A DNA stretch of 64,000 nt from Desulfovibrio sp. Fe33. GTDB taxonomy: Bacteria > Desulfobacterota > Desulfovibrionia > Desulfovibrionales > Desulfovibrionaceae. Below the pieces are notes generated by a model. That model was not told where the DNA came from and searched no databases. It was given only the letters and a program-made list of their open reading frames with translations. Location of the stretch: positions 62,001-126,000 of the forward strand of contig NZ_JAQKGU010000001.1 in NCBI RefSeq assembly GCF_028532725.1, in the 5' to 3' direction. Shown piece after piece: positions 1 to 64,000 of the stretch (the stretch's first letter is position 1; the number at the start of each line of letters is the position of its first letter). Made by a program: the position numbers and the translations under genes.

Positions 1-676
1 TGCGGACGACATCCCCTTTGAAGCTCGTCAGGCCCATGTTGGGCTGGGCGGCGTCGGCCCGCGTCATCACGATTTCTGCGGCGGTCTTGCCGGTGATGGC
101 GAAGAGCATCTTGTTCTGGATGGTTTTGAAAAAAGTCTGGGCGGTTTCTGAGTTGCCGTCATAGTCGGCGCTGGTCTGCGAGAACAGATCCCTGACCTTC
201 TGGTAGAATCGTTTCTCCGAGGCCCGGATCGTCCGGATGCGCTCAAGCAGCTCATCGAAGTAATCCCAGCCGCCAGGATTCTTCAGCCGCTCGTCGTCCA
301 TGGTGAAGCCTTTGACCATGTACTCCCGCAACCGTTCGGTAGCCCATCGACGGAATTGGACGCCCACGGACGAGCGGACGCGGTAGCCCACAGCAATGAT
401 GGCATCCAGGCTGTAGTGCTTGGTCAGGTACTCTTTCCCGTCCGAAGCAGTTATTCGGAAATTCCTAACAACTGCCCCTTCAGCCAGCTCCCCGTCTGCG
501 AACAGGTTCTTCAGGTGCTCGTTGATCGTGGGAATCGAAACCTGGAAGAGCTCAGCCATGAGCTTCTGGCTAAGCCAGGCCGTTTCATCCAAGAAGCGAA
601 CCTCGACACGGATGTTTCCATCCGGGGCCGGAAAGATGTCTATTTGAGATTGCGGGGCAGGGGCGTTGTCACTCAT
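1..676 (-). CDS. RhuM-family protein (3' end cut by window edge)
   Basis: Reading leftward from ATG at 676 the frame stays open to base 1, giving 225 codons with no stop, so the gene continues outside the window. The N-terminus (MSDNAPAPQSQIDIF) leads into a stretch with WLSQKLMAELF, TINEHLKN and HYSLDAIIAVGYRVRS, the hallmarks of RhuM (virulence protein RhuM family). This family is common on mobile islands and near restriction or toxin loci; its biochemical role is not established. An AGAAGGACGCCCC stretch gives a plausible Shine-Dalgarno just before the ATG. The neighbour on its 5' side is a recombinase stump, consistent with an accessory segment. The family call is confident; the function is unknown. 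Confidence 0.85.
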   Translation of the reverse strand, partial: MSDNAPAPQSQIDIFPAPDGNIRVEVRFLDETAWLSQKLMAELFQVSIPTINEHLKNLFADGELAEGAVVRNFRITASDGKEYLTKHYSLDAIIAVGYRVRSSVGVQFRRWATERLREYMVKGFTMDDERLKNPGGWDYFDELLERIRTIRASEKRFYQKVRDLFSQTSADYDGNSETAQTFFKTIQNKMLFAITGKTAAEIVMTRADAAQPNMGLTSFKGDVVR

Positions 677-787
677 GGGGCGTCCTTCTGATTTGATGAC
701 CGAGCATAGTACAGGCTGCCATTCTCAACAAGTACGCGCGGGCGAAGGAAAAGTCCGAAAGCGTCCACATATGGGCTTTGTTGCATG

Positions 788-985
788 TTAACCAAGCCCG
801 TCTTTTAAGACGTTCTTGGTAATGCCCAGCCGGTGTATGTACCGCGTCGTGGTCATCAAGTTCTTGTGTCGAAGAATCGCTTGAATGGTGGGGATGTCCA
901 CCCCCTCTTGCACAAGTATAGATGCCGTTACGTGCCGGATGGCATGGAAAGTAAAAGGCTCTCCCCTTGCTTTCGCACAGAATCT
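788..985 (-). pseudogene. C-terminal remnant of tyrosine recombinase (integrase)
   Basis: The leftward frame between a TAA at 986-988 and its own TAA at 788-790 encodes 65 residues. They contain the end of a phage-type integrase: the HxxR box as HAIRH, then LRHKNLMTTTRYIH with the second catalytic His and the nucleophilic Tyr. The N-terminal domain, the first catalytic Arg and the Lys are absent, and homology stops where the frame closes. This is therefore a dead stump rather than an active integrase. It lies 112 bases upstream of the RhuM-type gene and probably marks the edge of an old island. No tRNA or clear attachment repeat is visible beside it. Confidence 0.8.
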
Positions 986-1373
986 TTATGAGGTGTTGCC
1001 GCCGTCTGCGGCCGGAGTTGTTCTCGCGGTTGAAGACCCGTGGGGCATGGCTGGCGATAAATATGGGCTCCGCCCCCTGGGGGCTTGCCCTGTTTATGAT
1101 CGCGACGATCCTTCCCTAAAAGCGCCTTTGGGTGGGGAATATTGCCTTTTCCGTGGGGTATTCCGGCGATTTAGCCGGTTGGGGGGAAGTTCTGTTGTCG
1201 ACAGGTGGAATGAAAGGCCGGGAGCGGTGTTGTGAATCGGTCGGGGTGTGGCCTGGGGAATTTGTTTTCCGGAGGACAGGGCGGGGTAGACCCTGTCCTC
1301 CGGGCTCCCTTGCGAATTGGATCGGAGGGAAGCCGCTAGTGTCGGCCAGCCTGTATGGGGGGATTGAGCAGGG
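986..1373. other. no recognised gene
   Basis: Between the recombinase stump and lrgB I see no credible coding sequence. Short rightward ORFs here have no recognisable domain, and one begins antisense to the recombinase remnant. The only structured element is the inverted repeat at 1269-1303. Confidence 0.5.
1269..1303. repeat. perfect 13-bp inverted repeat
   Basis: CCGGAGGACAGGG at 1269-1281 is mirrored by CCCTGTCCTCCGG at 1291-1303 around a 9-base loop. It lies about 70 bases beyond the lrgB stop. It could act as a hairpin terminator, but neither strand has a proper U-run after the stem, so the role is unproven. Confidence 0.6.
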
Positions 1374-2081
1374 CTAGCTCAGGGCGGCGAAGATGGTTGC
1401 GCCGAAGACGTTGAGCATCCCGACGAGAATCATGAGAAGACCGGCCACGGAGCCTTCTTCGGCCCCGATTTCGTGCGCCTTGGCCGTGCCTGCGGCGTGG
1501 GCGGCCACGCCGAGCATGGCCCCTCGCGACAGGGGGGATCGCAGGGGGAGGCGGGCGACCATGAACTCGCCGAGGATGGAGCCGAGCACGCCGGTGATGA
1601 CCACGAAGACGGCGGTCAGGTCGGCCGTGCCGCCGATGTCGCGGGAAACGTCCATGGCGAACGGGGTGCTGATGGACCGCGGCAGCAGGCTAAGGCGCAG
1701 CGCCCCGTCGATGCCGAGCAGGGAGGCGAAGGCCCAGCTTGTCAGGATGGCCGTGGCCGTGCCCACCAACATGCCCGCGCCGAGTATGGCCCAGTAGCGG
1801 CGTATCAGTTGCCGCTGCTCGTAAATGGGAACAGCGAAGGCCACGGTGGCCGGGCCGAGAAGCACGATGAGCCAGCCCGTGGAATGGTAGTAGTCGCGAT
1901 AGGGAACGTGCAACGCCAGTACGACGCCGATGACCAGCAACGGGGTCAGGGCCAGGGGCATCTGCCACCAGCGTCCCCATCGCCGATAGACGCGTTTGAC
2001 GGCGAAATACAGGCCTATGGTCAGCAGGGACCAGCCGCAGGCCTGCGCCACGGTGCCGGTCCAGAATGAAGCATCATTCAT
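1374..2081 (-). CDS. lrgB: LrgB/CidB-family membrane protein
   Basis: A 235-residue polytopic membrane protein of the LrgB family, the larger partner of holin-like LrgA/CidA. In Gram-positive bacteria such pairs influence murein hydrolase activity and lysis; plant and bacterial relatives have been linked to glycolate/lactate or pyruvate transport. Family landmarks are the LLPRSISTPFAMDVSRDIGG stretch around residues 132-151 and the small-residue-rich C-terminal helices. The start overlaps the end of lrgA by 8 bases (ATGAATGATGC), so the two are translationally coupled. The divergent LysR gene is the likely regulator. The family is certain; the substrate is unknown. Confidence 0.88.
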   Translation of the reverse strand: MNDASFWTGTVAQACGWSLLTIGLYFAVKRVYRRWGRWWQMPLALTPLLVIGVVLALHVPYRDYYHSTGWLIVLLGPATVAFAVPIYEQRQLIRRYWAILGAGMLVGTATAILTSWAFASLLGIDGALRLSLLPRSISTPFAMDVSRDIGGTADLTAVFVVITGVLGSILGEFMVARLPLRSPLSRGAMLGVAAHAAGTAKAHEIGAEEGSVAGLLMILVGMLNVFGATIFAALS

Positions 2082-2475
2082 GACGAACTCTCCAACGATA
2101 AAACAGATCGACGGTCATGGCCGTGGCGCTCATCACGGACAGCGTGCCCAGGAATATGACGGCCAGGATCTTGAGACCGAGCAGGCCGAAGAACTCCGGA
2201 TGCGCGGTGACGGCGGGCACGGCGGGGATGAAGAACAGGAGCATCTCGCCGAGATACCACTGCGCGCCCCGGCGCAGGCTCAGTGGGCTGACCTTGTGCC
2301 AGGCCAGCAGGACGTACACGATGAACATGCCGATAATGCCCGAGGGAATGGGAATGTGGAGGGCCCGGACGAATCCTTCGCTGGCCAGCCAGACTGCGAA
2401 AAGCAGCCCTACCTGGGCCAGCCGGCTGTGGTGGAATTTTCTACGGAACGGAACGGCTATGGTGCGTGTACTCAT
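2074..2475 (-). CDS. lrgA: LrgA/CidA-family holin-like protein
   Basis: A small membrane protein of 133 residues with four hydrophobic segments. It shows the family signature IPIPSGIIGMFIVYVLL and a second conserved stretch, FFIPAVPAVTAHPEFFGLLG. I chose ATG 2475 because GAGG sits six bases upstream. A longer frame opens at 2565, but it would run through the divergent regulator's promoter and add a non-family N-terminus. LrgA forms the membrane-pore half of the LrgAB pair. It is the first gene after the divergent LysR promoter and overlaps lrgB by 8 bases. Confidence 0.87.
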   Translation of the reverse strand: MSTRTIAVPFRRKFHHSRLAQVGLLFAVWLASEGFVRALHIPIPSGIIGMFIVYVLLAWHKVSPLSLRRGAQWYLGEMLLFFIPAVPAVTAHPEFFGLLGLKILAVIFLGTLSVMSATAMTVDLFYRWRVRHE

Positions 2476-2545
2476 TTTGAACCTCGTTGCGGGAAAGTAG
2501 GGCCGGTTTAGTGATGAAGCAAATGACTTGTGGAACTTGATATAA

Positions 2546-2558
2546 TTCCATATTGGAA
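2546..2558. promoter_or_regulatory. T-N11-A palindrome, probable LysR operator
   Basis: TTCCATATTGGAA is a near-perfect palindrome that fits the LysR-family T-N11-A recognition rule exactly. It lies in the 88-base gap between lrgA and the divergent lysR gene, 5 bases before the regulator's ATG. The neighbouring TATAAT-like sequence at 2541-2546 could serve as a -10 element. Binding by the adjacent regulator is inferred. Confidence 0.55.
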
Positions 2559-2563
2559 TAGCC

Positions 2564-3457
2564 ATGGAATTTCGAAAGATTCAGATGTTTGTGGAAGTGG
2601 TTCGGCAGCAGGGATTTTCCCGTGCGGCCGAAAGGCTGTTCACCACCCAGTCGACGGTGAGCAAGGCTGTGCGCCAGTTGGAGAACGAGCTGGATTCCCG
2701 GCTGCTGGAACGTGGAGCGCGGGGCGTGACGTTGACCGACGCGGGCGAGGTGGTCTTCCGCCGGGGCAAGCGGCTTCTTGCCGAACGGGGCGACATGCTT
2801 CGCGAGTTGGACGAGTTGCGCGGCCTGACCAGGGGCACCCTTGTGCTCGGCCTGCCGCAGATCGGGGCCAGCGCGCTGTTCGCGCCGGTGTTCACCGAGT
2901 ACCGCAAGCGGTTTCCCGGCGTGGAGATACGGCTGGTGGAGCACGGCAGCGATCAGTTGGAGGAAGTCCTGCGGGCCGGCGGTGTGGAGCTGGCCGCTTC
3001 CCTGCTGCCCGTGCCCGAGGATTTCGAGTGGCTGCCGGTTCGCAGGGAGCCGCTCGTGGCCTTGCTTTCGCCCGACCATCCCCAGGCGAGCCTGGAATCC
3101 ATGCCCCTGGACCGCGTGCGGGACGTGCCGTTTATCCTCTTCGAGGACGGGTTCGCCTTGAACCGGATTATCCTGGGGGCGTGCCGCCGCCGGGGATTCG
3201 AGCCTGCGGTCATCACCAAGAGCAGCCAGATCGGTTTTATCTGCAAGCTCGCCGAGGCGGGGCTGGGCGTGGCCTTTTTGCCGCGGCTCATCGCGGAGGA
3301 GCGGCGCGGCGACGCCGTGCGCCTCGTTCGTCTGGAGGAGCCGTACACGGACTGGGACATGGCCGTGATCTGGCGCAGGGGCGGCTATTTGTCCAGCGCG
3401 GCCCGGGCGTGGCTGGACGTGGTCCGCGATCTCTACGGCGGGGGACGGTCCTCGTAG
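2564..3457 (+). CDS. LysR-family regulator of lrgAB (CidR-like)
   Basis: A 297-residue LysR-type transcription factor. The N-terminal winged helix-turn-helix covers residues 1-60 (FVEVVRQQGFSRAAERLFTTQSTVSKAVRQLE, read in parts), followed by a periplasmic-binding-like effector domain from about residue 90. It is divergent from lrgA with an 88-base shared control region containing a T-N11-A palindrome, the usual arrangement for CidR/LrgR-like regulators of holin-like operons. The effector is unknown; acetate or pyruvate has been proposed for CidR. It ends one base from the convergent ABC permease. Confidence 0.9.
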   Translation: MEFRKIQMFVEVVRQQGFSRAAERLFTTQSTVSKAVRQLENELDSRLLERGARGVTLTDAGEVVFRRGKRLLAERGDMLRELDELRGLTRGTLVLGLPQIGASALFAPVFTEYRKRFPGVEIRLVEHGSDQLEEVLRAGGVELAASLLPVPEDFEWLPVRREPLVALLSPDHPQASLESMPLDRVRDVPFILFEDGFALNRIILGACRRRGFEPAVITKSSQIGFICKLAEAGLGVAFLPRLIAEERRGDAVRLVRLEEPYTDWDMAVIWRRGGYLSSAARAWLDVVRDLYGGGRSS

Positions 3458-3458
3458 G

Positions 3459-4598
3459 TCAGCGCAGGGTGCCGATCATGCTGCGCAGCCTGCGGTGGGC
3501 GAACCAGAAAAAGAAGCCCCCGATGGTGGCCATGGCCAGGAAAGACGGCCATATCACCGGCAATCCGGCTCCCCGGAAGAGGATGGCCTGTGCCAGGGAC
3601 ACATAGTGGGTGGTCGGGGCCAGGGACATGATCCACTGGATGGCTTCGGGCATACTCTCTCGCGGGGTGGTGCCGCCGGACAGGATTTCCAGGGGCAGGA
3701 GGACCAGGATGGCCAGCAGGCCGAACTGGGGCATGGTCCTGGTCAGGGTGGCCATGTAGATGCCTATGGAGGCCGCGGCGAACAGGTAGAGCAGGGTGCA
3801 GCAGGCGAACAGCAGGGTGGAGCCGTTGATGGTCACGCCGAGAACGCCCTGGACCACGACGTGGAGCGACATGGTCGAAACAAGCAGGACCACCAGCCCC
3901 ATGGACCAGACCTTGGAGAGCATTATTTCCAGCGGCGTGACCGGCATGACCAGAAGATGCTCGATGGTCCCGTGTTCGTTTTCGCGGATGAGCGCGGCAC
4001 CGGTCAAGAGAATGCCGAGCAACGTGATGTTGTTGACGATGGAGTTGATGGCCGCGAACCAGAACTGGCTGACGTTGGGGTTGAAGAAGACCCGGATGTT
4101 CAGGTCCACGGGCGTGGCCGCCGGGGCGCGGAAACGCTGAACATAAGCGCGGATTTCTCCGTCAACGATGTTTTGTAGATAGCTGGTGCCGGTCTGGGCC
4201 TGGGACAGCCTGGTGGCGTCCACGTTGAGCTGGAGGGCCGGAGCCCGTCCGGCGGCGACGTCCCGCTCGAAGTCGGGCGGAATGTCCAGGACGAAGGTGT
4301 AGCGTCCGGAATCCATGCCCTTGTCCATTTCGGCCAGGGAGATGAGTTCGGGTTCCATGAACTGGGGCGGGTGCAGGGCGGCTATGATCCGGCTGGAGAG
4401 CTGGGACTGGTCTTCGTCCACCACGGCCACGGTGGCGCGGTTCAGGGATTCCGGCTTGGCCTTGGCGTCGGCGTAGACCGTGGCCGTGAACATGAACAGG
4501 ATCAGGAACAGCATGGCCTTGTCGTGCAGCAGGCTGCGGAATTCCTTGATTCCCAGCGTCATGATGTTGGACAGGCTGTCGAGGAACGCGTTCCGCAT
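3459..4598 (-). CDS. ABC-2 type permease (YhhJ-like)
   Basis: A 379-residue ABC-2 export permease. It has one N-terminal membrane helix (AMLFLILFMFTATVYA), a large extracytoplasmic region, and about five C-terminal helices including LAILVLLPLEILSGG. It matches E. coli YhhJ (about 374 residues) in length and layout. The ATG at 4598 is preceded by AGGAGGCATAGG, with the TAG stop of the upstream double-ABC gene inside that spacer, giving a one-base gap and tight coupling. It is the last gene of the tetR-hlyD-rbbA-like-yhhJ-like operon and probably forms a tripartite efflux or export system with an outer-membrane factor encoded elsewhere. Confidence 0.88.
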   Translation of the reverse strand: MRNAFLDSLSNIMTLGIKEFRSLLHDKAMLFLILFMFTATVYADAKAKPESLNRATVAVVDEDQSQLSSRIIAALHPPQFMEPELISLAEMDKGMDSGRYTFVLDIPPDFERDVAAGRAPALQLNVDATRLSQAQTGTSYLQNIVDGEIRAYVQRFRAPAATPVDLNIRVFFNPNVSQFWFAAINSIVNNITLLGILLTGAALIRENEHGTIEHLLVMPVTPLEIMLSKVWSMGLVVLLVSTMSLHVVVQGVLGVTINGSTLLFACCTLLYLFAAASIGIYMATLTRTMPQFGLLAILVLLPLEILSGGTTPRESMPEAIQWIMSLAPTTHYVSLAQAILFRGAGLPVIWPSFLAMATIGGFFFWFAHRRLRSMIGTLR

Positions 4599-4599
4599 C

Positions 4600-7341
4600 C
4601 TATGCCTCCTGCTTCCTGAGGAAGAGCACGCTCAGGATCGTGGTCGCGGGGATGGCCGCCAGCAGCGGCCAGAAGAATCCGGCCAGATCGGCGAAGCCCA
4701 GTCCCTTGGAGAAGGCCCCCCCGCTGATAAGCAGGTAGTACGTGGTCGGATAGAGGGACCCGATGAACCTGCCCGCGCCTTCCAGGCTGGAGACCGGATC
4801 GATGAGCCCGGAGAACTGGATGGCCGGAAGCAGGGTGAAGATGGCCGTGCCCGCGATGGCCGCCACCTGGCTTGATGTCAGGGTGGAGGCGAGCAGGCCC
4901 AGCCCCGTGGTGGCCGTCACGTAGACGAGCGCGCCTGCGGCCAGGGCGGGAAGGCTGCCCGTGAAGGGAACGTGGAACAGGGTCACGGCCAGGGCGAACA
5001 TGAAGACGAAGTTGATAAGCGAAAGGGCGATGTAGGGCAGTTGCTTGCCCACCAGGAATTCGAGCTTGGTCACAGGCGTCGTGTAGACGTTGAGGATGGA
5101 GCCCATTTCCTTTTCACGGACCACGCCCAGCGCGGTGAGCATGGCCGGAATGAACACCAGGAGCAGGGGGATGACTTTGGGCACCATGGCGATGATGCTC
5201 TTCATTTCCGGGTTGTATCTGTAGCGCACCGGCATGTCGTAGAGGGATTGGGCGCCGTCTGTCCCGGCGGCCAGCTTGGTCAGGTATTCGCGGTGTACGC
5301 CCTGCACGTAGCCGCGGGCTATTTCAGCCCGGCTCGGCATGGCCCCGTCAATCCACGCCCCGGCTTCGGGCACGTCGCCCCGGGCCAGGTCGCGGCCGAA
5401 GTTCGGCGGGGTCTGGATGACCACGGACACATCGCCCGCGACCATGCGCCTGTCCAACTCGGCCGGCCCCGACACCGGCTCTTGAGGCGAGAAGTACCGC
5501 GAGCCCTCGTATTCGAGGAGATAATTCTGGCTGGCCAGCGTCTGGTCCTGGTCCAGGGCGGCGAAGGTCAGGTCCTCCACGTCCAGGTTGATGCCGTAGC
5601 CCATGACCAGCATGAGCAGCATCGTGCCGAACAGCGCCATGCCCATCCGGATGGGGTCGCGCCTGAGCTCCATGGTTTCCCGCACGGAGAAGCTGAGCAG
5701 GCGGGCCAGGCTGAACCGGGGGTGGGCCTTGCCCGGCCGCGTGTTTTCCCGGGCCGCGAAGGACCCCTCGTCGCCGGGCTCCACATCCACGTCCGCCGCC
5801 TCTTCGAGGTAGTCGATGAAGGCTTCCTCCAGTGTTGCTGCGTTCCGCTTCTTGCGCAGTTCGTCGGGGGAGTCCGTGGCCAGTATCCTGCCCGCGTGCA
5901 TCAGGGAAACCCGGTCGCAGCGCAGGGCCTCGTTCATGAAATGGGTGCTGATGAAGATGGTCACCCCGTCCTTGCGGGACAGGTCGATGAGCAGCCCCCA
6001 GAATTCGTCGCGGGCCACGGGGTCCACGCCCGAGGTGGGCTCGTCCAGGATGAGGACATCGGGCTTGTGCAGCACGGCCACGGCCAGTTGCAGCCGCTGC
6101 CGGATGCCGAGCGGCAGGTCGTTGGGCAGGGTGTCGCCGTACCGGGCGAGGTCGAAACGGTCCCCCAGTTCGCCGATGCGCCGGGCCGCCTCGTCCGGGC
6201 TGAGATGGAAAAGTTTGGCGTGCAGCTCCAGGTTGCTGCGCACGGACAGTTCGCCGTACAGGGAAAAGGCCTGGGACAGGTAGCCTACCCTCCGTCGGGT
6301 GGCCATATTGCCCGCGTCCAGCTTGCGGCCCAGGAGCCGGGCTTCGCCCAGGGTCGGATCCAGCAGTCCGGTGAGCATTTTCATGGTGGTGGATTTGCCG
6401 CATCCGTTGGAGCCGATGAAACCGAAAATTTCGCCCCGGCCGACCGACAGGGTTACGTCGTTCACGGCGGTGAAGTCGCCGAAACGCATGGTCAGGCCTC
6501 GGGCCTCGATCACCGTTTCGCCCCTGTTCAGCGGGGGAATCCGCAACTCGCGGTGTCCGTGTTTGCGCTCCTCGGGCAACAGGGCCAGGAAGGCCCCCTC
6601 CAAGGTTTCCGTTCCCGTGCGTTTCAGCAGCTCCGCCGGGGTTCCCTCGGCAAGTTTTCTGCCCTGGTCCACGGCCACCAGCCAATCGAACCGTTCGGCT
6701 TCTTCCATGTAGGCTGTGGCGATGAGCACGTTCATTCCCGGCCGCTCGGCACGGATGCGCTCGATGAGTTCCCAGAACTGCCGCCGCGAGAGCGGGTCCA
6801 CGCCGGTAGTCGGTTCGTCCAGGATGAGCAGGTCCGGGTCGTGCATCAGGGAGCAGCACAGGCTGAGCTTTTGTTTCATTCCGCCGGAAAGCTTCCGGGC
6901 CGGTCGGTCCGCGAATGCGCTCATGCCGGTGCTTCGGAGCAGATTTTGGATGCGGCGGGCGCGCTCCGGCTTCGACTGGCCGAAGAGACGACCGAAGAAA
7001 TCGATGTTCTCCCGCACGGACAGGGTCGGGTAGAGGTTCTTGCCGAGCCCCTGGGGCATGTAGGCGATGCGCGGGTACAGGGCTTCCCTGTGGCGGCGGT
7101 CGCGAATGTCGCCGCCCAGGACTTCGACCTCGCCCGTCTGTACCCTGCGCGCTCCGGCGATGAGCCCCAGCCAGGTGGACTTGCCCACTCCGTCGGGGCC
7201 GATGAAGCCGACCAGCTTCCCGGCGGGCAGCTCCAGGCTGACGTCGTCGGCGGCCAGGGTGGAGCCGTAGCGATGGGTCACGGACGAGAATCGGACAACG
7301 GGATCCGGCCGATGTCCCGCGCCGTTCAGGGTCGGCGTCAC
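4600..7341 (-). CDS. double ABC ATPase-permease fusion (RbbA/YhiH-like)
   Basis: I place the start at GTG 7341. It overlaps the hlyD stop as GTGA and has GGAGGAG seven bases upstream; this gives 913 residues, against about 911 for E. coli RbbA. A frame from 7383 is possible but would overlap hlyD by 46 bases. The order is ABC domain 1 (Walker [10 protein letters not shown], signature [21 protein letters not shown]), ABC domain 2 ([21 protein letters not shown]), then an ABC-2 permease domain of about six helices. The signature of the second ABC domain is degenerate (LPLGIRQRL), so that site may be weak. RbbA was described as ribosome-associated in E. coli, but here the operon points to membrane export. 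Confidence 0.9.
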
Positions 7342-8414
7342 CTGTTCTCCTCCGGGAGTTTCACCGCCAGGCGGTCGGGCCATGGCTTGTCATGCTCGAT
7401 GCGGACGTAGGCCACGCCGGGCAGGCCGGTCTTGACATACCTGGCGTAGCGGCGGAGCAGGTCCGGGTCGATGCGCGCCTTGATGCGGAACATGAGTTTC
7501 TGACGTTCGTCGCGGGTCTCCACCGCCTTGGGCGTGAACTGGGCCACGCTGGCGACATAGGAAATCCTGGCCGGGATGATGTACTGCGGCGCGGCGTCGA
7601 GGATCACGCGCGCCTCGTCGCCCATGGCGGTGCGCCCGGCTTCGATCTCGGGCAGGAAAAAGGTCATGTAAACGTCGGTCAAGTCCACCAGGCTGACGAT
7701 TTTGCCGCCGGAGGCGACCACTTCGCCGGGTTCGACCACTCGGTACTGGACCCGTCCCGGCTTGGGCGCGCGCAATATACCGTCTTCCAAGGTCTGCTCC
7801 AGGCGGACCACCACGGCCCGGGCCGCGTTGATGTCGGCCTGCGCCTGGGCGACCAGGGCGCGTCCGGCCTCGGTCGCGGCTTCGGCCGCCTTGACCTGGG
7901 CCCGGGCGGCGCGCCGGGCAGCCAGCGCGGTCTGGAGATCGCCCCGGCTGTTGTCGGCGTCCTGCTGCGAGACCACGCCGCTCTTGACCAGGGTCTGGAT
8001 GCGCCTGTCGCTCTTACGGGCCACATCGAGCAGGCTCTCCTGCCTGGCCAGGTCCGCCTTGGCCGTGGCCACTTCGGCCTCACGTTGGAAAACCTGCGCC
8101 CTGGCCGTCTCCAGGGCGCTTTCGGCCTTGGCGAGGTCGGCGCGGGCTTCGGCCACCTGGGCTTTTTCGCTCTGCATGTCCATGCGGGCCACAACGTCGC
8201 CCGCCTCCACGTAGTCACCTTCGTCGGCCAGGACTTCGGCCACCTTGCCGCCCCACTTGGCGGCCACGCTGATCTCCGTGGCTTCAATGCGGCCGTTGCC
8301 TTCGGCAAAGCCTTCTTCGACCTTGTCCAGGCTGAGCCAGTACCAGACGCCTGCGCCCGCCAGGATGGATAGTATCGCCAGGCCCGTCAGCAACGGCCCG
8401 AATGCGCGTTTCAT
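7338..8414 (-). CDS. HlyD-family membrane fusion protein (YhiI-like)
   Basis: A 358-residue periplasmic adaptor. One N-terminal anchor helix lies at about residues 7-28 ([19 protein letters not shown]). A biotinyl-lipoyl half-motif follows around [20 protein letters not shown], then a long Ala-rich coiled-coil hairpin and the C-terminal beta domains. ATG 8414 overlaps the tetR stop as ATGA and follows GAGGTGG; a frame extending to 8726 runs through tetR and is rejected. Its length and order match YhiI of the E. coli yhiI-rbbA-yhhJ cluster. It links the inner-membrane ABC exporter to an outer-membrane channel not encoded in this window. Confidence 0.9.
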
Positions 8415-9061
8415 GGGACCACCTCTTCGTTGTCGGATTTCGTCTCCGTCCGTTCCGGACGGAGGTCCGTATTGGTGATGTAGTTTTCGAAAATACGCCA
8501 GTTGGTTTCGGCCTGTTTTTCGATGTCCAGATGGAACAGATCGCGTCCGGCCAGCAGGCCGAGCGAGGTGAAGAGGCCGAGGAAAGCGATGAAGAGCCGT
8601 TTGGGGGGCTCGTCGGTCCGTATGCGCCCCGCCTCCTGGCCTTTGCGGAAGACCTCGGTCAATTCGTCTTCCATTTCCTTCAGGTGCCGGTTGAGCCGTC
8701 TGCCCAGGATGGGTTCCTCCCGCCAAAGCAGGTCCGAATAGAAGAAGACCGGCACGGCCGGATGCCGCTCGAACAGGCGCACGTGGGAGAAAAAGAGGGC
8801 TTTGAGCAATTCCACAGCGTCGCCGGTCTCCCGAGAGACCCGGTGGCGGTTTTCCGTGTAGATGCCCACAATGTGGTCCAGCGCGGCGGCCAGGATTTCC
8901 GTCTTTCCGGCATAGTGCCGGTACAGGGCCGGGGGCGTGACCCCCACTTCCTTGGCGATATTCTTGACCGTCAGGGCGGAGACTCCCTCCGAGACCACCA
9001 GCTTGAGGGCGGCGTCGGCAATCTGTCCCCGGCGGACATCGCTTTCGAGACGTTTCCTCAT
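8411..9061 (-). CDS. TetR-family repressor of the efflux operon
   Basis: A 216-residue TetR/AcrR regulator with its helix-turn-helix at about residues 12-58 (LKLVVSEGVSALTVKNIAKEVGVTPPALYRHY, read in parts) and an all-helical ligand domain after it. It is the first gene of a four-gene leftward operon with 4-base overlaps, so autoregulation together with the exporter genes is likely. The start codon sits in an ATGCC-N10-GGCAT inverted repeat (9060-9079) that may be the operator. The ligand is unknown. The layout resembles CecR, which controls a related HlyD/ABC exporter in E. coli. Confidence 0.88.
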   Translation of the reverse strand: MRKRLESDVRRGQIADAALKLVVSEGVSALTVKNIAKEVGVTPPALYRHYAGKTEILAAALDHIVGIYTENRHRVSRETGDAVELLKALFFSHVRLFERHPAVPVFFYSDLLWREEPILGRRLNRHLKEMEDELTEVFRKGQEAGRIRTDEPPKRLFIAFLGLFTSLGLLAGRDLFHLDIEKQAETNWRIFENYITNTDLRPERTETKSDNEEVVP

Positions 9062-9163
9062 GCCTTAGTTAATGGGCATTCACAAAGAAAAGTCAAGGCG
9101 GGGCCGCGAGCGGTTTTGCTTGGTGGAGCGGATGGCGGTACGGACGCCGCAGGGGGGGGAGCG

Positions 9164-9188
9164 CCGGGGGAAAGGCGTTTCCCCCCGG
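9164..9188. repeat. hairpin between usp and tetR
   Basis: CCGGGGGAAA (9164-9173) pairs with TTTCCCCCCGG (9178-9188), with one extra C and a GGCG loop. It lies 13 bases past the usp stop and could terminate the usp transcript, although no U-run follows on the minus strand. Confidence 0.45.
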
Positions 9189-9201
9189 CCGCGTTCTGCG
9201 T

Positions 9202-10110
9202 CTATCGTACCGGGGAAACGAACTTGTCCGGCTTGATGGCCAGGACGGAGTTGGCCACGGTGGAGACGATGCGCTCGACGGTGTTGCCCACGACCAGGCC
9301 GGGAACGCCGGTGCGGGCCACGCTGCCCATGACCACGACGTCCATCTTCTGGTCGGCCGCGTAAGCCGGGATGACCTTGGCCGGGTTGCCGTGGATGATC
9401 TTGGCCTTGGCCTCGTCGGTCAGCCCGGCCGCCGCGAACAGGCTTTCCAGCTCGCGCTCGGTGTGGCTCTGCTCGTGTTCAAGGTATTCGGTTTTTTCCT
9501 TCTTGTTGAACCGGGGACTGGTCAGCACGGATTCCATGTAGCCGGACCAGCAGGTGATGACGTGCAGGTGGCCTCGCAGAATTTCATTGAGCCGGGCCGC
9601 GTGGGCCAGGATCTTTTCGTTCAGCGCGCGGTTGTCGGCGGACACGTCCGAGGTGTTCACCGCCGCCAGGATGCGGACCGCGCCCTTCCAGAGGTTGCCG
9701 CGATGAATCCAGACCGGGCAGGGGCATTTGCGCATGAGGTGCATGGCCATGCTGCCGGGCGCGCCGCCGGGGGCCGTCGAGCCGGTGATGAGCAGGTCGA
9801 AGCCGCCGTCCCGCACCAGCTTGATGGCTTCCATGAAGTCCTTGCCCCAGCGGAGTTCCACGGTCGTTCTGTCCTGGGCCTTGGCCTCTTCGGGGAGGAG
9901 CCGGTCTATTTCGGCCTGGTGGTGTTCGAGGAGAACCGTCCGCAGGTCCAGATCGAGAGCGGAAAAGTAGTCGGATACGGCTTCCGGCGGTTCCTCGAAG
10001 ACGTTGAGAACCGTCAGCCGGGCATCGGCCCTCATGCAGAATTCCACGGTGGAGGCGATCAGGTCGGCGTTCATTCGAGCACCCAGATCCAGCAGTACGT
10101 TCTCGAACAT
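9202..10110 (-). CDS. tandem universal stress protein (UspA family)
   Basis: A 302-residue cytoplasmic protein made of two UspA folds, about residues 1-140 and 150-300, as in UspE. The second half ends with the ATP-binding-type motif VVMGSVARTGVPGLVVGNTVERI, corresponding to the Gly-x2-Gly-x9-Gly(S/T) loop of nucleotide-binding Usp proteins. I set the start at ATG 10110 because AGGAGTCCTC lies directly upstream; a frame from 10221 adds an Arg-rich, non-family leader. It is divergent from a P-type cation ATPase across 240 bases. The specific stress role is unknown. Confidence 0.9.
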   Translation of the reverse strand: MFENVLLDLGARMNADLIASTVEFCMRADARLTVLNVFEEPPEAVSDYFSALDLDLRTVLLEHHQAEIDRLLPEEAKAQDRTTVELRWGKDFMEAIKLVRDGGFDLLITGSTAPGGAPGSMAMHLMRKCPCPVWIHRGNLWKGAVRILAAVNTSDVSADNRALNEKILAHAARLNEILRGHLHVITCWSGYMESVLTSPRFNKKEKTEYLEHEQSHTERELESLFAAAGLTDEAKAKIIHGNPAKVIPAYAADQKMDVVVMGSVARTGVPGLVVGNTVERIVSTVANSVLAIKPDKFVSPVR

Positions 10111-10350
10111 GAGGACTCCTTTTCGGTCCGGTCGGCAGATGCGTCGCGTGGGGGTTCGTCCGCACGGGAGCCGAGAATCCGGCCTGTTTCGGCGTGTGGA
10201 TGGTTTGATAGTCGTTCTCATTTTATGCCAGCGCAGACGATGGATGTCAAACGGTGAAGGCGTCTTGACGAAGGGCTTTCTTTGCTTCAGGGTTCAACAT
10301 GGGACAAAAATCCGCCGGTCAGGCGGCCGTGTGAATGGAGAGGTATTCTT

Positions 10351-13056
10351 ATGGAAACGCTGCTGGAGAAACATTGGCACCATCTTGAAGGAAGCGAGGC
10401 CGCCCGGTTCCTGGACGCGGACCCGGCCAGGGGGCTCGACGAGTTCGAAGTGGAGCGGCGGTTCCAGCGGTTCGGGGAAAATCTCATTTCCGGGAAGAAG
10501 GGCCGGACCGCCCTTTCGCGGTTCATGCTCCAGTTCCATCAGCCTCTCGTTTATATCCTCATTGTGGCGGGCGTGGTGACCGCCATCCTCGGCGAGTGGA
10601 TCGATTCGGGCGTCATTTTCGGCGTTGTCCTGGTCAACGCGGTGGTCGGACACATCCAGGAGTCCAAGGCGGTCAGGGCGCTGGACGCCCTGGCTTCGAG
10701 CCTGAGCGCCGAGGCCCTGGTCCTGCGCGCCGGGAAAGCGGTCCGGGTTCCCGCGGCCCAGGTGGTTCCCGGCGACGTGGTCCTCCTGCGCACCGGAGAC
10801 AAGGTCCCGGCCGACCTGCGGCTGCTGTCGGACAGGGAGCTGCGCGTGGACGAATCCATGCTCACCGGCGAGTCGCTGCCCGTAGACAAGGACGCCGCGC
10901 CGCTGCCCCGTGACACGGTGCTGGCCGAGCGCAGGAACATGGCCTACGCGGGCACGCTGGTCAGCTCCGGGCAGGGCGCGGGGGTGGTCGTGGCCACGGG
11001 CAACCGTACCGAGATCGGCCGCATCTCCGAACTCATCGACGCGGCGGACGAGCTGGAGACGCCGCTCACCCGCAAGATCAGCCGGTTCAGCCACGTGCTG
11101 CTGGCGTCCATTCTGATACTGGCTGCGGCCTCCTTCGTCCTCGGAGTGCTCCGCGACGAGCCCGCGAGCGAGATGTTCATGGCCGCCGTGGCCCTGGCCG
11201 TGGGGGCCATTCCGGAAGGGCTGCCCGCCGCCGTGACCATCATCCTGGCCATGGGAGTGTCGCGCATGGCCGGGCGCAAGGCGATCATCCGAAGGCTTCC
11301 GGCCGTGGAGACCCTGGGCGGGACGACGGTCATCTGTTCGGACAAGACCGGCACCCTGACCGAGAACCAGATGACGGTGCAGGAAATTTTCGCTGGGGGC
11401 GCGTCCTACGCGGTCTCGGGCCTGGGCTACGCCCCCGAGGGGGCGGTGGAGCCGGTGAAGGGCGGCGGCGCGCCCGATGCGGCTCTTGTGGAATGCCTGC
11501 GCGCCGGTGCGCTGTGCAACGATTCCAGGATACGCCTTCGGGACGGACGTCATCAGGTGGAGGGCGATCCCACCGAAGGCGCCCTGCTGGTGTCGGCCGG
11601 GAAGTACGGTCTGGACGCCGGACGCGAACAGGAGGAGTACGCAAGGGTGGACGTGCTGCCCTTCGAGTCGAGGTGGCGTTATATGGCCACGCTGCACACC
11701 TTGCCCGGAGGGAAAGTGGGGCGCGTGGCCTGCCTCAAGGGCGCGGTGGAAAGGGTTCTGGACTGCTGCAAGTCCGCGATGCTTCCTTCGGGCGAAGTCG
11801 GCGGGCTGGATGTCGCGGCCGTGATCGAGGCCCAGCACGCCATGGCCGCCAAGGGGCTGCGGGTGCTTGCCTTCGCCAGCAAGGAACTGCCCGAAGACGC
11901 CCGGCTTGAACGCTCCGAATCGTGCATGGGCATGGTGTTTCTCGGGTTGCAGGGCATGATCGACCCGCCCCGGGAAGAGGCCAGGACCGCCATCGCCGCC
12001 TGCCTGCGCGCCGGGATCAAGGTCAAGATGATAACCGGCGACCACGCGCGGACGGCCGAGGCCATCGGAATGCGGCTCGGCCTGCGGGGCGGGGATTGCC
12101 TGGCCGGTGAGGATTGCCCGGTCATGACCGGGCGCGAGATAGCGGAATTGAGCGATGCGGAATTGACCCGGCAGGTTCCCGGCATTCCGGTTTTCGCCCG
12201 GGTCTCTCCCGAGCAGAAGCTCCGGCTGGTCATGGCCCTTCAGAGAAACGGCGAGATCTGCGCCATGACCGGCGACGGGGTCAACGACGCCCCGGCCCTG
12301 AAGCAGGCGGATATCGGCGTGGCCATGGGCATCACCGGGACCGAGGTGGCCAAGGAGGCCGCCGACATGGTCCTGACCGACGACAACTTCGCCACGATCA
12401 CGGCTGCGGTGGAGGAAGGGCGCGGCGTGTTCGCCAACCTGCTCAAGTTCATCGCCTGGACCCTGCCCACCAACGCGGGCGAGGGACTGGTCATTCTGGC
12501 GGCCGTCCTGTTCGGCGTGGCCCTGCCCATTCTGCCGGTGCAGATTTTGTGGATCAACATGACCACGGCCGGCTGCCTCGGGCTGATGCTCGCCTTCGAA
12601 CCCATGGAGCCGGGCATCATGGACCGCCCGCCCCGCCGTCCGGAACGGCCCATGCTGGACCGGATCATCCTGCGCCGCATCGGCATCGTCAGCCTGCTCC
12701 TGCTGGTCAGCGCCTTCGGCCTGTTCAAGTGGGAGCTTGCGTTCGGGGCGTCCATGGAAGCGGCGCGAACCGTGGCGGTGAACGTCTTCGTCATGGTCGA
12801 GGCCTTCTATCTGCTCAACGCCCGGTCCTTCACGCGCTCGCCCTTCGCTTTGGGACTGGCCACCAACAAGTGGGTTCTGGGCGGCTTCTGGACCATGGCG
12901 GCCCTTCAGCTTTTCTACACCTACGCGCCGGTCATGCACCGGCTTTTCTCCAGCGCGCCTCTCGGCCCGTGGCAGTGGCTCAGGATCGTGGGCTGCGGCT
13001 TGGGCGTCTACTTCCTCGTGGAGTTGGACAAGAAGCTTTCCGCCTCGGATATCTGA
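10351..13056 (+). CDS. P-type cation-transporting ATPase (type II, SERCA/PMR-like)
   Basis: A 901-residue P2-type ATPase. Landmarks are TGES at 172-175 (actuator), PEGL at 288-291 (M4 ion site), the phosphorylated Asp331 in DKTGTLTENQM, and TGDGVND near 640. The M5-M6 region reads NAGE at 708-711 and WINMTTAG at 734-741. Compared with SERCA, the Asn and Glu of M5 and the Asn and Thr of M6 are kept, but the M6 Asp (SERCA Asp800) is Ala740, so transport of two calcium ions is doubtful. Start ATG 10351 has GAGAGG upstream. The ion is unknown: calcium, manganese, sodium or other. Confidence 0.9.
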   Translation: METLLEKHWHHLEGSEAARFLDADPARGLDEFEVERRFQRFGENLISGKKGRTALSRFMLQFHQPLVYILIVAGVVTAILGEWIDSGVIFGVVLVNAVVGHIQESKAVRALDALASSLSAEALVLRAGKAVRVPAAQVVPGDVVLLRTGDKVPADLRLLSDRELRVDESMLTGESLPVDKDAAPLPRDTVLAERRNMAYAGTLVSSGQGAGVVVATGNRTEIGRISELIDAADELETPLTRKISRFSHVLLASILILAAASFVLGVLRDEPASEMFMAAVALAVGAIPEGLPAAVTIILAMGVSRMAGRKAIIRRLPAVETLGGTTVICSDKTGTLTENQMTVQEIFAGGASYAVSGLGYAPEGAVEPVKGGGAPDAALVECLRAGALCNDSRIRLRDGRHQVEGDPTEGALLVSAGKYGLDAGREQEEYARVDVLPFESRWRYMATLHTLPGGKVGRVACLKGAVERVLDCCKSAMLPSGEVGGLDVAAVIEAQHAMAAKGLRVLAFASKELPEDARLERSESCMGMVFLGLQGMIDPPREEARTAIAACLRAGIKVKMITGDHARTAEAIGMRLGLRGGDCLAGEDCPVMTGREIAELSDAELTRQVPGIPVFARVSPEQKLRLVMALQRNGEICAMTGDGVNDAPALKQADIGVAMGITGTEVAKEAADMVLTDDNFATITAAVEEGRGVFANLLKFIAWTLPTNAGEGLVILAAVLFGVALPILPVQILWINMTTAGCLGLMLAFEPMEPGIMDRPPRRPERPMLDRIILRRIGIVSLLLLVSAFGLFKWELAFGASMEAARTVAVNVFVMVEAFYLLNARSFTRSPFALGLATNKWVLGGFWTMAALQLFYTYAPVMHRLFSSAPLGPWQWLRIVGCGLGVYFLVELDKKLSASDI

Positions 13057-13127
13057 CGTTTCCATGGAAACCGGTTCGTTTGCCGATTCCATATTTATAA
13101 CACAAATATAATATCTCCGTAGTTTCG

Positions 13128-13154
13128 CTTCCGTTAGTGTCCCGATAACGGAAG
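13128..13154. repeat. 9-bp inverted repeat ahead of chemoreceptor gene
   Basis: CTTCCGTTA (13128-13136) pairs perfectly with TAACGGAAG (13146-13154). It lies 72 bases past the ATPase stop and 82 bases before the chemoreceptor start. A TATAAT sequence occurs at 13107-13112. It may be a weak terminator for the ATPase (CGTTTTTGG follows) or a control site for the chemoreceptor. Confidence 0.4.
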
Positions 13155-13236
13155 GATCTCCGTTTTTGGCATGGGGGTCTTCTCGGTGTGACTGTCGGAG
13201 GAACCATCTGTATTTCCATGATGTTCGGGAGGTCTC

Positions 13237-15264
13237 ATGTTCAAAAATCTTAATCTTGGGCTGAAGCTCGGACTGGGCTTTGGATGTCTGATACTCATTG
13301 CGGCCGTGCTCGGCGGCGTCGCCATCTACAACATGCTGATGGTGAGCGAGGATTCGCGGCAGCTCGCCGAGGAATTCGTTCCGGAGGTGGGCATCGCCAA
13401 CGACCTCGAACGGGTCGTGCTGCTGACCATGTATGCGGTTCGGGGGTATTCGCTGAGCGAATCCGAAGCCTTCTGGACCGAGGGGCGCAAGCGGCTGGAA
13501 GAAACCGAGGCGGACCTGCGCAAGGCCAAGGCGCACGCAGACAAGTACCCCCGGCTGGTCAAGCTCAAGAAGGATGTCGAGACCGCGAGCGAGGGCGTCG
13601 CCGTCTACGATGGGCTTGTGAACGAGACCCGGCGGCTCGTCGTGGCCATGACGGAAAACCGGACGGCCATGGATGGCGCGGCCGCCGTGTTCATGAAGAA
13701 CTGCGAGGACTTTCTGGATTCGCAGCATGTAGCCCTGGGACGGGAGCTCGATTCCGGCGCGACCACGGCCACCATTGCCGAGCGGGTGCGCAAGATCGAC
13801 ATGGTCAACGACATCATTCATCTGTGCAACAGTGTCCGGATCAGGAATTTCAAGTCGCAGGCCATGCGCAACCCCGAGGTCATGCGGGCCGCAGTAGATG
13901 ATTTCACGCACATGCGGGAAAAATACGATACGATCAAGGTCGTCACCCGGCAGTCCGACAACCTCAGGCAACTGGAGAACATCCGCGCGTCCGGCGACGC
14001 TTATGCCGAGGCGATGCGGCGGTTCATGGCCAATTTCGAGGCGTTGGGCGAACTGAACGTCCAACGCAACAGCGCGGCGCAGGCCGTTCTCACGGCCGCC
14101 CAGAATACGGCCACCGCGGGAGTGGAGGCCACCTAGAACATGGCCAACGTGGCCATGGCTTCGCTGGGGACCGCCTCCACGATCATGGCCGTCGGGCTGG
14201 CCCTGGCCTTTCTCATAGGCATCGTCCTGGCCTGGGCGCTCACGCGCATGATTACCCGCCCGGTCATGCAGGGCGTGGATTTCGCCAAGCGCATGAGCGA
14301 GGGAGATTTCACCAGCACCCTGAATATCGACCGCCACGACGAGATCGGCGTTCTGGCGCAGGCCCTGAACAACATGGTCTCCCGTCTTCAGACCGTGGTG
14401 GCCGACGTGGACGCCGCCACCCACAACGTTGCCGGAGGCAGCGCGGAGCTGTCGGCCTCGTCGCAGTCCTTGTCCCAGGGAGCGACGGAGCAGGCCGCGT
14501 CCATCGAGGAGGTCTCCTCGTCCATGGAGCAGATGGCCTCCAACATCAGCCAGAACGCCGAGAACGCCCGCGAGACCGAGGCCCTGGCGACCAAGGCGGC
14601 CACGGATGCCCGCGTCAGCGGCGAGGCCGTGGGCCAGACCGTGGACGCCATGAAGGAAATCGCCGAGAAGATATCCATAATAGAGGAGATCGCCCGCCAG
14701 ACCAACCTCCTGGCCTTGAACGCCGCCATCGAGGCGGCCAGGGCCGGTGAGCACGGCAAGGGCTTCGCCGTTGTCGCCGCCGAGGTGCGCAAGCTGGCCG
14801 AGCGGTCGGGTTCCGCGGCGGCGGAGATCAGCGAGCTTTCCTCTTCCAGCGTGGAAGTGGCCGAAAAGGCGGGCAAGATGCTGGGCCAATTGGTCCCGGA
14901 CATCGAACGGACCGCCTCCCTGGTTCAGGAGATCACCGCGGCCAGCAACGAGCAGAACGCGGGCGCGACCCAGATCAACCAGGCCATCAGCCAGCTCGAC
15001 ACGGTCATCCAGCAAAACGCCTCGGCCTCGGAGGAGATGGCCTCCACCAGCGAAGAGCTGTCCAGCCAGGGACAGCAGCTTCAGGAGACCATGTCGTTCT
15101 TCAACGTGGGCAACGCGGGCAGGGGCAGGCGGAAGCGCGTCCAGGTGCGGTCCGCACCCGCCGCCGCGCTGCCTGAGGCGGGCAACCCCGTGCCTGGCGG
15201 AATCGAGGCCGGCATGAACCTGGACATGGGCGAAGAGGCAGACGCCGATTTCGAGCGGTTCTAG
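13237..15264 (+). pseudogene. methyl-accepting chemotaxis protein interrupted by in-frame TAG
   Basis: One uninterrupted frame of 675 codons is broken only by TAG at 14134-14136. The upstream 299 codons give a first membrane helix (about 10-32) and a helical periplasmic sensor. The downstream part, with a possible restart at ATG 14140, gives the second membrane helix ([20 protein letters not shown]), HAMP, and a full signalling domain with the hairpin motif [20 protein letters not shown]. Context reads VEAT-stop-NMANVAM; a C-to-T change in CAG (Gln) would explain it. The C-terminus DFERF fits the CheR-tether pentapeptide rule. GGGAGGTCTC precedes the start. It is probably inactive unless the amber is suppressed or is a sequence error. 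Confidence 0.8.
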
Positions 15265-15287
15265 GCCGCACATACCGGACGACGATC

Positions 15288-15329
15288 GGGCCGTTCCTCT
15301 CGGGCGAGAGGAACGGCCCGTTTTCGTTT
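15288..15329 (+). terminator. rho-independent terminator after chemoreceptor
   Basis: A perfect 13-bp stem, GGGCCGTTCCTCT (15288-15300) with AGAGGAACGGCCC (15307-15319) around CGGGCG, is followed by GTTTTCGTTT. It lies 24 bases after the stop codon. Confidence 0.9.
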
Positions 15330-15542
15330 ATTCAAAATATTCGGTTGGTTGCCGAATATACAGGATGACGGTTGTCGAACCGTAAAGGCCGATTGCTTTG
15401 TTTTTTTCGTCGCATTTACACGAAATTCATGTCCGTATTGCACGCAAACGGCTTTTGTTTGGCGGAACATATTGAAAAGAAAGGAGATAAATCATAAGCC
15501 AATTTTGTAACATAAGTTAACACATTGATTTACAGGGTCTTA

Positions 15543-15620
15543 ATGAAAGCCCTTGCATGTTGTTCTGGATGGGTGCAACATCCGCCTCCTGCAAAACACC
15601 TTACTTTACGGATTTTGTAA
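15543..15620 (+). CDS. possible 25-residue leader ORF ahead of lutA
   Basis: ATG 15543 opens 25 codons (MKALACCSGWVQHPPPAKHL and five more) ending in TAA at 15618-15620, two bases before the lutA ATG. AGGG sits upstream. The lutA start itself lacks a strong Shine-Dalgarno (only ACGGA, inside this ORF), so lutA could be reached by coupled re-initiation from the short ORF. Coding is not proven; the peptide matches nothing I recognise. Confidence 0.35.
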   Translation: MKALACCSGWVQHPPPAKHLTLRIL

Positions 15621-15622
15621 AA

Positions 15623-16369
15623 ATGACCCAACCAAATGTGACCCTCTTTATCCAGTGTCTGGTGGATTCCCTGTCGCCCGAGACCGGGGACGCCATGGTC
15701 AGCGTGCTGGAACGGCTCGGCGTGCGGATGCACTATCCCCCGGACCAGACCTGCTGCGGACAGCCCGCCTTCAATTCCGGATACCGCAAGGAAGCGGCAA
15801 AAACTGCCAGCCGGTTCCTCGACATTTTTGAAAACAGTGAGGCCATCATCTGCCCCTCCGGCTCCTGCGTGCACATGGTCCGCCATCACTACCTGGAGCT
15901 GTTCCGGGACGATCCCGTCCTGCTGGACAGGGCGCGCCGGGTCGCGGCCAAGACCTTCGAGTTCACCGAGTATCTGGTGGACGTCCTCGGCGTGACCGAT
16001 CCCGGGTCGCAGATCGGGTCCCGGTTCGACGGGACCGTGACCTACCACGACTCCTGCCACCTCTCGCGGGGGCTTGGCATTCGCAGGCAGCCCCGCCTGC
16101 TCCTGGAGAACGTTCCCGGCCTGACCCTCGTGGAGATGGACGAGTCCGACCGCTGCTGTGGTTTCGGCGGGACGTTTTCGGTGAAGTATCCCGAGATTTC
16201 CACGGCGCTTGTGGACGACAAGGTCCAGACCATTCTCGACACCGGAGCCGACGCCGTTGTCGGTTGCGACGTGAGTTGCCTCATGAACATCAAAGGCCGC
16301 CTCTCGCGTCTGGGCTCGCATGTCCGCGCCCTGCACATCGCCGAAATCCTGGCCGGGGAGGGGAAATAG
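15623..16369 (+). CDS. lutA: LutA-type Fe-S oxidoreductase subunit (CCG domain)
   Basis: A 248-residue cysteine-rich protein with two CCG domains: a first cluster with TCCGQPAFNSG near residues 40-50, and a second with YHDSCHL and DRCCGFGG. This is the LutA/LldE subunit of the non-flavin L-lactate dehydrogenase LutABC, which oxidises lactate to pyruvate and passes electrons onward through Fe-S centres. I chose ATG 15623 because LutA proteins start just before VTLFIQCLVD. It is two bases upstream of lutB and clearly in one operon with lutB and lutC. Confidence 0.88.
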   Translation: MTQPNVTLFIQCLVDSLSPETGDAMVSVLERLGVRMHYPPDQTCCGQPAFNSGYRKEAAKTASRFLDIFENSEAIICPSGSCVHMVRHHYLELFRDDPVLLDRARRVAAKTFEFTEYLVDVLGVTDPGSQIGSRFDGTVTYHDSCHLSRGLGIRRQPRLLLENVPGLTLVEMDESDRCCGFGGTFSVKYPEISTALVDDKVQTILDTGADAVVGCDVSCLMNIKGRLSRLGSHVRALHIAEILAGEGK

Positions 16370-16371
16370 CC

Positions 16372-17823
16372 ATGCACGAAACCTGTGACAAGACCTACTC
16401 CGAGCTGTCCAGCGCCGCCATCGGCGACAGTGAGCTGCACGCGGCCATCCGCATGGTCCAGAACGGCATGGGCAAAGGCGCGCAGGCGATGTGGCGGGAC
16501 GAAATAACCCCGGAACACCGCCGTCTGGCCAAGGAGGCGCGCCTGCGCACCCTGAACAACCTCGACGCGGTCCTGGCGACCCTTTCCGAGAAGATTCGGG
16601 CGCGCGGCGGGCACGTCTATTTCGCGGCCACCGCCGAGGACGCCCGCAATTACTGTCTGGAAGTGGCCCGCAAGCACAACGTCCGGCTGGCGGTCAAGGG
16701 CAAGTCCATGACCTCGGCCGAGATCGGCATGGACCCCCTGCTGGAGGAGAACGGCGTGGAGGTTGTGGAAACCGACCTCGGCGAGTACATCATCCAGTTG
16801 GCGGGCGAAGCGCCTTCGCACATCATCGCCCCCTGCATCCACATGAACAGGAAACGGATCGGCAAGCTGTTCCAGGAGAAGCTCGGAATCCCCTATTCCG
16901 AGGACCCGCCGACCCTGACCAAGGCCGCCCGAAAGGCCTTGCGCGAAAAGCTGCTGAGCGCGGACATGGGCATCAGCGGTTGCAACATCGCCTGCGCCGA
17001 GACCGGCCACGTCTGCCTGGTCTCCAACGAGGGCAACATCCGCATGTGCACGACCATGCCGAAGGTCCACGTGGCCCTCATGGGCATGGAGCGTGTCACC
17101 GCCACCCTGGCCGAGCACGACATGCTTCTTCGCCTGCTGACCAGGGGCGCTTCGGCCCAGAAGGTGTCCACCTACGTCTCCTTCATAGGCGGTCCACGCC
17201 AGCCCGGCGAGACCGACGGTCCCGAGGAGTTCCATCTGGTCGTCATCGACAACGGGCGCATGAAGATGCTCGCCGACCCGCGGTTCCGCGAGGTCCTCTC
17301 CTGCATCCGCTGCGGCGGCTGCCTGAACATCTGCCCGGTCTACGGGCGTATCGGCGGTCATGCCTACAAAGGGACCTATTGCGGTCCCATCGGAGCGGTC
17401 CTCATGCCGCTTCTCGATGGAGTCAACAAGCACGCGGACCTCTGTCGGGGCGAGTCCCTGTGCGGGGCGTGCAAGGATATCTGCCCGGTTCACAACGACC
17501 TGCCGCGTATGCTTTCCGAGTTGCGCTACATGCTCGCCTACGGCGATGAGGATTGGGGCGTCGAGCCGGTGGACGGGTCCGAGGCGTGCGCCTTCAAGGC
17601 GTGGGGCGCGGCCATGTCCAGCCGCACCGCGTACGACCTGCTGGTCAAGGCGGGGCGCATCGTGCAGGTCCCGTTCGTGAAAAACGGCGTGCTCGGGAAG
17701 GGCGTCGGTCCGCTCGCGAAATGGACCGCCACCCGCGATTTCCCGCCCATCGCCAAAAAGACCTTTGCCGAACGGTGGAAGACCGACCACTCGAAGCGTC
17801 TCAATGGAGCCGACAATGAATAA
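16372..17823 (+). CDS. lutB: LutB-type ferredoxin subunit of L-lactate dehydrogenase
   Basis: A 483-residue protein of the LutB/LldF family. An N-terminal LUD domain covers about residues 60-290. Then come two [4Fe-4S] ferredoxin motifs, CIRCGGCLNICPVY (near 310) and CGACKDICPVHNDLP (near 365), and a C-terminal LutB region. ATG 16372 follows GGGGAGG and sits just after the lutA stop; an upstream in-frame ATG at 16264 lies inside lutA and is rejected. It probably transfers electrons from lactate oxidation to a quinone- or ferredoxin-linked acceptor. No lactate permease is adjacent. Confidence 0.92.
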   Translation: MHETCDKTYSELSSAAIGDSELHAAIRMVQNGMGKGAQAMWRDEITPEHRRLAKEARLRTLNNLDAVLATLSEKIRARGGHVYFAATAEDARNYCLEVARKHNVRLAVKGKSMTSAEIGMDPLLEENGVEVVETDLGEYIIQLAGEAPSHIIAPCIHMNRKRIGKLFQEKLGIPYSEDPPTLTKAARKALREKLLSADMGISGCNIACAETGHVCLVSNEGNIRMCTTMPKVHVALMGMERVTATLAEHDMLLRLLTRGASAQKVSTYVSFIGGPRQPGETDGPEEFHLVVIDNGRMKMLADPRFREVLSCIRCGGCLNICPVYGRIGGHAYKGTYCGPIGAVLMPLLDGVNKHADLCRGESLCGACKDICPVHNDLPRMLSELRYMLAYGDEDWGVEPVDGSEACAFKAWGAAMSSRTAYDLLVKAGRIVQVPFVKNGVLGKGVGPLAKWTATRDFPPIAKKTFAERWKTDHSKRLNGADNE

Positions 17824-18553
17824 CGAACAGCAATTTCTCGATCGCATCCGCAAGGCGCTGGGCCGGGATCAGGCCCCTAACGGGGCGACGCTCTTTTCCA
17901 GCCGTCCCGAGGGCGAGCTGGAAGAGCTTCTCAAGCGCGCCGACCGCGATCGGGCCGGGCGGCTGGAGCTTCTCGAAGAACTCCGGCGGAGCGCCGTTCC
18001 CCTGAACCTCAACGTGCACACGGCCGAGGACCTCGAAGATGCCGGACGCCGCATCGCGAACCTGGCCCGCGTCTCGGAAACGGAATGGGGCGGGGACAAA
18101 CATGTCCTCATGCACGACGATCCCCTGCTGCACGGGCTCAAGCTGCCCGAGCTGCTGGCCGGGGACCCTGTGGCCGTGGACGTGGCCCGCTTCGAGCCGG
18201 GCGAGGACGAGGCTGCGGGCAAGCAGCGGCTGCGCGGCATCGCCGAGCAGGCCTACATAGGGTTGACCGGCGCGGACTGGTGCGCGGCCGATTGCGCCGC
18301 CATCGCCTTGTTGACCGGGCCGGGACACGGCCGGGCCGTTTCGCTGGCGCCGTCCATTCTCATATCGGTCGTGACCCTCGACCGGATGGTCGCCGATCTG
18401 TCCGAGGGGTACGCCCTGCTCGAAGCGCGCGGCGAATTGCCCGCTTCCTTCACCTTCATTTCCGGCCCTTCCAAGACCGCGGATATCGAGGGGCAGCTCG
18501 TTCACGGCGCGCACGGGCCGCGTGAGATGCACCTGTTCGTTGTCACTGGGTAG
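17816..18553 (+). CDS. lutC: LutC-type LUD-domain protein
   Basis: A 245-residue LUD-domain protein (LutC/LldG), the third subunit of the lactate oxidation complex. The conserved core includes GLTGADWCAADCAAIALLTG and the terminal SGPSKTADIEGQLVHGAHGP, which is diagnostic of LutC. The start overlaps the lutB stop by 8 bases with GGAG six bases upstream, so translation is coupled. In sulfate reducers these genes often lie in a lactate regulon with a permease and phosphate acetyltransferase; here only the three subunits are present. Confidence 0.92.
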   Translation: MNNEQQFLDRIRKALGRDQAPNGATLFSSRPEGELEELLKRADRDRAGRLELLEELRRSAVPLNLNVHTAEDLEDAGRRIANLARVSETEWGGDKHVLMHDDPLLHGLKLPELLAGDPVAVDVARFEPGEDEAAGKQRLRGIAEQAYIGLTGADWCAADCAAIALLTGPGHGRAVSLAPSILISVVTLDRMVADLSEGYALLEARGELPASFTFISGPSKTADIEGQLVHGAHGPREMHLFVVTG

Positions 18554-18583
18554 GTTCAGGGAGCGCGTTGCCCTCTTAATGGG

Positions 18584-20317
18584 CTATGATTTCGGGTTGC
18601 CTTTGGGCAGGGAGACCCTGACCACGGTGCCGGTTCGGTCGGAGGTGTCCATGGAGATGGTGCCTCCATGCGCCTCGGCGGCGAGTTTGGCGCTATAGGT
18701 GCCGAGTCCCGTGCCGTTGTGCTTGCCGTGGGTGGAGTACTTGTCGAAAAAGGTTCGCCGGACCTCGCCGGGCACGGGCAGGCTGTTGTGGATTTCCAGC
18801 ACGCAGGGGTCGCCGCTCGCGACATCCACGCGCACCGGTTGTCCGCCCGAGGCCTCCACCGCGTTTTTGAGCAGGTTCGCGGTCATTCCGTATAACAGGG
18901 TGCCGTCTCCCTCTATGTCGAGGCGCATGTCGTCCCGCACCGGCTGCCCGTCCAGCGAGGCCTCCACCCGGCAGTCCGCCTCGCGGTGCAGGGTGGTGTC
19001 CCGCACGGCGCGCATGATGATGCCCAGCCAGTCCACGGGCTGCGGCTCGTGCCGGTAGGTGCCTGATTCGAGCTTGTACAGGGTCAGGGACTGGTTGATG
19101 AGGTCCATCATCTGCATTCCCGCCTCTTCCACCACCTGGAGCATTTCCCGCTGCCGGTCGGTGATGTTCTCGTCGGCCTGCATGAGTCGGGGCAGTCCTA
19201 TGATGCCCATGAGCGGTGACTTGAGGTCGTGGCGGACGATGCGCTCCACGTCCTCCTTCAGTTTTTCCGCCGCCTTGCGCGCGGTGATGTCGAGGCCGAT
19301 GCAGAGGATGCCGGTCGCCTGGCCCATGTCGTCGACGATGACCGAGGTGCCCAGGGAAAGGGTGGCCCTGGTGTCCTTTCGGCGCAGGACTTCCGCTTCG
19401 GTGAAGGTGTGCCCGGATTTTCGATCCAGCAGCTCCTGGAAGTGGGCGCGCAGGTCCTGTCCCTGCTCGTCGGTTTCGGGCAGGAGCGTTCCGATGGCGT
19501 CGCGCCCGATCAGTTCCCCCTCGGAGAGCCCGTAAAAATTCAGTCCGTAGCGGTTGATGAAGAAGACCTTGCCCCTGGTGTCAGCCTCAAGGACGATGAA
19601 GGGGGATTGCTCCACCAGGTCGCGGTACAGCCTGCGGCTTTCCCGCAGCCGCTGCTCGGCCTCCACGCGTTGGTCTATGATTCGGTTGCTGGCCCTGGCG
19701 CCGAGAAACGTGCCCTCTTCGTTGGTCACGGGAACGCACCTGTGGGACAGCCAGTGCTGGGTGCCGTCTGGCCGGAGAATGCGGAAATCCATGGTGTCCG
19801 TCTCCACGGCCTTGTGCTCCCTGAACAGGTGCGCCTTGACCATGGGCCGGTCTTCGGGATGCACGATCCTGACCATCAGGTTCGGGTCCTTCATGAATGC
19901 CGATCGAGGATACCCGGTGATCCGCTCGCAGGAGGGCGACATGTACAGGAAGTTCCCTTCGGGCCCGCGCCAGTATTCCCAGTCGTAGGTGAAGTCGGCC
20001 ACGGTCCGGAAGCGTTCCTCGTTTCGGGCGAGCTTTTCGTTGGCCGCCTTGAGCTGCCGGAAAATGGGCCGTATTTGCAGGACGCCAAGCAGGATGATGA
20101 TGGAGACCAGCAGGCCGATGAATTCGAAGGCCGGGTCCAGCACGGCCTTGCCCTGCCAGTACATGTACAGGGTGTGCATCCGTCGGTGAACCATGCCGAT
20201 CAGGCCCGCGGCGATCAGAATCCATGACATGCGTCGGCCGGTTTCCGGGATAAGAAACAGGGCCAGCACGGCGGCCGTGAGCTGTATCCCGATGGAAGCG
20301 ATGATTATCAGGTCCAT
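18584..20317 (-). CDS. membrane PAS-PAS sensor histidine kinase
   Basis: A 577-residue sensor kinase. It has three N-terminal membrane helices (about 2-24, 31-45, 64-83), PAS 1 (about 98-215), PAS 2 (about 230-348), HisKA with phospho-acceptor His363 in RHDLKSPLMG, and a HATPase domain with N box LLKNAVEAS and G2 box GTGLGTYSAKLAAEAHGG. ATG 20317 is chosen for GGGGGA upstream; a longer frame to 20437 adds a non-family leader. No response regulator is adjacent, so it is an orphan kinase. It converges on lutC, and the signal is unknown. Confidence 0.9.
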   Translation of the reverse strand: MDLIIIASIGIQLTAAVLALFLIPETGRRMSWILIAAGLIGMVHRRMHTLYMYWQGKAVLDPAFEFIGLLVSIIILLGVLQIRPIFRQLKAANEKLARNEERFRTVADFTYDWEYWRGPEGNFLYMSPSCERITGYPRSAFMKDPNLMVRIVHPEDRPMVKAHLFREHKAVETDTMDFRILRPDGTQHWLSHRCVPVTNEEGTFLGARASNRIIDQRVEAEQRLRESRRLYRDLVEQSPFIVLEADTRGKVFFINRYGLNFYGLSEGELIGRDAIGTLLPETDEQGQDLRAHFQELLDRKSGHTFTEAEVLRRKDTRATLSLGTSVIVDDMGQATGILCIGLDITARKAAEKLKEDVERIVRHDLKSPLMGIIGLPRLMQADENITDRQREMLQVVEEAGMQMMDLINQSLTLYKLESGTYRHEPQPVDWLGIIMRAVRDTTLHREADCRVEASLDGQPVRDDMRLDIEGDGTLLYGMTANLLKNAVEASGGQPVRVDVASGDPCVLEIHNSLPVPGEVRRTFFDKYSTHGKHNGTGLGTYSAKLAAEAHGGTISMDTSDRTGTVVRVSLPKGNPKS

Positions 20318-20416
20318 GCATCCCCCTATATGTCGCAACGGAACCCGCCTTTTGGGCATACCCCCGAATCGCCCGGTTGTGCAAATGGTCTCCGTAGGAG
20401 AATCGCGCGGCGGGCC

Positions 20417-20450
20417 GAAAAAAGCAGGCCCCCGCAAAATGGCGGGGGCC
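20417..20450 (-). terminator. terminator of hsp20
   Basis: On the minus strand GGCCCCCGC pairs with GCGGGGGCC around a short loop, and TGCTTTTTT follows. It lies 77 bases past the hsp20 stop and upstream of the kinase gene. Confidence 0.8.
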
Positions 20451-20526
20451 GTTCACTAGGGGACATGCCCGGCCCGGTAGGCCGGGCGGGTCAGCATTGG
20501 GCGCGGGACCTGGGCGCGCCGGGGGA

Positions 20527-21090
20527 TCAATCCGGGGTCGAGTTCTTGACCTCGATCTTGCGCGCCGCGTTCGTCGCCTTGCCGGTCCTGGGCATGGTGA
20601 CGCACAGAACGCCCTTTTCCAGCTTGGCGGCGATCTTGTCGCGGTCCACATCCTCGGGCAGGTTGAGCACTCTGCGGAAGGCGCCCGAAGCGCGCTCCAC
20701 GCGGTAGTAGCCCTTGTCCTCGATCTTCTCTTCGCTGTGCTTTTCGGCGGACAGGATCAGGACATCGCCCTCGATTTCCACGGACAGGTCCTTTTCGTCG
20801 ACGCCCGGAAGATCGGCCTGGACGACGTATTCCTTGTCCGTGCCGTAGACGTCCACCTTGGGCCTGATGGCGACGTCCCCCATGCGGGACGGCATCGCGC
20901 CGGAGCGGAAAACGGGGTTGGAGAGTCCGAAACCGGAAAACATGGATTCGACCATGCGGTCGAATTCGGCGTGGAACTGGTCAAGCGGTGTGGCGGGTAC
21001 GCTTTCCCCCGGTTCGTTGCGACGGACCGGAAGAGTCTGCTCGTGTTCCCTCTTGAACCAATTCCAGGGGTTCAGCTTGGTGAGAGCCAT
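20527..21090 (-). CDS. Hsp20/alpha-crystallin small heat shock protein
   Basis: A 187-residue small heat shock protein. After a variable N-terminal arm (about 1-75) comes an alpha-crystallin domain of about 90 residues with PKVDVYGTDKEYVVQADLPG and GVLCVTMPRT near the C-terminus. It lacks a textbook IxI tail but ends in a short charged extension. Such proteins hold unfolding clients for refolding by other chaperones. ATG 21090 has a strong AAGGAGGA upstream. It is monocistronic, with its own terminator at 20417-20450. No CIRCE element is visible upstream. Confidence 0.93.
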   Translation of the reverse strand: MALTKLNPWNWFKREHEQTLPVRRNEPGESVPATPLDQFHAEFDRMVESMFSGFGLSNPVFRSGAMPSRMGDVAIRPKVDVYGTDKEYVVQADLPGVDEKDLSVEIEGDVLILSAEKHSEEKIEDKGYYRVERASGAFRRVLNLPEDVDRDKIAAKLEKGVLCVTMPRTGKATNAARKIEVKNSTPD

Positions 21091-21188
21091 AGCGTCCTCC
21101 TTGGAAGAAGTTGAAGATTACCTTTTGACACATCCCTGATAAGTCCTGTCCGGAAACAGTCAAGGGTCCGGCCCGGCGGGAATTGCCC

Positions 21189-21758
21189 TTAAACCGCCCG
21201 GCGCATACGGACCGGTTTTTTCCGGGCCAGCTCCAGCAACGCGCGGCCGGCGTCGGACAGTTCGCCGCTGTTGTCGATGCGCCTGAGCGCCGGGTGGCTG
21301 ACGGAGTAGTTTCCGGCCCGCTCCAGGCGCCCCTCGATTTCCGCGGCGGATTCGCGTCCGCGCAGGATGAGCCTCTGGCGGAGGATGTCCGATTCCACCG
21401 AGACAAGGACCGGAACAAGGTCCGGGTAGCGGCGCACGGCCTCGGGCAGGTAGGCCCTGGAGCCGTTGACCACCACGTTGAGGCCCGACTCCATCCAGGC
21501 GTCGATCTCGATGCCCACGCCGTAGCGGTTGCCGTGGCTGTCCCAGCTCAGGGCGAAGAGGCCGAGGTCCAGACGGGCGCGGTATTCGTCGGGCAGCAGG
21601 GCCACATGGTTTTCTCCCCCGGCGTCGGCCGGGCGGGTGATATAGCGATGGGCGAAGGCCGCCTCGCTGCCGGGGCAGTGTTTGCGGGCGTAGAGCATGA
21701 TGGAGTCCTTGCCGCAGCCGGAAGGACCGATGACGTAGATCAGATTGCCTCGGGTCAT
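21189..21758 (-). CDS. phnN: ribose 1,5-bisphosphate phosphokinase PhnN
   Basis: A 189-residue P-loop kinase of the PhnN/guanylate-kinase-like family, with Walker A GPSGCGKDS at residues 11-19. It converts ribose 1,5-bisphosphate to PRPP, the last step that recovers the ribose carrier of the C-P lyase pathway. The start overlaps the DUF1045 gene by 4 bases (ATGA). It is the last gene of the leftward operon acetyltransferase-DUF1045-phnN, beside phnF. Mid-protein landmarks are VVNGSRAYLP and the Arg-rich lid around LRQRLILRGRES. Confidence 0.92.
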   Translation of the reverse strand: MTRGNLIYVIGPSGCGKDSIMLYARKHCPGSEAAFAHRYITRPADAGGENHVALLPDEYRARLDLGLFALSWDSHGNRYGVGIEIDAWMESGLNVVVNGSRAYLPEAVRRYPDLVPVLVSVESDILRQRLILRGRESAAEIEGRLERAGNYSVSHPALRRIDNSGELSDAGRALLELARKKPVRMRRAV

Positions 21759-22474
21759 GAATTCTCCTTGGTGTTGCCGAGCTTGGCCCGGTGAATCAGC
21801 CGGAACGGGGCGGACCTGTCCGGCTGGTAAAAAAGACAGAGTTCTTCGACGGGATGCGGGCGGCCGGTGACGGGCGCGGCGAGATCGGTCAGGATGTGCG
21901 CCAGCCGTTTGCGCCGGGCCGGGTCCGCGACCCGTCCGGTCAGGGTGATGTGGAAGCGAAATTCGTCAAGGACGTAGGGATAGCCCCATTCTTCGAGAAG
22001 CCGGTCCTGCTTCGGGGTCAGGCCCGAAGCGCGCCGCTTTTCGTTTTCCGTGGCCGAGGGCGGTTTGCGCAGGGGGTGCATGGTCCGCAGGCACGCTTCG
22101 GCGGTTTCGGCCAGCCAGACCTGCTCCACCGGGACCAGGGCCAGGAACGAGCCGATTTCCCGTACGGATAGCGGGGCCAGGACGAATGGGGCAAGCCTGC
22201 CCGCCAGTTTGTCCAGCCGGTCGGTGATTTCGGCCTCGTTCATGCCGTCCGCCGGAACGAAGGGCGGCATGAGGGTGCCGTGAAATCCGTAGTGGCGCGG
22301 TGTTTCGGTGAGCGCGCGCCATTCTTCGGAAGGCAGGCCCTCCGGCAGGGGCGCGTCGACGGGCCGTCCCGTCTCGTTGTCGCGGCCGAGCCAGGCCGCG
22401 CCGAATCGGTCGAGCCCAGAGCCTCGTCCCGGAGCAAAGTAGACGCCGTATCTTTCGGTCGTGGAATCGCTCAT
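21755..22474 (-). CDS. DUF1045 2H-phosphoesterase-like phosphonate protein (possible PhnP substitute)
   Basis: A 239-residue protein of the DUF1045 family, found in many C-P lyase operons. Two HxT motifs, H65-G-T67 in [11 protein letters not shown] and H175-I-T177 in FRFHITLTG, are about 110 residues apart, the signature of the 2H phosphoesterase superfamily, whose members open cyclic phosphodiesters. No PhnP is encoded in this locus, so this protein may hydrolyse 5-phosphoribosyl 1,2-cyclic phosphate to ribose 1,5-bisphosphate for PhnN. That role is inferred from family chemistry and context. The gene overlaps both neighbours by 4 bases. Confidence 0.88.
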
Positions 22475-23121
22475 GCTTCCGCGTTCCCCTCATATTTGTC
22501 GAGAAAGGCTTCGACGGTCAGTTCGCGGAAGTCGGGAAGGGCCTTTTGCAGGTACTCGTGCGGCCAATCCCACCAGGCCAGGCGCAGGAGCCGTTGGCGC
22601 ACGGGCGCGGGGAACCGTTCGCGGATCATCCGGGCCGGGACGCCGCCCACCACCGCGTATGGGGGCACGTCCCTGGAGACCACGGCCCCGGCCCCGACCA
22701 CGGCGCCGTGGCCCACGGTCACGCCGGGCAGGATGACGGCTCCGTGGCCGATCCATACGTCACAGCCGATGCGGGTTCGCTGCGCGCGCCGCCATTCGAA
22801 GACGGTTTCGTCGTCCGGGCCGAAACCGTAGCGCTCGCTGCGGTAGGTGAAGTGGTGTTGGGAGGCTCGCCACATGGGGTGGTTGGTCGGCCCGATGCGC
22901 ACGTCGGCCGCGATGGAGGCGAACTTGCCGATGTCGGCGTGGGCCACGTCGCAGCCCGGGCTCAGGTAGGCGTAGTCGCCCAGGACGGATTCGAGCATCA
23001 GGCAGTTGTCCAGGACCTCGGTGTAGGCTCCCAGGGAACTGTCGCGGATGTCCGCCGTGGGGTGGATCACGGGGGCCGGGCCGAGCCTGACCTTCTCTTG
23101 CGGGTTCGAATTATTGTTCAT
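22471..23121 (-). CDS. hexapeptide-repeat acetyltransferase of phosphonate operon
   Basis: A 216-residue left-handed beta-helix acetyltransferase (DapH/CatB type). Hexapeptide repeats run from about residue 20 to 165, including the CoA-site stretch [20 protein letters not shown] and [12 protein letters not shown]. Proteins of this subgroup are recurrent partners of C-P lyase genes and are thought to acetylate aminoalkylphosphonates, by analogy with GNAT-type PhnO; the substrate here is not shown. ATG 23121 has CAGGA upstream; a frame from 23160 adds a leader without support. It is the first gene of the leftward auxiliary operon. Confidence 0.87.
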
Positions 23122-23243
23122 GGGTCCTGACTGACAAATGCGCCGGGTTTGGAAAAGCACGGAAGCGCATCATTTCCGCGACAAATACGACGGCAAGGTT
23201 ACAACAAGTTGAAATAGCGGTTTTATGCGCACAGGTGGCGGAC

Positions 23244-23251
23244 TTGTCTAG
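23244..23251. promoter_or_regulatory. possible PhnF half-site
   Basis: TTGTCTAG repeats the left arm and centre of the palindrome at 24106-24121. The right arm here is TGTG rather than ACAA. It lies 123 bases upstream of the acetyltransferase start, in the gap that must hold that operon's promoter. It is a weak call based on sequence likeness. Confidence 0.3.
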
Positions 23252-23338
23252 TGTGCCGCACCCGCCCTTGTCCTACCAGGAGGCCGAACGCGGCCCGAAT
23301 TCCGGGCCGGACAAGCCCCGGACACGGACATGATCGTA

Positions 23339-24058
23339 TCACGGTTCAACCAGAATCTGCACCCAATCGCTGGCGAACAGGCAGACCCCGAATTCCACGG
23401 GTACGCCGGACTCGTCCACGTTGACGCCTTCGGTGACGAGCACCGGGCGGCTTTTGGGCTGGCGCAGCTCGCGGGCCTCCTCGGTCGTGGGCATTCGCGC
23501 GATGATTTTGGTCCGTTTGCGGGAGTAGTCGGCGACGCCGAAGTGCTCCAGCGTCCGGGTGACGGATTGCAGCTCCCGGTAGATGCGGACCATGCCCGGG
23601 AACAGGGCGCGAGGGAAGAAGGCCGTGGAGTAGCTGATGCGCCTTCCATCCGCCTCGCCCGCGCTGGTGATGCGGGTGACCACCTCGCCCGGCTCGATGC
23701 CGAGCGCTTCGGCCACCTGCGCGTCCGCTTCCGTGTCCACGGCCTGGAGCAGGATGTTGCCAGGCGCGCGCCGTTGGCGGGAGAGGTTCTCGCTGAACCG
23801 CGTCCGGCGGCTGACCGGGTAGTGGATGACCGGCTCGCGCACGAAGGAGCCGCGTCCCTGCTCCACGCGGATCAGCCCGTCCCCCTCAAGCACGGACAGG
23901 GCGCGCCGGATGGTGTGGCGGTTGACGCCGAACTCCCCGGACAGGCTGCTCTCGGAGGGCAGCCGATCTCCCGGTCCGAAGCGGCCGGTGGAGATCGCCG
24001 ACTTCAGCTTCTCATGGATTTGCCGCCACAGGGCGACCCCTTTTCCGCGCGTGAGCAT
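23339..24058 (-). CDS. phnF: GntR/UTRA-family regulator PhnF
   Basis: A 239-residue HutC-subfamily regulator. The GntR winged helix is at about residues 10-75 (WRQIHEKLKSAISTGRF, then SESSLSGEFGVNRHTIRRAL), and the UTRA ligand-binding domain spans 95-235. ATG 24058 is chosen because a GntR protein begins here; the open frame continues upstream to 25282 antisense through phnG and phnH, which is a shadow. It is divergent from phnG, with a perfect palindrome in the 81-base gap, the usual setting for PhnF repression of the C-P lyase operon. The ligand is unknown. Confidence 0.92.
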   Translation of the reverse strand: MLTRGKGVALWRQIHEKLKSAISTGRFGPGDRLPSESSLSGEFGVNRHTIRRALSVLEGDGLIRVEQGRGSFVREPVIHYPVSRRTRFSENLSRQRRAPGNILLQAVDTEADAQVAEALGIEPGEVVTRITSAGEADGRRISYSTAFFPRALFPGMVRIYRELQSVTRTLEHFGVADYSRKRTKIIARMPTTEEARELRQPKSRPVLVTEGVNVDESGVPVEFGVCLFASDWVQILVEP

Positions 24059-24105
24059 GGACGCACCTCGAATCGTTTTTTTCCCGGCAGAGCACAGGCC
24101 CGGCC

Positions 24106-24121
24106 GGTTGTCTAGACAACC
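24106..24121. promoter_or_regulatory. perfect 16-bp palindrome, probable PhnF operator
   Basis: GGTTGTCTAGACAACC is an exact palindrome in the phnF-phnG gap, 18 bases before the phnG ATG and 47 bases before the phnF ATG. Position and symmetry fit a dimeric GntR-family repressor controlling both directions. Direct binding is inferred. Confidence 0.75.
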
Positions 24122-24139
24122 AGAGAGGATTTCACAGAA

Positions 24140-24619
24140 ATGAAACCCGACAGTGACATGAAGACCCCCATGGACCGGATAACCAGAGCCAGAAAGGATT
24201 GGATGGGGGTTCTCGCCCGGACAGGAACAGAGGGCCTGGAAGCCGCTTTCGCGCGGCTCGAACCGGAGCCCCGATACGAATATCTGCGCCCGCCCGAGGT
24301 GGGCATGACCATGGTCCGGGCCAGGGCCGAAGCCGGGGGTGAACGGTTCAACCTCGGCGAAATGACCATGTGCCGCTGTTCGGTCCGTCTTGAGGACGGC
24401 AGCGTGGGCCACGGGTACGTGGCCGGACGCGACCGGCGGCACGCCGAATTGGCGGCGTTGTTCGACGCGCTGCTTCAGGACCCGGAATCGGGCCCCGCCC
24501 TGCGCCGGGCCGTTATCGACCCGCTGGCCGACGCCCTCGCTGAGGGACGCCGGGAGCGGGCAGCCAAAACCGCAGCCACCAGGGTGAACTTCTTCACCAT
24601 GGTTCGCGGCGAAGACTAG
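24140..24619 (+). CDS. phnG: C-P lyase complex subunit PhnG
   Basis: A 159-residue PhnG. Family core: RKDWMGVLARTG near the N-terminus, then MTMVRARAEAGGERFNLGEM and SVGHGYVAGRDRRHAELAA. With PhnI, PhnH and PhnL it helps form alpha-D-ribose 1-methylphosphonate 5-triphosphate from ATP and a phosphonate. ATG 24140 has AGAGG upstream. An internal ATG seven codons in is possible but less well placed. It is first in the seven-gene rightward operon phnGHIJKLM, directly behind the probable PhnF operator. Confidence 0.93.
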   Translation: MKPDSDMKTPMDRITRARKDWMGVLARTGTEGLEAAFARLEPEPRYEYLRPPEVGMTMVRARAEAGGERFNLGEMTMCRCSVRLEDGSVGHGYVAGRDRRHAELAALFDALLQDPESGPALRRAVIDPLADALAEGRRERAAKTAATRVNFFTMVRGED

Positions 24620-24628
24620 GGAGTACCC

Positions 24629-25225
24629 ATGCAAGGACACGCCATTGACGCGGCCAGGGAGCCGCGCGACCCGGCCCTTGAAAACCAGCGAATTTTCCGG
24701 GCCATACTGCTGACAATGTCTCGGCCCGGCACGGTCACCGTGCTCGGCAATTGGCCCAAGCCGCCCAAGGGGCTGCATCCGGCCGCGGCCGCGGTCTGCC
24801 TGGCCCTGGTGGACATGGACACGCCCCTGTGGATGGGGCCGTCCGCCCCCCTGGATATCCAGACATACCTGCGCTTCCACTGCGGCTGCGCCGTCACGCC
24901 CAAGCCCGCGGGCGCGGCCTTCGGCCTGGTTCTCGACGGGCAGGATCTGCCGGATCTCGAGCAGTTTCATCCCGGGGACCTCGAATACCCGGACCGCTCG
25001 GCCACTCTCATCATCCAGGTCAAATCCATGAATGTCGGCCGAGGCATTCCGTTGAGCGGACCCGGCATCCAGGGCGAGACCCGGCTGCACGTGGACGGGC
25101 TCAACCCCGATTTCTGGCGGTCCCTGCAACGGAACGCCCGGCGTTTCCCGCTGGGGTACGACGTGATTCTGGCAACGCAAACGGAGATCGTCTCGCTTCC
25201 GAGGACGATCCAGGTGGGGATGTAA
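24629..25225 (+). CDS. phnH: C-P lyase complex subunit PhnH
   Basis: A 198-residue PhnH, a PLP-transferase-like fold without cofactor that sits in the PhnGHIJ core. Family landmarks are NQRIFRAILLTMSRPGTV, LVDMDTPLW and the C-terminal PLGYDVILATQTEIVSLPRT. The start is nine bases after phnG with GGGAG upstream. It is needed for PhnI-dependent transfer of the phosphonate to ribose. Order and spacing are standard for phn operons. Confidence 0.94.
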   Translation: MQGHAIDAAREPRDPALENQRIFRAILLTMSRPGTVTVLGNWPKPPKGLHPAAAAVCLALVDMDTPLWMGPSAPLDIQTYLRFHCGCAVTPKPAGAAFGLVLDGQDLPDLEQFHPGDLEYPDRSATLIIQVKSMNVGRGIPLSGPGIQGETRLHVDGLNPDFWRSLQRNARRFPLGYDVILATQTEIVSLPRTIQVGM

Positions 25226-25226
25226 G

Positions 25227-26336
25227 GTGTACGTAGCCGTCAAGGGTGGCGAAAAGGCCATCGACAACGCCCATCGGCTCATGGCCGAGGAGCGCCGGGG
25301 GGATGCGTCCGTCCCGGAACTGACTGTGGAGCAGATTCTTCAACAAATGAGTCTGGCCGTGGACCGGGTCATGAGCGAGGGGTCGCTCTACGATCCGTGG
25401 CTGGCGGCCCTGGCCGTGAAACAGGCGCGCGGCGACCTGGTGGAGGCGATCTTTCTCCTGCGGGCCTACCGGACGACCCTGCCGAGGCTGTATGATTCCC
25501 TGCCCGTGGACACCGCGTCCATGGAAGTCCGCCGCCGCATCTCGGCTACCTTCAAGGATGTTCCCGGAGGCCAGGTGCTCGGACCGACCTTCGACTACAC
25601 CCACCGGCTCCTGGACTTCTCCCTGGCCGCCGGAACCCCGCCCGAAGCCGCCGCCCAAGAGGCCGCGGACAACGACGAGGAGACGCCCCTGTCGCGGGTC
25701 ATGGATCTCCTGGCCGACGAAGGGCTGGTGGACCGGCCCACGGAGGACGGGACCAAGCCCGTGGGCGACATCACCAAGGACCCCATGACTTTCCCGGCTT
25801 CCCGCGACGTGCGGTTGCAGAACCTGGCGCGCGGCGACGAGGGCTTCCTGTTGGCGCTCGGCTATTCGAGCCAGCGCGGATTCGGCGACAACCACCCGTT
25901 CGCGGGTGAAATCCGCATGGGCGAGGTGGCGGTGTCCATCTGCCCGGACGAGCTCGGCTTCGAAGTGGAGATCGGCGACATCACTGTGTCCGAATGCGAA
26001 ATGGTCACCAGCTTCAAGGGCTCCAAGGACGAGCTGCCCCGGTTCACGCGCGGGTACGGCCTGTCCTTCGGCTATAACGAGCGCAAGGTCATGGCCATGT
26101 CCCTGGTGGACCGCTCGCTCCAGGCGCGCGAGCTGGGCGAGGACATCGTCGCTCCCTCGCAGGACGAGGAGTTCGTCCTCTACCACAGCGACAACGTGGA
26201 GGCGCAGGGCTTTGTCCAGCACCTCAAGCTCCCGCATTACGTGGACTTCCAGGCCGACCTGGTGATGGTCCGGGCCATGCGGGCCGAAATTCTCAAACGG
26301 GCCGAGTCCAAGGCCGAGACCGGGGAGGCCGCATGA
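25227..26336 (+). CDS. phnI: C-P lyase core subunit PhnI
   Basis: A 369-residue PhnI, the nucleosidase-type subunit that, with G, H and L, displaces adenine from ATP with the phosphonate. The N-terminus MYVAVKGGEKAIDNAHRL is typical. The start is GTG 25227, one base after the phnH stop, with GGTGGGGA upstream. Conserved blocks include YSSQRGFGDNHPFAGEIR and EFVLYHSDNVEAQGFVQHLKLPHYVDFQ (read in parts), the latter near the C-terminus. It overlaps phnJ by 4 bases (ATGA). Confidence 0.95.
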   Translation: MYVAVKGGEKAIDNAHRLMAEERRGDASVPELTVEQILQQMSLAVDRVMSEGSLYDPWLAALAVKQARGDLVEAIFLLRAYRTTLPRLYDSLPVDTASMEVRRRISATFKDVPGGQVLGPTFDYTHRLLDFSLAAGTPPEAAAQEAADNDEETPLSRVMDLLADEGLVDRPTEDGTKPVGDITKDPMTFPASRDVRLQNLARGDEGFLLALGYSSQRGFGDNHPFAGEIRMGEVAVSICPDELGFEVEIGDITVSECEMVTSFKGSKDELPRFTRGYGLSFGYNERKVMAMSLVDRSLQARELGEDIVAPSQDEEFVLYHSDNVEAQGFVQHLKLPHYVDFQADLVMVRAMRAEILKRAESKAETGEAA

Positions 26337-27271
26337 CCGTCGCCCAGGCTCCCGCCTCCACCGAGGCGGGCTACAATTACGGATATCTGAACGAGCAGAC
26401 CAAGCGGATGATCCGCAGGGCCATCCTCAAGGCCGTGGCCATCCCCGGCTACCAGGTGCCCTTTGCGGGACGCGAGATGCCCATGCCCTACGGCTGGGGC
26501 ACGGGCGGCATCCAGTTGTCCGCCTCCATCCTCGGTCCCGACGATGTCTTCAAGGTCATCGACCAGGGCGCGGACGACACCACCAACGCGGTCTCCATCC
26601 GCAAGTTCTTCGCCAAGGTCACCGGAGTGGAGACCACGGAGAGGACCGGCGAGGCCACGGTCATCCAGACCCGCCATCGCATCCCCGAGACGCCGCTCGC
26701 CGAGGGCCAGATCATGGTCTACCAGGTGCCTATCCCCGAGCCGTTGCGCTGGGTGGAGCCGCGCGAGACCGAGACCCGCAAGATGCACGCCCTTGAGGAA
26801 TACGGGGTCATGCACGTCCAGCTCTACGAGGACATCGCCCGCCACGGGCGCATCGCCACCAACTTCATGTATCCGGTCAAGGTCAACGGGCGGTACATCA
26901 TGAGCCCGTCGCCCATCCCCAAGTTCGACAACCCCAAGCTGGACAACTCCCCGGCCCTGCACGTCTTCGGCGCGGGACGCGAGAAGCGCATATACGCCAT
27001 TCCTCCCTACACCGAGGTCAAGAGCCTGGATTTCGAGGACTTCCCGTTCACCGTGGAGACCTGGGACGGGTGCTGCGCCCTGTGCGGGGCCGAAGACAGC
27101 TATCTGGACGAGGTCATCCTCGACGACGCGGGCGAGCGCATGTTCGTCTGCTCGGACACAGACTATTGCGCCACCCGCCGCAGCCAGGGCCATCTCGGCC
27201 CCATGGCCGGCCGCGAGGACTTGGCGGAACTCACGGGCGCTCCGTCCGGAAACAACGGGAGGAACGCATGA
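26333..27271 (+). CDS. phnJ: radical-SAM carbon-phosphorus lyase PhnJ
   Basis: A 312-residue PhnJ, the Fe-S enzyme that cleaves the C-P bond to release alkane and 5-phosphoribosyl 1,2-cyclic phosphate. The cluster cysteines are C248, C251 and C273 (C-x2-C-x21-C), with C279 as the proposed thiyl cysteine. The spacing is identical to E. coli C241/C244/C266/C272 with an offset of seven, and G39 matches the glycyl-radical Gly32. An extra C247 precedes the motif. It overlaps phnI and phnK by 4 bases each, so the core is co-translated. All key residues are present. Confidence 0.96.
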
Positions 27272-28050
27272 ACGCCTGTCCGCAACCCATGATCCGCGTA
27301 CGCGGCATCACCAAGAAATACGGCGAGATGATAGGCTGCCGCGACATCTCCTTCGACCTCTGGCCCGGCGAGGTCATGGGCATCGTGGGCGAATCCGGCT
27401 CGGGCAAGTCAACCTTGCTCGCCTGCCTGTCCGGCAGGCTCGAACCCACCTCCGGGACCGTGGGGTACGCCTCGCGGGAGTTCGGCGACATCGACGTGCA
27501 CGGCTGCGCGGAACCGATCCGGCGCAAGCTGTTGCGCACCGAGCTGGGCGTGGTCCACCAGAATCCGCGCGACGGGCTCAGGCTCGGCGTGACCGCCGGG
27601 GCCAACCTGGGCGAGCGGCTCATGTCCGTGGGCGCGCGCCACTACGGCAACATCCGGGCCGAGGCCCTCAAGTGGCTGGCCGAGGTGGAGATAGACGCCG
27701 GGCGCATCGACGATTTCCCCAAGACCTTTTCCGGCGGAATGCAGCAGCGTCTCCAGATCGCCTGCAACCTCATCACCTCGCCGAGGATGGTCTTCATGGA
27801 CGAACCCACGGGCGGCCTCGACGTGTCGGTCCAGGCGCGTCTTCTCGACCTGCTGCGCAACCTGGTTTCCCGGCTCGGGCTGTCGGTCGTCATCGTCACC
27901 CACGACCTGGCCGTGGCGCGGCTTCTGGCCCACCGGCTGATGGTCATGCAGCGCGGCGAAGTGGTCGAGACCGGTCTGACCGACCAGGTCCTGGACGATC
28001 CCCAACACCCCTACACCCAACTGCTGGTCTCTTCGATCCTGCAGGCCTAG
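27268..28050 (+). CDS. phnK: C-P lyase ABC protein PhnK
   Basis: A 260-residue ABC-type ATPase that binds the PhnGHIJ core rather than a permease. Walker [10 protein letters not shown] is near residues 40-48, signature [12 protein letters not shown], Walker [13 protein letters not shown], then the H-loop [10 protein letters not shown] 27268 overlaps the phnJ stop as ATGA with GGGAGGA upstream. It resembles oligopeptide-permease ATPases but is fixed by position between phnJ and phnL. Confidence 0.93.
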
Positions 28051-28058
28051 GAGCAGTC

Positions 28059-28757
28059 ATGACGACCATGATTTCCGTTCGCAGCCTGGACAAGACCTTC
28101 ACCCTGCACACGCAGGGCGGCACCGTCATCCCGGTCTTTTCCAAGCTCGATCTCGATGTGAACGCGGGCGAGTGCGTGGCCCTGGCCGGGTCTTCGGGCG
28201 CTGGCAAGTCCTCGCTCATCTGCTCGCTCTACGGCAACTACCGGCCCCAGGCGGGGTCCGTGCGCATCCGCCACGACGGCGGGATGGTCGATATCGTCAC
28301 CGCCACGCCCCGGCAGGTGCTGGACATCCGCAGCAGGACCATGGGCTACGTCAGCCAGTTCCTGCGGGTGGTGCCGCGCGTGTCCGCCCTGGACGTGGTG
28401 GCCGAACCCCTGTTGACCCTGACCGGCGATCCCGTCGCCGCCCGCGACAGGGCCGCCTTCCTGCTGAAGCGGCTGAACATCCCTTCCGCCCTGTGGTCCC
28501 TGCCCCCGGCGACCTTCTCGGGCGGCGAACAGCAGCGGGTGAACATAGCGCGGGGCTTCAGCGTGGAATATCCGGTCCTGCTCCTCGACGAGCCGACCGC
28601 CTCCCTCGATTCCGAGAACCGGCGGGTGGTGGTTCAGTTGATAAACGAGGCCAAGGCCCGGGGAACCGCCGTGGTCGGCATCTTCCACGACGAGGAAGTG
28701 CGCGACCTTGTGGCCGACAGACTGTTCGAAATGCGCAGCTTCAAGGAGGCCGCATAA
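28059..28757 (+). CDS. phnL: C-P lyase ABC protein PhnL
   Basis: A 232-residue ABC ATPase that partners PhnK and contributes to the ribose-transfer step. Walker [10 protein letters not shown], signature [15 protein letters not shown], Walker [12 protein letters not shown]. The start codon is ATG 28059, eight bases after phnK, with TAGGAGCAGTC upstream. The N-terminus [15 protein letters not shown] is typical of PhnL. No membrane partner is expected. Confidence 0.93.
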
Positions 28758-28758
28758 C

Positions 28759-29922
28759 ATGGACCGCATCATCAAGAACGCCCGTATCGTCCTGCGCGAC
28801 GAGATCGTCTCCGGCTCGGTGAAAATCGCGGGCGGGGTTATCGAATCCATCGACTTCGGCCCGTGCTCCGTGGCCAATGCCGTTGACCTGGAGAACGATT
28901 ATCTCCTGCCCGGCTTCGTGGAGCTGCACACCGACAACCTGGAACAGGAGCTGGAACCCCGTCCGGGCGTGTTCTGGCCCGATCCGCTGGCCTCGGTGCT
29001 GGCCCACGACAACACCATGGCGGGCGCGGGCATCACCACGGTGCTCGACGCCGTGTCCCTCGGCGAATACCACGACGGTCCCCAACGCTCGAAGATCATG
29101 GATATGTCCATCCGGGCGCTCCAGCGGGCGCGGGGCACCGGGGTGCTCAAGGCGGATCATCGCCTGCACCTGCGCTGCGAATTTTCCGACCCCAAGGTGG
29201 TGGACCTGCTTCTGCCGCACATCGACGACCCCATGCTCATGCTCGTTTCGCTCATGGACCATACTCCGGGCCAGCGGCAGTTCACGGACACCGAAAAGTA
29301 CCGGTCCTACTACCGCAACATGAGCTGGAGCGACGAGGAGTTCGACGAGGTATCCAGGCGGATGATCGCCACCCAGGAATCGTGCGCCGAGCTGAACCGC
29401 GCGCGCATCGTCTCCCTCTGCCGGGAGCGGGGCATTCCCATGGCCAGCCACGACGATACCCTGCCCGAGCACGTCCGGCAGGCCATGGCCGAGGGCATCG
29501 CCATTTCCGAATTTCCGACCACCGCCGAAGCCGCGCGTCTGGCGCGGGACGCGGGCATCTCCATCGTCATGGGCGGGCCCAACCTTGTCAGGGGCGCGTC
29601 CCATTCGGGCAATGTTTCGGCTCGCGATCTGGCCGGGGAGGGGCTGCTGGACATCCTTTCCTCGGACTACGTGCCGGGCAGTCTCGTGGGCGGGGCCTTC
29701 GCCCTGCGCGAGCGGCTGGGTTTCTCCCTGCCCGACGCCGTGGCCATGATAAGCGCCAATCCGGCCGATGCCGTGGGGCTCGGCGACCGGGGCCGCATCG
29801 GCTGCGGGTTGCGCGCGGACCTGGTCCGGGTGCGGGAGATCGAAGGCGTGCCCGCAGTGTTACGGACGTGGTCCGCAGGATGTTCCGGACGCGTTGAAAT
29901 AACAGCGAAAAACGCGGCCTGA
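28759..29922 (+). CDS. phnM: RPnTP hydrolase PhnM
   Basis: A 387-residue amidohydrolase-fold enzyme that removes pyrophosphate from alpha-D-ribose 1-alkylphosphonate 5-triphosphate before PhnJ acts. The metal-site start GFVELHTDNLEQE is near residues 48-60, with further ligands around DHRLHLRCEF, MDHTPGQRQF and ASHDDTLPEH. The start ATG 28759 is one base after the phnL stop, preceded by AAGGAGG at good spacing. It is the last gene of the phnG-M operon. Confidence 0.95.
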   Translation: MDRIIKNARIVLRDEIVSGSVKIAGGVIESIDFGPCSVANAVDLENDYLLPGFVELHTDNLEQELEPRPGVFWPDPLASVLAHDNTMAGAGITTVLDAVSLGEYHDGPQRSKIMDMSIRALQRARGTGVLKADHRLHLRCEFSDPKVVDLLLPHIDDPMLMLVSLMDHTPGQRQFTDTEKYRSYYRNMSWSDEEFDEVSRRMIATQESCAELNRARIVSLCRERGIPMASHDDTLPEHVRQAMAEGIAISEFPTTAEAARLARDAGISIVMGGPNLVRGASHSGNVSARDLAGEGLLDILSSDYVPGSLVGGAFALRERLGFSLPDAVAMISANPADAVGLGDRGRIGCGLRADLVRVREIEGVPAVLRTWSAGCSGRVEITAKNAA

Positions 29923-29973
29923 TTGTTACGGGGGGAAGCGGCGATTCCTTCAAAACGTCACGCGGTCACAATA

Positions 29974-30000
29974 CCCCTGTTGCAGGGGTCGTGTAGACCC
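29974..30000. repeat. two consecutive small inverted repeats before phnC
   Basis: CCCCTG-TTG-CAGGGG (29974-29988) is followed by, and overlaps, GGGTC-GTGTA-GACCC (29986-30000). They lie 51 bases past phnM and 79 before phnC. They may end the phnG-M transcript or mark a control site for phnCDE; the two hairpins share GGG bases and would be mutually exclusive. Confidence 0.4.
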
Positions 30001-30078
30001 TCCATGGTGAGGAAAGCCGCCGTTTTCGGACCGGCCGCCTCCCCACAAACACGATAAAGACCGAGTCGGGAGGCTCCC

Positions 30079-30900
<822 letters not shown>

Positions 30901-30971
30901 TTATACGGCAGCGACCCGGCCGCCGATCGGCAAGAACTGCGTCAACCACAACAATCACAGGAGATTCCCGA

Positions 30972-31856
30972 ATGCTTTCGAAACTGACCAAAGCGCTGAT
31001 GATGGCGGCCCTGGTACTGACCGTGGCCCTGCCCGGTATGGCCAATGCCGGACCCAAGGAATGGCCCGCCACCCTGAAGCTCGGCTTCATCCCCACCGAG
31101 GGAGCGGCCGACTCCGCCAAGCGCGCCAAGCCCATCGCCCGCCAGTTGGAAAAGGATCTCGGCGTCAAGGTCGAAATCTTCACCGCCTCCGATTACAACG
31201 GCATCATCACCGCCATGGCCAACAGCCACATCGACCTGGCCTACTACGGCCCCAAGAGCTACGTGGAGGCCGCTGAGAAGGCCAACGCCGAAGCCGTGGT
31301 CATGGAGCTGAACAAGGACGGCCAGCCCGGCTACACCGGCGTCATCATCACCCGCAAGGATTCCGGCATCGACTCCATGGAAAAGGCCAAGGGCAAGACC
31401 TTCGCCTTCACCGATCCCAACTCCACCTCCGGCTACCTGGTGCCCAACGTCATCTTCGCCCGCGACATGAAGATCGACCCCGAGAAGTACTTCTCCCAGG
31501 TCCGTTTCTCCGGCTCCCACGGCGCGTCCATCCTGGCCGTCAAGAACGGTTCCATTGAGGTCGCCGCCACCAACAACATCGACCTCGACCGCATGATCGA
31601 GAAGGGCTCCGCCTCCCTGGACGACTTCAACACCATCAAGAAGTCCGACATGATTCCCGGCGCCCCCATCGCCGTGCGCAAGGACTTGCCGGAGAGCCTG
31701 AAGGTCGCCATCGCCGGTTCCCTGCTCAAGATCAACGATGACCACGAGGCTCTGGAAATTCTCCAGAACGGCGGCTACCGCCACACCTCCGACAAGGATT
31801 ACGACATGATCCGTTACCTCAAGCGCCTCAAGGCCGAACTGGCCAAGAAGAAGTAG
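30972..31856 (+). CDS. phnD: phosphonate-binding periplasmic protein PhnD
   Basis: A 294-residue substrate-binding protein with a clear signal peptide (LMMAALVLTVALPGMANA, cleavage about residue 25). The mature part starts with LKLGFIPTEG, and PhnD landmarks include DYNGIITAMANSHIDLAYYGP and GYLVPNVIFARD. It delivers phosphonates to PhnCE. The ATG follows AGGAGATTCCCGA. The 71-base gap from phnC and six-base gap to phnE are normal in phnCDE operons. Confidence 0.94.
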   Translation: MLSKLTKALMMAALVLTVALPGMANAGPKEWPATLKLGFIPTEGAADSAKRAKPIARQLEKDLGVKVEIFTASDYNGIITAMANSHIDLAYYGPKSYVEAAEKANAEAVVMELNKDGQPGYTGVIITRKDSGIDSMEKAKGKTFAFTDPNSTSGYLVPNVIFARDMKIDPEKYFSQVRFSGSHGASILAVKNGSIEVAATNNIDLDRMIEKGSASLDDFNTIKKSDMIPGAPIAVRKDLPESLKVAIAGSLLKINDDHEALEILQNGGYRHTSDKDYDMIRYLKRLKAELAKKK

Positions 31857-31861
31857 TAACG

Positions 31862-32965
31862 ATGAGTCATGAACTGACACTCGATCAGGTCACCCCCAGG
31901 AAGAGCTTCCTCCAGAAGCTCGCCCTGGGGGGCTTGATAACCATCGTCCTCGCGGTCCTGGTTTCCTCGTACATCTCCACGGACATCGATCCGTTCAAGT
32001 TGTACGCCAAACGCCAGAACGCCTTCGAGTATCTCTTCGGCAGGCAGCTCAACGACGCGGACAAGCAGGCGGCCATGGATCAGGCCGAACGTCTGCCCGC
32101 CATCATAGCCTTCGAGGAGGCGTATCAGAAGGTCAAGGCGGAATACTCCGCCTCCGGACGCGAATTGAATCCCGTGACCATGCAGCGCGAGGCCCAGAAA
32201 CGCGCCGACGCCCGCATGGCGGAAATGAGCTCCGAGGAGCATGAACGGATCGTCCAGAGCGAATACGACCGCATCAGCGACGAAAGGGAAGGGGGGTATT
32301 TCCCGCCCGAAACCGCCTGGCCCCATCTCGTGGAATACTCCAAGGCGCTCATCGAGACCGTGGCCATCGCCATATGGGGGACGCTCATCGCCTTTATCGC
32401 GGCCATCCCCATGGCCATGTTCGCGGCCAAGAATACCCTGGAACTGATGGTACAGGGCGACGGGACCGTGCAGCGGGCCATCCGCTGGTTTGGCCAGTTC
32501 GGGGCGCGGCGCGTGCTCGATTTCTGCCGCGGCTTCAACGAATTCGTCATGGCCCTCATCTTCGTGGCCGTCATCGGCCTCGGACCGTATGCGGGCGTGC
32601 TGGCCCTGGCCATCCACACCTTCGGCATCCTGGGCAAGGTCTTTTCCGAGGCCATCGAGCAGATCGAACCCGGCCAGGTCGAGGCCGTCACCGCCTCCGG
32701 CGCGGGGCCCGCTCAGATCATGGCCTTCTCGGTCATCCCGCAGGTCATGCCCCTTGTGGTCAGCTACACCCTGCTGCGTTTCGAATCCAACGTCCGCTCG
32801 GCCACCATCCTCGGCTTCGTGGGCGCGGGCGGCATCGGCTTCCTGATGTTCGACAAGATCAACGGATACCTCTATCGCGAAGTGTGCACCATGATGATCA
32901 TGGTCATCGTTTCCGTGACCATCATCGACTATCTTTGCGGCATTCTCCGCCGGAAGTTCGTTTAA
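31862..32965 (+). CDS. phnE: phosphonate ABC transporter permease PhnE
   Basis: A 367-residue permease, longer than E. coli PhnE. After the first membrane helix (about 18-40) there is a roughly 120-residue polar segment before the BPD-type helices begin near residue 160 (LIETVAIAIWGTLIAFIAAIP). The EAA-type coupling loop is VEAVTASGAGPAQIMAFSVIPQV. It ends the phosphonate island and is followed at once by a 21-bp inverted-repeat terminator and a dispersed palindromic element. Confidence 0.92.
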   Translation: MSHELTLDQVTPRKSFLQKLALGGLITIVLAVLVSSYISTDIDPFKLYAKRQNAFEYLFGRQLNDADKQAAMDQAERLPAIIAFEEAYQKVKAEYSASGRELNPVTMQREAQKRADARMAEMSSEEHERIVQSEYDRISDEREGGYFPPETAWPHLVEYSKALIETVAIAIWGTLIAFIAAIPMAMFAAKNTLELMVQGDGTVQRAIRWFGQFGARRVLDFCRGFNEFVMALIFVAVIGLGPYAGVLALAIHTFGILGKVFSEAIEQIEPGQVEAVTASGAGPAQIMAFSVIPQVMPLVVSYTLLRFESNVRSATILGFVGAGGIGFLMFDKINGYLYREVCTMMIMVIVSVTIIDYLCGILRRKFV

Positions 32966-32979
32966 CGCCGAATGGCACC

Positions 32980-33025
32980 CCAACAACAAAGCCCTCCGCG
33001 TTCACGCGGAGGGCTTTGTTGTTGG
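32980..33025 (+). terminator. strong terminator after phnE
   Basis: Bases 32980-33000 are an exact inverted repeat of 33005-33025 around TTCA (21 bp, core AAAGCCCTCCGCG). The right arm ends GGCTTTGTTGTTGG. It starts 14 bases after the phnE stop; its final G overlaps the first base of the dispersed element. Confidence 0.85.
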
Positions 33026-33128
33026 CCTCCGGCGGCCGGGGGGAAGAGGAGAGGGAAACCCTTTGAAAAGGGCTTTCCCTCTCCTCTTCCCCCCGGACCC
33101 CCTATCTCCTCACCTTTCCTAAACTTTT
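33025..33128 (+). repeat. dispersed palindromic element, copy 1
   Basis: The element starts GCCTCCGGCGGCC and ends CCTAAACTTTT. It contains a perfect 23-bp inverted repeat (33036-33058 with 33074-33096) around CCCTTTGAAAAGGG, itself a small palindrome. A second copy lies at 60101-60201 in the opposite orientation. It sits directly behind phnE in the sense direction. It is noncoding and probably a REP/MITE-like repeat of this lineage. Confidence 0.8.
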
Positions 33129-33276
33129 GGGGTGCCTTCGGCAGGTGGGCGAGGTGGGCGTTTTGGTCGAATGTGCCGGGCGGTCGGGGAAAAGAAACGC
33201 CGTCATGTTCGACACTTTGGTTGAGGGGGGTGTCCGCATGAGCTAGGATGGCCTGAAAGCAGACTTGGGAGGTCGC

Positions 33277-34665
33277 ATGTTCCGAATCGAAACGGACAGT
33301 CTCGGCGAAGTACGGGTGCCGGAGGAAGCGTTGTGGGGAGCGCAGACGCAACGTGCGCTTACCCTGTTCACCATCGACGGCGAATTGATGCCCCGGGAGA
33401 TGATCCGGGCCTACGCCATCCTGAAAAAAGCGTGCGCCCTGGCCAATGGGGAGGCCGGGAAGCTGTCCCCGGAACGGCGGGACCTGATCGTGACCGTCTG
33501 TGATGAAATCCTCGCCGGGCTGCACGCGGACATGTTTCCGCTGCCGGTGTGGATTTCGGGCAGCGGCACCCAGTTTAACATGAACGTGAACGAGGTCATC
33601 GCCAACCGCTGTTCGCAACTGGCGGGCAAGCCCCTGGGCTCCAAGGAGCCGGTTCATCCGAATGACCACGTCAACCTGAGCCAGTCGACTAACGATAACT
33701 TTCCGTCAGTCATGTATATGGCTGCCGCAACAGGAATTGTCGAAAAACTCATCCCATCCGTACAGGCCATGCGCGGCGAGCTTTCAGCCAAGGCCGAAGA
33801 GTGGGCCTCGATCGTCAAGATCGGCCGCACACATATGCAGGACGCCACGCCCCTGACCTTGGGGCAGGAATTTTCGGGATACGCCTCGCTTCTGGAGGAC
33901 AATAAAAAAAGGATCGAAGACGCCCTTGGCGGCGTGTACGAACTGGCCCTGGGCGGCACTGCCGTGGGCACCGGGGTGAACAGTTGGCCCGGCTTCGCCG
34001 AGGCGGCGGTGGGACGCATCGCGGACCTGACCGGGTTGCCCTTCGTCCCGGCAGGCAACCGCTTTGCGGCGCAGGGCAGCCATGACGCGCTGGTGCACCT
34101 GTCGGCGGCGTTGAAGACCCTGGCCAACTCCCTGAACAGGATCGCGGCCGACATCCGGCTGCTCTCCTGCGGGCCGCGCGCCGGATTGGGCGAGCTGGTC
34201 ATACCGGCCAACGAGCCGGGATCGTCCATCATGCCGGGCAAGGTCAATCCCACCCAGTGCGAGGCCCTGACCATGGTCTCCATGCAGGTCATGGCCAACG
34301 ATCTGGCCGTGACCCTCGGCGGAACGTCCGGTTCCTTGGAAATGAACGCCTACAAGCCGCTTATCATCCGCAATGTGCTGCATTCCGTGCGGTTGTTGAG
34401 CGACGGTGCGCGCAGCTTTACGGACCACCTGCTGGCCGGGCTTGCGCCCGACCGCGAGCGGATCGCGGCGCATGTTTCCCACTCGCTCATGCTGGTCACG
34501 GCCCTGACTCCGGTGATCGGTTACGACAAGGCCGCCCAAATCGCCCACCACGCCCACAAGACGGGGCAAAGCCTGCGCCACGCCGCCCTGGAACTCGGCT
34601 TGGTGACGGCCGAGGAGTTCGATCGTGTGGTGGTTCCCGAAAGGATGATCCGTCCCCGGGAGTAG
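33277..34665 (+). CDS. fumC: class II fumarate hydratase
   Basis: A 462-residue member of the aspartase/fumarase superfamily, close in length to E. coli FumC. It has the signature [15 protein letters not shown] near residue 310 and the substrate-site stretches [18 protein letters not shown] and [16 protein letters not shown]. It interconverts fumarate and malate in the cytoplasm; in sulfate reducers it serves the partial or reductive TCA route. ATG 33277 is chosen for GGGAGGTCGC upstream; the earlier in-frame start at 33265 lacks this. It appears monocistronic. Confidence 0.94.
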
Positions 34666-34690
34666 GAGCGAAGAGTTTCCCAGCCACATG

Positions 34691-34724
34691 AAAAAAGGGC
34701 CGACGGTTTGCGCCGTCGGCCCTT
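34691..34724 (-). terminator. terminator of DUF2959 gene
   Basis: On the minus strand AAGGGCCGACGG pairs with CCGTCGGCCCTT, followed by TTTT. It lies 22 bases past the leftward gene's stop and may also stop fumC transcripts arriving from the left. Confidence 0.85.
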
Positions 34725-34745
34725 CGTCGTTCGACTTCGCGCCGG

Positions 34746-35387
34746 TTATTCCAGCGTTTTGATGAAGGCGTCGGCCTCGGCGATGGACTTGTCCATTTCC
34801 TTGATGAGGGCGTCCACGTCGGTGCGGATGGAGGTCAGTTCGCCTTCGAGGGAGGCCACGGCCTTGGCGTTGAGATTGTGCTTGAGGTAGAGGACCTGGT
34901 CCTCGAAGGCCTCCAGCACGGGATACATCTTCTTTTCCGCGTTGCGCATGGCCTTGATGAGGCCGTTGTACCGCTTCTTGGTGGCGGTGAGCTTCTGCTG
35001 GCTGGAGCGGCGCAGCTTGGCGCTGGAGTAGAGTTGGATTTCCTTGTTCCACTCGTCGAACAGGGCTTCGGCCACATCCTCCACGGAGTCGATGCGGGAC
35101 TTGACCCGTTCGGCTTCGTCCTTGCAATCCTCGTATTCGCCGTTGAGCCTGTCGTAGACCTCCTGAAGCTGCCCGCCGTCAAAGGCGACCACGGACCGGA
35201 ACTGCTCCAGCGCGGAGGCGAATTGCTCCTTGGCGTCCTTCTGGGATTCGCGGGCGTTTTCCACCCGGTCGGACAGGATTTCGCGTTTGTCGTAACCCAT
35301 GGACTCCATGGCGGAGTAGTAGGTTTTCGAGCAGCCGTAGGCGGCGAAAAGGGTGAGGGCGGACAGGACCAGGACAAGCCGTTTCAT
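34746..35387 (-). CDS. DUF2959 helical lipoprotein-like protein
   Basis: A 213-residue protein of the DUF2959 family. It has an N-terminal signal (LVLVLSALTLFAAYG followed by Cys19), a weak lipobox. The rest is almost wholly alpha-helical and charged, with heptad-like runs that suggest long coiled coils (KREILSDRVENARESQKDA; VASLEGELTSIRTDV). Probably a periplasmic or membrane-anchored structural protein; the function is unknown. ATG 35387 has AAGGAGTCC upstream; a longer frame to 35540 is unsupported. A terminator follows at 34691-34724. Confidence 0.85.
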   Translation of the reverse strand: MKRLVLVLSALTLFAAYGCSKTYYSAMESMGYDKREILSDRVENARESQKDAKEQFASALEQFRSVVAFDGGQLQEVYDRLNGEYEDCKDEAERVKSRIDSVEDVAEALFDEWNKEIQLYSSAKLRRSSQQKLTATKKRYNGLIKAMRNAEKKMYPVLEAFEDQVLYLKHNLNAKAVASLEGELTSIRTDVDALIKEMDKSIAEADAFIKTLE

Positions 35388-35452
35388 ATAGGACTCCTTG
35401 GATTCGACGTGTAGTAAGCGGTGCATACAATAAAGGTCCGGGTTGGGCAAAC

Positions 35453-36346
35453 CTATGGACGTTGGACGAGCAGGGAGCGCGCGGCGCGGACCAAGGCGTC
35501 GGTGAACCCGGTCAGGCGCGCGGATTCCAGGTTCCAGCAATGCCAGTGCAGCCGGACGGTGAAGATGCGGCCGGGCAGCAGATCCACGAGCTCGCCCCGT
35601 TTGAGGCCGGGGTCGGCCTGCTGGTCCGGAAGCATTCCGGACACCCTGCCTGAAGCCACGGCCTCGGGAAATTTTTCGGACGACGGCAGATAGAAGGGCG
35701 CGCGCAGGGCGGGACGCTCGCCCAGGGCTTCGGCCAGCAATGCCTCATGCATGATGTCCTTGCGGTTGAAAACGAGGATCGGAGCCCTTTCGGCAGCCCG
35801 CAATGTAAGGCCGTCAGGGTACCATTTCATTTTGTATGACGCAGAGCCGTACAAACGGTAGTCCATGTCGCCGAGATATTCCACGCGGCACCCCTGGACC
35901 GGATCGGCTCGGTCGGAGACGCAGCCGATGACCTCTCCCGCCTTGAGGAGCTTGAGGGTCTCGGCCTGGTCGTCCACGGACAGGTCGAGGAGCACCGGTT
36001 CGGCGTCGAGATAGGAATTTACGGCGGGGAAAAACCATGTCGCCAGGGAATCGGCGTTGACGCCCACGGCCAGGGTGTCGAATCCCTCACGGTTTCGGCC
36101 CGCTCCTGCGGACAGGTCTTCTTCGAGCCGCCGGACCTGCCGGTAATGCCTGAGCATGTCCCGGCCCGCCTCGGTGGGCCGCGGCGGCGAGGAGCGCACG
36201 AGCAGCACGCATCCGGCCTGTTCCTCCAACAGCTTGACCCGTTGGGACACGGCTCCCTGAGTAAGGTGCAGCATTCGCGCACCCTTTTCGAACCCGCCTT
36301 CGCTGATAACGGCCGCGAAGGCCTCGACCAACTTGTAATCCAACAT
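35453..36346 (-). CDS. argP: ArgP/IciA-type LysR regulator
   Basis: A 297-residue LysR regulator of the ArgP group. The N-terminus MLDYKLVEAFAAVISEGGF and LTQGAVSQRVKLLEEQAGC are typical of ArgP rather than general LysR proteins. The effector domain covers 90-290. ArgP senses lysine/arginine and drives the exporter argO, usually divergent, as here. The argO copy next door is broken, so the regulator may be a leftover or serve other targets. The 159-base shared gap is AT-rich. Confidence 0.85.
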   Translation of the reverse strand: MLDYKLVEAFAAVISEGGFEKGARMLHLTQGAVSQRVKLLEEQAGCVLLVRSSPPRPTEAGRDMLRHYRQVRRLEEDLSAGAGRNREGFDTLAVGVNADSLATWFFPAVNSYLDAEPVLLDLSVDDQAETLKLLKAGEVIGCVSDRADPVQGCRVEYLGDMDYRLYGSASYKMKWYPDGLTLRAAERAPILVFNRKDIMHEALLAEALGERPALRAPFYLPSSEKFPEAVASGRVSGMLPDQQADPGLKRGELVDLLPGRIFTVRLHWHCWNLESARLTGFTDALVRAARSLLVQRP

Positions 36347-36505
36347 CCAATATTATTAGCAATATTAATGACTGTTGAAAACAATTAGTTTTACACAATC
36401 CGTCCTGCCCGCCTACAACCGTGCCGACAACAATCGCCCTCTTCTCTCGCAGCGACGGGAAAAGCTCGGCAAAGATATGGGGATGGGGGCCGGGAGCAAA
36501 CGGAA

Positions 36506-36875
36506 ATGACGCCATTCATACAGGGATACGCCATGGGCGGCGGGTTGATCGTGGCCATAGGCGCGCAGAACGCGTTCGTGCTGACGCAGGGAGTGCGGCG
36601 CAATCACCATCTGGCGGTGGCGGCGTTGTGCATCCTGTGCGACGGGCTGCTCATCGGGCTGGGCGTGACGGGCGTGGGCGCGGCCGTGGCGTCGAATCCG
36701 ACGTTGGGGCGCATTGCGGCATGGGGAGGAGCCGCGTTCCTGGCGTGGTACGGGCGGGCGGGTTCTGGCTCCCCTGTTTTCCCGTGACGTATCGTGGCGC
36801 ATCCTGGACGGGGCGGTTTGCCTGACCATGTGGGGTGTGGCGGTTTCCCTGATCCGGTCCGCGCTCCCCGCTTAG
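36506..36875 (+). pseudogene. argO: argO/lysE amino-acid exporter with internal deletion and frameshift
   Basis: From ATG 36506 the first 83 codons match the start of LysE/ArgO (GLIVAIGAQNAFVLTQGVRR). Then the frame changes and hits TGA at 36785. In a different frame from about 36759 the genuine C-terminus appears (LAPLFSRD, ILDGAVCLTMWG, SLIRSALPA) and ends at TAG 36873-36875. About 85-90 central codons are missing compared with the usual 200-210 residues. The junction lies in the GC-rich run 36752-36764. The gene is therefore dead, while its regulator argP next door is intact. Confidence 0.85.
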
Positions 36876-36918
36876 TCCGGCGACGGTTCAGGCAGGCTGC
36901 TCGCGGCGTGAAGCGGCT

Positions 36919-37206
36919 TCATTCGCCGCTCTCCTCGCGCCTGCCGTGGAGGAAGAGCTTTTCCCAATCCAGGGGGACGAGGCTGCGCTGGTTCCGCCAT
37001 TGGAGGTAGGCCCATCCTTCGTCGGGAATGGTGCGCACCAGGACCTTGTTGACGAACTGCCTGCCGTCGCCGCCGCAGCATTTGCAGGCCCAGCCGCAGA
37101 TGTCGCAGGTGCAGCCGCCTGTCTTCATCATCTCTTTGGCCGTGCCGGAGTTGTCGCAGCAGGCGTCGCACAGCCGCAGGTGGGGGGATTCGGCTGGACT
37201 GGTCAT
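36919..37206 (-). CDS. small cysteine-rich protein of unknown function
   Basis: A 95-residue protein with ten cysteines in its first 45 residues, in CDACCDN and GGCTCDICGWACKCCGG. The pattern suggests a zinc-ribbon or Fe-S fold. The C-terminal half is rich in aromatic and basic residues (GWAYLQWRNQRSLVPLDWEK). I recognise no family. The start at 37206 is set by the protein's compositional boundary; the frame is open to 37695, but the extension is antisense to the cereblon-like gene. No strong Shine-Dalgarno is visible. It is divergent from the CULT-domain gene. Confidence 0.6.
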   Translation of the reverse strand: MTSPAESPHLRLCDACCDNSGTAKEMMKTGGCTCDICGWACKCCGGDGRQFVNKVLVRTIPDEGWAYLQWRNQRSLVPLDWEKLFLHGRREESGE

Positions 37207-37329
37207 GCTCAAGATGTACGGACGCCCGCGAAAGCGGTCAACCCCGGCCGTCTTGTCCTCCTGTCGGGACATGTCGCCCCGCCCTCGACCTAAGGGAGCC
37301 GGTAGCGTATGGTTTGGCCGGAGGCTCTT

Positions 37330-37785
37330 ATGATCCAACGCTGCAAGAAAACGGTTCGCGCGCTGCGCGGGGAGCCGGATCGCGAAACGCCGCCCCCGGG
37401 CGGGCCTGAGTCCCCGGACGAGCGGCCCGGCGAAAGCGCTGAGGCCGTGGAAGCCGAAACCGGCGGGGTGCTGGTCTGCCGGGCGTGCCGGAGCCGGATC
37501 ACCCGGCGGGACTTCGCCATGGAGGTGAACGGCAGCCACCGGCACGTCTTTTTCAATCCCTACGGGCTGGTGTTCGAACTGGGCTGTTTCGCGTCGGCGA
37601 AAAACCTGCTGCCCGCAGGGCCGGAGACCGACGAGTTCACCTAGTTCCCGGGCCATCGCTGGCAGGCGGTTCAGTGTGCCGGGTGTTCCTCCCATCTTGG
37701 CTGGCGGTATGTTGGTGATGAAGGAGGCTTCTTCGGGCTCGTTCTCAAGGCCCTGATGGAGGAGGAAGCGGGTATCAGGCCCTGA
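37330..37785 (+). pseudogene. cereblon-like CULT-domain protein with in-frame TAG
   Basis: ATG 37330, with GGAGG upstream, opens a 150-residue frame broken only by TAG at 37642-37644. Before it lie an acidic linker and the first half of a CULT domain (VCRACRSRITRRDF, HVFFNPYGLVFELGCF); after it come FPGHRWQAVQCAGCSSHLGW and GGFFGLVLKALMEEE, ending at TGA 37785. Two CxxC pairs are the zinc ligands. The TAG sits exactly where CULT proteins have Trp (EFTWFPG), the first Trp of the ligand cage, so TGG to TAG is the simplest cause. Bacterial CULT proteins bind cyclic imides in vitro; the cellular role is unknown. Confidence 0.8.
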
Positions 37786-37873
37786 CGCTGGCGAAGCGGA
37801 ACCTGTTGCGGTGCAACTTCCACATGGACGGGCGGGGTTGACCCGTTCGGAGGGGGCGGGCTACATCGCCTTC

Positions 37874-38485
37874 ATGTCGGACCGTTACCCCATACCAGCC
37901 GCCTTTCATCGGGTGGAGGAGATCATCAAGCGCAGCCGGTTCATCACGTCCATGGGGCACGCCCCGGACGCCGAATCCGCCCGCGCTTTCGTTGCCGCCG
38001 TCAAGGAGGAATTTCCGGACGCCACCCACAACTGCTGGGCCTTCAATGCGGGGCCGCCGGGCGACACGGCATCGGTGGGGTTGAGCGACGACGGCGAGCC
38101 GAGCGGCACGGCGGGCAAGCCAATGCTGAACGGGTTGCTCCATTCGGGCGTGGGCGAGATCGTCGCGGTGGTCACCCGGTATTTCGGCGGGACCAAGCTC
38201 GGCACCGGCGGCCTGGTCCGGGCCTATGCCGGTCTGGTCAAGCTCGGGCTGGAGACGCTCCCCCTGCGCGAGATGGTCGTGACAACGCAACTGGCCGTGA
38301 CCATCCCCTATCCGTCCGTGACCTTGTTCAAGCGGCTGTTGCCCGATTTCGAGGCCGAAGTGTTGGAGGAAGCCTTCAGCGAAGAGGCCGGGTTCACCCT
38401 GGAATTGCCCGAGGAGCGGGCGGAAGATTTTGTCGCCGCAGTGACCGAGCTGACCACCGGACGTGCGAAAATACATGAAAAATGA
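37874..38485 (+). CDS. yigZ: IMPACT/YigZ-family protein
   Basis: A 203-residue protein with an N-terminal UPF0029 (IMPACT) domain, residues 10-125, containing ATHNCWAF, DDGEPSGTAGKPML and VVTRYFGGTKLGTGGLVRAY, and a C-terminal DUF1949 domain. E. coli YigZ is implicated in translation-related regulation; eukaryotic IMPACT binds GCN1. The exact role is uncertain. I chose ATG 37874 because the family begins near here; an in-frame ATG at 37811 would add an unrelated leader. It is followed by a small hairpin terminator. Confidence 0.9.
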   Translation: MSDRYPIPAAFHRVEEIIKRSRFITSMGHAPDAESARAFVAAVKEEFPDATHNCWAFNAGPPGDTASVGLSDDGEPSGTAGKPMLNGLLHSGVGEIVAVVTRYFGGTKLGTGGLVRAYAGLVKLGLETLPLREMVVTTQLAVTIPYPSVTLFKRLLPDFEAEVLEEAFSEEAGFTLELPEERAEDFVAAVTELTTGRAKIHEK

Positions 38486-38522
38486 TGGCGCGAGCGGTTG
38501 CGAACCGTCCGGAAAATGGGCT

Positions 38523-38540
38523 AGCCTAAACTAGGCTTTT
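38523..38540 (+). terminator. short terminator after yigZ
   Basis: AGCCTA-AAC-TAGGCT followed by TTT, 37 bases after the yigZ stop. The stem is short but is followed by T residues. Confidence 0.55.
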
Positions 38541-38578
38541 GATAATCCGGGGTAACAGCAAGGTGCAAAGCAGGTTCC

Positions 38579-39025
38579 ATGTCCACACAGAAATTGCGAG
38601 CGATATATAAGCAACTTACCGACAAAATTGAAATTTCAAAAGACAAAGCCCTGTTCGAGGTCAAGGAGCTGAAAACAGACCTCAACGAACTGCAACGGTA
38701 TCTGTCCGGGCGCAAGAGGGAGACGGACATCCAGCCGGAAGACCTGATGCGGTCCGTTTATGAAATAGCCCAATTCCTTCGGGACATGCAGAAGCGGCAG
38801 GAAATCCTGTCCGAGATGGAATGCGTGGCCGCCGAGACCGAGGCCGAGGAATACCTGCTCGCGCGCGGGGCCAAGCTCCTGACCCGGCCCGCCGGGTGGC
38901 ACTTTCAGACATCCAAGGAGCGTTTCCTGCTCCACGAGTCCGATACGGTCGCGGCCGCCGCCGAACTGCGCAGGCTCCTCGCGGCGGGCAAGCGCCTCAA
39001 GCGGCCCGCAAAGAAAAAGAAATAA
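38579..39025 (+). CDS. coiled-coil protein of unknown function
   Basis: A 148-residue soluble protein. The N-terminal half is a probable coiled coil (LTDKIEISKDKALFEVKELK and following), then a helical region with CVAAETEAEEYLLARG and a Lys-rich tail (KRPAKKKK). No signal peptide or membrane helix. I recognise no family. It begins 93 bases after yigZ behind a terminator-like hairpin and is followed 103 bases later by lemA, so it is probably transcribed on its own. Confidence 0.7.
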   Translation: MSTQKLRAIYKQLTDKIEISKDKALFEVKELKTDLNELQRYLSGRKRETDIQPEDLMRSVYEIAQFLRDMQKRQEILSEMECVAAETEAEEYLLARGAKLLTRPAGWHFQTSKERFLLHESDTVAAAAELRRLLAAGKRLKRPAKKKK

Positions 39026-39128
39026 CAGCCGGGATCGGCTCAATCCGTTCGGACAGCCTTGACTTTTGCGCTTCCGGGCGCATCTGTATCCAAGCGACAT
39101 CAACCCCCAAACAAAGGGAAAGCAAGCC

Positions 39129-39728
39129 ATGCTCAAACGACTTGTCACGGCCCTCGCGGCCATGCTTATCGCCACATCTCTGGCCGGATGCGGCTACAAC
39201 GCCATGCAGCAGCAGGAGGAAGAGGTCTTCGCGGCCTGGGGCAATCTTGAATCCGCCCTGCAACGGCGCGCGGACCTGATTCCCAATCTGGTGGAGACGG
39301 TCAAGGGCGCGGCGGCTCATGAGAAATCCACGCTGACCGCCGTGGTCGAGGCGCGGGCCAAGGCCGTTCAGACCAAGATCACGCCCGAGATGCTCACCGA
39401 CAAGAACGCCCTGGCCAACTTCCAGGCGGCGCAGGGAGAGCTTTCCTCGGCCCTGTCCCGGCTCATGGTCGTGGTCGAGCGGTATCCCGACCTCAAGGCC
39501 AATCAGAATTATCTCGGCCTCCAGCATCAGCTCGAAGGCACCGAGAATCGCATCAATGTGGCCCGGCAACGGTACAACGAGGCGGTCAAGACCTTCAACT
39601 TCTCCATCCGCAAGTTCCCCAACTCCTTGACCAACTCGCTGCTGCTCCACCTGGAGCGCAAGGAGTTCTTCGAAGCTGCCCCGGACGCCAAGGCCGTCCC
39701 CAAGGTCAACTTCGGGTCCGAGTCCTAG
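39129..39728 (+). CDS. lemA: LemA-family lipoprotein
   Basis: A 199-residue LemA protein with an N-terminal signal ending in a clean lipobox (LAGC, Cys20), so probably a lipoprotein. Then the LemA fold: [52 protein letters not shown] and YNEAVKTFN (read in parts). LemA proteins very often neighbour TPM-domain proteins, as here; the set is linked to envelope maintenance, but no mechanism is established. The upstream frame to 39066 lacks a signal peptide at the right place. GGGAAAGC provides a weak ribosome site. Confidence 0.9.
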
Positions 39729-39740
39729 GCGGGATTGGCG

Positions 39741-40520
39741 GTGCGACTTCTTTCGAGCAGACCGGCGGGTCTTGTCCCGGCCTTGATCCTGGCCCTGGTT
39801 CTGGGCCTGTCCTCCTGGGCCTTGGCCCTGGATGTGCCCCGGTACACCACGCGGGTCAATGATCTGGCCGGGATGATGACCCCCCGGACACGGCAGACCA
39901 TCGAGGACCGGCTGGCGGACCTGGAGCGTTCCGACTCCACCCAGGTCGCCGTCCTGACCATTCCGTCCCTCAAGGGCGATTCCCTCGAGGATTTCTCCAT
40001 CCGGGTCGCCGAGGCCTGGAAGGTCGGCCAGAAGGACTTCGACAACGGCGTCATCCTTCTGGTCAGCAAAGAGGACCACAAGATCCGCATCGAGGTGGGC
40101 TACGGCCTGGAGGGCAGGCTTACCGACGTGCTCGCCGGACAGATCATCGACAACGTCATTACCCCGCAATTCAGGGCGGGACGCTTCGACCATGGCTTCA
40201 TCGAAGGCGTGGCCGCCATTTCCGGAGCCGTGCGCGGCGAGTTCACGGCCCTGCCCGAGAAGCGCAAGAGCAAGCTCAACATTCTGGCCATCCTCATCGG
40301 CCCCATGATTTTCATCATCCTGCTGACCGAGAAGTTCGGCCGCCGCAGAATCCCCGGCGCATCCGAGGGCGTGCGCACGGCCGGGCGCAGCGGTCCCGGC
40401 GTTATCTTCTTCCCTGGTCCGCGCATCGGCGGAGGCGGGGGCTTCGGCGGTGGAGGCGGCGGTTTCGGCGGCTTCGGCGGGGGCGGTTTCGGAGGCGGCG
40501 GCGCTTCCGGCGGCTGGTAG
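39741..40520 (+). CDS. TPM-domain membrane protein with Gly-rich tail (YgcG-like)
   Basis: A 259-residue protein: signal peptide (LILALVLGLSSWALA), TPM domain at about 25-160 (VNDLAGMMTPRTRQTIEDRL, VGYGLEGRLTDVLAGQIIDN), one membrane helix near 185 (ILAILIGPMIFIILL), and a glycine-rich tail of repeated GGGGFGG units. The start is either GTG 39741, with GGCGGGA six bases upstream, or TTG 39735; I prefer GTG. TPM proteins are associated with photosystem or envelope protein quality control elsewhere; here the lemA context points to envelope function. It lies 12 bases after lemA. Confidence 0.88.
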   Translation: MRLLSSRPAGLVPALILALVLGLSSWALALDVPRYTTRVNDLAGMMTPRTRQTIEDRLADLERSDSTQVAVLTIPSLKGDSLEDFSIRVAEAWKVGQKDFDNGVILLVSKEDHKIRIEVGYGLEGRLTDVLAGQIIDNVITPQFRAGRFDHGFIEGVAAISGAVRGEFTALPEKRKSKLNILAILIGPMIFIILLTEKFGRRRIPGASEGVRTAGRSGPGVIFFPGPRIGGGGGFGGGGGGFGGFGGGGFGGGGASGGW

Positions 40521-40537
40521 GTCAAAGAGGTTCATTC

Positions 40538-41176
40538 ATGAGCAACGCAGCGACATTTCTCACCAAGGCGGAACAGGACGCGCTCATCAGGTGCGTTCAG
40601 GAAGCAGAACGTTCGACGTCCGGCGAAATAGTTCCGGTCATCGCGGACATGAGCTACGACTATCCCCGTGCGGGACTCATCGGCAGCCTCATTTGCGGCT
40701 CCCTCGCCGCCGTGGGCTTTACTCTGGCCCTGGGCCGCGAGGACATGTGGGTTTTTCTTGCCCTCTTTCTCGCGCTTTTCCTTTGTTTTTCCAGGTTGTT
40801 CGACGCCTTTCCTGCCCTGAAAAAGCCCTTCATCTCCAAGCGGGAGATGCGCGATGAGGTGGCCGAGGCCGCCTTCACCGCCTTCCATGCCCACGGGCTG
40901 CACAACACCCGCGACAAGACCGGGATCATCCTCTACGTCTCGGTTTTCGAGCATTCTGTTCAGGTGTTGGCCGACAAGGGCATCAACGACCTGGTCAATC
41001 CCCTCGCCTGGGAGGAGGTCGTCGCCCTTGTCACCGACGGCATCCGCGCGGGCAGGCCGGGCGAAGCCCTGTGCGCCGGCGTGCGCCGCTGCGGCGAAAT
41101 GCTCACCGAACGCTTTCCGGTCAGGCCCGACGACACCGACGAACTGCCCAATCTCATCATCGAAGGCGGAAAGTAG
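40538..41176 (+). CDS. second TPM-domain membrane protein
   Basis: A 212-residue protein with a split TPM-like domain. The N-terminal TKAEQDALIRCVQEAERSTSGEIVPVI is followed by two hydrophobic helices (IGSLICGSLAAVGFTLAL; MWVFLALFLALFLCF). The rest of the domain is GIILYVSVFEHSVQVLADKG and GEALCAGVRRCGEML. No Gly-rich tail and no signal peptide. It is 17 bases after the YgcG-like gene, completing a lemA-TPM-TPM operon found in many Gram-negatives. Confidence 0.87.
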   Translation: MSNAATFLTKAEQDALIRCVQEAERSTSGEIVPVIADMSYDYPRAGLIGSLICGSLAAVGFTLALGREDMWVFLALFLALFLCFSRLFDAFPALKKPFISKREMRDEVAEAAFTAFHAHGLHNTRDKTGIILYVSVFEHSVQVLADKGINDLVNPLAWEEVVALVTDGIRAGRPGEALCAGVRRCGEMLTERFPVRPDDTDELPNLIIEGGK

Positions 41177-41260
41177 CCCGCAACGTCACCCAAGGGTCAC
41201 CGGCTTACCATACTCCCGTAACAACGATCTGGTCTTCTGTGTCAAACATGGAGGTCCGTC

Positions 41261-41470
41261 ATGTGTGCCGCCATTCCGGCAGCGCTTTTGCTGCTCGTCG
41301 TTTTTGCCGCCCTCAGCGTGGTGCGTCTGTCCAAGGATTCGCCCAATGCCCATCTGCTGGTCGGACTCCTTGATTCCCTCGGCAACGGCCACGAAGCCGT
41401 AAAACGGCGTGAAAGCAAACCTCCGTCCGATTCCGCCTCCATCCGTCCCGGCCCTGCCGGAGCGGTCTGA
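41261..41470 (+). CDS. small single-pass membrane protein
   Basis: A 69-residue ORF with a strong GGAGG at the right distance from ATG 41261. It has one N-terminal membrane helix (AALLLLVVFAALSVV) and a polar tail ending PGPAGAV. No family is recognised. A good terminator follows directly, which together with the ribosome site supports it as a real gene. Confidence 0.55.
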   Translation: MCAAIPAALLLLVVFAALSVVRLSKDSPNAHLLVGLLDSLGNGHEAVKRRESKPPSDSASIRPGPAGAV

Positions 41471-41498
41471 TCCGGGTGCTGTGTTCGGTGATTTTTAG

Positions 41499-41528
41499 AA
41501 GCTCCCGCTTTGCGGGAGCTTTTTTTTT
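41499..41528 (+). terminator. rho-independent terminator
   Basis: AAGCTCCCGC-TTT-GCGGGAGCTT followed by seven more T. It is 28 bases past the stop of the small membrane protein gene. Confidence 0.92.
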
Positions 41529-41550
41529 GGAAAGCCGCTTCGCGGTGATC

Positions 41551-41569
41551 GCCTCCGGCGGCCGGAGGC
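41551..41569. repeat. fragment of the dispersed element
   Basis: GCCTCCGGCGGCCGGAGGC repeats the first 15 bases of the elements at 33025 and 60201, but here it closes on itself as a short palindrome instead of continuing into the long stem. It lies just behind mobA. Likely a truncated copy. Confidence 0.45.
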
Positions 41570-41574
41570 ACCCT

Positions 41575-42180
41575 TTAAATATCGAGTTCCGCGGCCAGCC
41601 GTTCGGCCTGTTTTAGGTCGTCGGGCGTATTCACGTTGAAAAAGGATATCTGGTGCGGATCGGCCTGGCGGAGCAGGGAAATGGGCACTTTCCTGACCCG
41701 GACCTGATCGAAGAAGCCTATGATGCGATAGTTTTCACGCTGAAGCTGCGCCTCGATAAAGGGGAGGCACCGCTTGGAGTAGACGGCGCAGAGGGGTTCG
41801 ACATAGCCGTCATCCTTGATGGGGATGACGACGTCGTCTTCCGGGGCGGCCTGTTCGAGGAGGGCGCGAACCAGTCCGGGCTGGAGAAACGGCCCGTCGC
41901 AGGCGGCCATGAAACCGTGTGAAGCGCGCATGGCCGCCAAGCCCGCGTGGATGCCTGTCAGGGAGGATCGGGCCTCGTATTTGTCCGGCGCAAGAGGGTA
42001 GGGGTAGCCCGCAAAATCGTCGAGATCGCGGGCGGAGATGAGGATTTCGGTAAACAGGGGGCGGTAAACGGCGAGAAGGCGATCCAGAATGGTCTGGCCG
42101 CTGATGGTCAGAAACGCCTTTTTAACGTGTCCCATGCGGGTGCCGAGTCCCCCGGCCAGGATGATGCCTGCGATGTCCAT
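41575..42180 (-). CDS. mobA: molybdenum cofactor guanylyltransferase-like MobA
   Basis: A 201-residue nucleotidyltransferase with the MobA/IspD-type start IILAGGLGTRMGHVKKAFL (residues 6-24), where the Lys binds the GTP phosphates, and the metal-binding ACDGPFL near residue 95. The central SSLTGIHAGLAAM matches MobA. It would attach GMP to molybdopterin for bis-MGD enzymes such as formate dehydrogenase, central to sulfate reducers. ATG 42180 begins the conserved domain; the frame continues open upstream but is antisense to the hydrolase gene. It is divergent from that hydrolase. Confidence 0.82.
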   Translation of the reverse strand: MDIAGIILAGGLGTRMGHVKKAFLTISGQTILDRLLAVYRPLFTEILISARDLDDFAGYPYPLAPDKYEARSSLTGIHAGLAAMRASHGFMAACDGPFLQPGLVRALLEQAAPEDDVVIPIKDDGYVEPLCAVYSKRCLPFIEAQLQRENYRIIGFFDQVRVRKVPISLLRQADPHQISFFNVNTPDDLKQAERLAAELDI

Positions 42181-42252
42181 GGGCGCAAGGTAAATCAAGG
42201 CCGTTGAAATGGAAAGGGTGCATAAAAGGGCTGCGCTGTGTATGGTGGCGAC

Positions 42253-43089
42253 ATGTGGACGATTTTGAAGATAGCGGCGGCCGCAGGGACCGTCTACGGC
42301 GGCATAACCACCTGGGTGTTCTGCTCCCAGAACGGATTGGTCTTCAGCCCAAGGAGCGAGCTGGCCGATACGCCGGATGTAAACGGGCTGACGTTCGAGG
42401 ACGTATGGCTGGAAAACGCGCTGGGCACGGGCATTCACGGGTGGTGGATTCCCTGTGAAGACGCGGAACGGGTGCTGCTGTTCTGCCACGGCAACGGGGG
42501 CAACGTTTCTCATCTGATGGACTCGTACAGAATATTTCATGACCTCGGACTGTCGGTGCTGGTCTTCGATTATTCGGGGTATGGACTGAGCGGCGGCAAG
42601 CCGTCGGAAATGGCGACCAGGGCCGATGCGCTGGCGGCGTGGAACTGGCTGGCGGATACCCGCCGCATCGAGCCGCGCGACATCATCATTTTCGGACGCA
42701 GCCTGGGCGGAGGCGTGGCCGCGCGCCTGGCGGCCGACTTGGCGGAGCAGGGCGAGGAACCGGGCGGACTGATTCTGGAATCCACGTTCACTTCGTTGAC
42801 TGACATGGGGGCAATGCGATTCCCCTGGCTGCCTGTCCGCTGGCTGATCCGCCATCGATACGACAGTATGCGCGCCCTGTCCGGAGTACGGACGCCCACC
42901 CTGTTCCTGCACAGCCCGGACGACGATCTCGTGCCCTATGCCATGGGGCGAGAGCTATACGAGTCGTACGAAGGCCCCAAGCTGTTCTGGGGATTGACCG
43001 GGGACCACAACTACGGGTTCCTGACGTCTCCCGGTTACACAGACGGATTCCGCCGGTTTCTGGTGGGCTTGCCGGGCCATTGCCGATGA
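42253..43089 (+). CDS. alpha/beta hydrolase (ABHD13/BEM46-like), membrane-anchored
   Basis: A 278-residue alpha/beta hydrolase. An N-terminal hydrophobic segment (LKIAAAAGTVYGGITTWVF) may anchor it. The oxyanion region is LLFCHGNGGNVSHL, the nucleophile Ser lies in GRSLGG, the acid Asp in HSPDDDLVP, and the His in GDHNYG. The substrate is unknown; relatives are serine hydrolases acting on lipids or esters. ATG 42253 has GGTGG upstream; 42238 is an alternative five codons earlier. It overlaps the next gene by 4 bases (ATGA). Confidence 0.88.
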   Translation: MWTILKIAAAAGTVYGGITTWVFCSQNGLVFSPRSELADTPDVNGLTFEDVWLENALGTGIHGWWIPCEDAERVLLFCHGNGGNVSHLMDSYRIFHDLGLSVLVFDYSGYGLSGGKPSEMATRADALAAWNWLADTRRIEPRDIIIFGRSLGGGVAARLAADLAEQGEEPGGLILESTFTSLTDMGAMRFPWLPVRWLIRHRYDSMRALSGVRTPTLFLHSPDDDLVPYAMGRELYESYEGPKLFWGLTGDHNYGFLTSPGYTDGFRRFLVGLPGHCR

Positions 43090-43511
43090 CGGGCGGCGCT
43101 CCGGCCTTCTGGGCGGACGTGGTGCTGGCTGTCCATTTCGCTGTCGCGGCCTTCATCGTCCTGGGGCAGCCCGCCATATGGATCGGGGCGGCGGCCGGAA
43201 GACGATTCGCGCGTAACCGATGGTTCCGATGGTCCCACGCGGCCCTCATGGGCTTTGTACTGGCCGAGACGGCGGCGGGCAGGCTTTGCCCCCTGACCGA
43301 ATGGGAGGCGGCCCTGCGCCGCGCCGCCGGGCAGGAAAGCGGGGAGCCGGTCTCCTGCGTGAGATACTGGCTAGGCCGCGTACTGTTTCCGGACATCGAT
43401 CCGGCATGGTTCGCGGGCGTCTATGCCGCTTTTTTCGCTCTCGTAATCCTGACCCTGTTCCTTGTTCCGGTCGAAAAAGCGGAAAAACCTGCCGCCCGGG
43501 ATATGGATTGA
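43086..43511 (+). CDS. DUF2784 membrane protein
   Basis: A 141-residue membrane protein of the DUF2784 family with about four helices (WADVVLAVHFAVAAFIVLGQ; SHAALMGFVLAETAAG; FAGVYAAFFALVILTLFLV). Family markers are the N-terminal LAVHFAVAAFIV and the LCPLTEWEAALR motif. The function is unknown. ATG 43086 overlaps the hydrolase stop as ATGA, so it is co-translated with it. Confidence 0.82.
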   Translation: MTGGAPAFWADVVLAVHFAVAAFIVLGQPAIWIGAAAGRRFARNRWFRWSHAALMGFVLAETAAGRLCPLTEWEAALRRAAGQESGEPVSCVRYWLGRVLFPDIDPAWFAGVYAAFFALVILTLFLVPVEKAEKPAARDMD

Positions 43512-43598
43512 ACAGCCAACACTTTGTATTAATGTGATATTTTTTACGCAGCACGGGTCTTGCTGATTGTCGGTCCAGCCAACAAGAAGGAGACGAAA

Positions 43599-43865
43599 AT
43601 GCCCGCTATCCAATCCATCCAACCCCGTGAAACCATTGTCGGGACTTCCCGCGAACGCATACAGGAACTCAAGGCCCGGGCCACGGAGAGCCTGGACGAC
43701 GCCATGACCGCCGTGGCCAGGAATCTTGGCCGACGGGAAGCCGCCGAAGCGGAAGCCGAGCTGAATGCGCTGGGCCTCGATCTGGCCGCGCAGGGAAGCT
43801 CCGCACACAGCCTCGACCGCGCCAGGGTCATGGACCTCATCAGCGACCCCTTCGGCGACGATTAG
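43599..43865 (+). CDS. small helical protein of unknown function
   Basis: An 88-residue ORF starting at ATG 43599 with GAAGGAGACGAAA upstream, a very good ribosome site. The protein is helical and Ala/Glu-rich (RERIQELKARATESLDDAM) and ends DRARVMDLISDPFGDD. I recognise no family. The C-terminal DRARVMDLI loosely recalls FlgM-like tails but the rest does not match. Nothing flagellar is nearby. Confidence 0.65.
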   Translation: MPAIQSIQPRETIVGTSRERIQELKARATESLDDAMTAVARNLGRREAAEAEAELNALGLDLAAQGSSAHSLDRARVMDLISDPFGDD

Positions 43866-44468
43866 CCCGACGCCCCCGGACCATTCCAGCCCGTTCCCGC
43901 CCGGGGACCCTTTTCGCTTGCCTTTTGGGCGCGGGGGTAATATCTTGTCATAATTGGACCTTCTTCAAAATCCGTGTCCCTGGCCGGTGACTCGGCCCGT
44001 TTCCCGAAAAAAATACACTTTTATCTTCAAGTTCGACCGGAGGTTGCGCCCCACGAGGCGGATTCTTCCGGCCGACCTATTGCGTCCATTTTTCGGGGAG
44101 GGTATATTTGAATCAAAGGCAAGGGTCCTCGAAAAGAGGTTGGCAAAAACCAAAGACGGAGGATGGGAGGAAATAGACGCCGATTGTTTCGATAAGACAT
44201 ATGGCGAATGGAGTCGCCCCGCTCCAAGAAAGAGCAACGTGCGCCAACACACCCGCACCAGGCCGTCATAAAGTGCTAATTTGAAATGTCAGGTCCTGAT
44301 GCCCGCCGGATAACCCGGCAAGGCGCACTTTTTTTGCGCCCGCACTTTTCTTCCTTTATCCTTGAACCGGATTGGCGACCGGTGCTATCAGACTGTATAG
44401 GCGTCATTTTTCCCGGCCCCCGATAGGCCGGGCGCATTCAGAGCCGCTCACACCGGGAGACAGCGACG
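43866..44468. other. 603-base gap without a confident gene
   Basis: The region is more AT-rich and codon-irregular than its neighbours. A rightward ORF from TTG 43954 to 44271 exists but has no ribosome site or recognisable domain. GGCGCA (44322-44327) pairs with TGCGCC (44335-44340) across a T-rich loop, a weak hairpin. The diguanylate cyclase promoter probably lies near 44380-44450, but I see no clear box. Confidence 0.4.
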
Positions 44469-45515
44469 ATGTCCACACGCTCCAGCAAGCTCGACCTCCT
44501 GTTCAAGGATCTCCGTGAAACCGGCACCCCCAACGAAGCGGACTGGATAGCCGTCATCCTGTTCATCCGTAACCTGCTTTCCCGCCTGTCTATTTACTCC
44601 GACGACAAGAAATCCGAAATACAGTTCGAGATTTGCGAACAGCTCATGCAGAACGACTTTTCGGAAAAGCGGCTGGAAACGGTCGTCGCCATGCTCGACG
44701 GGTATTTGCTGCAAACCATCGGCGCTCTGGAACTGGAAGAGGCCCTGGCCCAGGAAAAGCGTACCGCCGCGGTGCTCATCAACGAGATGAACGAAATAGT
44801 CTCGTCCATGCACGGGGCCAACGAGCGTCAGGACAAGCGGCTGCACACCTTTCGGGAAGAAACCGTGGAAGTCCTGCGGGACGACAGCCAGAAATCCCTG
44901 ATCGTGTCCCGGGTGCGCGGCATGTTCAAGGAACTCATCGAGGAATTCCGGGAGGAGGCGAGGGTGCTCAACGCCAAGGCCGAACACTTCCGGATGACCG
45001 CCGACTTCGATCCCATGCTTACCCAACTGCACAACCGGCGTTCCCTGGAGGCGCATCTCAGGCACACGGCGGAGGAGTTCGCCCGGACCGGCACGCCCCT
45101 GGCCGTAATGATGATCGACGTTGACCACTTCAAGAACGTCAACGACACTTACGGCCACCAGGCGGGCGACGACGTGCTCCGCGCATTGGCCCATATCGTG
45201 TGCGAGCACGCCGTCCGTTACGACGGTTTCGCGGCCCGATACGGCGGCGAGGAGCTGATGGTGGTCGTGCAGGGCATGGACCTGAACCGTGCCGCCGCCA
45301 ACGCCGAAGCCCTGCGGGCGGATGTGGAGCGATACGATTTCCGGGTCCGCACCGACGGCAAGCTGGCCGACGATCCCATCGGCTTCACGGTGTCCCTGGG
45401 CGTGGCCCGGATGAAGGTGGGCTGGTCCGCGAGCGAATTGATCGGGGCTGCCGACACCGCCCTGTACGAGGCCAAGAACTCCGGCCGCAACCGGGTCTGC
45501 TCGGCCCGGAAATAA
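44469..45515 (+). CDS. GGDEF diguanylate cyclase, cytoplasmic
   Basis: A 348-residue protein without membrane helices. Residues 1-170 form a helical sensory or dimerisation region. From 172 comes a GGDEF domain with DPMLTQLHNRRSLE, MMIDVDHFKNVNDTYGHQAGD, and the active-site loop RYGGEEL (GGEEL at 259-263). The product is expected to be c-di-GMP. The autoinhibitory I-site position reads RYDG instead of RxxD, so product inhibition may be lost. GGGAGA lies upstream. The next gene, 39 bases on, is a periplasmic-binding-like protein that could be functionally linked. Confidence 0.92.
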   Translation: MSTRSSKLDLLFKDLRETGTPNEADWIAVILFIRNLLSRLSIYSDDKKSEIQFEICEQLMQNDFSEKRLETVVAMLDGYLLQTIGALELEEALAQEKRTAAVLINEMNEIVSSMHGANERQDKRLHTFREETVEVLRDDSQKSLIVSRVRGMFKELIEEFREEARVLNAKAEHFRMTADFDPMLTQLHNRRSLEAHLRHTAEEFARTGTPLAVMMIDVDHFKNVNDTYGHQAGDDVLRALAHIVCEHAVRYDGFAARYGGEELMVVVQGMDLNRAAANAEALRADVERYDFRVRTDGKLADDPIGFTVSLGVARMKVGWSASELIGAADTALYEAKNSGRNRVCSARK

Positions 45516-45554
45516 CCGACGAACGCCAGCATTATCGACAGTTATCGGAAACTG

Positions 45555-46682
45555 ATGATCGAGGATATTTTGAAAAAAGAACGCGTTACACGATTCCGAT
45601 TCATCACTTTACTATGCCTGGCCTGTTTATTCCGGCTCTGCGCTCCGGCCTTAGCCGCAGACGTTCTTCTGATTCATTCCGGCCCGATCCCCACCCCCTG
45701 GAACCAACGGCTGGCTTCGGGCCTCATCGAAGGATTGGGCAGCAGGGCAGGGGTGCAGCAGGCGTTTCTTCCTTCCGACAGCGCGGACGAAGACGCCTTT
45801 GACGAAGTCTACGGCAAATTGTCCGAAGCCATGGCCGAGAGGACGCCCGACGCCGTTGTGACGGAGGGGGACATCGCCTTTGCCTTCGCCCGCAAGTACA
45901 GGGACCTGTTCCCGAACGCGCCGTTGATCTTCTGCGCCATGGACCGCCCCAACCCGAGAGAACTTTCCGAATGCGGCAACTGCACCGGCATTCCCTCGAC
46001 CTGCTCCGTGCGCGAAAACGTGAATCTCATTTTCACCATGCGCCCCGATACCCGCCTGTTGGTGGCCATCGTGGACAGCGCGCCCGAATCGGCCCCAATA
46101 AGGGAAGCCGTGAACCGGGCCATGGAGCCCTATCTCGACCGGGCGCAGATCATGTTCCCGGGTTTCGAGGCCGGGGACGAGCATGAACTGAATCTCGAAG
46201 AGCTTGGCGACACCCTGGCCAGCGTGCCCCCGTCGGGCGCGGTTCTTTTCCTGCGGTTCGCGGCAGAACGGGACGGCGCTCCCGTGTCGAATGAGCAGAT
46301 TTCGGACCTCATCCGGACGCGCGCCGCTTCACCCATCTTCCTCGTCAACGACGCCGCCTTCGGATCAGGTGCGGCGGGAGGACTGATGGTTCCCGCCAAG
46401 GACGTGGGCGAAAGCGCGGCCAGAGTAGCCATGAAGGTCCTCAACGGGGAGGACGTGCGCGAGATGCTGCCCGTTTCCACCGAGCCGGTGATGCGGTTCG
46501 ACGGCACGGCCCTTGCGCGGTTCGGCCTGCACGCGCCGGACGGGGCCGAAGTGGTCAACCCGCCGGCGGGCAAGGTGGAGGAGCGGTCGGTCCTGCCCGT
46601 CACCGGGCTTGCCTGGACCCTTGGAGTGGCCGGAATCGTCGGCCTGGCCATGCTCATCCGCCGCCCGCGTTTCAACCGCTGA
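45555..46682 (+). CDS. periplasmic-binding-like protein with C-terminal membrane helix
   Basis: A 375-residue protein with a signal peptide (FITLLCLACLFRLCAPALAA) and a type-1 periplasmic binding fold of the ABC_sub_bind class (DVLLIHSGPIPTPWNQRLASG; later SPIFLVNDAAFGSGAAGGLM). It ends in a membrane helix (GLAWTLGVAGIVGLAMLI) and a short basic tail. Unlike transporter binding proteins, it is therefore tethered with its domain outside. In many deltaproteobacteria the same domain is the sensor of larger kinases; here it stands alone behind a diguanylate cyclase. The ligand is unknown. Confidence 0.75.
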   Translation: MIEDILKKERVTRFRFITLLCLACLFRLCAPALAADVLLIHSGPIPTPWNQRLASGLIEGLGSRAGVQQAFLPSDSADEDAFDEVYGKLSEAMAERTPDAVVTEGDIAFAFARKYRDLFPNAPLIFCAMDRPNPRELSECGNCTGIPSTCSVRENVNLIFTMRPDTRLLVAIVDSAPESAPIREAVNRAMEPYLDRAQIMFPGFEAGDEHELNLEELGDTLASVPPSGAVLFLRFAAERDGAPVSNEQISDLIRTRAASPIFLVNDAAFGSGAAGGLMVPAKDVGESAARVAMKVLNGEDVREMLPVSTEPVMRFDGTALARFGLHAPDGAEVVNPPAGKVEERSVLPVTGLAWTLGVAGIVGLAMLIRRPRFNR

Positions 46683-46733
46683 CCATCGCGGCCTTGCTGT
46701 GTTTCCCGGCCCGATCTCCGAAGCTGAAACCGC

Positions 46734-49283
46734 TTAGACCGCGTGGCGGACGTCCACGGCCAGCACGGACAACAAGTTGCCGTCGCGATCCTTGACCGGC
46801 GTCGCCACTGTCAGACAATAGTCCTCCAACGCTTCGGAATAATAGATGTTCGAAATAAAACTCTCGCCGGTGCGGGTGGTTTCGCGGAACCAGTCGCTGT
46901 CGGCCCAGCTTGTGCCCGGTCCGCCTCGCAACGCGCCGGTATCGCCGCTCGCCGAGGCGAACTCCGTCGACTGCACGCCCCTGGGGTCCACGATCCAGGC
47001 CGTCTCCAGGCTCGGATTATCCCGAACCACCCGCTGCAACACCTTGAACCGCCTCTCCGGCACGGCCAGATCCGGGGCCTTAGCCAGGGACTCCACCTGT
47101 TGTTGGACCACGCCTTCGCCCAGGAGCATGAACAGCCCGTACAATTTGGACAGGGTCTCTATCTGGCCGGTCAGCTCGCCGATGGCCCCGCCGGTCTGGG
47201 CCACGGCACCGGCCGTCTTCGTGGACACGGTGTCCACCTCGCTCACGGCCCGATTGATTTCCTCGCCCACGTTGGACTGCTGAATGCTGGCCGTGGCGAT
47301 GGCCTCCACCTGCCGGGTGACGGTCTCGAAAAACTCCATGATCTCGCTGAGCGCCCGACCTGACTCCCCCGCAAGACGGTTGGCCACATCCACCCTTTCG
47401 GCGGCGCGGTCCATGCCCTTGATGTTTTCGCGCACGTCCGCCTGGATGGCCGCGATGGACCCGCCCACCTCGCGTGTTGCGTCCATGGTCTTTTCCGCGA
47501 GCTTGCGAACCTCGTCGGCAACCACCGCGAAGCCGCGCCCGGCATCCCCCGCGCGGGCGGCCTCGATGGCGGCATTGAGCGCCAGAAGGTTGGTCTGGTC
47601 GGCGATGTCGGAAATGACGTTCATGACCTTGCCGATGGAATCGGCCTTGCCTCCCAGGCTGGAGACCTGCCCCTTGAGCTGTTCGGTGATCGAATACACG
47701 TCGCCGATGGACTCCACAGTACGGCGCACCACATCGGAACCCTCCTGGGCACGCTGACGCGCGAATTCCGCATCCTTGGACGCGGTCTCGGCGTTGTTGG
47801 CCACTTCGCGGATAGACCCAGCCAGCTCCTCCATGGACGCCGCGGTGATCTCCACGCGCGAACTGAGACTGTTGGCCCCCTCCATGATCCGGTCGGACTC
47901 CTGGTTCACCGTGGCCGACGCCTCGCGCATTCCAGAAACGACATTTTCCAGCATTCCGGCTGCCTGGAGCATCCCTTCGCGCTGGGCCCGGGCCGCGTCG
48001 GTACGCGCCCGGCGTTCCCCCTCGGCCCGGACGACGGCGGCTTCCGCCTCGGCGGCCCGTGTCTCGGCAAGGCGCGACGCCTCCCCGGCCTCATGCATCT
48101 TCTCGCCCAGGTTGCGGACCATACGTTCAATGGCCTCGGAGACTTCGCCCAACTCGCCCTTGAACCGCCCCTCCGGTCGCGCAGCCAGGTCGCCCTCGGC
48201 CACCCGGCCCGCGTACACGCGCAGCTCCCGGAGCGGTTTGAGAAGAACGATACGCAAGAAAATCAAGGTAACGAGGACAATGCCCGCTGCGGACACACTG
48301 CCCACGGCCAGGGCCGCGTTCTCCAGCCCTCTTATCCGGTTCAGGGCCTCGGAGGCTTCGATCTTGGTCACCAGCCCCCAAACTACGCCGCCGACGTTGA
48401 TCGGGGAATAGGCGGCCAGCACCTTGTTTCCGCGATAGTCCACGCTGTTCATGCGTCCGCGCTCGCCCGCGAGGGCGCGGCGGGCCGGTTCGGAGTCCAT
48501 GATCCCCTGGCCGGGGTCGGCAAAGGATGCGACCACGCTGTGCGCCTCGGGGTCGGAATGAAGATCGGAACGCATAAGCCCGTCCGGGCCCACCAGAAAG
48601 GTTTCGCCGGTCTTGCCCATGCCCGCCCTGACGCGCATGACCTTGTTCACGGCTTCGATGGGGATGCGGAGCACGGCCACGCCTTCGATGCCCTCGCCAT
48701 GGCGGCGGACAGGCGCGGCGATAAAGGCGCAGGGCAAACCGTCGAGAGGAGAGTAGGGGGCGAAGTCGACGAATACGGTTTCGCCCTTCAGGGCTCGTTT
48801 CCAGGCTTCGGCGAGACGGCTCCCGGCCAACGGCCCATTGACGATGTCCTCACCCAGCTCGCGGCCCATGGCCACCGAAAAGACGATGCGCCCGGTGTCG
48901 TCCAGAATCAGGGCGTCGGCGTATCCGCGCACCTTGACCCACGGGACGAAATCCGGAACGACCTGCTTCAGGGCGTGAGCGTAGTCCTCGTCCTCCAGGT
49001 TCATGCGCTGCCCCGGTTTGGCCGCGTAAAAAATGATGTCCCGAAGCCGGACCAGCGCGCTGTATACGTACTTGGCTTCGGAATACATGGTGATATCGCG
49101 GTTCCAAAGCTCGGTCAGGCCGTCCAGTTCATTGGACTTGGCCTCCTGCAGGGAAACCAGTTTGCTGAAGGACTGCTCCTTCAGGCTCACCGAAGCGTTC
49201 TGCAAACTGTACCCCGCCATGCCGGCCAGTGGAACGATGCCCACCAGCAGGCAGAACAGTATCATTTTGACGCTGAGTCGCAT
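46734..49283 (-). CDS. methyl-accepting chemotaxis protein with C-terminal Cache-like domain
   Basis: An 849-residue chemoreceptor. First membrane helix ([19 protein letters not shown] region), a large double-Cache extracellular domain to about 300, second helix ([17 protein letters not shown]), HAMP, coiled coil, and the signalling hairpin [22 protein letters not shown]. Unusually it continues for about 150 residues after the signalling domain, into a Cache/PAS-like module ([40 protein letters not shown], read in parts). This would lie in the cytoplasm. GAGGGGG precedes ATG 49283. The ligand is unknown. Confidence 0.9.
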
Positions 49284-49419
49284 TTTTCCCCCTCTTTCGG
49301 CTCCGTTTCGATGCAGAGCTCCAAGATAGTGAAGCTACTCGGGTTTTTAATTTTGGCGACCCGATTTGTTACAGGAGAGAAACAGTGATGTTACATGTGT
49401 GATGTATTTTTGTTACGTT

Positions 49420-49439
49420 GGTAATCATAATGATTATCC
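49420..49439. promoter_or_regulatory. imperfect AT-rich palindrome upstream of chemoreceptor
   Basis: GGTAATCATAATGATTATCC has two-fold symmetry and resembles a Fur-type box (alternating GATAAT/ATTATC). It lies 137 bases before the leftward chemoreceptor start and 13 bases past the end of the small membrane protein gene. The regulator is not identified. Confidence 0.35.
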
Positions 49440-49451
49440 ATGGATGGGAGC

Positions 49452-49679
49452 TTATTCGGCAAGGACGGCGTAGAGGGCCGCCAGAAGCCACAAGAGTCCG
49501 CAGACGGCGGATGTTACAGGAATCATCCACCATTTGAGCTGGACCGGGCGACCGCGAAGCCGAAAGGATGCGCAGCAGCGAAACAGGGAGAGGACCATCT
49601 GGATGAGCAGGCCGGACGCGGCCAGTGCGGGCAGGGCAAGGACCCAGAAGAGGGGATCGGACATCCAGTCGGTGCGCAT
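49452..49679 (-). CDS. small two-helix membrane protein downstream of DAC-domain gene
   Basis: A 75-residue ORF with two hydrophobic segments (PLFWVLALPALAASGLLIQMV and IPVTSAVCGLLWLLAALYAVL, read in parts) joined by a basic loop (RCCASFRLRGRPVQLKWW). Its start at 49679 is 16 bases past the DAC-gene stop, in the same direction, so the two are probably co-transcribed. I recognise no family. A start at MSDP five codons in is also possible. Confidence 0.55.
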   Translation of the reverse strand: MRTDWMSDPLFWVLALPALAASGLLIQMVLSLFRCCASFRLRGRPVQLKWWMIPVTSAVCGLLWLLAALYAVLAE

Positions 49680-49695
49680 GATCCGAAAACAGGGG

Positions 49696-51120
49696 TCAGT
49701 TCATGACCCACTCGGCCAGAAGCGGGGGGCGCCGCAAGCCGCAGATGTGCTGGAAGTGGCACAGGGCGGTCAATTCCACCCCGTCCTTGATGATGGACAC
49801 GGGCCGGTCGGCGGACACGACCACGACCACGAGCTCCTCATGTTCGGCGGTAAAACGCAGGGCGGAGTTGAAGCGCGCGCCCCTGGCCCGGTTCTCGCCA
49901 GGCACGCTGCGGCCGTCCATGAGGCAGGCGAAGCCGTGCAGTTTGAGATCGCGGCCGATGTGCACGGCCCCGTCCAGCTTGGCCAGGGAGCAGGCCAGCT
50001 TGAGATGGCTGGTGCTGGTCAGGTCCAGCGGCTCCACCAAATGTTGCCCGGACATGTTCAGGGGGTTGCGGCCCATATCAACAACCAGGGTGCAGCCGTG
50101 CTTGCGATCGCGCACCCGGTTGACCATGGTGGTGACGATCTTGAACAGGGCGTTCTGCTTCCCCATGGTCATGTCCGTCTCCAGGAACTGTTCCTCCAGT
50201 TGGACCAGATTGGCCCGGAGGTTGGAAGAGCGGAACCGGCCGTCGCCGAAGCTGCACACCAACTGGTCGCGAATCCACAGGAACCCGTAGGAGCCGGAGA
50301 ATTGGGCCGCCAGGTAGGCGCCGGGCATGGGGCCGATGGCGATGCCGAGAACGGACGTCCCGTTCGAGACCAGCACTCTGCCCGAGTCCTCCACGGCCTG
50401 CAAAAGTTTGCGGACATGCTTGAAATTCGCGGTCTTGGGTTGCTCGTGTTCCGGAAAACGGCAGATGAAGCGGACCTTATCGAGCTGGGTGGGCTCCACC
50501 ACCACGATGCGCCCCCTGGGGGCCGCGCCTTCCTCCTTGGTGGCCGATACGCCGATGAGCGCGTCCAGGAAGGGATAGACCCTGATCTGGGTATCCAGCC
50601 ACCCCTGGCGGGAACGCTCGTCCACGATGTAGTCCCGAATGGCGTGAATGGCGCAGTGCTGGAGCATGAACCCGGCGGTGTCCAGCCCCAGAACGCTGCC
50701 TGTGGCGAAGTGCTGTGAAAACAGCTCGGCCGCGTATTCCAGCCAGCTCCGCGTGGGACCGAGGGAGCACATGTCCGGGTGCTCTTCGGTGAACCACATC
50801 TGGTAGCTCACGGAATTGGAGCGCGCCGCCAAATTGATGAGTCCGGCAAGGTCCAGCCCGACCTCGTCCTGGCTGAGGACGCGCAACCCCTCGATGCGCT
50901 CTTCCTTGCCGCGCCAGCGGTTCGAATACAGAAAATAATCCTGAAGTTTGGGCTCATGGCCTTCGAGCAGCCCCTGCGGGTCGCAGATGCGCGGCGGTTC
51001 GCCGCGTCCGACCGCATAGACCACGGCCACCCGGCTCGGAGGAGAGAAATGGGACAACCCGTCCCGCAGGCCGTCCAGAATGTGAAATATGCAGATGTTC
51101 TCGAACGATGCTTGTGACAT
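49696..51120 (-). CDS. protein with divergent diadenylate-cyclase (DisA_N) domain
   Basis: A 474-residue protein. The first 300 residues are an unfamiliar, soluble N-terminal region. The C-terminal part is a DAC/DisA_N domain: LDGAVHIGRDLKLHGFACLM (DGA at 383-385) and ARGARFNSALRFTAE, followed by VVVVSADRPVSIIKDG. The DGA motif is intact, but the usual RHR motif reads RFN (from residue 416), so diadenylate cyclase activity is uncertain. No DisA DNA-binding region or CdaA membrane helices are present. ATG 51120 has GGGAGC upstream. It may make or bind a cyclic dinucleotide. Confidence 0.75.
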   Translation of the reverse strand: MSQASFENICIFHILDGLRDGLSHFSPPSRVAVVYAVGRGEPPRICDPQGLLEGHEPKLQDYFLYSNRWRGKEERIEGLRVLSQDEVGLDLAGLINLAARSNSVSYQMWFTEEHPDMCSLGPTRSWLEYAAELFSQHFATGSVLGLDTAGFMLQHCAIHAIRDYIVDERSRQGWLDTQIRVYPFLDALIGVSATKEEGAAPRGRIVVVEPTQLDKVRFICRFPEHEQPKTANFKHVRKLLQAVEDSGRVLVSNGTSVLGIAIGPMPGAYLAAQFSGSYGFLWIRDQLVCSFGDGRFRSSNLRANLVQLEEQFLETDMTMGKQNALFKIVTTMVNRVRDRKHGCTLVVDMGRNPLNMSGQHLVEPLDLTSTSHLKLACSLAKLDGAVHIGRDLKLHGFACLMDGRSVPGENRARGARFNSALRFTAEHEELVVVVVSADRPVSIIKDGVELTALCHFQHICGLRRPPLLAEWVMN

Positions 51121-51341
51121 GCTCCCGGCTCCCGATGACGACTTTCTGCACCCTACAATGGCTCATCCGTAGACCGAATGTCTTGAAAATGTCCAGAAAA
51201 GGATGGAATTGCCGTCACAAAGCTATCAGCCGCCGTTTGCAGGGCGGGAGGTGAGAGAATCGGGCACGCCCGGAACGCGCGCGAAAGACAGGCGGAGCGC
51301 CCACGCGGGGTCTCCGGGAAAAGGAAGCGAACGGTGCCGGG

Positions 51342-52133
51342 CTAGACCCGGGCGGCGACGAGAACGTCGGCCAGCTCGCGTATCACGCCGTAACCGCCCC
51401 TGGCCTCCGTGACCAGGTCGGCCATGGCGAGAATCGCGGGATGGGCGTCGGCGGGCGCGACCTTGAACCCGGCCAGCCCCATGGCGTCGGCGTCGTTGAC
51501 GTCGTTGCCGACGAAAAGCACTTCGCCCACGGAAACATGGTTCTTTTCGGCAAGATTTATCAGGGCGGCACCTTTGTCGCGGATGCCGTGGACAGCCTCC
51601 AAACCGATCTTGTCGGCCCTGGCCTTGACCACGGGATTAACCTCCGTGGAAAGGATGACCTGGGCGATGCCGAGGGCGCGGATGAGGTTGACGCCCATGC
51701 CGTCGCTGCGGTTGGCGAACACGGATTCGCGCCCCTCCTGATCGGTAAGCACACGGTTGTCGGTCATGACGCCGTCGAAATCGTAGACGATGAGGCCGAC
51801 CCGTTCCAGCCCGGGCAGTCCCCGGCCGGTGAGAGAGAGCATTTCGCCGTCCGGCCCGAGGTAGATGGGCTGATCCTTCATGAGCTTTTCGGCGCGGCCG
51901 CCGCCGTTGTCCAGAATGCCCGCCACGGCGAGGACAACGTCCGGCACCTCCAGAGTGACGATCACGCACCCCCCGGCGGTGGTGTCCCGTCCCTCGACAA
52001 GGCGCAACGACTGGCCGTAAGGCCCGACGAGCAGTCCGTCCCAGGCCAGGTCGAACCCCAGGGCGTTCTTGTAGAAGGCGGCGGACTTGGCGATATTTCG
52101 AACCAACAGGGTGACGGGGGGGAATGCGGCCAT
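51342..52133 (-). CDS. fusion of VOC (glyoxalase-like) and KdsC-type HAD phosphatase
   Basis: A 263-residue protein with two parts. Residues 1-105 look like a VOC/glyoxalase fold (VTLLVRNIAKSAAFYKNALGF; GPYGQSLRLVEGRD). Residues 110-260 form a KdsC/C0-type HAD phosphatase with DxD at 118-120 (VYDFDGVMTDNRV), STEVNPVVKARADKIG and the late FVGNDVNDADAMG. KdsC removes phosphate from KDO 8-phosphate in lipopolysaccharide synthesis, but single-domain KdsC is about 180 residues; the VOC addition is unusual. The substrate is open: KDO-8-P or a related sialic-type acid phosphate. No KDO or sialate genes are adjacent. The frame is continuous, so this is one polypeptide. Confidence 0.82.
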   Translation of the reverse strand: MAAFPPVTLLVRNIAKSAAFYKNALGFDLAWDGLLVGPYGQSLRLVEGRDTTAGGCVIVTLEVPDVVLAVAGILDNGGGRAEKLMKDQPIYLGPDGEMLSLTGRGLPGLERVGLIVYDFDGVMTDNRVLTDQEGRESVFANRSDGMGVNLIRALGIAQVILSTEVNPVVKARADKIGLEAVHGIRDKGAALINLAEKNHVSVGEVLFVGNDVNDADAMGLAGFKVAPADAHPAILAMADLVTEARGGYGVIRELADVLVAARV

Positions 52134-52420
52134 ATCGACTCCTCGGCTTCGTGTTTGGCGTTCACATTACCTCTCCACGAACAACCGCGCAACATCCGTG
52201 AAAAAGATGTCTTCGGTCACTGTTCCGTATGCTCATGAGAGGGCCGAGCCGGACCGGCCCAGACGTAGGAGAGCGCAAGAGCGGCCTTGTCCGTCATGCG
52301 CGGGGGAGAGCTGCATCCCCGCAATCCAGGCGCGTCAAGGATGGCCCGATTCCGCCTCGACAGGGGCCATATAGCCAGCTAACAATCAGCACAACATACT
52401 GATATGATGTTAAATAATAC

Positions 52421-53641
52421 TCACGACCTGAGAACGTCCAAAATCTCGATATTGGCGGCCTGCCAGGCGGGGTAGGCTCCGGCCGCGACGCCCAGTAGGC
52501 ATGACCCGATCAACGTTGTGGCCAGGCTGGCGGGGTCGATGATGACGGGCAGATCGGCAAGGGTACAGCCGACCAGAACGAGGATAACGGTCACGGCCAC
52601 GCCCAGCCCGCCGCCCACGGCCGCCATGAGCCCGGATTCGAACAGGAACTGCCGGACGATGTCCCGCCTGCGCCCGCCCACGGCGCGGCGAACGCCGATT
52701 TCCACGCGGCGGGAGCGGACCACCAGGATCATGATGGACAGGATGCCCATGCCTCCCACTGCGAACGAAATGGTCGAGGTGATTCCGCCCAGGGTGGTCA
52801 TCAGGTCCAGGGCCTGCCGTTGCAGTTTGATGGCGTCGGCTGCGGACATGGAGCTGAAGTCGTCGTCCTCGCCCGGGTCGATCCGGTGCCGTTCGCGCAT
52901 GATCGCGTTGACCGACTCGTTGACCATGTCCAGCCCGGCGTCCTTGGCCAGGCGCAGATAGACCCCGGAAAGCCACTGCTGATTGCTGGCCCGGCGCATG
53001 TAGGTCGTCAGGGGCAGGAGCAGGGTTTCGTCCTGGTCGGTGCCGGACACGTCGCGCCCTTTCTCCTCCATGACGCCGATGACCCGGAAGCTGGCCCGAA
53101 ACATGTAGAGGTCACGCCCAACGGCGGCTTCCGGCCTGCCGTACAAACGTTGCGCGATCTTGCGCCCGAGCACGCAGACCTTGGCCCGGTCCTCCACCTC
53201 GCGCCAACTGAAGAAACGGCCGGTGTCCGGATGAAAGCTGCGAATTTCCTGATAGCTCGGCCAGCAGGCCATTATCTGGGCATCGACCGCGTTGCCGCCG
53301 CCGCGTACGGTCATGGTCGTGGTGACGAAGGGCGTGCCGTCCACCACCGAGGGTACGGAATCGATGAGGGCCTGGGCGTCTGACAGGACAAAGTTGCGCG
53401 ATCCGCCCGAAATCCGCATTGCGCCGCCCCTGGTGAAGCGGACCGCCCCGGCAAGCACGGCGTAGAGGTTGGGACCGAGCTTCTCCGTCTCCATCTCGGC
53501 CTGTCGGACCATGATCTTGGAGACATGCTGCACTCCGGTAAAGGCCAGCGCCCCCAGGAACACCCCGAGCATGGCGAGCACGGCGCGCAGCTTGTGGGCC
53601 GACAGGGACGATACCGCAATGGTCAGGTTCAGGGGCAGCAT
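52421..53641 (-). CDS. MacB-type ABC transporter permease
   Basis: A 406-residue permease of the MacB/FtsX class. One N-terminal helix (LRAVLAMLGVFLGALAFTGV), a large periplasmic MacB-PCD domain (about 45-270), then three C-terminal helices (ISFAVGGMGILSIMILVV; GLMAAVGGGLGVAVTVILVLVG; LATTLIGSCLLGVAAGAYPA). The conserved RRVEIGVRRAVGGRRRDI coupling motif is present. No ATPase gene is adjacent, so it must use one encoded elsewhere. It is the last gene of the leftward run and starts 12 bases after the DUF3431 gene. Confidence 0.88.
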   Translation of the reverse strand: MLPLNLTIAVSSLSAHKLRAVLAMLGVFLGALAFTGVQHVSKIMVRQAEMETEKLGPNLYAVLAGAVRFTRGGAMRISGGSRNFVLSDAQALIDSVPSVVDGTPFVTTTMTVRGGGNAVDAQIMACWPSYQEIRSFHPDTGRFFSWREVEDRAKVCVLGRKIAQRLYGRPEAAVGRDLYMFRASFRVIGVMEEKGRDVSGTDQDETLLLPLTTYMRRASNQQWLSGVYLRLAKDAGLDMVNESVNAIMRERHRIDPGEDDDFSSMSAADAIKLQRQALDLMTTLGGITSTISFAVGGMGILSIMILVVRSRRVEIGVRRAVGGRRRDIVRQFLFESGLMAAVGGGLGVAVTVILVLVGCTLADLPVIIDPASLATTLIGSCLLGVAAGAYPAWQAANIEILDVLRS

Positions 53642-53653
53642 TTCGGTCTTCCT

Positions 53654-54319
53654 CTATTCATAGCGGTCCCGGTTCCAGACCGTATTGCCGTTGAAAATGT
53701 GCTGCCAAAGCCGTTCGAAGGCGTGGCCAGTATTGCGCTCGTCGCGCGGGTCCGCCTCGGTGAGTTCCAGACAGAACTCGTAAAAGGCCTTGGGCCGCGT
53801 CCGTATGCGTTCGCCGGTCACGCAAAAATTGCCCGTTGGAGCGCGGCAGACGATCTCGCGCGGCATGGGCGCGCCAAAAATGCGCTCGAACACCTCGCCC
53901 ACCGGGATATCGCGTCCCCAACCGGCCCAGCGCCCCTCGTTTTCGGGTTTCCGCAGGTCGTGCGGCCTGCCCAGCGCGTCGCTTTTGAGCTTGAACCAGG
54001 CCAGCCCCTTGAAGGGCACGCGCCTGTCGGCCGCATCCTCGAGCCGCTCCCGCAGGGTCTCGACCGTCGCCCGCCCGCGATCATCAAGGTGATCGAAAGG
54101 GTCGCCCTGCAAAAAGACGTTCACCGGAGCAAGGGCGTCGTACTCGGCCACAATATGGCTGAAATAGGTGTGCGCCTCCCGACCGATATTCGGCAGGACG
54201 CGGGCGTCCGGACCGAGGCCGCCGCCCTTGTCGTAGATCACGTGATCGAACCCCAGGGCGTCGGCCCAGGACACGTCCTCGCAGTACCTGGCGATGATTA
54301 CCCTGATGTCGTCGCGCAT
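53654..54319 (-). CDS. DUF3431 protein
   Basis: A 221-residue soluble protein of the DUF3431 family. It begins RVIIARYCEDVSWAD and contains HVIYDKGGG, NIGREAHTYFSHIVAEYD and VFLQGDPFDH, the usual conserved blocks, with a glycosyltransferase-like feel. The function is unknown. ATG 54319 has GAGGAATCTT upstream; a longer frame to 54556 runs into larC. It lies 17 bases after larC and 12 before the ABC permease. Confidence 0.82.
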   Translation of the reverse strand: MRDDIRVIIARYCEDVSWADALGFDHVIYDKGGGLGPDARVLPNIGREAHTYFSHIVAEYDALAPVNVFLQGDPFDHLDDRGRATVETLRERLEDAADRRVPFKGLAWFKLKSDALGRPHDLRKPENEGRWAGWGRDIPVGEVFERIFGAPMPREIVCRAPTGNFCVTGERIRTRPKAFYEFCLELTEADPRDERNTGHAFERLWQHIFNGNTVWNRDRYE

Positions 54320-54336
54320 AAGATTCCTCGCGTCCG

Positions 54337-55083
54337 CTATTCCGAAACCTTCTCCAGGAGCATGGCGCGGACGTAGGTCGGTTGTTCGTCCGATGACCGT
54401 CCGCCCGAGCCGTAGCCCACGCCGAGGAGAGTGCCGAGGGGCAGGGGGCCGAAGCCGTCCGCAACAGTCCGCAAGATGGCAAGGCCAGTGGGTGTGGCCC
54501 GCTCCATGGAGCAGTCTGATCCGAAGGAGATCAAGCCTTTGGCCAGTTCCGCGCAAGCCGGTGCCGGAACTGACATTCTGCCGTGAGCGCAGTCCACGAA
54601 ACCGGACCCGAGATCCACCGGGCTACAGACCACGCTTTCGGCCTCCAGCGCGTCCAGGAGAAGCATTGAACCGCAAATGTCCGCAAGGGTGTCCACAGCC
54701 CCGATTTCATGGAAATGCACTTGTTCCAAATCCACGCCGTGGACCTTTGCTTCGGCCTCGCCGAGCAGCCTCAAGGCCTCCATCGCCCGGTCGGCTGCCC
54801 GCCCTTCAAGGCCGCTTTGTCCGATGATGGCGCACAGGTCCGAATAGTGGCGCAAAGGCTGTTCGCGTGTCTGAAGCACGTCAACGTGCATGGTGCGGAT
54901 GCCCGCAATCCGCTTCACTGACCATTCGAGTCCGAAACCATCCAGACCCAGGCGGGCCAGTTCGTTTTCGAGATGCTCAAAGCCCCGTCCCGGACCGCGC
55001 CATTCCTCAAGGGCGTGACTCAGGGCCGAGAGCAGCATGTCGCCGCTCACACCCGTGGAGCAGTCGAGATATACCGTGTTCAT
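54337..55083 (-). CDS. larC: LarC N-terminal domain protein (nickel insertion), short form
   Basis: A 248-residue protein matching LarC1, the N-terminal half of LarC: DCSTGVSGDMLLSAL, HFHEIGAVDTLADICG, PVDLGSGFVDCAHGRMSVPAPA and ATPTGLAIL. LarC inserts nickel into the pincer nucleotide cofactor at the cost of CTP. Full LarC is about 400 residues, and in some species it needs a programmed frameshift to add LarC2. Here the reading frame ends at VRAMLLEKVSE and the next gene begins 17 bases on, leaving no room for LarC2. It overlaps larB as ATGA. Confidence 0.85.
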   Translation of the reverse strand: MNTVYLDCSTGVSGDMLLSALSHALEEWRGPGRGFEHLENELARLGLDGFGLEWSVKRIAGIRTMHVDVLQTREQPLRHYSDLCAIIGQSGLEGRAADRAMEALRLLGEAEAKVHGVDLEQVHFHEIGAVDTLADICGSMLLLDALEAESVVCSPVDLGSGFVDCAHGRMSVPAPACAELAKGLISFGSDCSMERATPTGLAILRTVADGFGPLPLGTLLGVGYGSGGRSSDEQPTYVRAMLLEKVSE

Positions 55084-55841
55084 TCGTCGTTGTCCGTCCC
55101 GGCGGCGCACGCCAGCATATTGATCTTGTGCGCGAGATAGCCCGCGCCGAATCCATTATCGATATTCACCACCCCGATGCCCGGGGCGCAGGAGTTCATC
55201 ATGGTCAGAAGGGCGGCCAGACCTTGAAAGTTGGCCCCGTATCCCACGCTGGTGGGCACCGCCACGATGGGCGGCAAGGCCAGTCCTCCGACAACGGAGG
55301 GCAGGGCGCCCTCCATGCCCGCCACGGCCACGATCACCGATGCGCCGTTGAGATCGTCCATGACGGAAAAAAGCCGATGGATGCCCGCCACGCCGCAGTC
55401 GAAATGCCGGTCCACGCGGCTCCCCAGGAATTCTGCCGTTCCGGCAGCCTCCTCGGCCACGGACATATCCGATGTCCCGGCCGAAACGACCACCACCTTG
55501 CCCGCCAGCGGCACAGGCGGCTCTCCGATGGACAGCAGCCCCGACACGGGATCGAAACGGGCCTTCGCCACGGTCCGCACGGCCTCGAAATGAGCCTGGT
55601 CGGCCTTGGTGCCGAGCGCCCGCCCGTTGTGGCGGTTGAGATGATCGAATATGGACGCCACCTGTTCGGGACTTTTGCCCGCGCAATAGACCACCTCGGG
55701 GCCGCCGGTGCGCAGCTCCCGCAACTGGTCGATCTTGGCGCAACCGGTTTCGATAAAGGACTGCCGGAGCAACTCCTTCTTCAAATTTTCCCGCGATACG
55801 CGCCCGGCTGCGAATTCATCCAACAGATGGTCCAGGCTCAT
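55080..55841 (-). CDS. larB: LarB, pyridinium-3,5-biscarboxylate mononucleotide synthase
   Basis: A 253-residue LarB that carboxylates and hydrolyses nicotinic acid adenine dinucleotide as the first step of nickel-pincer nucleotide synthesis. The PurE-like C-terminal domain has VVVSAGTSDMSVAEEAA, VAVAGMEGALPSVVGGL and AVPTSVGYGANFQGLAALL. The helical N-terminal domain is typical. ATG 55841 overlaps the larE stop as ATGA. It is part of larE-larB-larC. Confidence 0.92.
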   Translation of the reverse strand: MSLDHLLDEFAAGRVSRENLKKELLRQSFIETGCAKIDQLRELRTGGPEVVYCAGKSPEQVASIFDHLNRHNGRALGTKADQAHFEAVRTVAKARFDPVSGLLSIGEPPVPLAGKVVVVSAGTSDMSVAEEAAGTAEFLGSRVDRHFDCGVAGIHRLFSVMDDLNGASVIVAVAGMEGALPSVVGGLALPPIVAVPTSVGYGANFQGLAALLTMMNSCAPGIGVVNIDNGFGAGYLAHKINMLACAAGTDNDE

Positions 55842-56593
55842 TCGCTCCACTCCTTGAAACGGCATGATTCAAACCCGATCACCTGCGCCACGGCCACGAT
55901 TTTATCACGGTTTTCCAACATTATTCCAGAAAGTTGTGGGAGATGTTCAACGGTTGCCATCAGATTATCAGGGCGGACCCTTACCGTGTAGGCCCCGAGC
56001 GAGTGGAGGAAGGTTTCCAGCGCGGCAACCCGGTTCAATTCTTCGGCCGAAAGCGCTACGCCCACCGGGATGCGGGTGGCCAGACAGCTCTCGGACGGAT
56101 CATTCCAATTGGGCAGCCCGGCCTCGTGCGCAAGGCTCCTGATGCCCGGCTTGTCCAACCCGGCCTCCGCAAGGACGGAAAACACCGCATACTCGCGCAC
56201 CGCGCGCAGCCCAGGCCTTGCCGGGTCATCCTCCGCATTGGTCCCGTCGAGAAGCAGTGCGTCGCCGACACTGTCGCGCACCGCTTTGAAAACCAATCGC
56301 TTGCAGTGATAACAACGGTCGGCGGAGTTGCGGCGGACCGCTGTTGAAGAGAGGGCGGATATTTCCAGAACGCGGTGTTCGATGCCGATGCAGGCGGCCA
56401 CTTCCGCAGCGCGGGCCCGCTCCCGCTTGGGAGTCACTTCACTGGCGACAGTGCAGGCCACGGCCTTGTCGCCGAGCGCCATAAACGCGGCGGCGGCGGC
56501 CAGTCCGCTGTCCACCCCGCCGGACAGGGCAACGGCAGCGCGGCCTTCACCCGCGCGTTCGGCGATGAGAGAGGCGAGATGTTGGAGGCTCAT
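55838..56593 (-). CDS. larE: LarE, sulfur insertase for nickel-pincer nucleotide (three-Cys type)
   Basis: A 251-residue PP-loop enzyme (SGGVDSG at 24-30) that adds sulfur to pyridinium biscarboxylate mononucleotide. Cysteines at C94 and C97 (CYHC) and C170 (SESCLATRIP) correspond to the three-cysteine LarE class thought to hold a [4Fe-4S] cluster and use external sulfur, as opposed to single-Cys enzymes that sacrifice their own. It is the first of the three lar genes and 31 bases downstream of the MATE gene, probably the same transcript. No lactate racemase larA lies in this window. Confidence 0.9.
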   Translation of the reverse strand: MSLQHLASLIAERAGEGRAAVALSGGVDSGLAAAAAFMALGDKAVACTVASEVTPKRERARAAEVAACIGIEHRVLEISALSSTAVRRNSADRCYHCKRLVFKAVRDSVGDALLLDGTNAEDDPARPGLRAVREYAVFSVLAEAGLDKPGIRSLAHEAGLPNWNDPSESCLATRIPVGVALSAEELNRVAALETFLHSLGAYTVRVRPDNLMATVEHLPQLSGIMLENRDKIVAVAQVIGFESCRFKEWSE

Positions 56594-56624
56594 TATCCGA
56601 GCCTAGCCCACACTACAGCCCGGT

Positions 56625-58025
56625 TCAACCCATTTCAGACCTGTCACCGCGCCCTATGAGGTCGATGCGCCGCCATGGGCCGCGAATGAACCGTGCCGTG
56701 AAGATGACGGCCAGGACGACCACGTAGACGAGCAGGAACAGCCATGGCCAATGGATGTTGGTGATACCCAGCCAGCTCAGCACGAGCATGGGAATGACGA
56801 TGCTGGCGATGGACGCTGTTCCCATCACAAGCATGATGAACCGCGTATCCCCGGCCCCCTTGAGCCCGCCCATGTACACGATGACCACAGCGTCGCACAC
56901 GGTGAACACGGCGGCGTAACGCATGAGGGTTTTCCCCATTTCCAGAACCGCGTCGAAATCGGCTCCGGCGTCGCCGCTGGCGCGGAACAGGTTGAGAAGA
57001 TACTCGGGCATGACCCAGAAAACCACCGCCATGACGATCATATAGGCCAAGGCCAGATGCAGGACCGAGTGGGTGGCGAATGCCGCCCGGTCCGGGTTGT
57101 TGTCCCCCATGGCCTGGCCGACCATGATGCTGGCGGCCACGTGCAGGCCGATGGTGGGCATGAAGGCGAGATTGTAGATGGAAAAGACCGCGCTTGTCGA
57201 AGCCAGTTCAACAGACCCGAACCTTCCAACAATGAAGACGAAAAAGGAAATGGCGAATATGTCCAGGAAGAACTGTACGCCGCCGGGCAGACCATATTTC
57301 AGGAACCGCCCGAACATCTCGCGATCGAGCCGCCAGCCGGACAAGACCTTGAACGTCCGCTCGTTCCGGGGCGTGAAGATCAGCAGGGTATAGACGATCA
57401 GCGGCACGACAAAACCGATCACGGTCGCCAGTCCGGCACCGGCGATGCCCATTTCTGGGAACGGACCCACGCCGTTTATGAGACAATAATCAAGCGGGAT
57501 ATTGATGAAAATGCCGCCGATACTAATAAGCATGACCGGTTTGGTCAGCCCGCGTCCGGCAAAGAAATTGGACAGGCACAACCCGAGCAGGCAGGGGAGG
57601 CTGCCCACCGTGAGAATCTGGAAATACACGATCTCAAGCCTGCGCAGTTCCTCGGGGTGTCCCCCCAGTTGGAACAGCGGCTCCGCGAGAAACCCGAGCG
57701 CGGCGAGGCACAGCCCGGAGGGAATGCAGAACCAGATACCCTGCCAAAGGGCGCGGCCAACGTTTTCCGGGCGACACGCGCCGGTGTACTGGGCGATGAA
57801 GACGTTGACGTATTCGGACACGCCCATGAAAAAGGAGAGGAACAGGAAGGCCATGACATTGGCCGGAAGGGCGGCTCCCAAGGCCTCTAAAGAGTAGTTG
57901 CCAAGAAAGATGCGGTCCGTAAAGGTCATGGCCGTGTTGGAGATCATGCTCACGACCAGCGGCAGCCCGATATTCAGGGCCTCTCTGTACCCGCCTTGCG
58001 CGTTCCAACGTTTCACCGGATTCAT
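56625..58025 (-). CDS. MATE-family multidrug/sodium antiporter
   Basis: A 466-residue MATE transporter with about twelve helices. N-terminal YREALNIGLPLVVSMISNTAM and DRIFLGNYSLEALGAALPAN match the first repeat; LLGLCLSNFFAGRG and GIFINIPLDYCLING are internal MATE landmarks. It exports cationic or organic compounds with sodium or protons. I prefer ATG 58025, which has GCGAGG upstream; GTG 58064 would add 13 residues. It is divergent from a marR gene, the likely regulator. The proximity of lar genes suggests one transcript but no shared function. Confidence 0.9.
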   Translation of the reverse strand: MNPVKRWNAQGGYREALNIGLPLVVSMISNTAMTFTDRIFLGNYSLEALGAALPANVMAFLFLSFFMGVSEYVNVFIAQYTGACRPENVGRALWQGIWFCIPSGLCLAALGFLAEPLFQLGGHPEELRRLEIVYFQILTVGSLPCLLGLCLSNFFAGRGLTKPVMLISIGGIFINIPLDYCLINGVGPFPEMGIAGAGLATVIGFVVPLIVYTLLIFTPRNERTFKVLSGWRLDREMFGRFLKYGLPGGVQFFLDIFAISFFVFIVGRFGSVELASTSAVFSIYNLAFMPTIGLHVAASIMVGQAMGDNNPDRAAFATHSVLHLALAYMIVMAVVFWVMPEYLLNLFRASGDAGADFDAVLEMGKTLMRYAAVFTVCDAVVIVYMGGLKGAGDTRFIMLVMGTASIASIVIPMLVLSWLGITNIHWPWLFLLVYVVVLAVIFTARFIRGPWRRIDLIGRGDRSEMG

Positions 58026-58182
58026 ATTTTTCAGCCTCGCGAGCACCATGGCCCGATTCGCCACGGCACACTATACCGGGAACTGTTGACGGTAAAGCTC
58101 AAACGCTGCATCTTACCTTTGGCGTGAAATAAAACACAGCGGGCTATATAACCGCCCCTACAACCTCAAACCGGCAGACACT

Positions 58183-58698
58183 ATGGAAATCACACCGGAG
58201 CATCTTTTTTTCCCGGCCATGTCCCGCTTTCAACGGCTTTATTCGAAAGGGCTGTCGAAACGGCTCGACGCCCACGGCGTCAAGCCGGGATATCTCGACG
58301 TGTTCTTCCGGCTCTGGGAAGAGGACGGCATAACCCAAAAGGCGCTGCACGAGTCCATGGATGTGGAGCAGGCCACCTTGTCCAACACCCTCAAACGGAT
58401 GGAGCGAGACGGTTTTCTCGTCCGGGAACGCAACCCTGACGACCGCAGACAGTCCGTCATCGCCCTTACCCTCACCGGCGCCAGCCTGCGCAAGATCGTC
58501 ATGTCCGCCATCGACGACATTCAGGCCGTGGTCAACACTCGCCTCAGCTTCAACGATCGTCGGTATTTCCGGCGCATCCTCACCCAGATGACCGACCAGC
58601 TCGTACAGGACCTGGATGACGCCACCCTGGTGCTGCTCGACGAAGTGGACGACTCGGACGACGATACCGTCCTGCTCGTCGACGAAATCCAAAAATAG
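58183..58698 (+). CDS. MarR-family regulator
   Basis: A 171-residue MarR regulator with the winged helix-turn-helix at about residues 45-110 (ITQKALHESMDVEQATLSNTLKRMERDGFLVRERNPDDRRQ, read in parts). The C-terminal tail is acidic (LLDEVDDSDDDTVLLVDE), unusual for the family. It is divergent from the MATE exporter, with 157 bases between their starts, so it probably represses the exporter and the lar genes behind it. The ligand is unknown. Confidence 0.88.
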   Translation: MEITPEHLFFPAMSRFQRLYSKGLSKRLDAHGVKPGYLDVFFRLWEEDGITQKALHESMDVEQATLSNTLKRMERDGFLVRERNPDDRRQSVIALTLTGASLRKIVMSAIDDIQAVVNTRLSFNDRRYFRRILTQMTDQLVQDLDDATLVLLDEVDDSDDDTVLLVDEIQK

Positions 58699-59120
58699 GC
58701 GAAACTCACACCACAACCAACCACAACTGATTTTGCGGCACTTCCAGCCCATCCATATCGCCCCTTAGGACGGGGCTTCGCATCGCCGCACAACTGCCCC
58801 TCCCACAGACTTCTCCAAACAATCACGCTTCACGGAAACTGACGGGCCAGTTCCATCTTCAACACATTCAACATTCTGAATTTACGATAGTTATCGGCAA
58901 CTACAGCTTCATTCCAACAACATTTCCAGCGGCAACGGTTTTTATCTTTCTCTCCCCCGATTTTGTTTTCCAATGCGCAATTCGTGCTTTTTCCCCATTA
59001 TTTTTTTGCCCGAATTCTGATATGAAATCCCTAATTCACAACAACGTCCTGTAATTATTTTTTATAAGGTAATCTCTAGACAATCTCTAGGCTTAGAACG
59101 ACAACAGTGTACTTTGTTGA
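58699..59120. other. AT-rich intergenic region
   Basis: There is no credible ORF. The only structures are a weak hairpin GCCCC (58760-58764) with GGGGC (58772-58776) after marR, and two TCTCTAG repeats near 59085-59100 (TCTCTAGACAATCTCTAG). The second half is distinctly AT-rich for this genome. Confidence 0.5.
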
Positions 59121-59149
59121 CATTCTTTGACACCCTATGTCAAAGAATG
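59121..59149. promoter_or_regulatory. 12-bp inverted repeat over start codon of HTH gene
   Basis: CATTCTTTGACA (59121-59132) pairs perfectly with TGTCAAAGAATG (59138-59149) around CCCTA. The ATG at 59137 lies inside it, and TTGACA boxes at 59117-59122 and 59127-59132 overlap it. It looks like an autoregulatory operator, or an mRNA hairpin that hides the start. Confidence 0.6.
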
Positions 59150-59427
59150 AACATCATAAGTCGGATTGTGACATGATGGACAACTCAGATGCGCCCAGAC
59201 CGCCCACGCTGCTTACCGTGCGGGAAGTTGCGGACTATTTACGGGTACACCAGAGAACCGCATACAGGCTGATTACGAGCGGCGCCATTCGGGCCGTGAA
59301 GATCGGAAGCCAATGGCGGGTGCCCGAACCGGCGCTGATGGAATTTTTAGAGAGTGGAATGAATGCCTCGGTTTCCACGGGCAAGAAGAAAACCGAGCCG
59401 GATCAATTCAAACTCCCTCTGGACTAA
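59137..59427 (+). CDS. excisionase-type helix-turn-helix protein
   Basis: A 96-residue DNA-binding protein. Residues 24-72 form an excisionase/MerR-type winged helix (TLLTVREVADYLRVHQRTAY; IRAVKIGSQWRVPEPALMEFL). The flanks are charged and unstructured. The start is uncertain: ATG 59137 lies inside the inverted repeat, and ATG 59173 is an alternative that keeps the whole domain. No phage genes are near, so it is more likely a small regulator, perhaps of itself and the next gene 10 bases on. Confidence 0.8.
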   Translation: MSKNEHHKSDCDMMDNSDAPRPPTLLTVREVADYLRVHQRTAYRLITSGAIRAVKIGSQWRVPEPALMEFLESGMNASVSTGKKKTEPDQFKLPLD

Positions 59428-59437
59428 GGAGAACGGC

Positions 59438-59842
59438 ATGTCGAAAAGAACGTTTGGCGGTTATGACGGGAGCGACCCGATCCTGAACGTTACCCTGCCC
59501 AATGACTTCGGCGAGGACCTCAAGGTTACCGGCCGTCTCATCGGCGAAGAAATGTATTTCGATGACGGCACCGGCATGTTGACCATGGAAAAGCTCTATC
59601 GCGCCGAAGACGATAAGCTTGCCTACAGCATCATCTCCGCCATCGGCCATGCCCGCGAACGCCGCGCCTACCGCCTTGAAGAGCGCGAAGACAGCTGCAT
59701 CGTCAGCAATGGCAGCCTGACCCTCGAATTCAATTACGACGAACTCTTCGAACTCCTGGCCGTCGCCATGGAATCCGAAAAGGGAAGCGACTCCGGGCAG
59801 GTCTCCGAGCAGGTCCGCCGCAAACTCGCCGCGAATGAATAG
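59438..59842 (+). CDS. protein of unknown function
   Basis: A 134-residue soluble acidic protein. ATG 59438 has a strong AAGGAGAAC upstream. The sequence shows DPILNVTLPNDFGEDLKVTG, a mid-region AYSIISAIGHARERRAYRLE and a C-terminal helix FELLAVAMESEKG. I recognise no family and see no catalytic motif. It is ten bases after the HTH gene and followed by its own terminator, so the two form a small operon. Confidence 0.75.
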   Translation: MSKRTFGGYDGSDPILNVTLPNDFGEDLKVTGRLIGEEMYFDDGTGMLTMEKLYRAEDDKLAYSIISAIGHARERRAYRLEEREDSCIVSNGSLTLEFNYDELFELLAVAMESEKGSDSGQVSEQVRRKLAANE

Positions 59843-59866
59843 TCCGCCGTATCCATACGCATCTAC

Positions 59867-59892
59867 AAGGGGTCTCGATGGCCCCTTTTTTT
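59867..59892 (+). terminator. rho-independent terminator
   Basis: AAGGGGTC-TCGAT-GGCCCCTT followed by TTTTT, 25 bases after the preceding stop. Confidence 0.85.
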
Positions 59893-59946
59893 GTGCTTTT
59901 TTACGTTTCGGTTACCCTGCAAGCCAGGGCGCTGCCCCGGACCCCG

Positions 59947-59976
59947 CCAGGGAACCTTTTGAAAAAGGTTCCCTGG
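59947..59976 (+). repeat. palindromic element of a second type
   Basis: CCAGGGAACCTTTT (59947-59960) pairs exactly with AAAAGGTTCCCTGG (59963-59976). Flanks read GGGCGCTGCCCCGGACCCCG before and ACCCTCCAAAACTTCTT after. The apex CCTTTTGAAAAAGG and the trailing CAAAACTT echo the 33025 and 60201 elements, suggesting one broad repeat family. It lies 54 bases past the terminator of the preceding gene. Confidence 0.6.
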
Positions 59977-60100
59977 ACCCTCCAAAACTTCTTATCGCGC
60001 CTTCGGCGAAGGGCCAAATTGAGGGGGGAATCAGGAATTACCTACAAATATGTAGGTAAACAATGAATAAAATTGTTTGGAATTTCCGCGAAGCGATAGA

Positions 60101-60201
60101 AAAAGTTTAGGAAGGAAGAGGGGATGGGGGTCCGGGGGAAGGGGAGAAGGAAAGCCCTTTTCAAAGGGTTTCCTTCTCCCCTTCCCCCGGCCGCCGGAGG
60201 C
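60101..60201 (-). repeat. dispersed palindromic element, copy 2
   Basis: Read on the minus strand it begins GCCTCCGGCGGCC and ends CCTAAACTTTT, like copy 1. The stem is a perfect 22-bp inverted repeat (60132-60153 with 60169-60190) around the same CCCTTTGAAAAGGG apex. It starts 17 bases past the pfkA stop, in the same direction as pfkA. Confidence 0.8.
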
Positions 60202-60218
60202 ATTCTACACGGCCCCCG

Positions 60219-61514
60219 CTACTTCAGAAACTCTCTCTGGCCAGTGGCTTCCATCACCGACGACCACCAGTCGGAATTGGTGTTGATGCGGCGGCGTTCG
60301 GCGGCGACGAGATGCAGCGGGAGATGCACCATGCTTGATTTAAGCCTGGTGATGACCATATCGGTCTTTCCCGCCATGGCGGCGTGGACGGCATTCTGGC
60401 CCAGGAAACCGCAATACACCCGATCTCCGGCGTTTGCCGGGATGGAGCGAATCAAGTAGCTGGGATCGATAAATTTTATGTTGATCTCGAAATCTTTTGA
60501 TTCGGCATAGCCCTCAAGTTCGCGAATGATAAGCCCGCAGATATCGCCCAGCTTGGGATTGCCGGACGGGTCCCGTTCCGGCTCGCCGCCAAGCAAGTCC
60601 TGCCCGGCCCCCTCGGCGCAGACTATGATCGTGTGCTTCCGCTCCTTGAGACGAGTTTCGACGACCTGGAGGAGACCACCTTCGCCGTACAGGGAGAACG
60701 GCTGTTCCGGAACGAGGAGAAAATTGACCTCCTGCATGGCAAGCGTCGCCTGGGCCGCGATGAAGCCCGCCTCCCGGCCCATGAGCTTGACCAGCCCCAC
60801 GCCCATGTCCATGCCCGTGGCTTCAACGTGTGCGCACTGGATGACTTCGGCCGCCTTTTCCACAGCGGTATCAAACCCGAAGGACCGGGTTATGAAATTG
60901 ATATCGTTGTCGATGGTCTTGGGTATGCCGATGACCGCGATATTCCGCTTCCGGGCGGATATCTCGTCGACGATGGCCCGCGCGGCGCGCATGGCCCCGT
61001 CGCCGCCGATGACGAAAAGTATGTTGATATTCAGCCGATCCAGTGAATCGACTATTTCCACAGGGTCTTGCAGCCCGCGCGATGAGCCGAGAATCGTGCC
61101 GCCGAACTGGTGGATATGGGAAACCGACTCGGGCGTGAGCACCTTGACCTCGTAGCCGTACTTGGGGATGAAGCCGCGAAGCCCGTTGCTGATACCGAGC
61201 ACATGACGTACACCGTAGTGATAGTGGGCCTCGTTGACGATAGCCCGAATGACGTCGTTGATGCCGGGGCAGACGCCGCCGCAGGTGACCACGGCGCACC
61301 GGGCCTTGGAGGCGTCGAAGTAGATGCGTTCGCGCGGTCCGGCTTTTTCGAAATCCTTTTGCAGGATATCCGCATCCAGCTCGGTCAGTTCGCCTGAGGT
61401 GAGCATCAGCGTCACCGGCACGGATTCGTCCACGAATCTCGCGTTTTTGAGTGGCGACTGGATCTTGGCTGCGCCGAGACTTGGTATCTCAGTGATAAAG
61501 TCGAGTCGTTTCAT
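60219..61514 (-). CDS. pfkA: 6-phosphofructokinase, plant-like/group with Lys at position 124
   Basis: A 431-residue phosphofructokinase of the long type. CGGVCPGINDVIR at 78-90 binds nucleotide phosphates. GGDGAMR (G173 at the E. coli 104 position) predicts ATP use rather than pyrophosphate, while GIPKTIDNDI has Lys199 where ATP enzymes usually have Gly124. This G/K combination marks the plant-like class. GGAGCGCAATC precedes ATG 61514. It is followed by the dispersed hairpin element. It catalyses fructose 6-phosphate to fructose 1,6-bisphosphate. Confidence 0.9.
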   Translation of the reverse strand: MKRLDFITEIPSLGAAKIQSPLKNARFVDESVPVTLMLTSGELTELDADILQKDFEKAGPRERIYFDASKARCAVVTCGGVCPGINDVIRAIVNEAHYHYGVRHVLGISNGLRGFIPKYGYEVKVLTPESVSHIHQFGGTILGSSRGLQDPVEIVDSLDRLNINILFVIGGDGAMRAARAIVDEISARKRNIAVIGIPKTIDNDINFITRSFGFDTAVEKAAEVIQCAHVEATGMDMGVGLVKLMGREAGFIAAQATLAMQEVNFLLVPEQPFSLYGEGGLLQVVETRLKERKHTIIVCAEGAGQDLLGGEPERDPSGNPKLGDICGLIIRELEGYAESKDFEINIKFIDPSYLIRSIPANAGDRVYCGFLGQNAVHAAMAGKTDMVITRLKSSMVHLPLHLVAAERRRINTNSDWWSSVMEATGQREFLK

Positions 61515-61548
61515 GATTGCGCTCCGTATTGCGAATCGCGCCTGCCGG

Positions 61549-62562
61549 TCATTCCTGCCAGAAGCTCACCTGCGGTTCAGGAAGCTCGATCACGGTTTCC
61601 CTGAGATCATCAGGGGTAGCCGTGGCCGCGCCCACCTGGCCGACGACCACGCCAGCGGCATAGTTGGCCAGGGTACAGGCGGTCAGCAGGTCCATACCGG
61701 CCGCAAGGGCCAGGCCGGTGGTGGCGATGACCGTATCGCCCGCGCCGGTGACGTCGAAGACCTTGCGCGCGAAGGTCGGGATATGGCGAATTGAGCCTTC
61801 GCCCTCGAACAGGGCCATACCGTCAGGTCCCAAGGTAATGAGAAGATTCCGACAGCCGAGACGCTTGAAGATGGCCCGGCCTGCTTCAATGACGGATTTC
61901 CGGTCGGTAACAGGAAGATTCGCGCCCTCGCTGGCTTCCTTTGTATTGGGGGTCAGCAGGTCGACGCCCTGGTAGAGGTCGTAGTTGACGGTTTTGGGGT
62001 CGACCAAAACCAGCGGCGGGGTGGACCGGGACGAAATCATCGGCATGAAGCGATCCATGAATTCCCTGGAAATGAACCCCTTGCCGTAGTCGGACAGGAT
62101 GACCACGGAATATTCCGGGAGGTTCTCTTCCAAGATGATGAACAGTGTGTCGAGCTCATCGGGGGAGAGTGGACCGACCCGTTCCTGATCCACGCGAACC
62201 ACCTGCTGGTTGTGCGCGATGATGCGCGTCTTGACCGTGGTGGGACGGCTTCCGTCCTGGATAAGCCTGGTGCTCAATCCGGCCTGGTTGCAGAGGTCTT
62301 CAAGTACGGAACCGTTGCCGTCCGTGCCCACGGCTCCGATAAGCAGGGGCTTGCCGCCCAGGTCTGCGATGTTTCTGGCCACGTTGCCCGCGCCGCCCAG
62401 AAGGAAGGATTCCTTCTCAACGCGGACCACGGGCACAGGAGCTTCAGGCGAAATGCGCTCGACGCCGCCCATGAGGTAGTGATCCAACATGAGATCACCG
62501 ATTATCATGACCTTGTGGCCCTCTAGGGCTTTGACGGCTTTCAGAATCAGTTCATGTGACAT
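61549..62562 (-). CDS. rfaE1: D-glycero-beta-D-manno-heptose-7-phosphate kinase
   Basis: A 337-residue PfkB-family kinase equivalent to the N-terminal half of HldE/RfaE. Landmarks are DLMLDHYLMGGVERISPEAP, FLLGGAGNVARNIADLGG, and the catalytic VFDVTGAGDTVIAT near residue 270. It phosphorylates heptose 7-phosphate at position 1 for lipopolysaccharide core synthesis. The adenylyltransferase half (RfaE2) is not fused. ATG 62562 is preferred over an upstream TTG at 62577. It ends 35 bases upstream of pfkA and may share its transcript. Confidence 0.93.
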   Translation of the reverse strand: MSHELILKAVKALEGHKVMIIGDLMLDHYLMGGVERISPEAPVPVVRVEKESFLLGGAGNVARNIADLGGKPLLIGAVGTDGNGSVLEDLCNQAGLSTRLIQDGSRPTTVKTRIIAHNQQVVRVDQERVGPLSPDELDTLFIILEENLPEYSVVILSDYGKGFISREFMDRFMPMISSRSTPPLVLVDPKTVNYDLYQGVDLLTPNTKEASEGANLPVTDRKSVIEAGRAIFKRLGCRNLLITLGPDGMALFEGEGSIRHIPTFARKVFDVTGAGDTVIATTGLALAAGMDLLTACTLANYAAGVVVGQVGAATATPDDLRETVIELPEPQVSFWQE

Positions 62563-62725
62563 ATCGTAAACAACCAATGTTTTCCTGCTGTTGGTATCTT
62601 GCCGCGACCTTTCCGGCTCATGCGGCGATCATGGCCTTCGCGGCCGGGGAAAACGGTGTGATCGCGAGAATTTCACGCACCGCTCGCATTACGTTCGATG
62701 GAGTCCTTAAAAGGGGCTTTGATCC

Positions 62726-63643
62726 TTATTGGAACTGGACTCCAAACTTTTCCGCAACCGACCGCAAATCATCTTCAGCCTTGTAACTCACCGTCAACTT
62801 ACCTTTTTCCGGAGAGCCGGAGATTTTAACCGTAAGTCCCAACATATCGGAAAGCTCATCCTGCAAAGCCTCCAGACGGGGGTCGATGGGACGAGGTTCG
62901 GCTTTGGCGCTTCTAGAGGAGGGCGACGCCCCGACCTCGTCGGCCCCGGGGAGCCGTCCGTTCTGCTTGAAGAAGGACGCCTGAGCCTCGGCCTGCCGCA
63001 CGGTCAGCCCGTTTTCTGCGATACGGCGATGCAGTTCGGCCTGAGGCTCGGGATCGCTCACAGCCATGATCGCACGGCCATGTCCGGCCGACAGCACGTT
63101 TTGCTGAATGTCCGCCTGGACCGATTCAGGCAGGTTGAGCAACCGCAGGGAGTTGGCCACGGCCGAACGGCTTTTGCCCACCTGGCGGGCCAGTTCTTCC
63201 TGGCTCAGGCCGAATTCCTGCTGAAGCCGCTGATACCCAAGTGCCTCTTCGACCGAGTTCAAATCCTCCCGCTGGAGGTTCTCGATCAGGGCGATGGCCA
63301 GGCTTTCCTGGTCGGTCATTTCCCTGACCAGGGAGGGGATTTCCTCCAGTCCCGCTTTTTTGGAGGCGCGCAACCGGCGCTCTCCGGCCACCAGCTCATA
63401 CTTGCCTCCGCCGAGAGGGCGGACCAGGACGGGCTGGAGCACACCGCGTGTCTGAATGGACGCGGTCAGATCGTTGAGCGCCTCTTCGGAAAATTCGCGC
63501 CGGGGCTGGTGCGGGTTGGGTCTGATGGCTCCCACCGGAATGAGGCGCACCTCGGCAGCATCGGAAGTGACTTTCTCGTCCTCGCGCACGCCGCCGAGCA
63601 GCGCGTCGAGTCCACGTCCCAATCCCCTGTTGCTCAATGTCAT
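62726..63643 (-). CDS. parB: chromosome-partitioning protein ParB
   Basis: A 305-residue ParB/Spo0J. It begins RGLGRGLDALLG, then the CTPase/nuclease-like box with NPHQPRREF and AGERRLRASKKAGL (GERR at 87-90), the helix-turn-helix around LSQEELARQVGKSRSAVANSLRLL (read in parts), and a C-terminal dimer domain. It binds parS and loads condensin for origin segregation. CAGGAGTCATAT precedes ATG 63643. ParA is not directly adjacent in the window; it may lie beyond. Confidence 0.94.
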   Translation of the reverse strand: MTLSNRGLGRGLDALLGGVREDEKVTSDAAEVRLIPVGAIRPNPHQPRREFSEEALNDLTASIQTRGVLQPVLVRPLGGGKYELVAGERRLRASKKAGLEEIPSLVREMTDQESLAIALIENLQREDLNSVEEALGYQRLQQEFGLSQEELARQVGKSRSAVANSLRLLNLPESVQADIQQNVLSAGHGRAIMAVSDPEPQAELHRRIAENGLTVRQAEAQASFFKQNGRLPGADEVGASPSSRSAKAEPRPIDPRLEALQDELSDMLGLTVKISGSPEKGKLTVSYKAEDDLRSVAEKFGVQFQ

Positions 63644-63733
63644 ATATGACTCCTGTCTGGCTTGTAATTTCATTCTTGCTCTAAATGACGCTAGTGCCTA
63701 TAACGCTCCGAAAACAGAACACATGGAGCGCAC

Positions 63734-64000
63734 ATGTCCCAGCACATCAATGAACTTTTCGACAAGGACGGCAACCTCGTCGGCGCGCTTTTGACCGCCG
63801 AAGCGTGGACAGCCGTCCGCGATCAGGTCATGGCCGCCCTCGGCGTCAGCGAGACCCCCACGGTCCAGGAAAAGCCGGAGCCTGTCTCCGACTGGGAAGA
63901 ACTCACCCAGTATTGGGACTTCCCGTATCCCGTGGACATGGACGTGACCTGCGATAATTGCGGCAACGAAACGGCCGACTGGTCCGAGGACGAACCTCGC
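63734..64000 (+). CDS. protein of unknown function, cut by window edge
   Basis: ATG 63734, with GGAGCG upstream, opens a frame that runs to the end of the window (89 residues so far). The N-terminus MSQHINELFDKDGNLVGALL is followed by an acidic region with WEELTQYWDFPYP and a CDNC pair (CxxC), perhaps half of a zinc site. I recognise no family. It is divergent from parB with 90 bases between starts. Confidence 0.65.
   Translation, partial: MSQHINELFDKDGNLVGALLTAEAWTAVRDQVMAALGVSETPTVQEKPEPVSDWEELTQYWDFPYPVDMDVTCDNCGNETADWSEDEPR

Follow-up and report, generated by a model that had tools for sequence, protein, structure and literature searches.

Does a diadenylate cyclase (DAC) domain in which the RHR motif reads RFN still make a cyclic dinucleotide, or does it only bind one? 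This question is raised by a gene of the window, that is, the whole stretch of 64,000 nucleotides that was analysed. The initial annotation had described its product as a DAC-domain protein that keeps DGA and replaces RHR with RFN, followed 16 bases on by a two-helix membrane protein. Both descriptions were borne out: DGA lies at residues 383-385 and RFN within the segment RGARFNSALR at residues 413-422, while a 75-codon open reading frame at 49452-49679 on the minus strand contains two hydrophobic stretches. The features of the locus are:

49696..51120, minus strand: variant DAC protein of 474 amino acids with the domain order DACND-DACNH-DAC (open reading frame, Pfam, predicted model)
50608..51108, minus strand: DACND domain, residues 5-171, presumed sensor (Pfam PF21749, 224.5 bits)
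50254..50577, minus strand: DACNH domain, residues 182-289 (Pfam PF21750, 101 bits)
49780..50124, minus strand: DAC domain, residues 333-447 (Pfam PF02457, 48.7 bits; CdaA structures, Z 15.6)
49966..49974, minus strand: DGA motif, residues 383-385 (D383 and G384 in 153/153 aligned class members)
49855..49884, minus strand: RGARFNSALR, residues 413-422, at the position of the canonical G-T-R-H-R segment (R413, R416, N418 and R422 in 153/153)
49452..49679, minus strand: two-helix membrane protein of 75 amino acids with conserved CC..F...G....L.WW.IP, 16 nt past the DAC gene

The assignment to the DAC proteins is not a matter of chance, given the PF02457 score (48.7 bits against a cut-off of 27, E 6.6e-13) and the similarity of the predicted model to CdaA structures. 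The full-length model (mean pLDDT 88.4) matched 8c4n_B with a Z of 15.6 and an rmsd of 2.4 over 128 aligned residues, the best non-DAC row reaching 7.1, and its residues 316-452 superpose with Z 15-16 on structures of CdaA, among them its complex with ATP, 8c4o. A sequence search with the single protein against solved structures gave no match at E <= 1, and phage records contained no relative at E <= 0.01. DACND, DACNH and DAC all exceeded their Pfam cut-offs, in that order, so that the roughly 300 N-terminal residues initially listed as unknown do have Pfam models, DACND (5-171) and DACNH (182-289), which are labelled 'probable sensor domain'. The PF21749-PF21750-PF02457 architecture is identical to that of the Pfam family to which the protein itself belongs, and both N-terminal domains were reportedly defined by Galperin in a 2023 survey of DAC architectures. 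What is added here is the RFN class signature, a possibly DAC-like DACNH and a genus-specific membrane partner. Literature searches with the domain names, and for Desulfovibrio together with c-di-AMP and diadenylate cyclase, found nothing that was relevant by title, most subscription papers lying outside the scope of both searches. CdaA_N (PF19293) was absent in the Pfam scan and the maximum 19-residue hydropathy was 1.32; the protein is predicted to be soluble, with two N-terminal domains unlike those of CdaA. Both genes are under purifying selection: in comparison with seven chosen relatives, the DAC gene had a dN/dS of 0.03-0.17 and its small neighbour one of 0.11-0.18. Promoter and terminator scans at the locus yielded nothing usable. 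The upstream gene (51342-52133, minus strand) matches a glyoxalase-like model N-terminally and a HAD hydrolase model C-terminally and hence seems to be a fusion.

At the site where canonical DACs read G-T-R-H-R, the window protein reads G-A-R-F-N. Decay of one copy can be ruled out as the origin of this change, since R-[F/Y/L]-N was found in 74 of 74 proteins (73 of them distinct) that had been collected without use of the motif. These comprise 45 DACND proteins of the order found by DACND, the window protein included (38 RFN, 7 RYN), 22 additional phylum-wide proteins found by DACNH (16 RYN, 6 RFN) and seven distant relatives on plasmids that tblastn detected (4 RYN, 2 RFN, 1 RLN). According to the taxonomy lines of the records and to Desulfo- titles, the motif class extends over Desulfobacterota, Bacillota, Planctomycetota, Pseudomonadota and Bacteroidota. 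A wider tally of 186 proteins gave R-x-N in 155, RHR in 30 and neither in one; it is not independent, because it includes loci fetched with the motif itself as well as overlapping records. Locus L138, a truncated frame, was excluded from the motif counts. One class member happens to read GTRHR in its DACNH region. Judged by these sequences, RFN is thus the signature of a whole class and no oddity of the window protein: the anomaly noted at the outset is real, but it is shared by a class in five phyla instead of being peculiar to this protein.

RHR is given as the rule for canonical diadenylate cyclases in a passage of PMC8573169, and it is on this source that the rule rests here, as the 44 canonical DACs compared were themselves picked by RHR. 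Long DACs of the phylum, hand-picked from the match list, carried RHR in 14 of 14 cases. For a phylogeny without the motif columns we used 84 DAC domains, namely all 44 RHR rows together with 40 R-x-N rows (8 chosen, 32 random, from a total of 155). A single branch divides R-x-N from RHR-type DACs (SH-aLRT 99.6) in this tree, which is based on a short alignment, leaves 39 of 80 inner branches unresolved and has an RHR side from Desulfobacterota only.

An alignment of 153 class members, into which motif-fetched loci also entered, shows no variation at D383, G384, G403, R413, G414, R416, N418, R422, S436 or D438; D402 occurs in 151. In comparison with canonical DACs, the His and second Arg of RHR are replaced by F/Y/L and N, the canonical P-L by D-G, and the Gly six residues past the first Arg of RHR by the invariant R422. 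In a profile alignment S436 corresponds to the canonical Ser and D438 to the second Glu of S-E-E, a stretch that a column-wise MAFFT alignment displaces by one. The DAC domain is also the most conserved part of the chain: invariant positions in the 45 proteins of the order amount to 29% in DAC, 17% in DACNH and 16% in DACND. These alignments suggest that the pocket of the R-[F/Y/L]-N class is rebuilt instead of eroded. Our preferred explanation, which we hold with moderate confidence, is that the window protein is a cytosolic enzyme with a rewired pocket that synthesizes a cyclic dinucleotide under the control of a sensor and belongs to a separate class of DACs marked by R-[F/Y/L]-N. It is favoured by the invariance of the motif (74/74 in the motif-independent set; R416 and N418 in 153/153 with motif-fetched loci) and by the position of DAC as the most conserved domain. 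Furthermore, D383, R416 and S436 are kept, the counterparts of residues that contact ATP or metal in CdaA (Asp of DGA, Arg of RHR, and Ser); in CdaA of Leptospira, substitution of this Asp or Arg abolished activity (PMC12974146).

The same pocket could also belong to an ordinary c-di-AMP synthase, in which RFN would be a neutral spelling and product and role would be those of CdaA. This reading overlaps with the preferred one and draws on the close similarity in fold to CdaA. Nevertheless we regard it as unlikely, as a supported branch (SH-aLRT 99.6) separates the class from RHR-type DACs even when the motif columns are taken out, and as many pocket residues differ, for example D-G in place of P-L, R422 in place of G and D438 in place of E.

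A further alternative is a non-catalytic nucleotide receptor that would have lost cyclase activity together with RHR, would bind ATP or c-di-AMP and would pass the signal on by way of DACND or of the small membrane protein. While the window protein has the DGA typical of the canonical cyclases DisA, CdaA and CdaS, it lacks their RHR, two of the three residues being lost. In the DisA-type enzyme Rv3586, exchange of RHR for AAA abolished ATP binding and cyclase activity, as reported in part of PMC3328451; this speaks for a receptor and weakens the synthase reading. A conserved pocket, moreover, suits binding as much as catalysis. On the other hand, neither the Asp of DGA nor the first Arg varies within the class, and R413 and R422 could stand in for the lost positive charge. 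We consider a receptor possible but not probable.

The genomic company of the gene bears on both alternatives. The genome of the window also encodes a canonical CdaA (G000:C4), which scores 238 bits with TIGR00159; a YbbR/CdaR gene comes after it and a gene that we read as folP-like before it. With this canonical pair present, c-di-AMP synthesis is expected independently of the window protein. This CdaA has DGA and, as judged by CdaA structures, the DAC fold in common with the window protein, but differs from it by its N-terminal membrane domain, its GTRHR and the adjacent YbbR/CdaR gene. Within the genus, in or next to Pseudodesulfovibrio as judged by named relatives, the DAC gene was present in all 36 genomes, like a core gene. 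In 35 of them there were two DAC matches, the second being high-scoring; the remaining genome (81% complete) had the divergent DAC only. A second synthase is therefore not obviously needed, which again suits a receptor. However, three genomes from two genera have a class member without a detected CdaA or CdaR: two, with completeness of 94% and 85%, belong to another genus of the order, and the third is a single-contig genome from the phylum (completeness 99%). In each, the sole DAC match scores low, as the divergent class does, the class member reads RYN, and YbbR gave no match. Incompleteness could be the cause of the missing CdaA in the 94% and 85% complete genomes. The retention of a class member in these three genomes speaks, if mildly, against a protein that does no more than read the product of CdaA, and is in line with a synthase, ordinary or not.

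Besides the class itself, we observed a different DAC arrangement. Three loci with long RHR-type DACs were scanned of 14 fetched (L221, 834-2258, minus strand; L224, 922-2334, minus strand; L230, 1370-2860, plus strand), and all three encode an RHR-type DAC and two YbbR (CdaR) repeats in one chain, i.e. a synthase joined to its usually separate regulator. They have a CdaA_N-like start, which is above the cut-off in L224 only.

Structure prediction of the N-terminal region had been proposed initially and gave a model (mean pLDDT 90.5 for the 300 residues modelled alone) in which DACND matched no one fold clearly and DACNH resembled DAC at Z below 8. For DACND, GAF, LuxR-type, longin-like and other rows tied in the VIA-align search at Z 6-8 (up to 7.8), below the trust level of the tool; as several folds tie, none is claimed. 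DACND has no class-invariant residue, and none is expected, because the seven distant members have DACNG (four) or no Pfam match (three) in its place. In DACNH, by contrast, E197, G203 and K238 are invariant across the class and R237 occurs in 151 of 153 members. This suggests that DACNH is part of the working core, whereas the first domain would be an exchangeable sensor.

Among the 50 matches listed for the N-terminal model, 18 cover residues ~160-299, and all 18 are DAC-domain proteins (CdaA, CdaS, CdaM/DacM, DisA), with Z 6.2-7.7 over 102-112 residues and rmsd 3.2-3.9; values of Z below 8 may, according to the tool, reflect a common arrangement. By our reading, the order of secondary-structure elements in the DACNH model agrees with that of DAC except for one helix, the one that bears RHR or RFN. 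This may indicate that DACNH is a degenerate DAC fold and the protein a two-DAC chain, a weak suggestion from the model that is partly contradicted by two other comparisons. Foldseek with the N-terminal model returned no solved DAC among the best 50 and no match at E <= 0.001, and a profile-profile comparison of DACNH with both DAC sets gave a probability of 0.2%; the latter is a weak test, since the comparison of the window class with canonical DACs, which served as its yardstick, itself reached only 52%.

In canonical DACs two DAC domains, contributed by separate chains, meet head to head. As DACNH behaves like core and the first domain like an exchangeable sensor, it may be speculated that the window protein is a single-chain tandem cyclase, although we consider this improbable. 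DACNH would then be no sensor but a degenerate DAC without the RHR helix, which pairs with the C-terminal DAC within the chain to form a composite site of E197, R237 and K238 with R413, N418 and R422. The product might be a dinucleotide other than c-di-AMP, and the role of swappable sensor would be limited to the domain at the far N-terminus (DACND, DACNG). If so, an asymmetric built-in dimer would serve both the core signalling of sulfate reducers and CBASS defence.

The small membrane protein was initially proposed as the output of a nucleotide-signal producer or sensor. Its hydrophobic stretches lie at about residues 8-33 and 50-74, with a basic loop between them that carries an invariant CC pair; WW-x-IP, of which both W, I and P are invariant, opens the second stretch. 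Membrane proteins follow the positive-inside rule, by which the basic loop would be cytoplasmic. In 36 of 36 genus genomes the small gene is the next one after the DAC gene and on the same strand, whereas no match was detected near the DAC in the nine genomes of the order that have DACND and belong to other genera; the pair is thus conserved in the genus. A profile built from 32 of the 36 genus sequences was run on 119 genomes of the family, 50 of which have DACND, and found the protein in the 7 that belong to the genus. Among 297 phylum genomes, with up to 19 candidates scored per genome, it was found in the window's own genome only, and neither set yielded a credible match in another genus. 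Two weak hits were taken as chance: a second own-genome match (G000:C9, E 4.6e-4), in a region with several overlapping long frames on the two strands, and a partial match with one internal stop in another genus (G542, E 1.1e-4). The membrane protein thus appears from these searches to be a genus-level add-on to a DAC of wider distribution. As a general output of the DAC it can be ruled out, given its restriction to the genus while DACND occurs in 50 of 119 family genomes and given that none was found elsewhere (with up to 19 candidates scored per phylum genome). A producer or sensor of a nucleotide signal stays the best frame, and the idea of a membrane output does not hold generally.

Class members also occur in phage defence. 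One from a Citrobacter plasmid, reading GSRYNSGVRY, scored 803.8 bits against the NCBIfam model DS2_3 (NF053872, equivalog cut-off 630), which places the anti-phage DAC of DS-2 in the R-[F/Y/L]-N class. The window protein and DS2_3 have in common the DACNH-DAC core, R-[F/Y/L]-N, and the invariant E197, R237, K238 and DAC pocket residues. The latter differs by having DACNG instead of DACND and by being ~100 residues longer, and in Citrobacter it adjoins a phospholipase (DS2_1) and a nucleotidyltransferase (DS2_2). A role of the window protein itself in phage defence, for which the common motif class and core would speak, seems very improbable. It reached 66.4 bits with NF053872, far from the cut-off, carries DACND and not DACNG, had no match in PADLOC and is present in all 36 genus genomes in the manner of a core gene. 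The five neighbours scanned in the window match HAD/glyoxalase, MCP, substrate-binding (just under the cut-off), GGDEF and MacB/FtsX models, and no CBASS phospholipase or CD-NTase gene is among them. The window protein is hence, by its sequence, no DS-2 component. According to a passage of the DefensePredictor paper (PMC13092281), DS-2 requires its DAC: defence against phage was eliminated when two residues predicted to be catalytic were mutated. Membership of this DAC in the class favours a synthase, but the passage reports loss of defence and not of enzyme activity, so that the mutants do not distinguish binding from catalysis and are compatible with a receptor as well.

On Gluconobacter and Priestia plasmids (L185, 4064-7734; L187, 4115-7104), class DACs lie near, and divergent from, annotated nucleotidyltransferase genes; the Priestia nucleotidyltransferase matches SMODS, and the Gluconobacter DAC is above the DS2_3 cut-off. 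Outside the genus, no neighbour that names an effector was common to at least 5 of the 63 located loci (68 examined; L169, which shares a contig with L168, was omitted from this count), which weakens the synthase reading. Neighbourhoods within the genus were read roughly, as shadow ORFs disturb gene picking.

In a sensor-controlled synthase, our preferred explanation, DACND would sense an intracellular cue and switch the DACNH-DAC unit. This unit would bind two nucleotides, most likely ATP, in the rebuilt pocket, in which D383 and G384 are retained as in canonical DACs and R413, R422 and N418, invariant in the class, would make up for the loss of His and Arg from RHR. The acidic residue two past the conserved serine is Asp (D438) where canonical enzymes have Glu. 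The product would be a cyclic dinucleotide, either c-di-AMP or a variant of it. In Pseudodesulfovibrio the membrane hairpin, with its positive loop probably facing the cytoplasm, may tether the enzyme to the membrane or tune it there.

The window gene encodes a real and conserved variant of the DAC proteins, the anomaly of which is class-wide and linked to CBASS defence, while catalysis and product are predictions. Enzymes of cyclic dinucleotides are assigned by motif, and here a class from five phyla breaks the diadenylate cyclase motif and keeps a strict signature of its own. To this class belong both an anti-phage protein that has been validated and a gene that is core in a genus of sulfate reducers. 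At stake is whether a signal of another type comes from DAC proteins, and whether DACNH, the supposed 'sensor', is in truth half of the enzyme.
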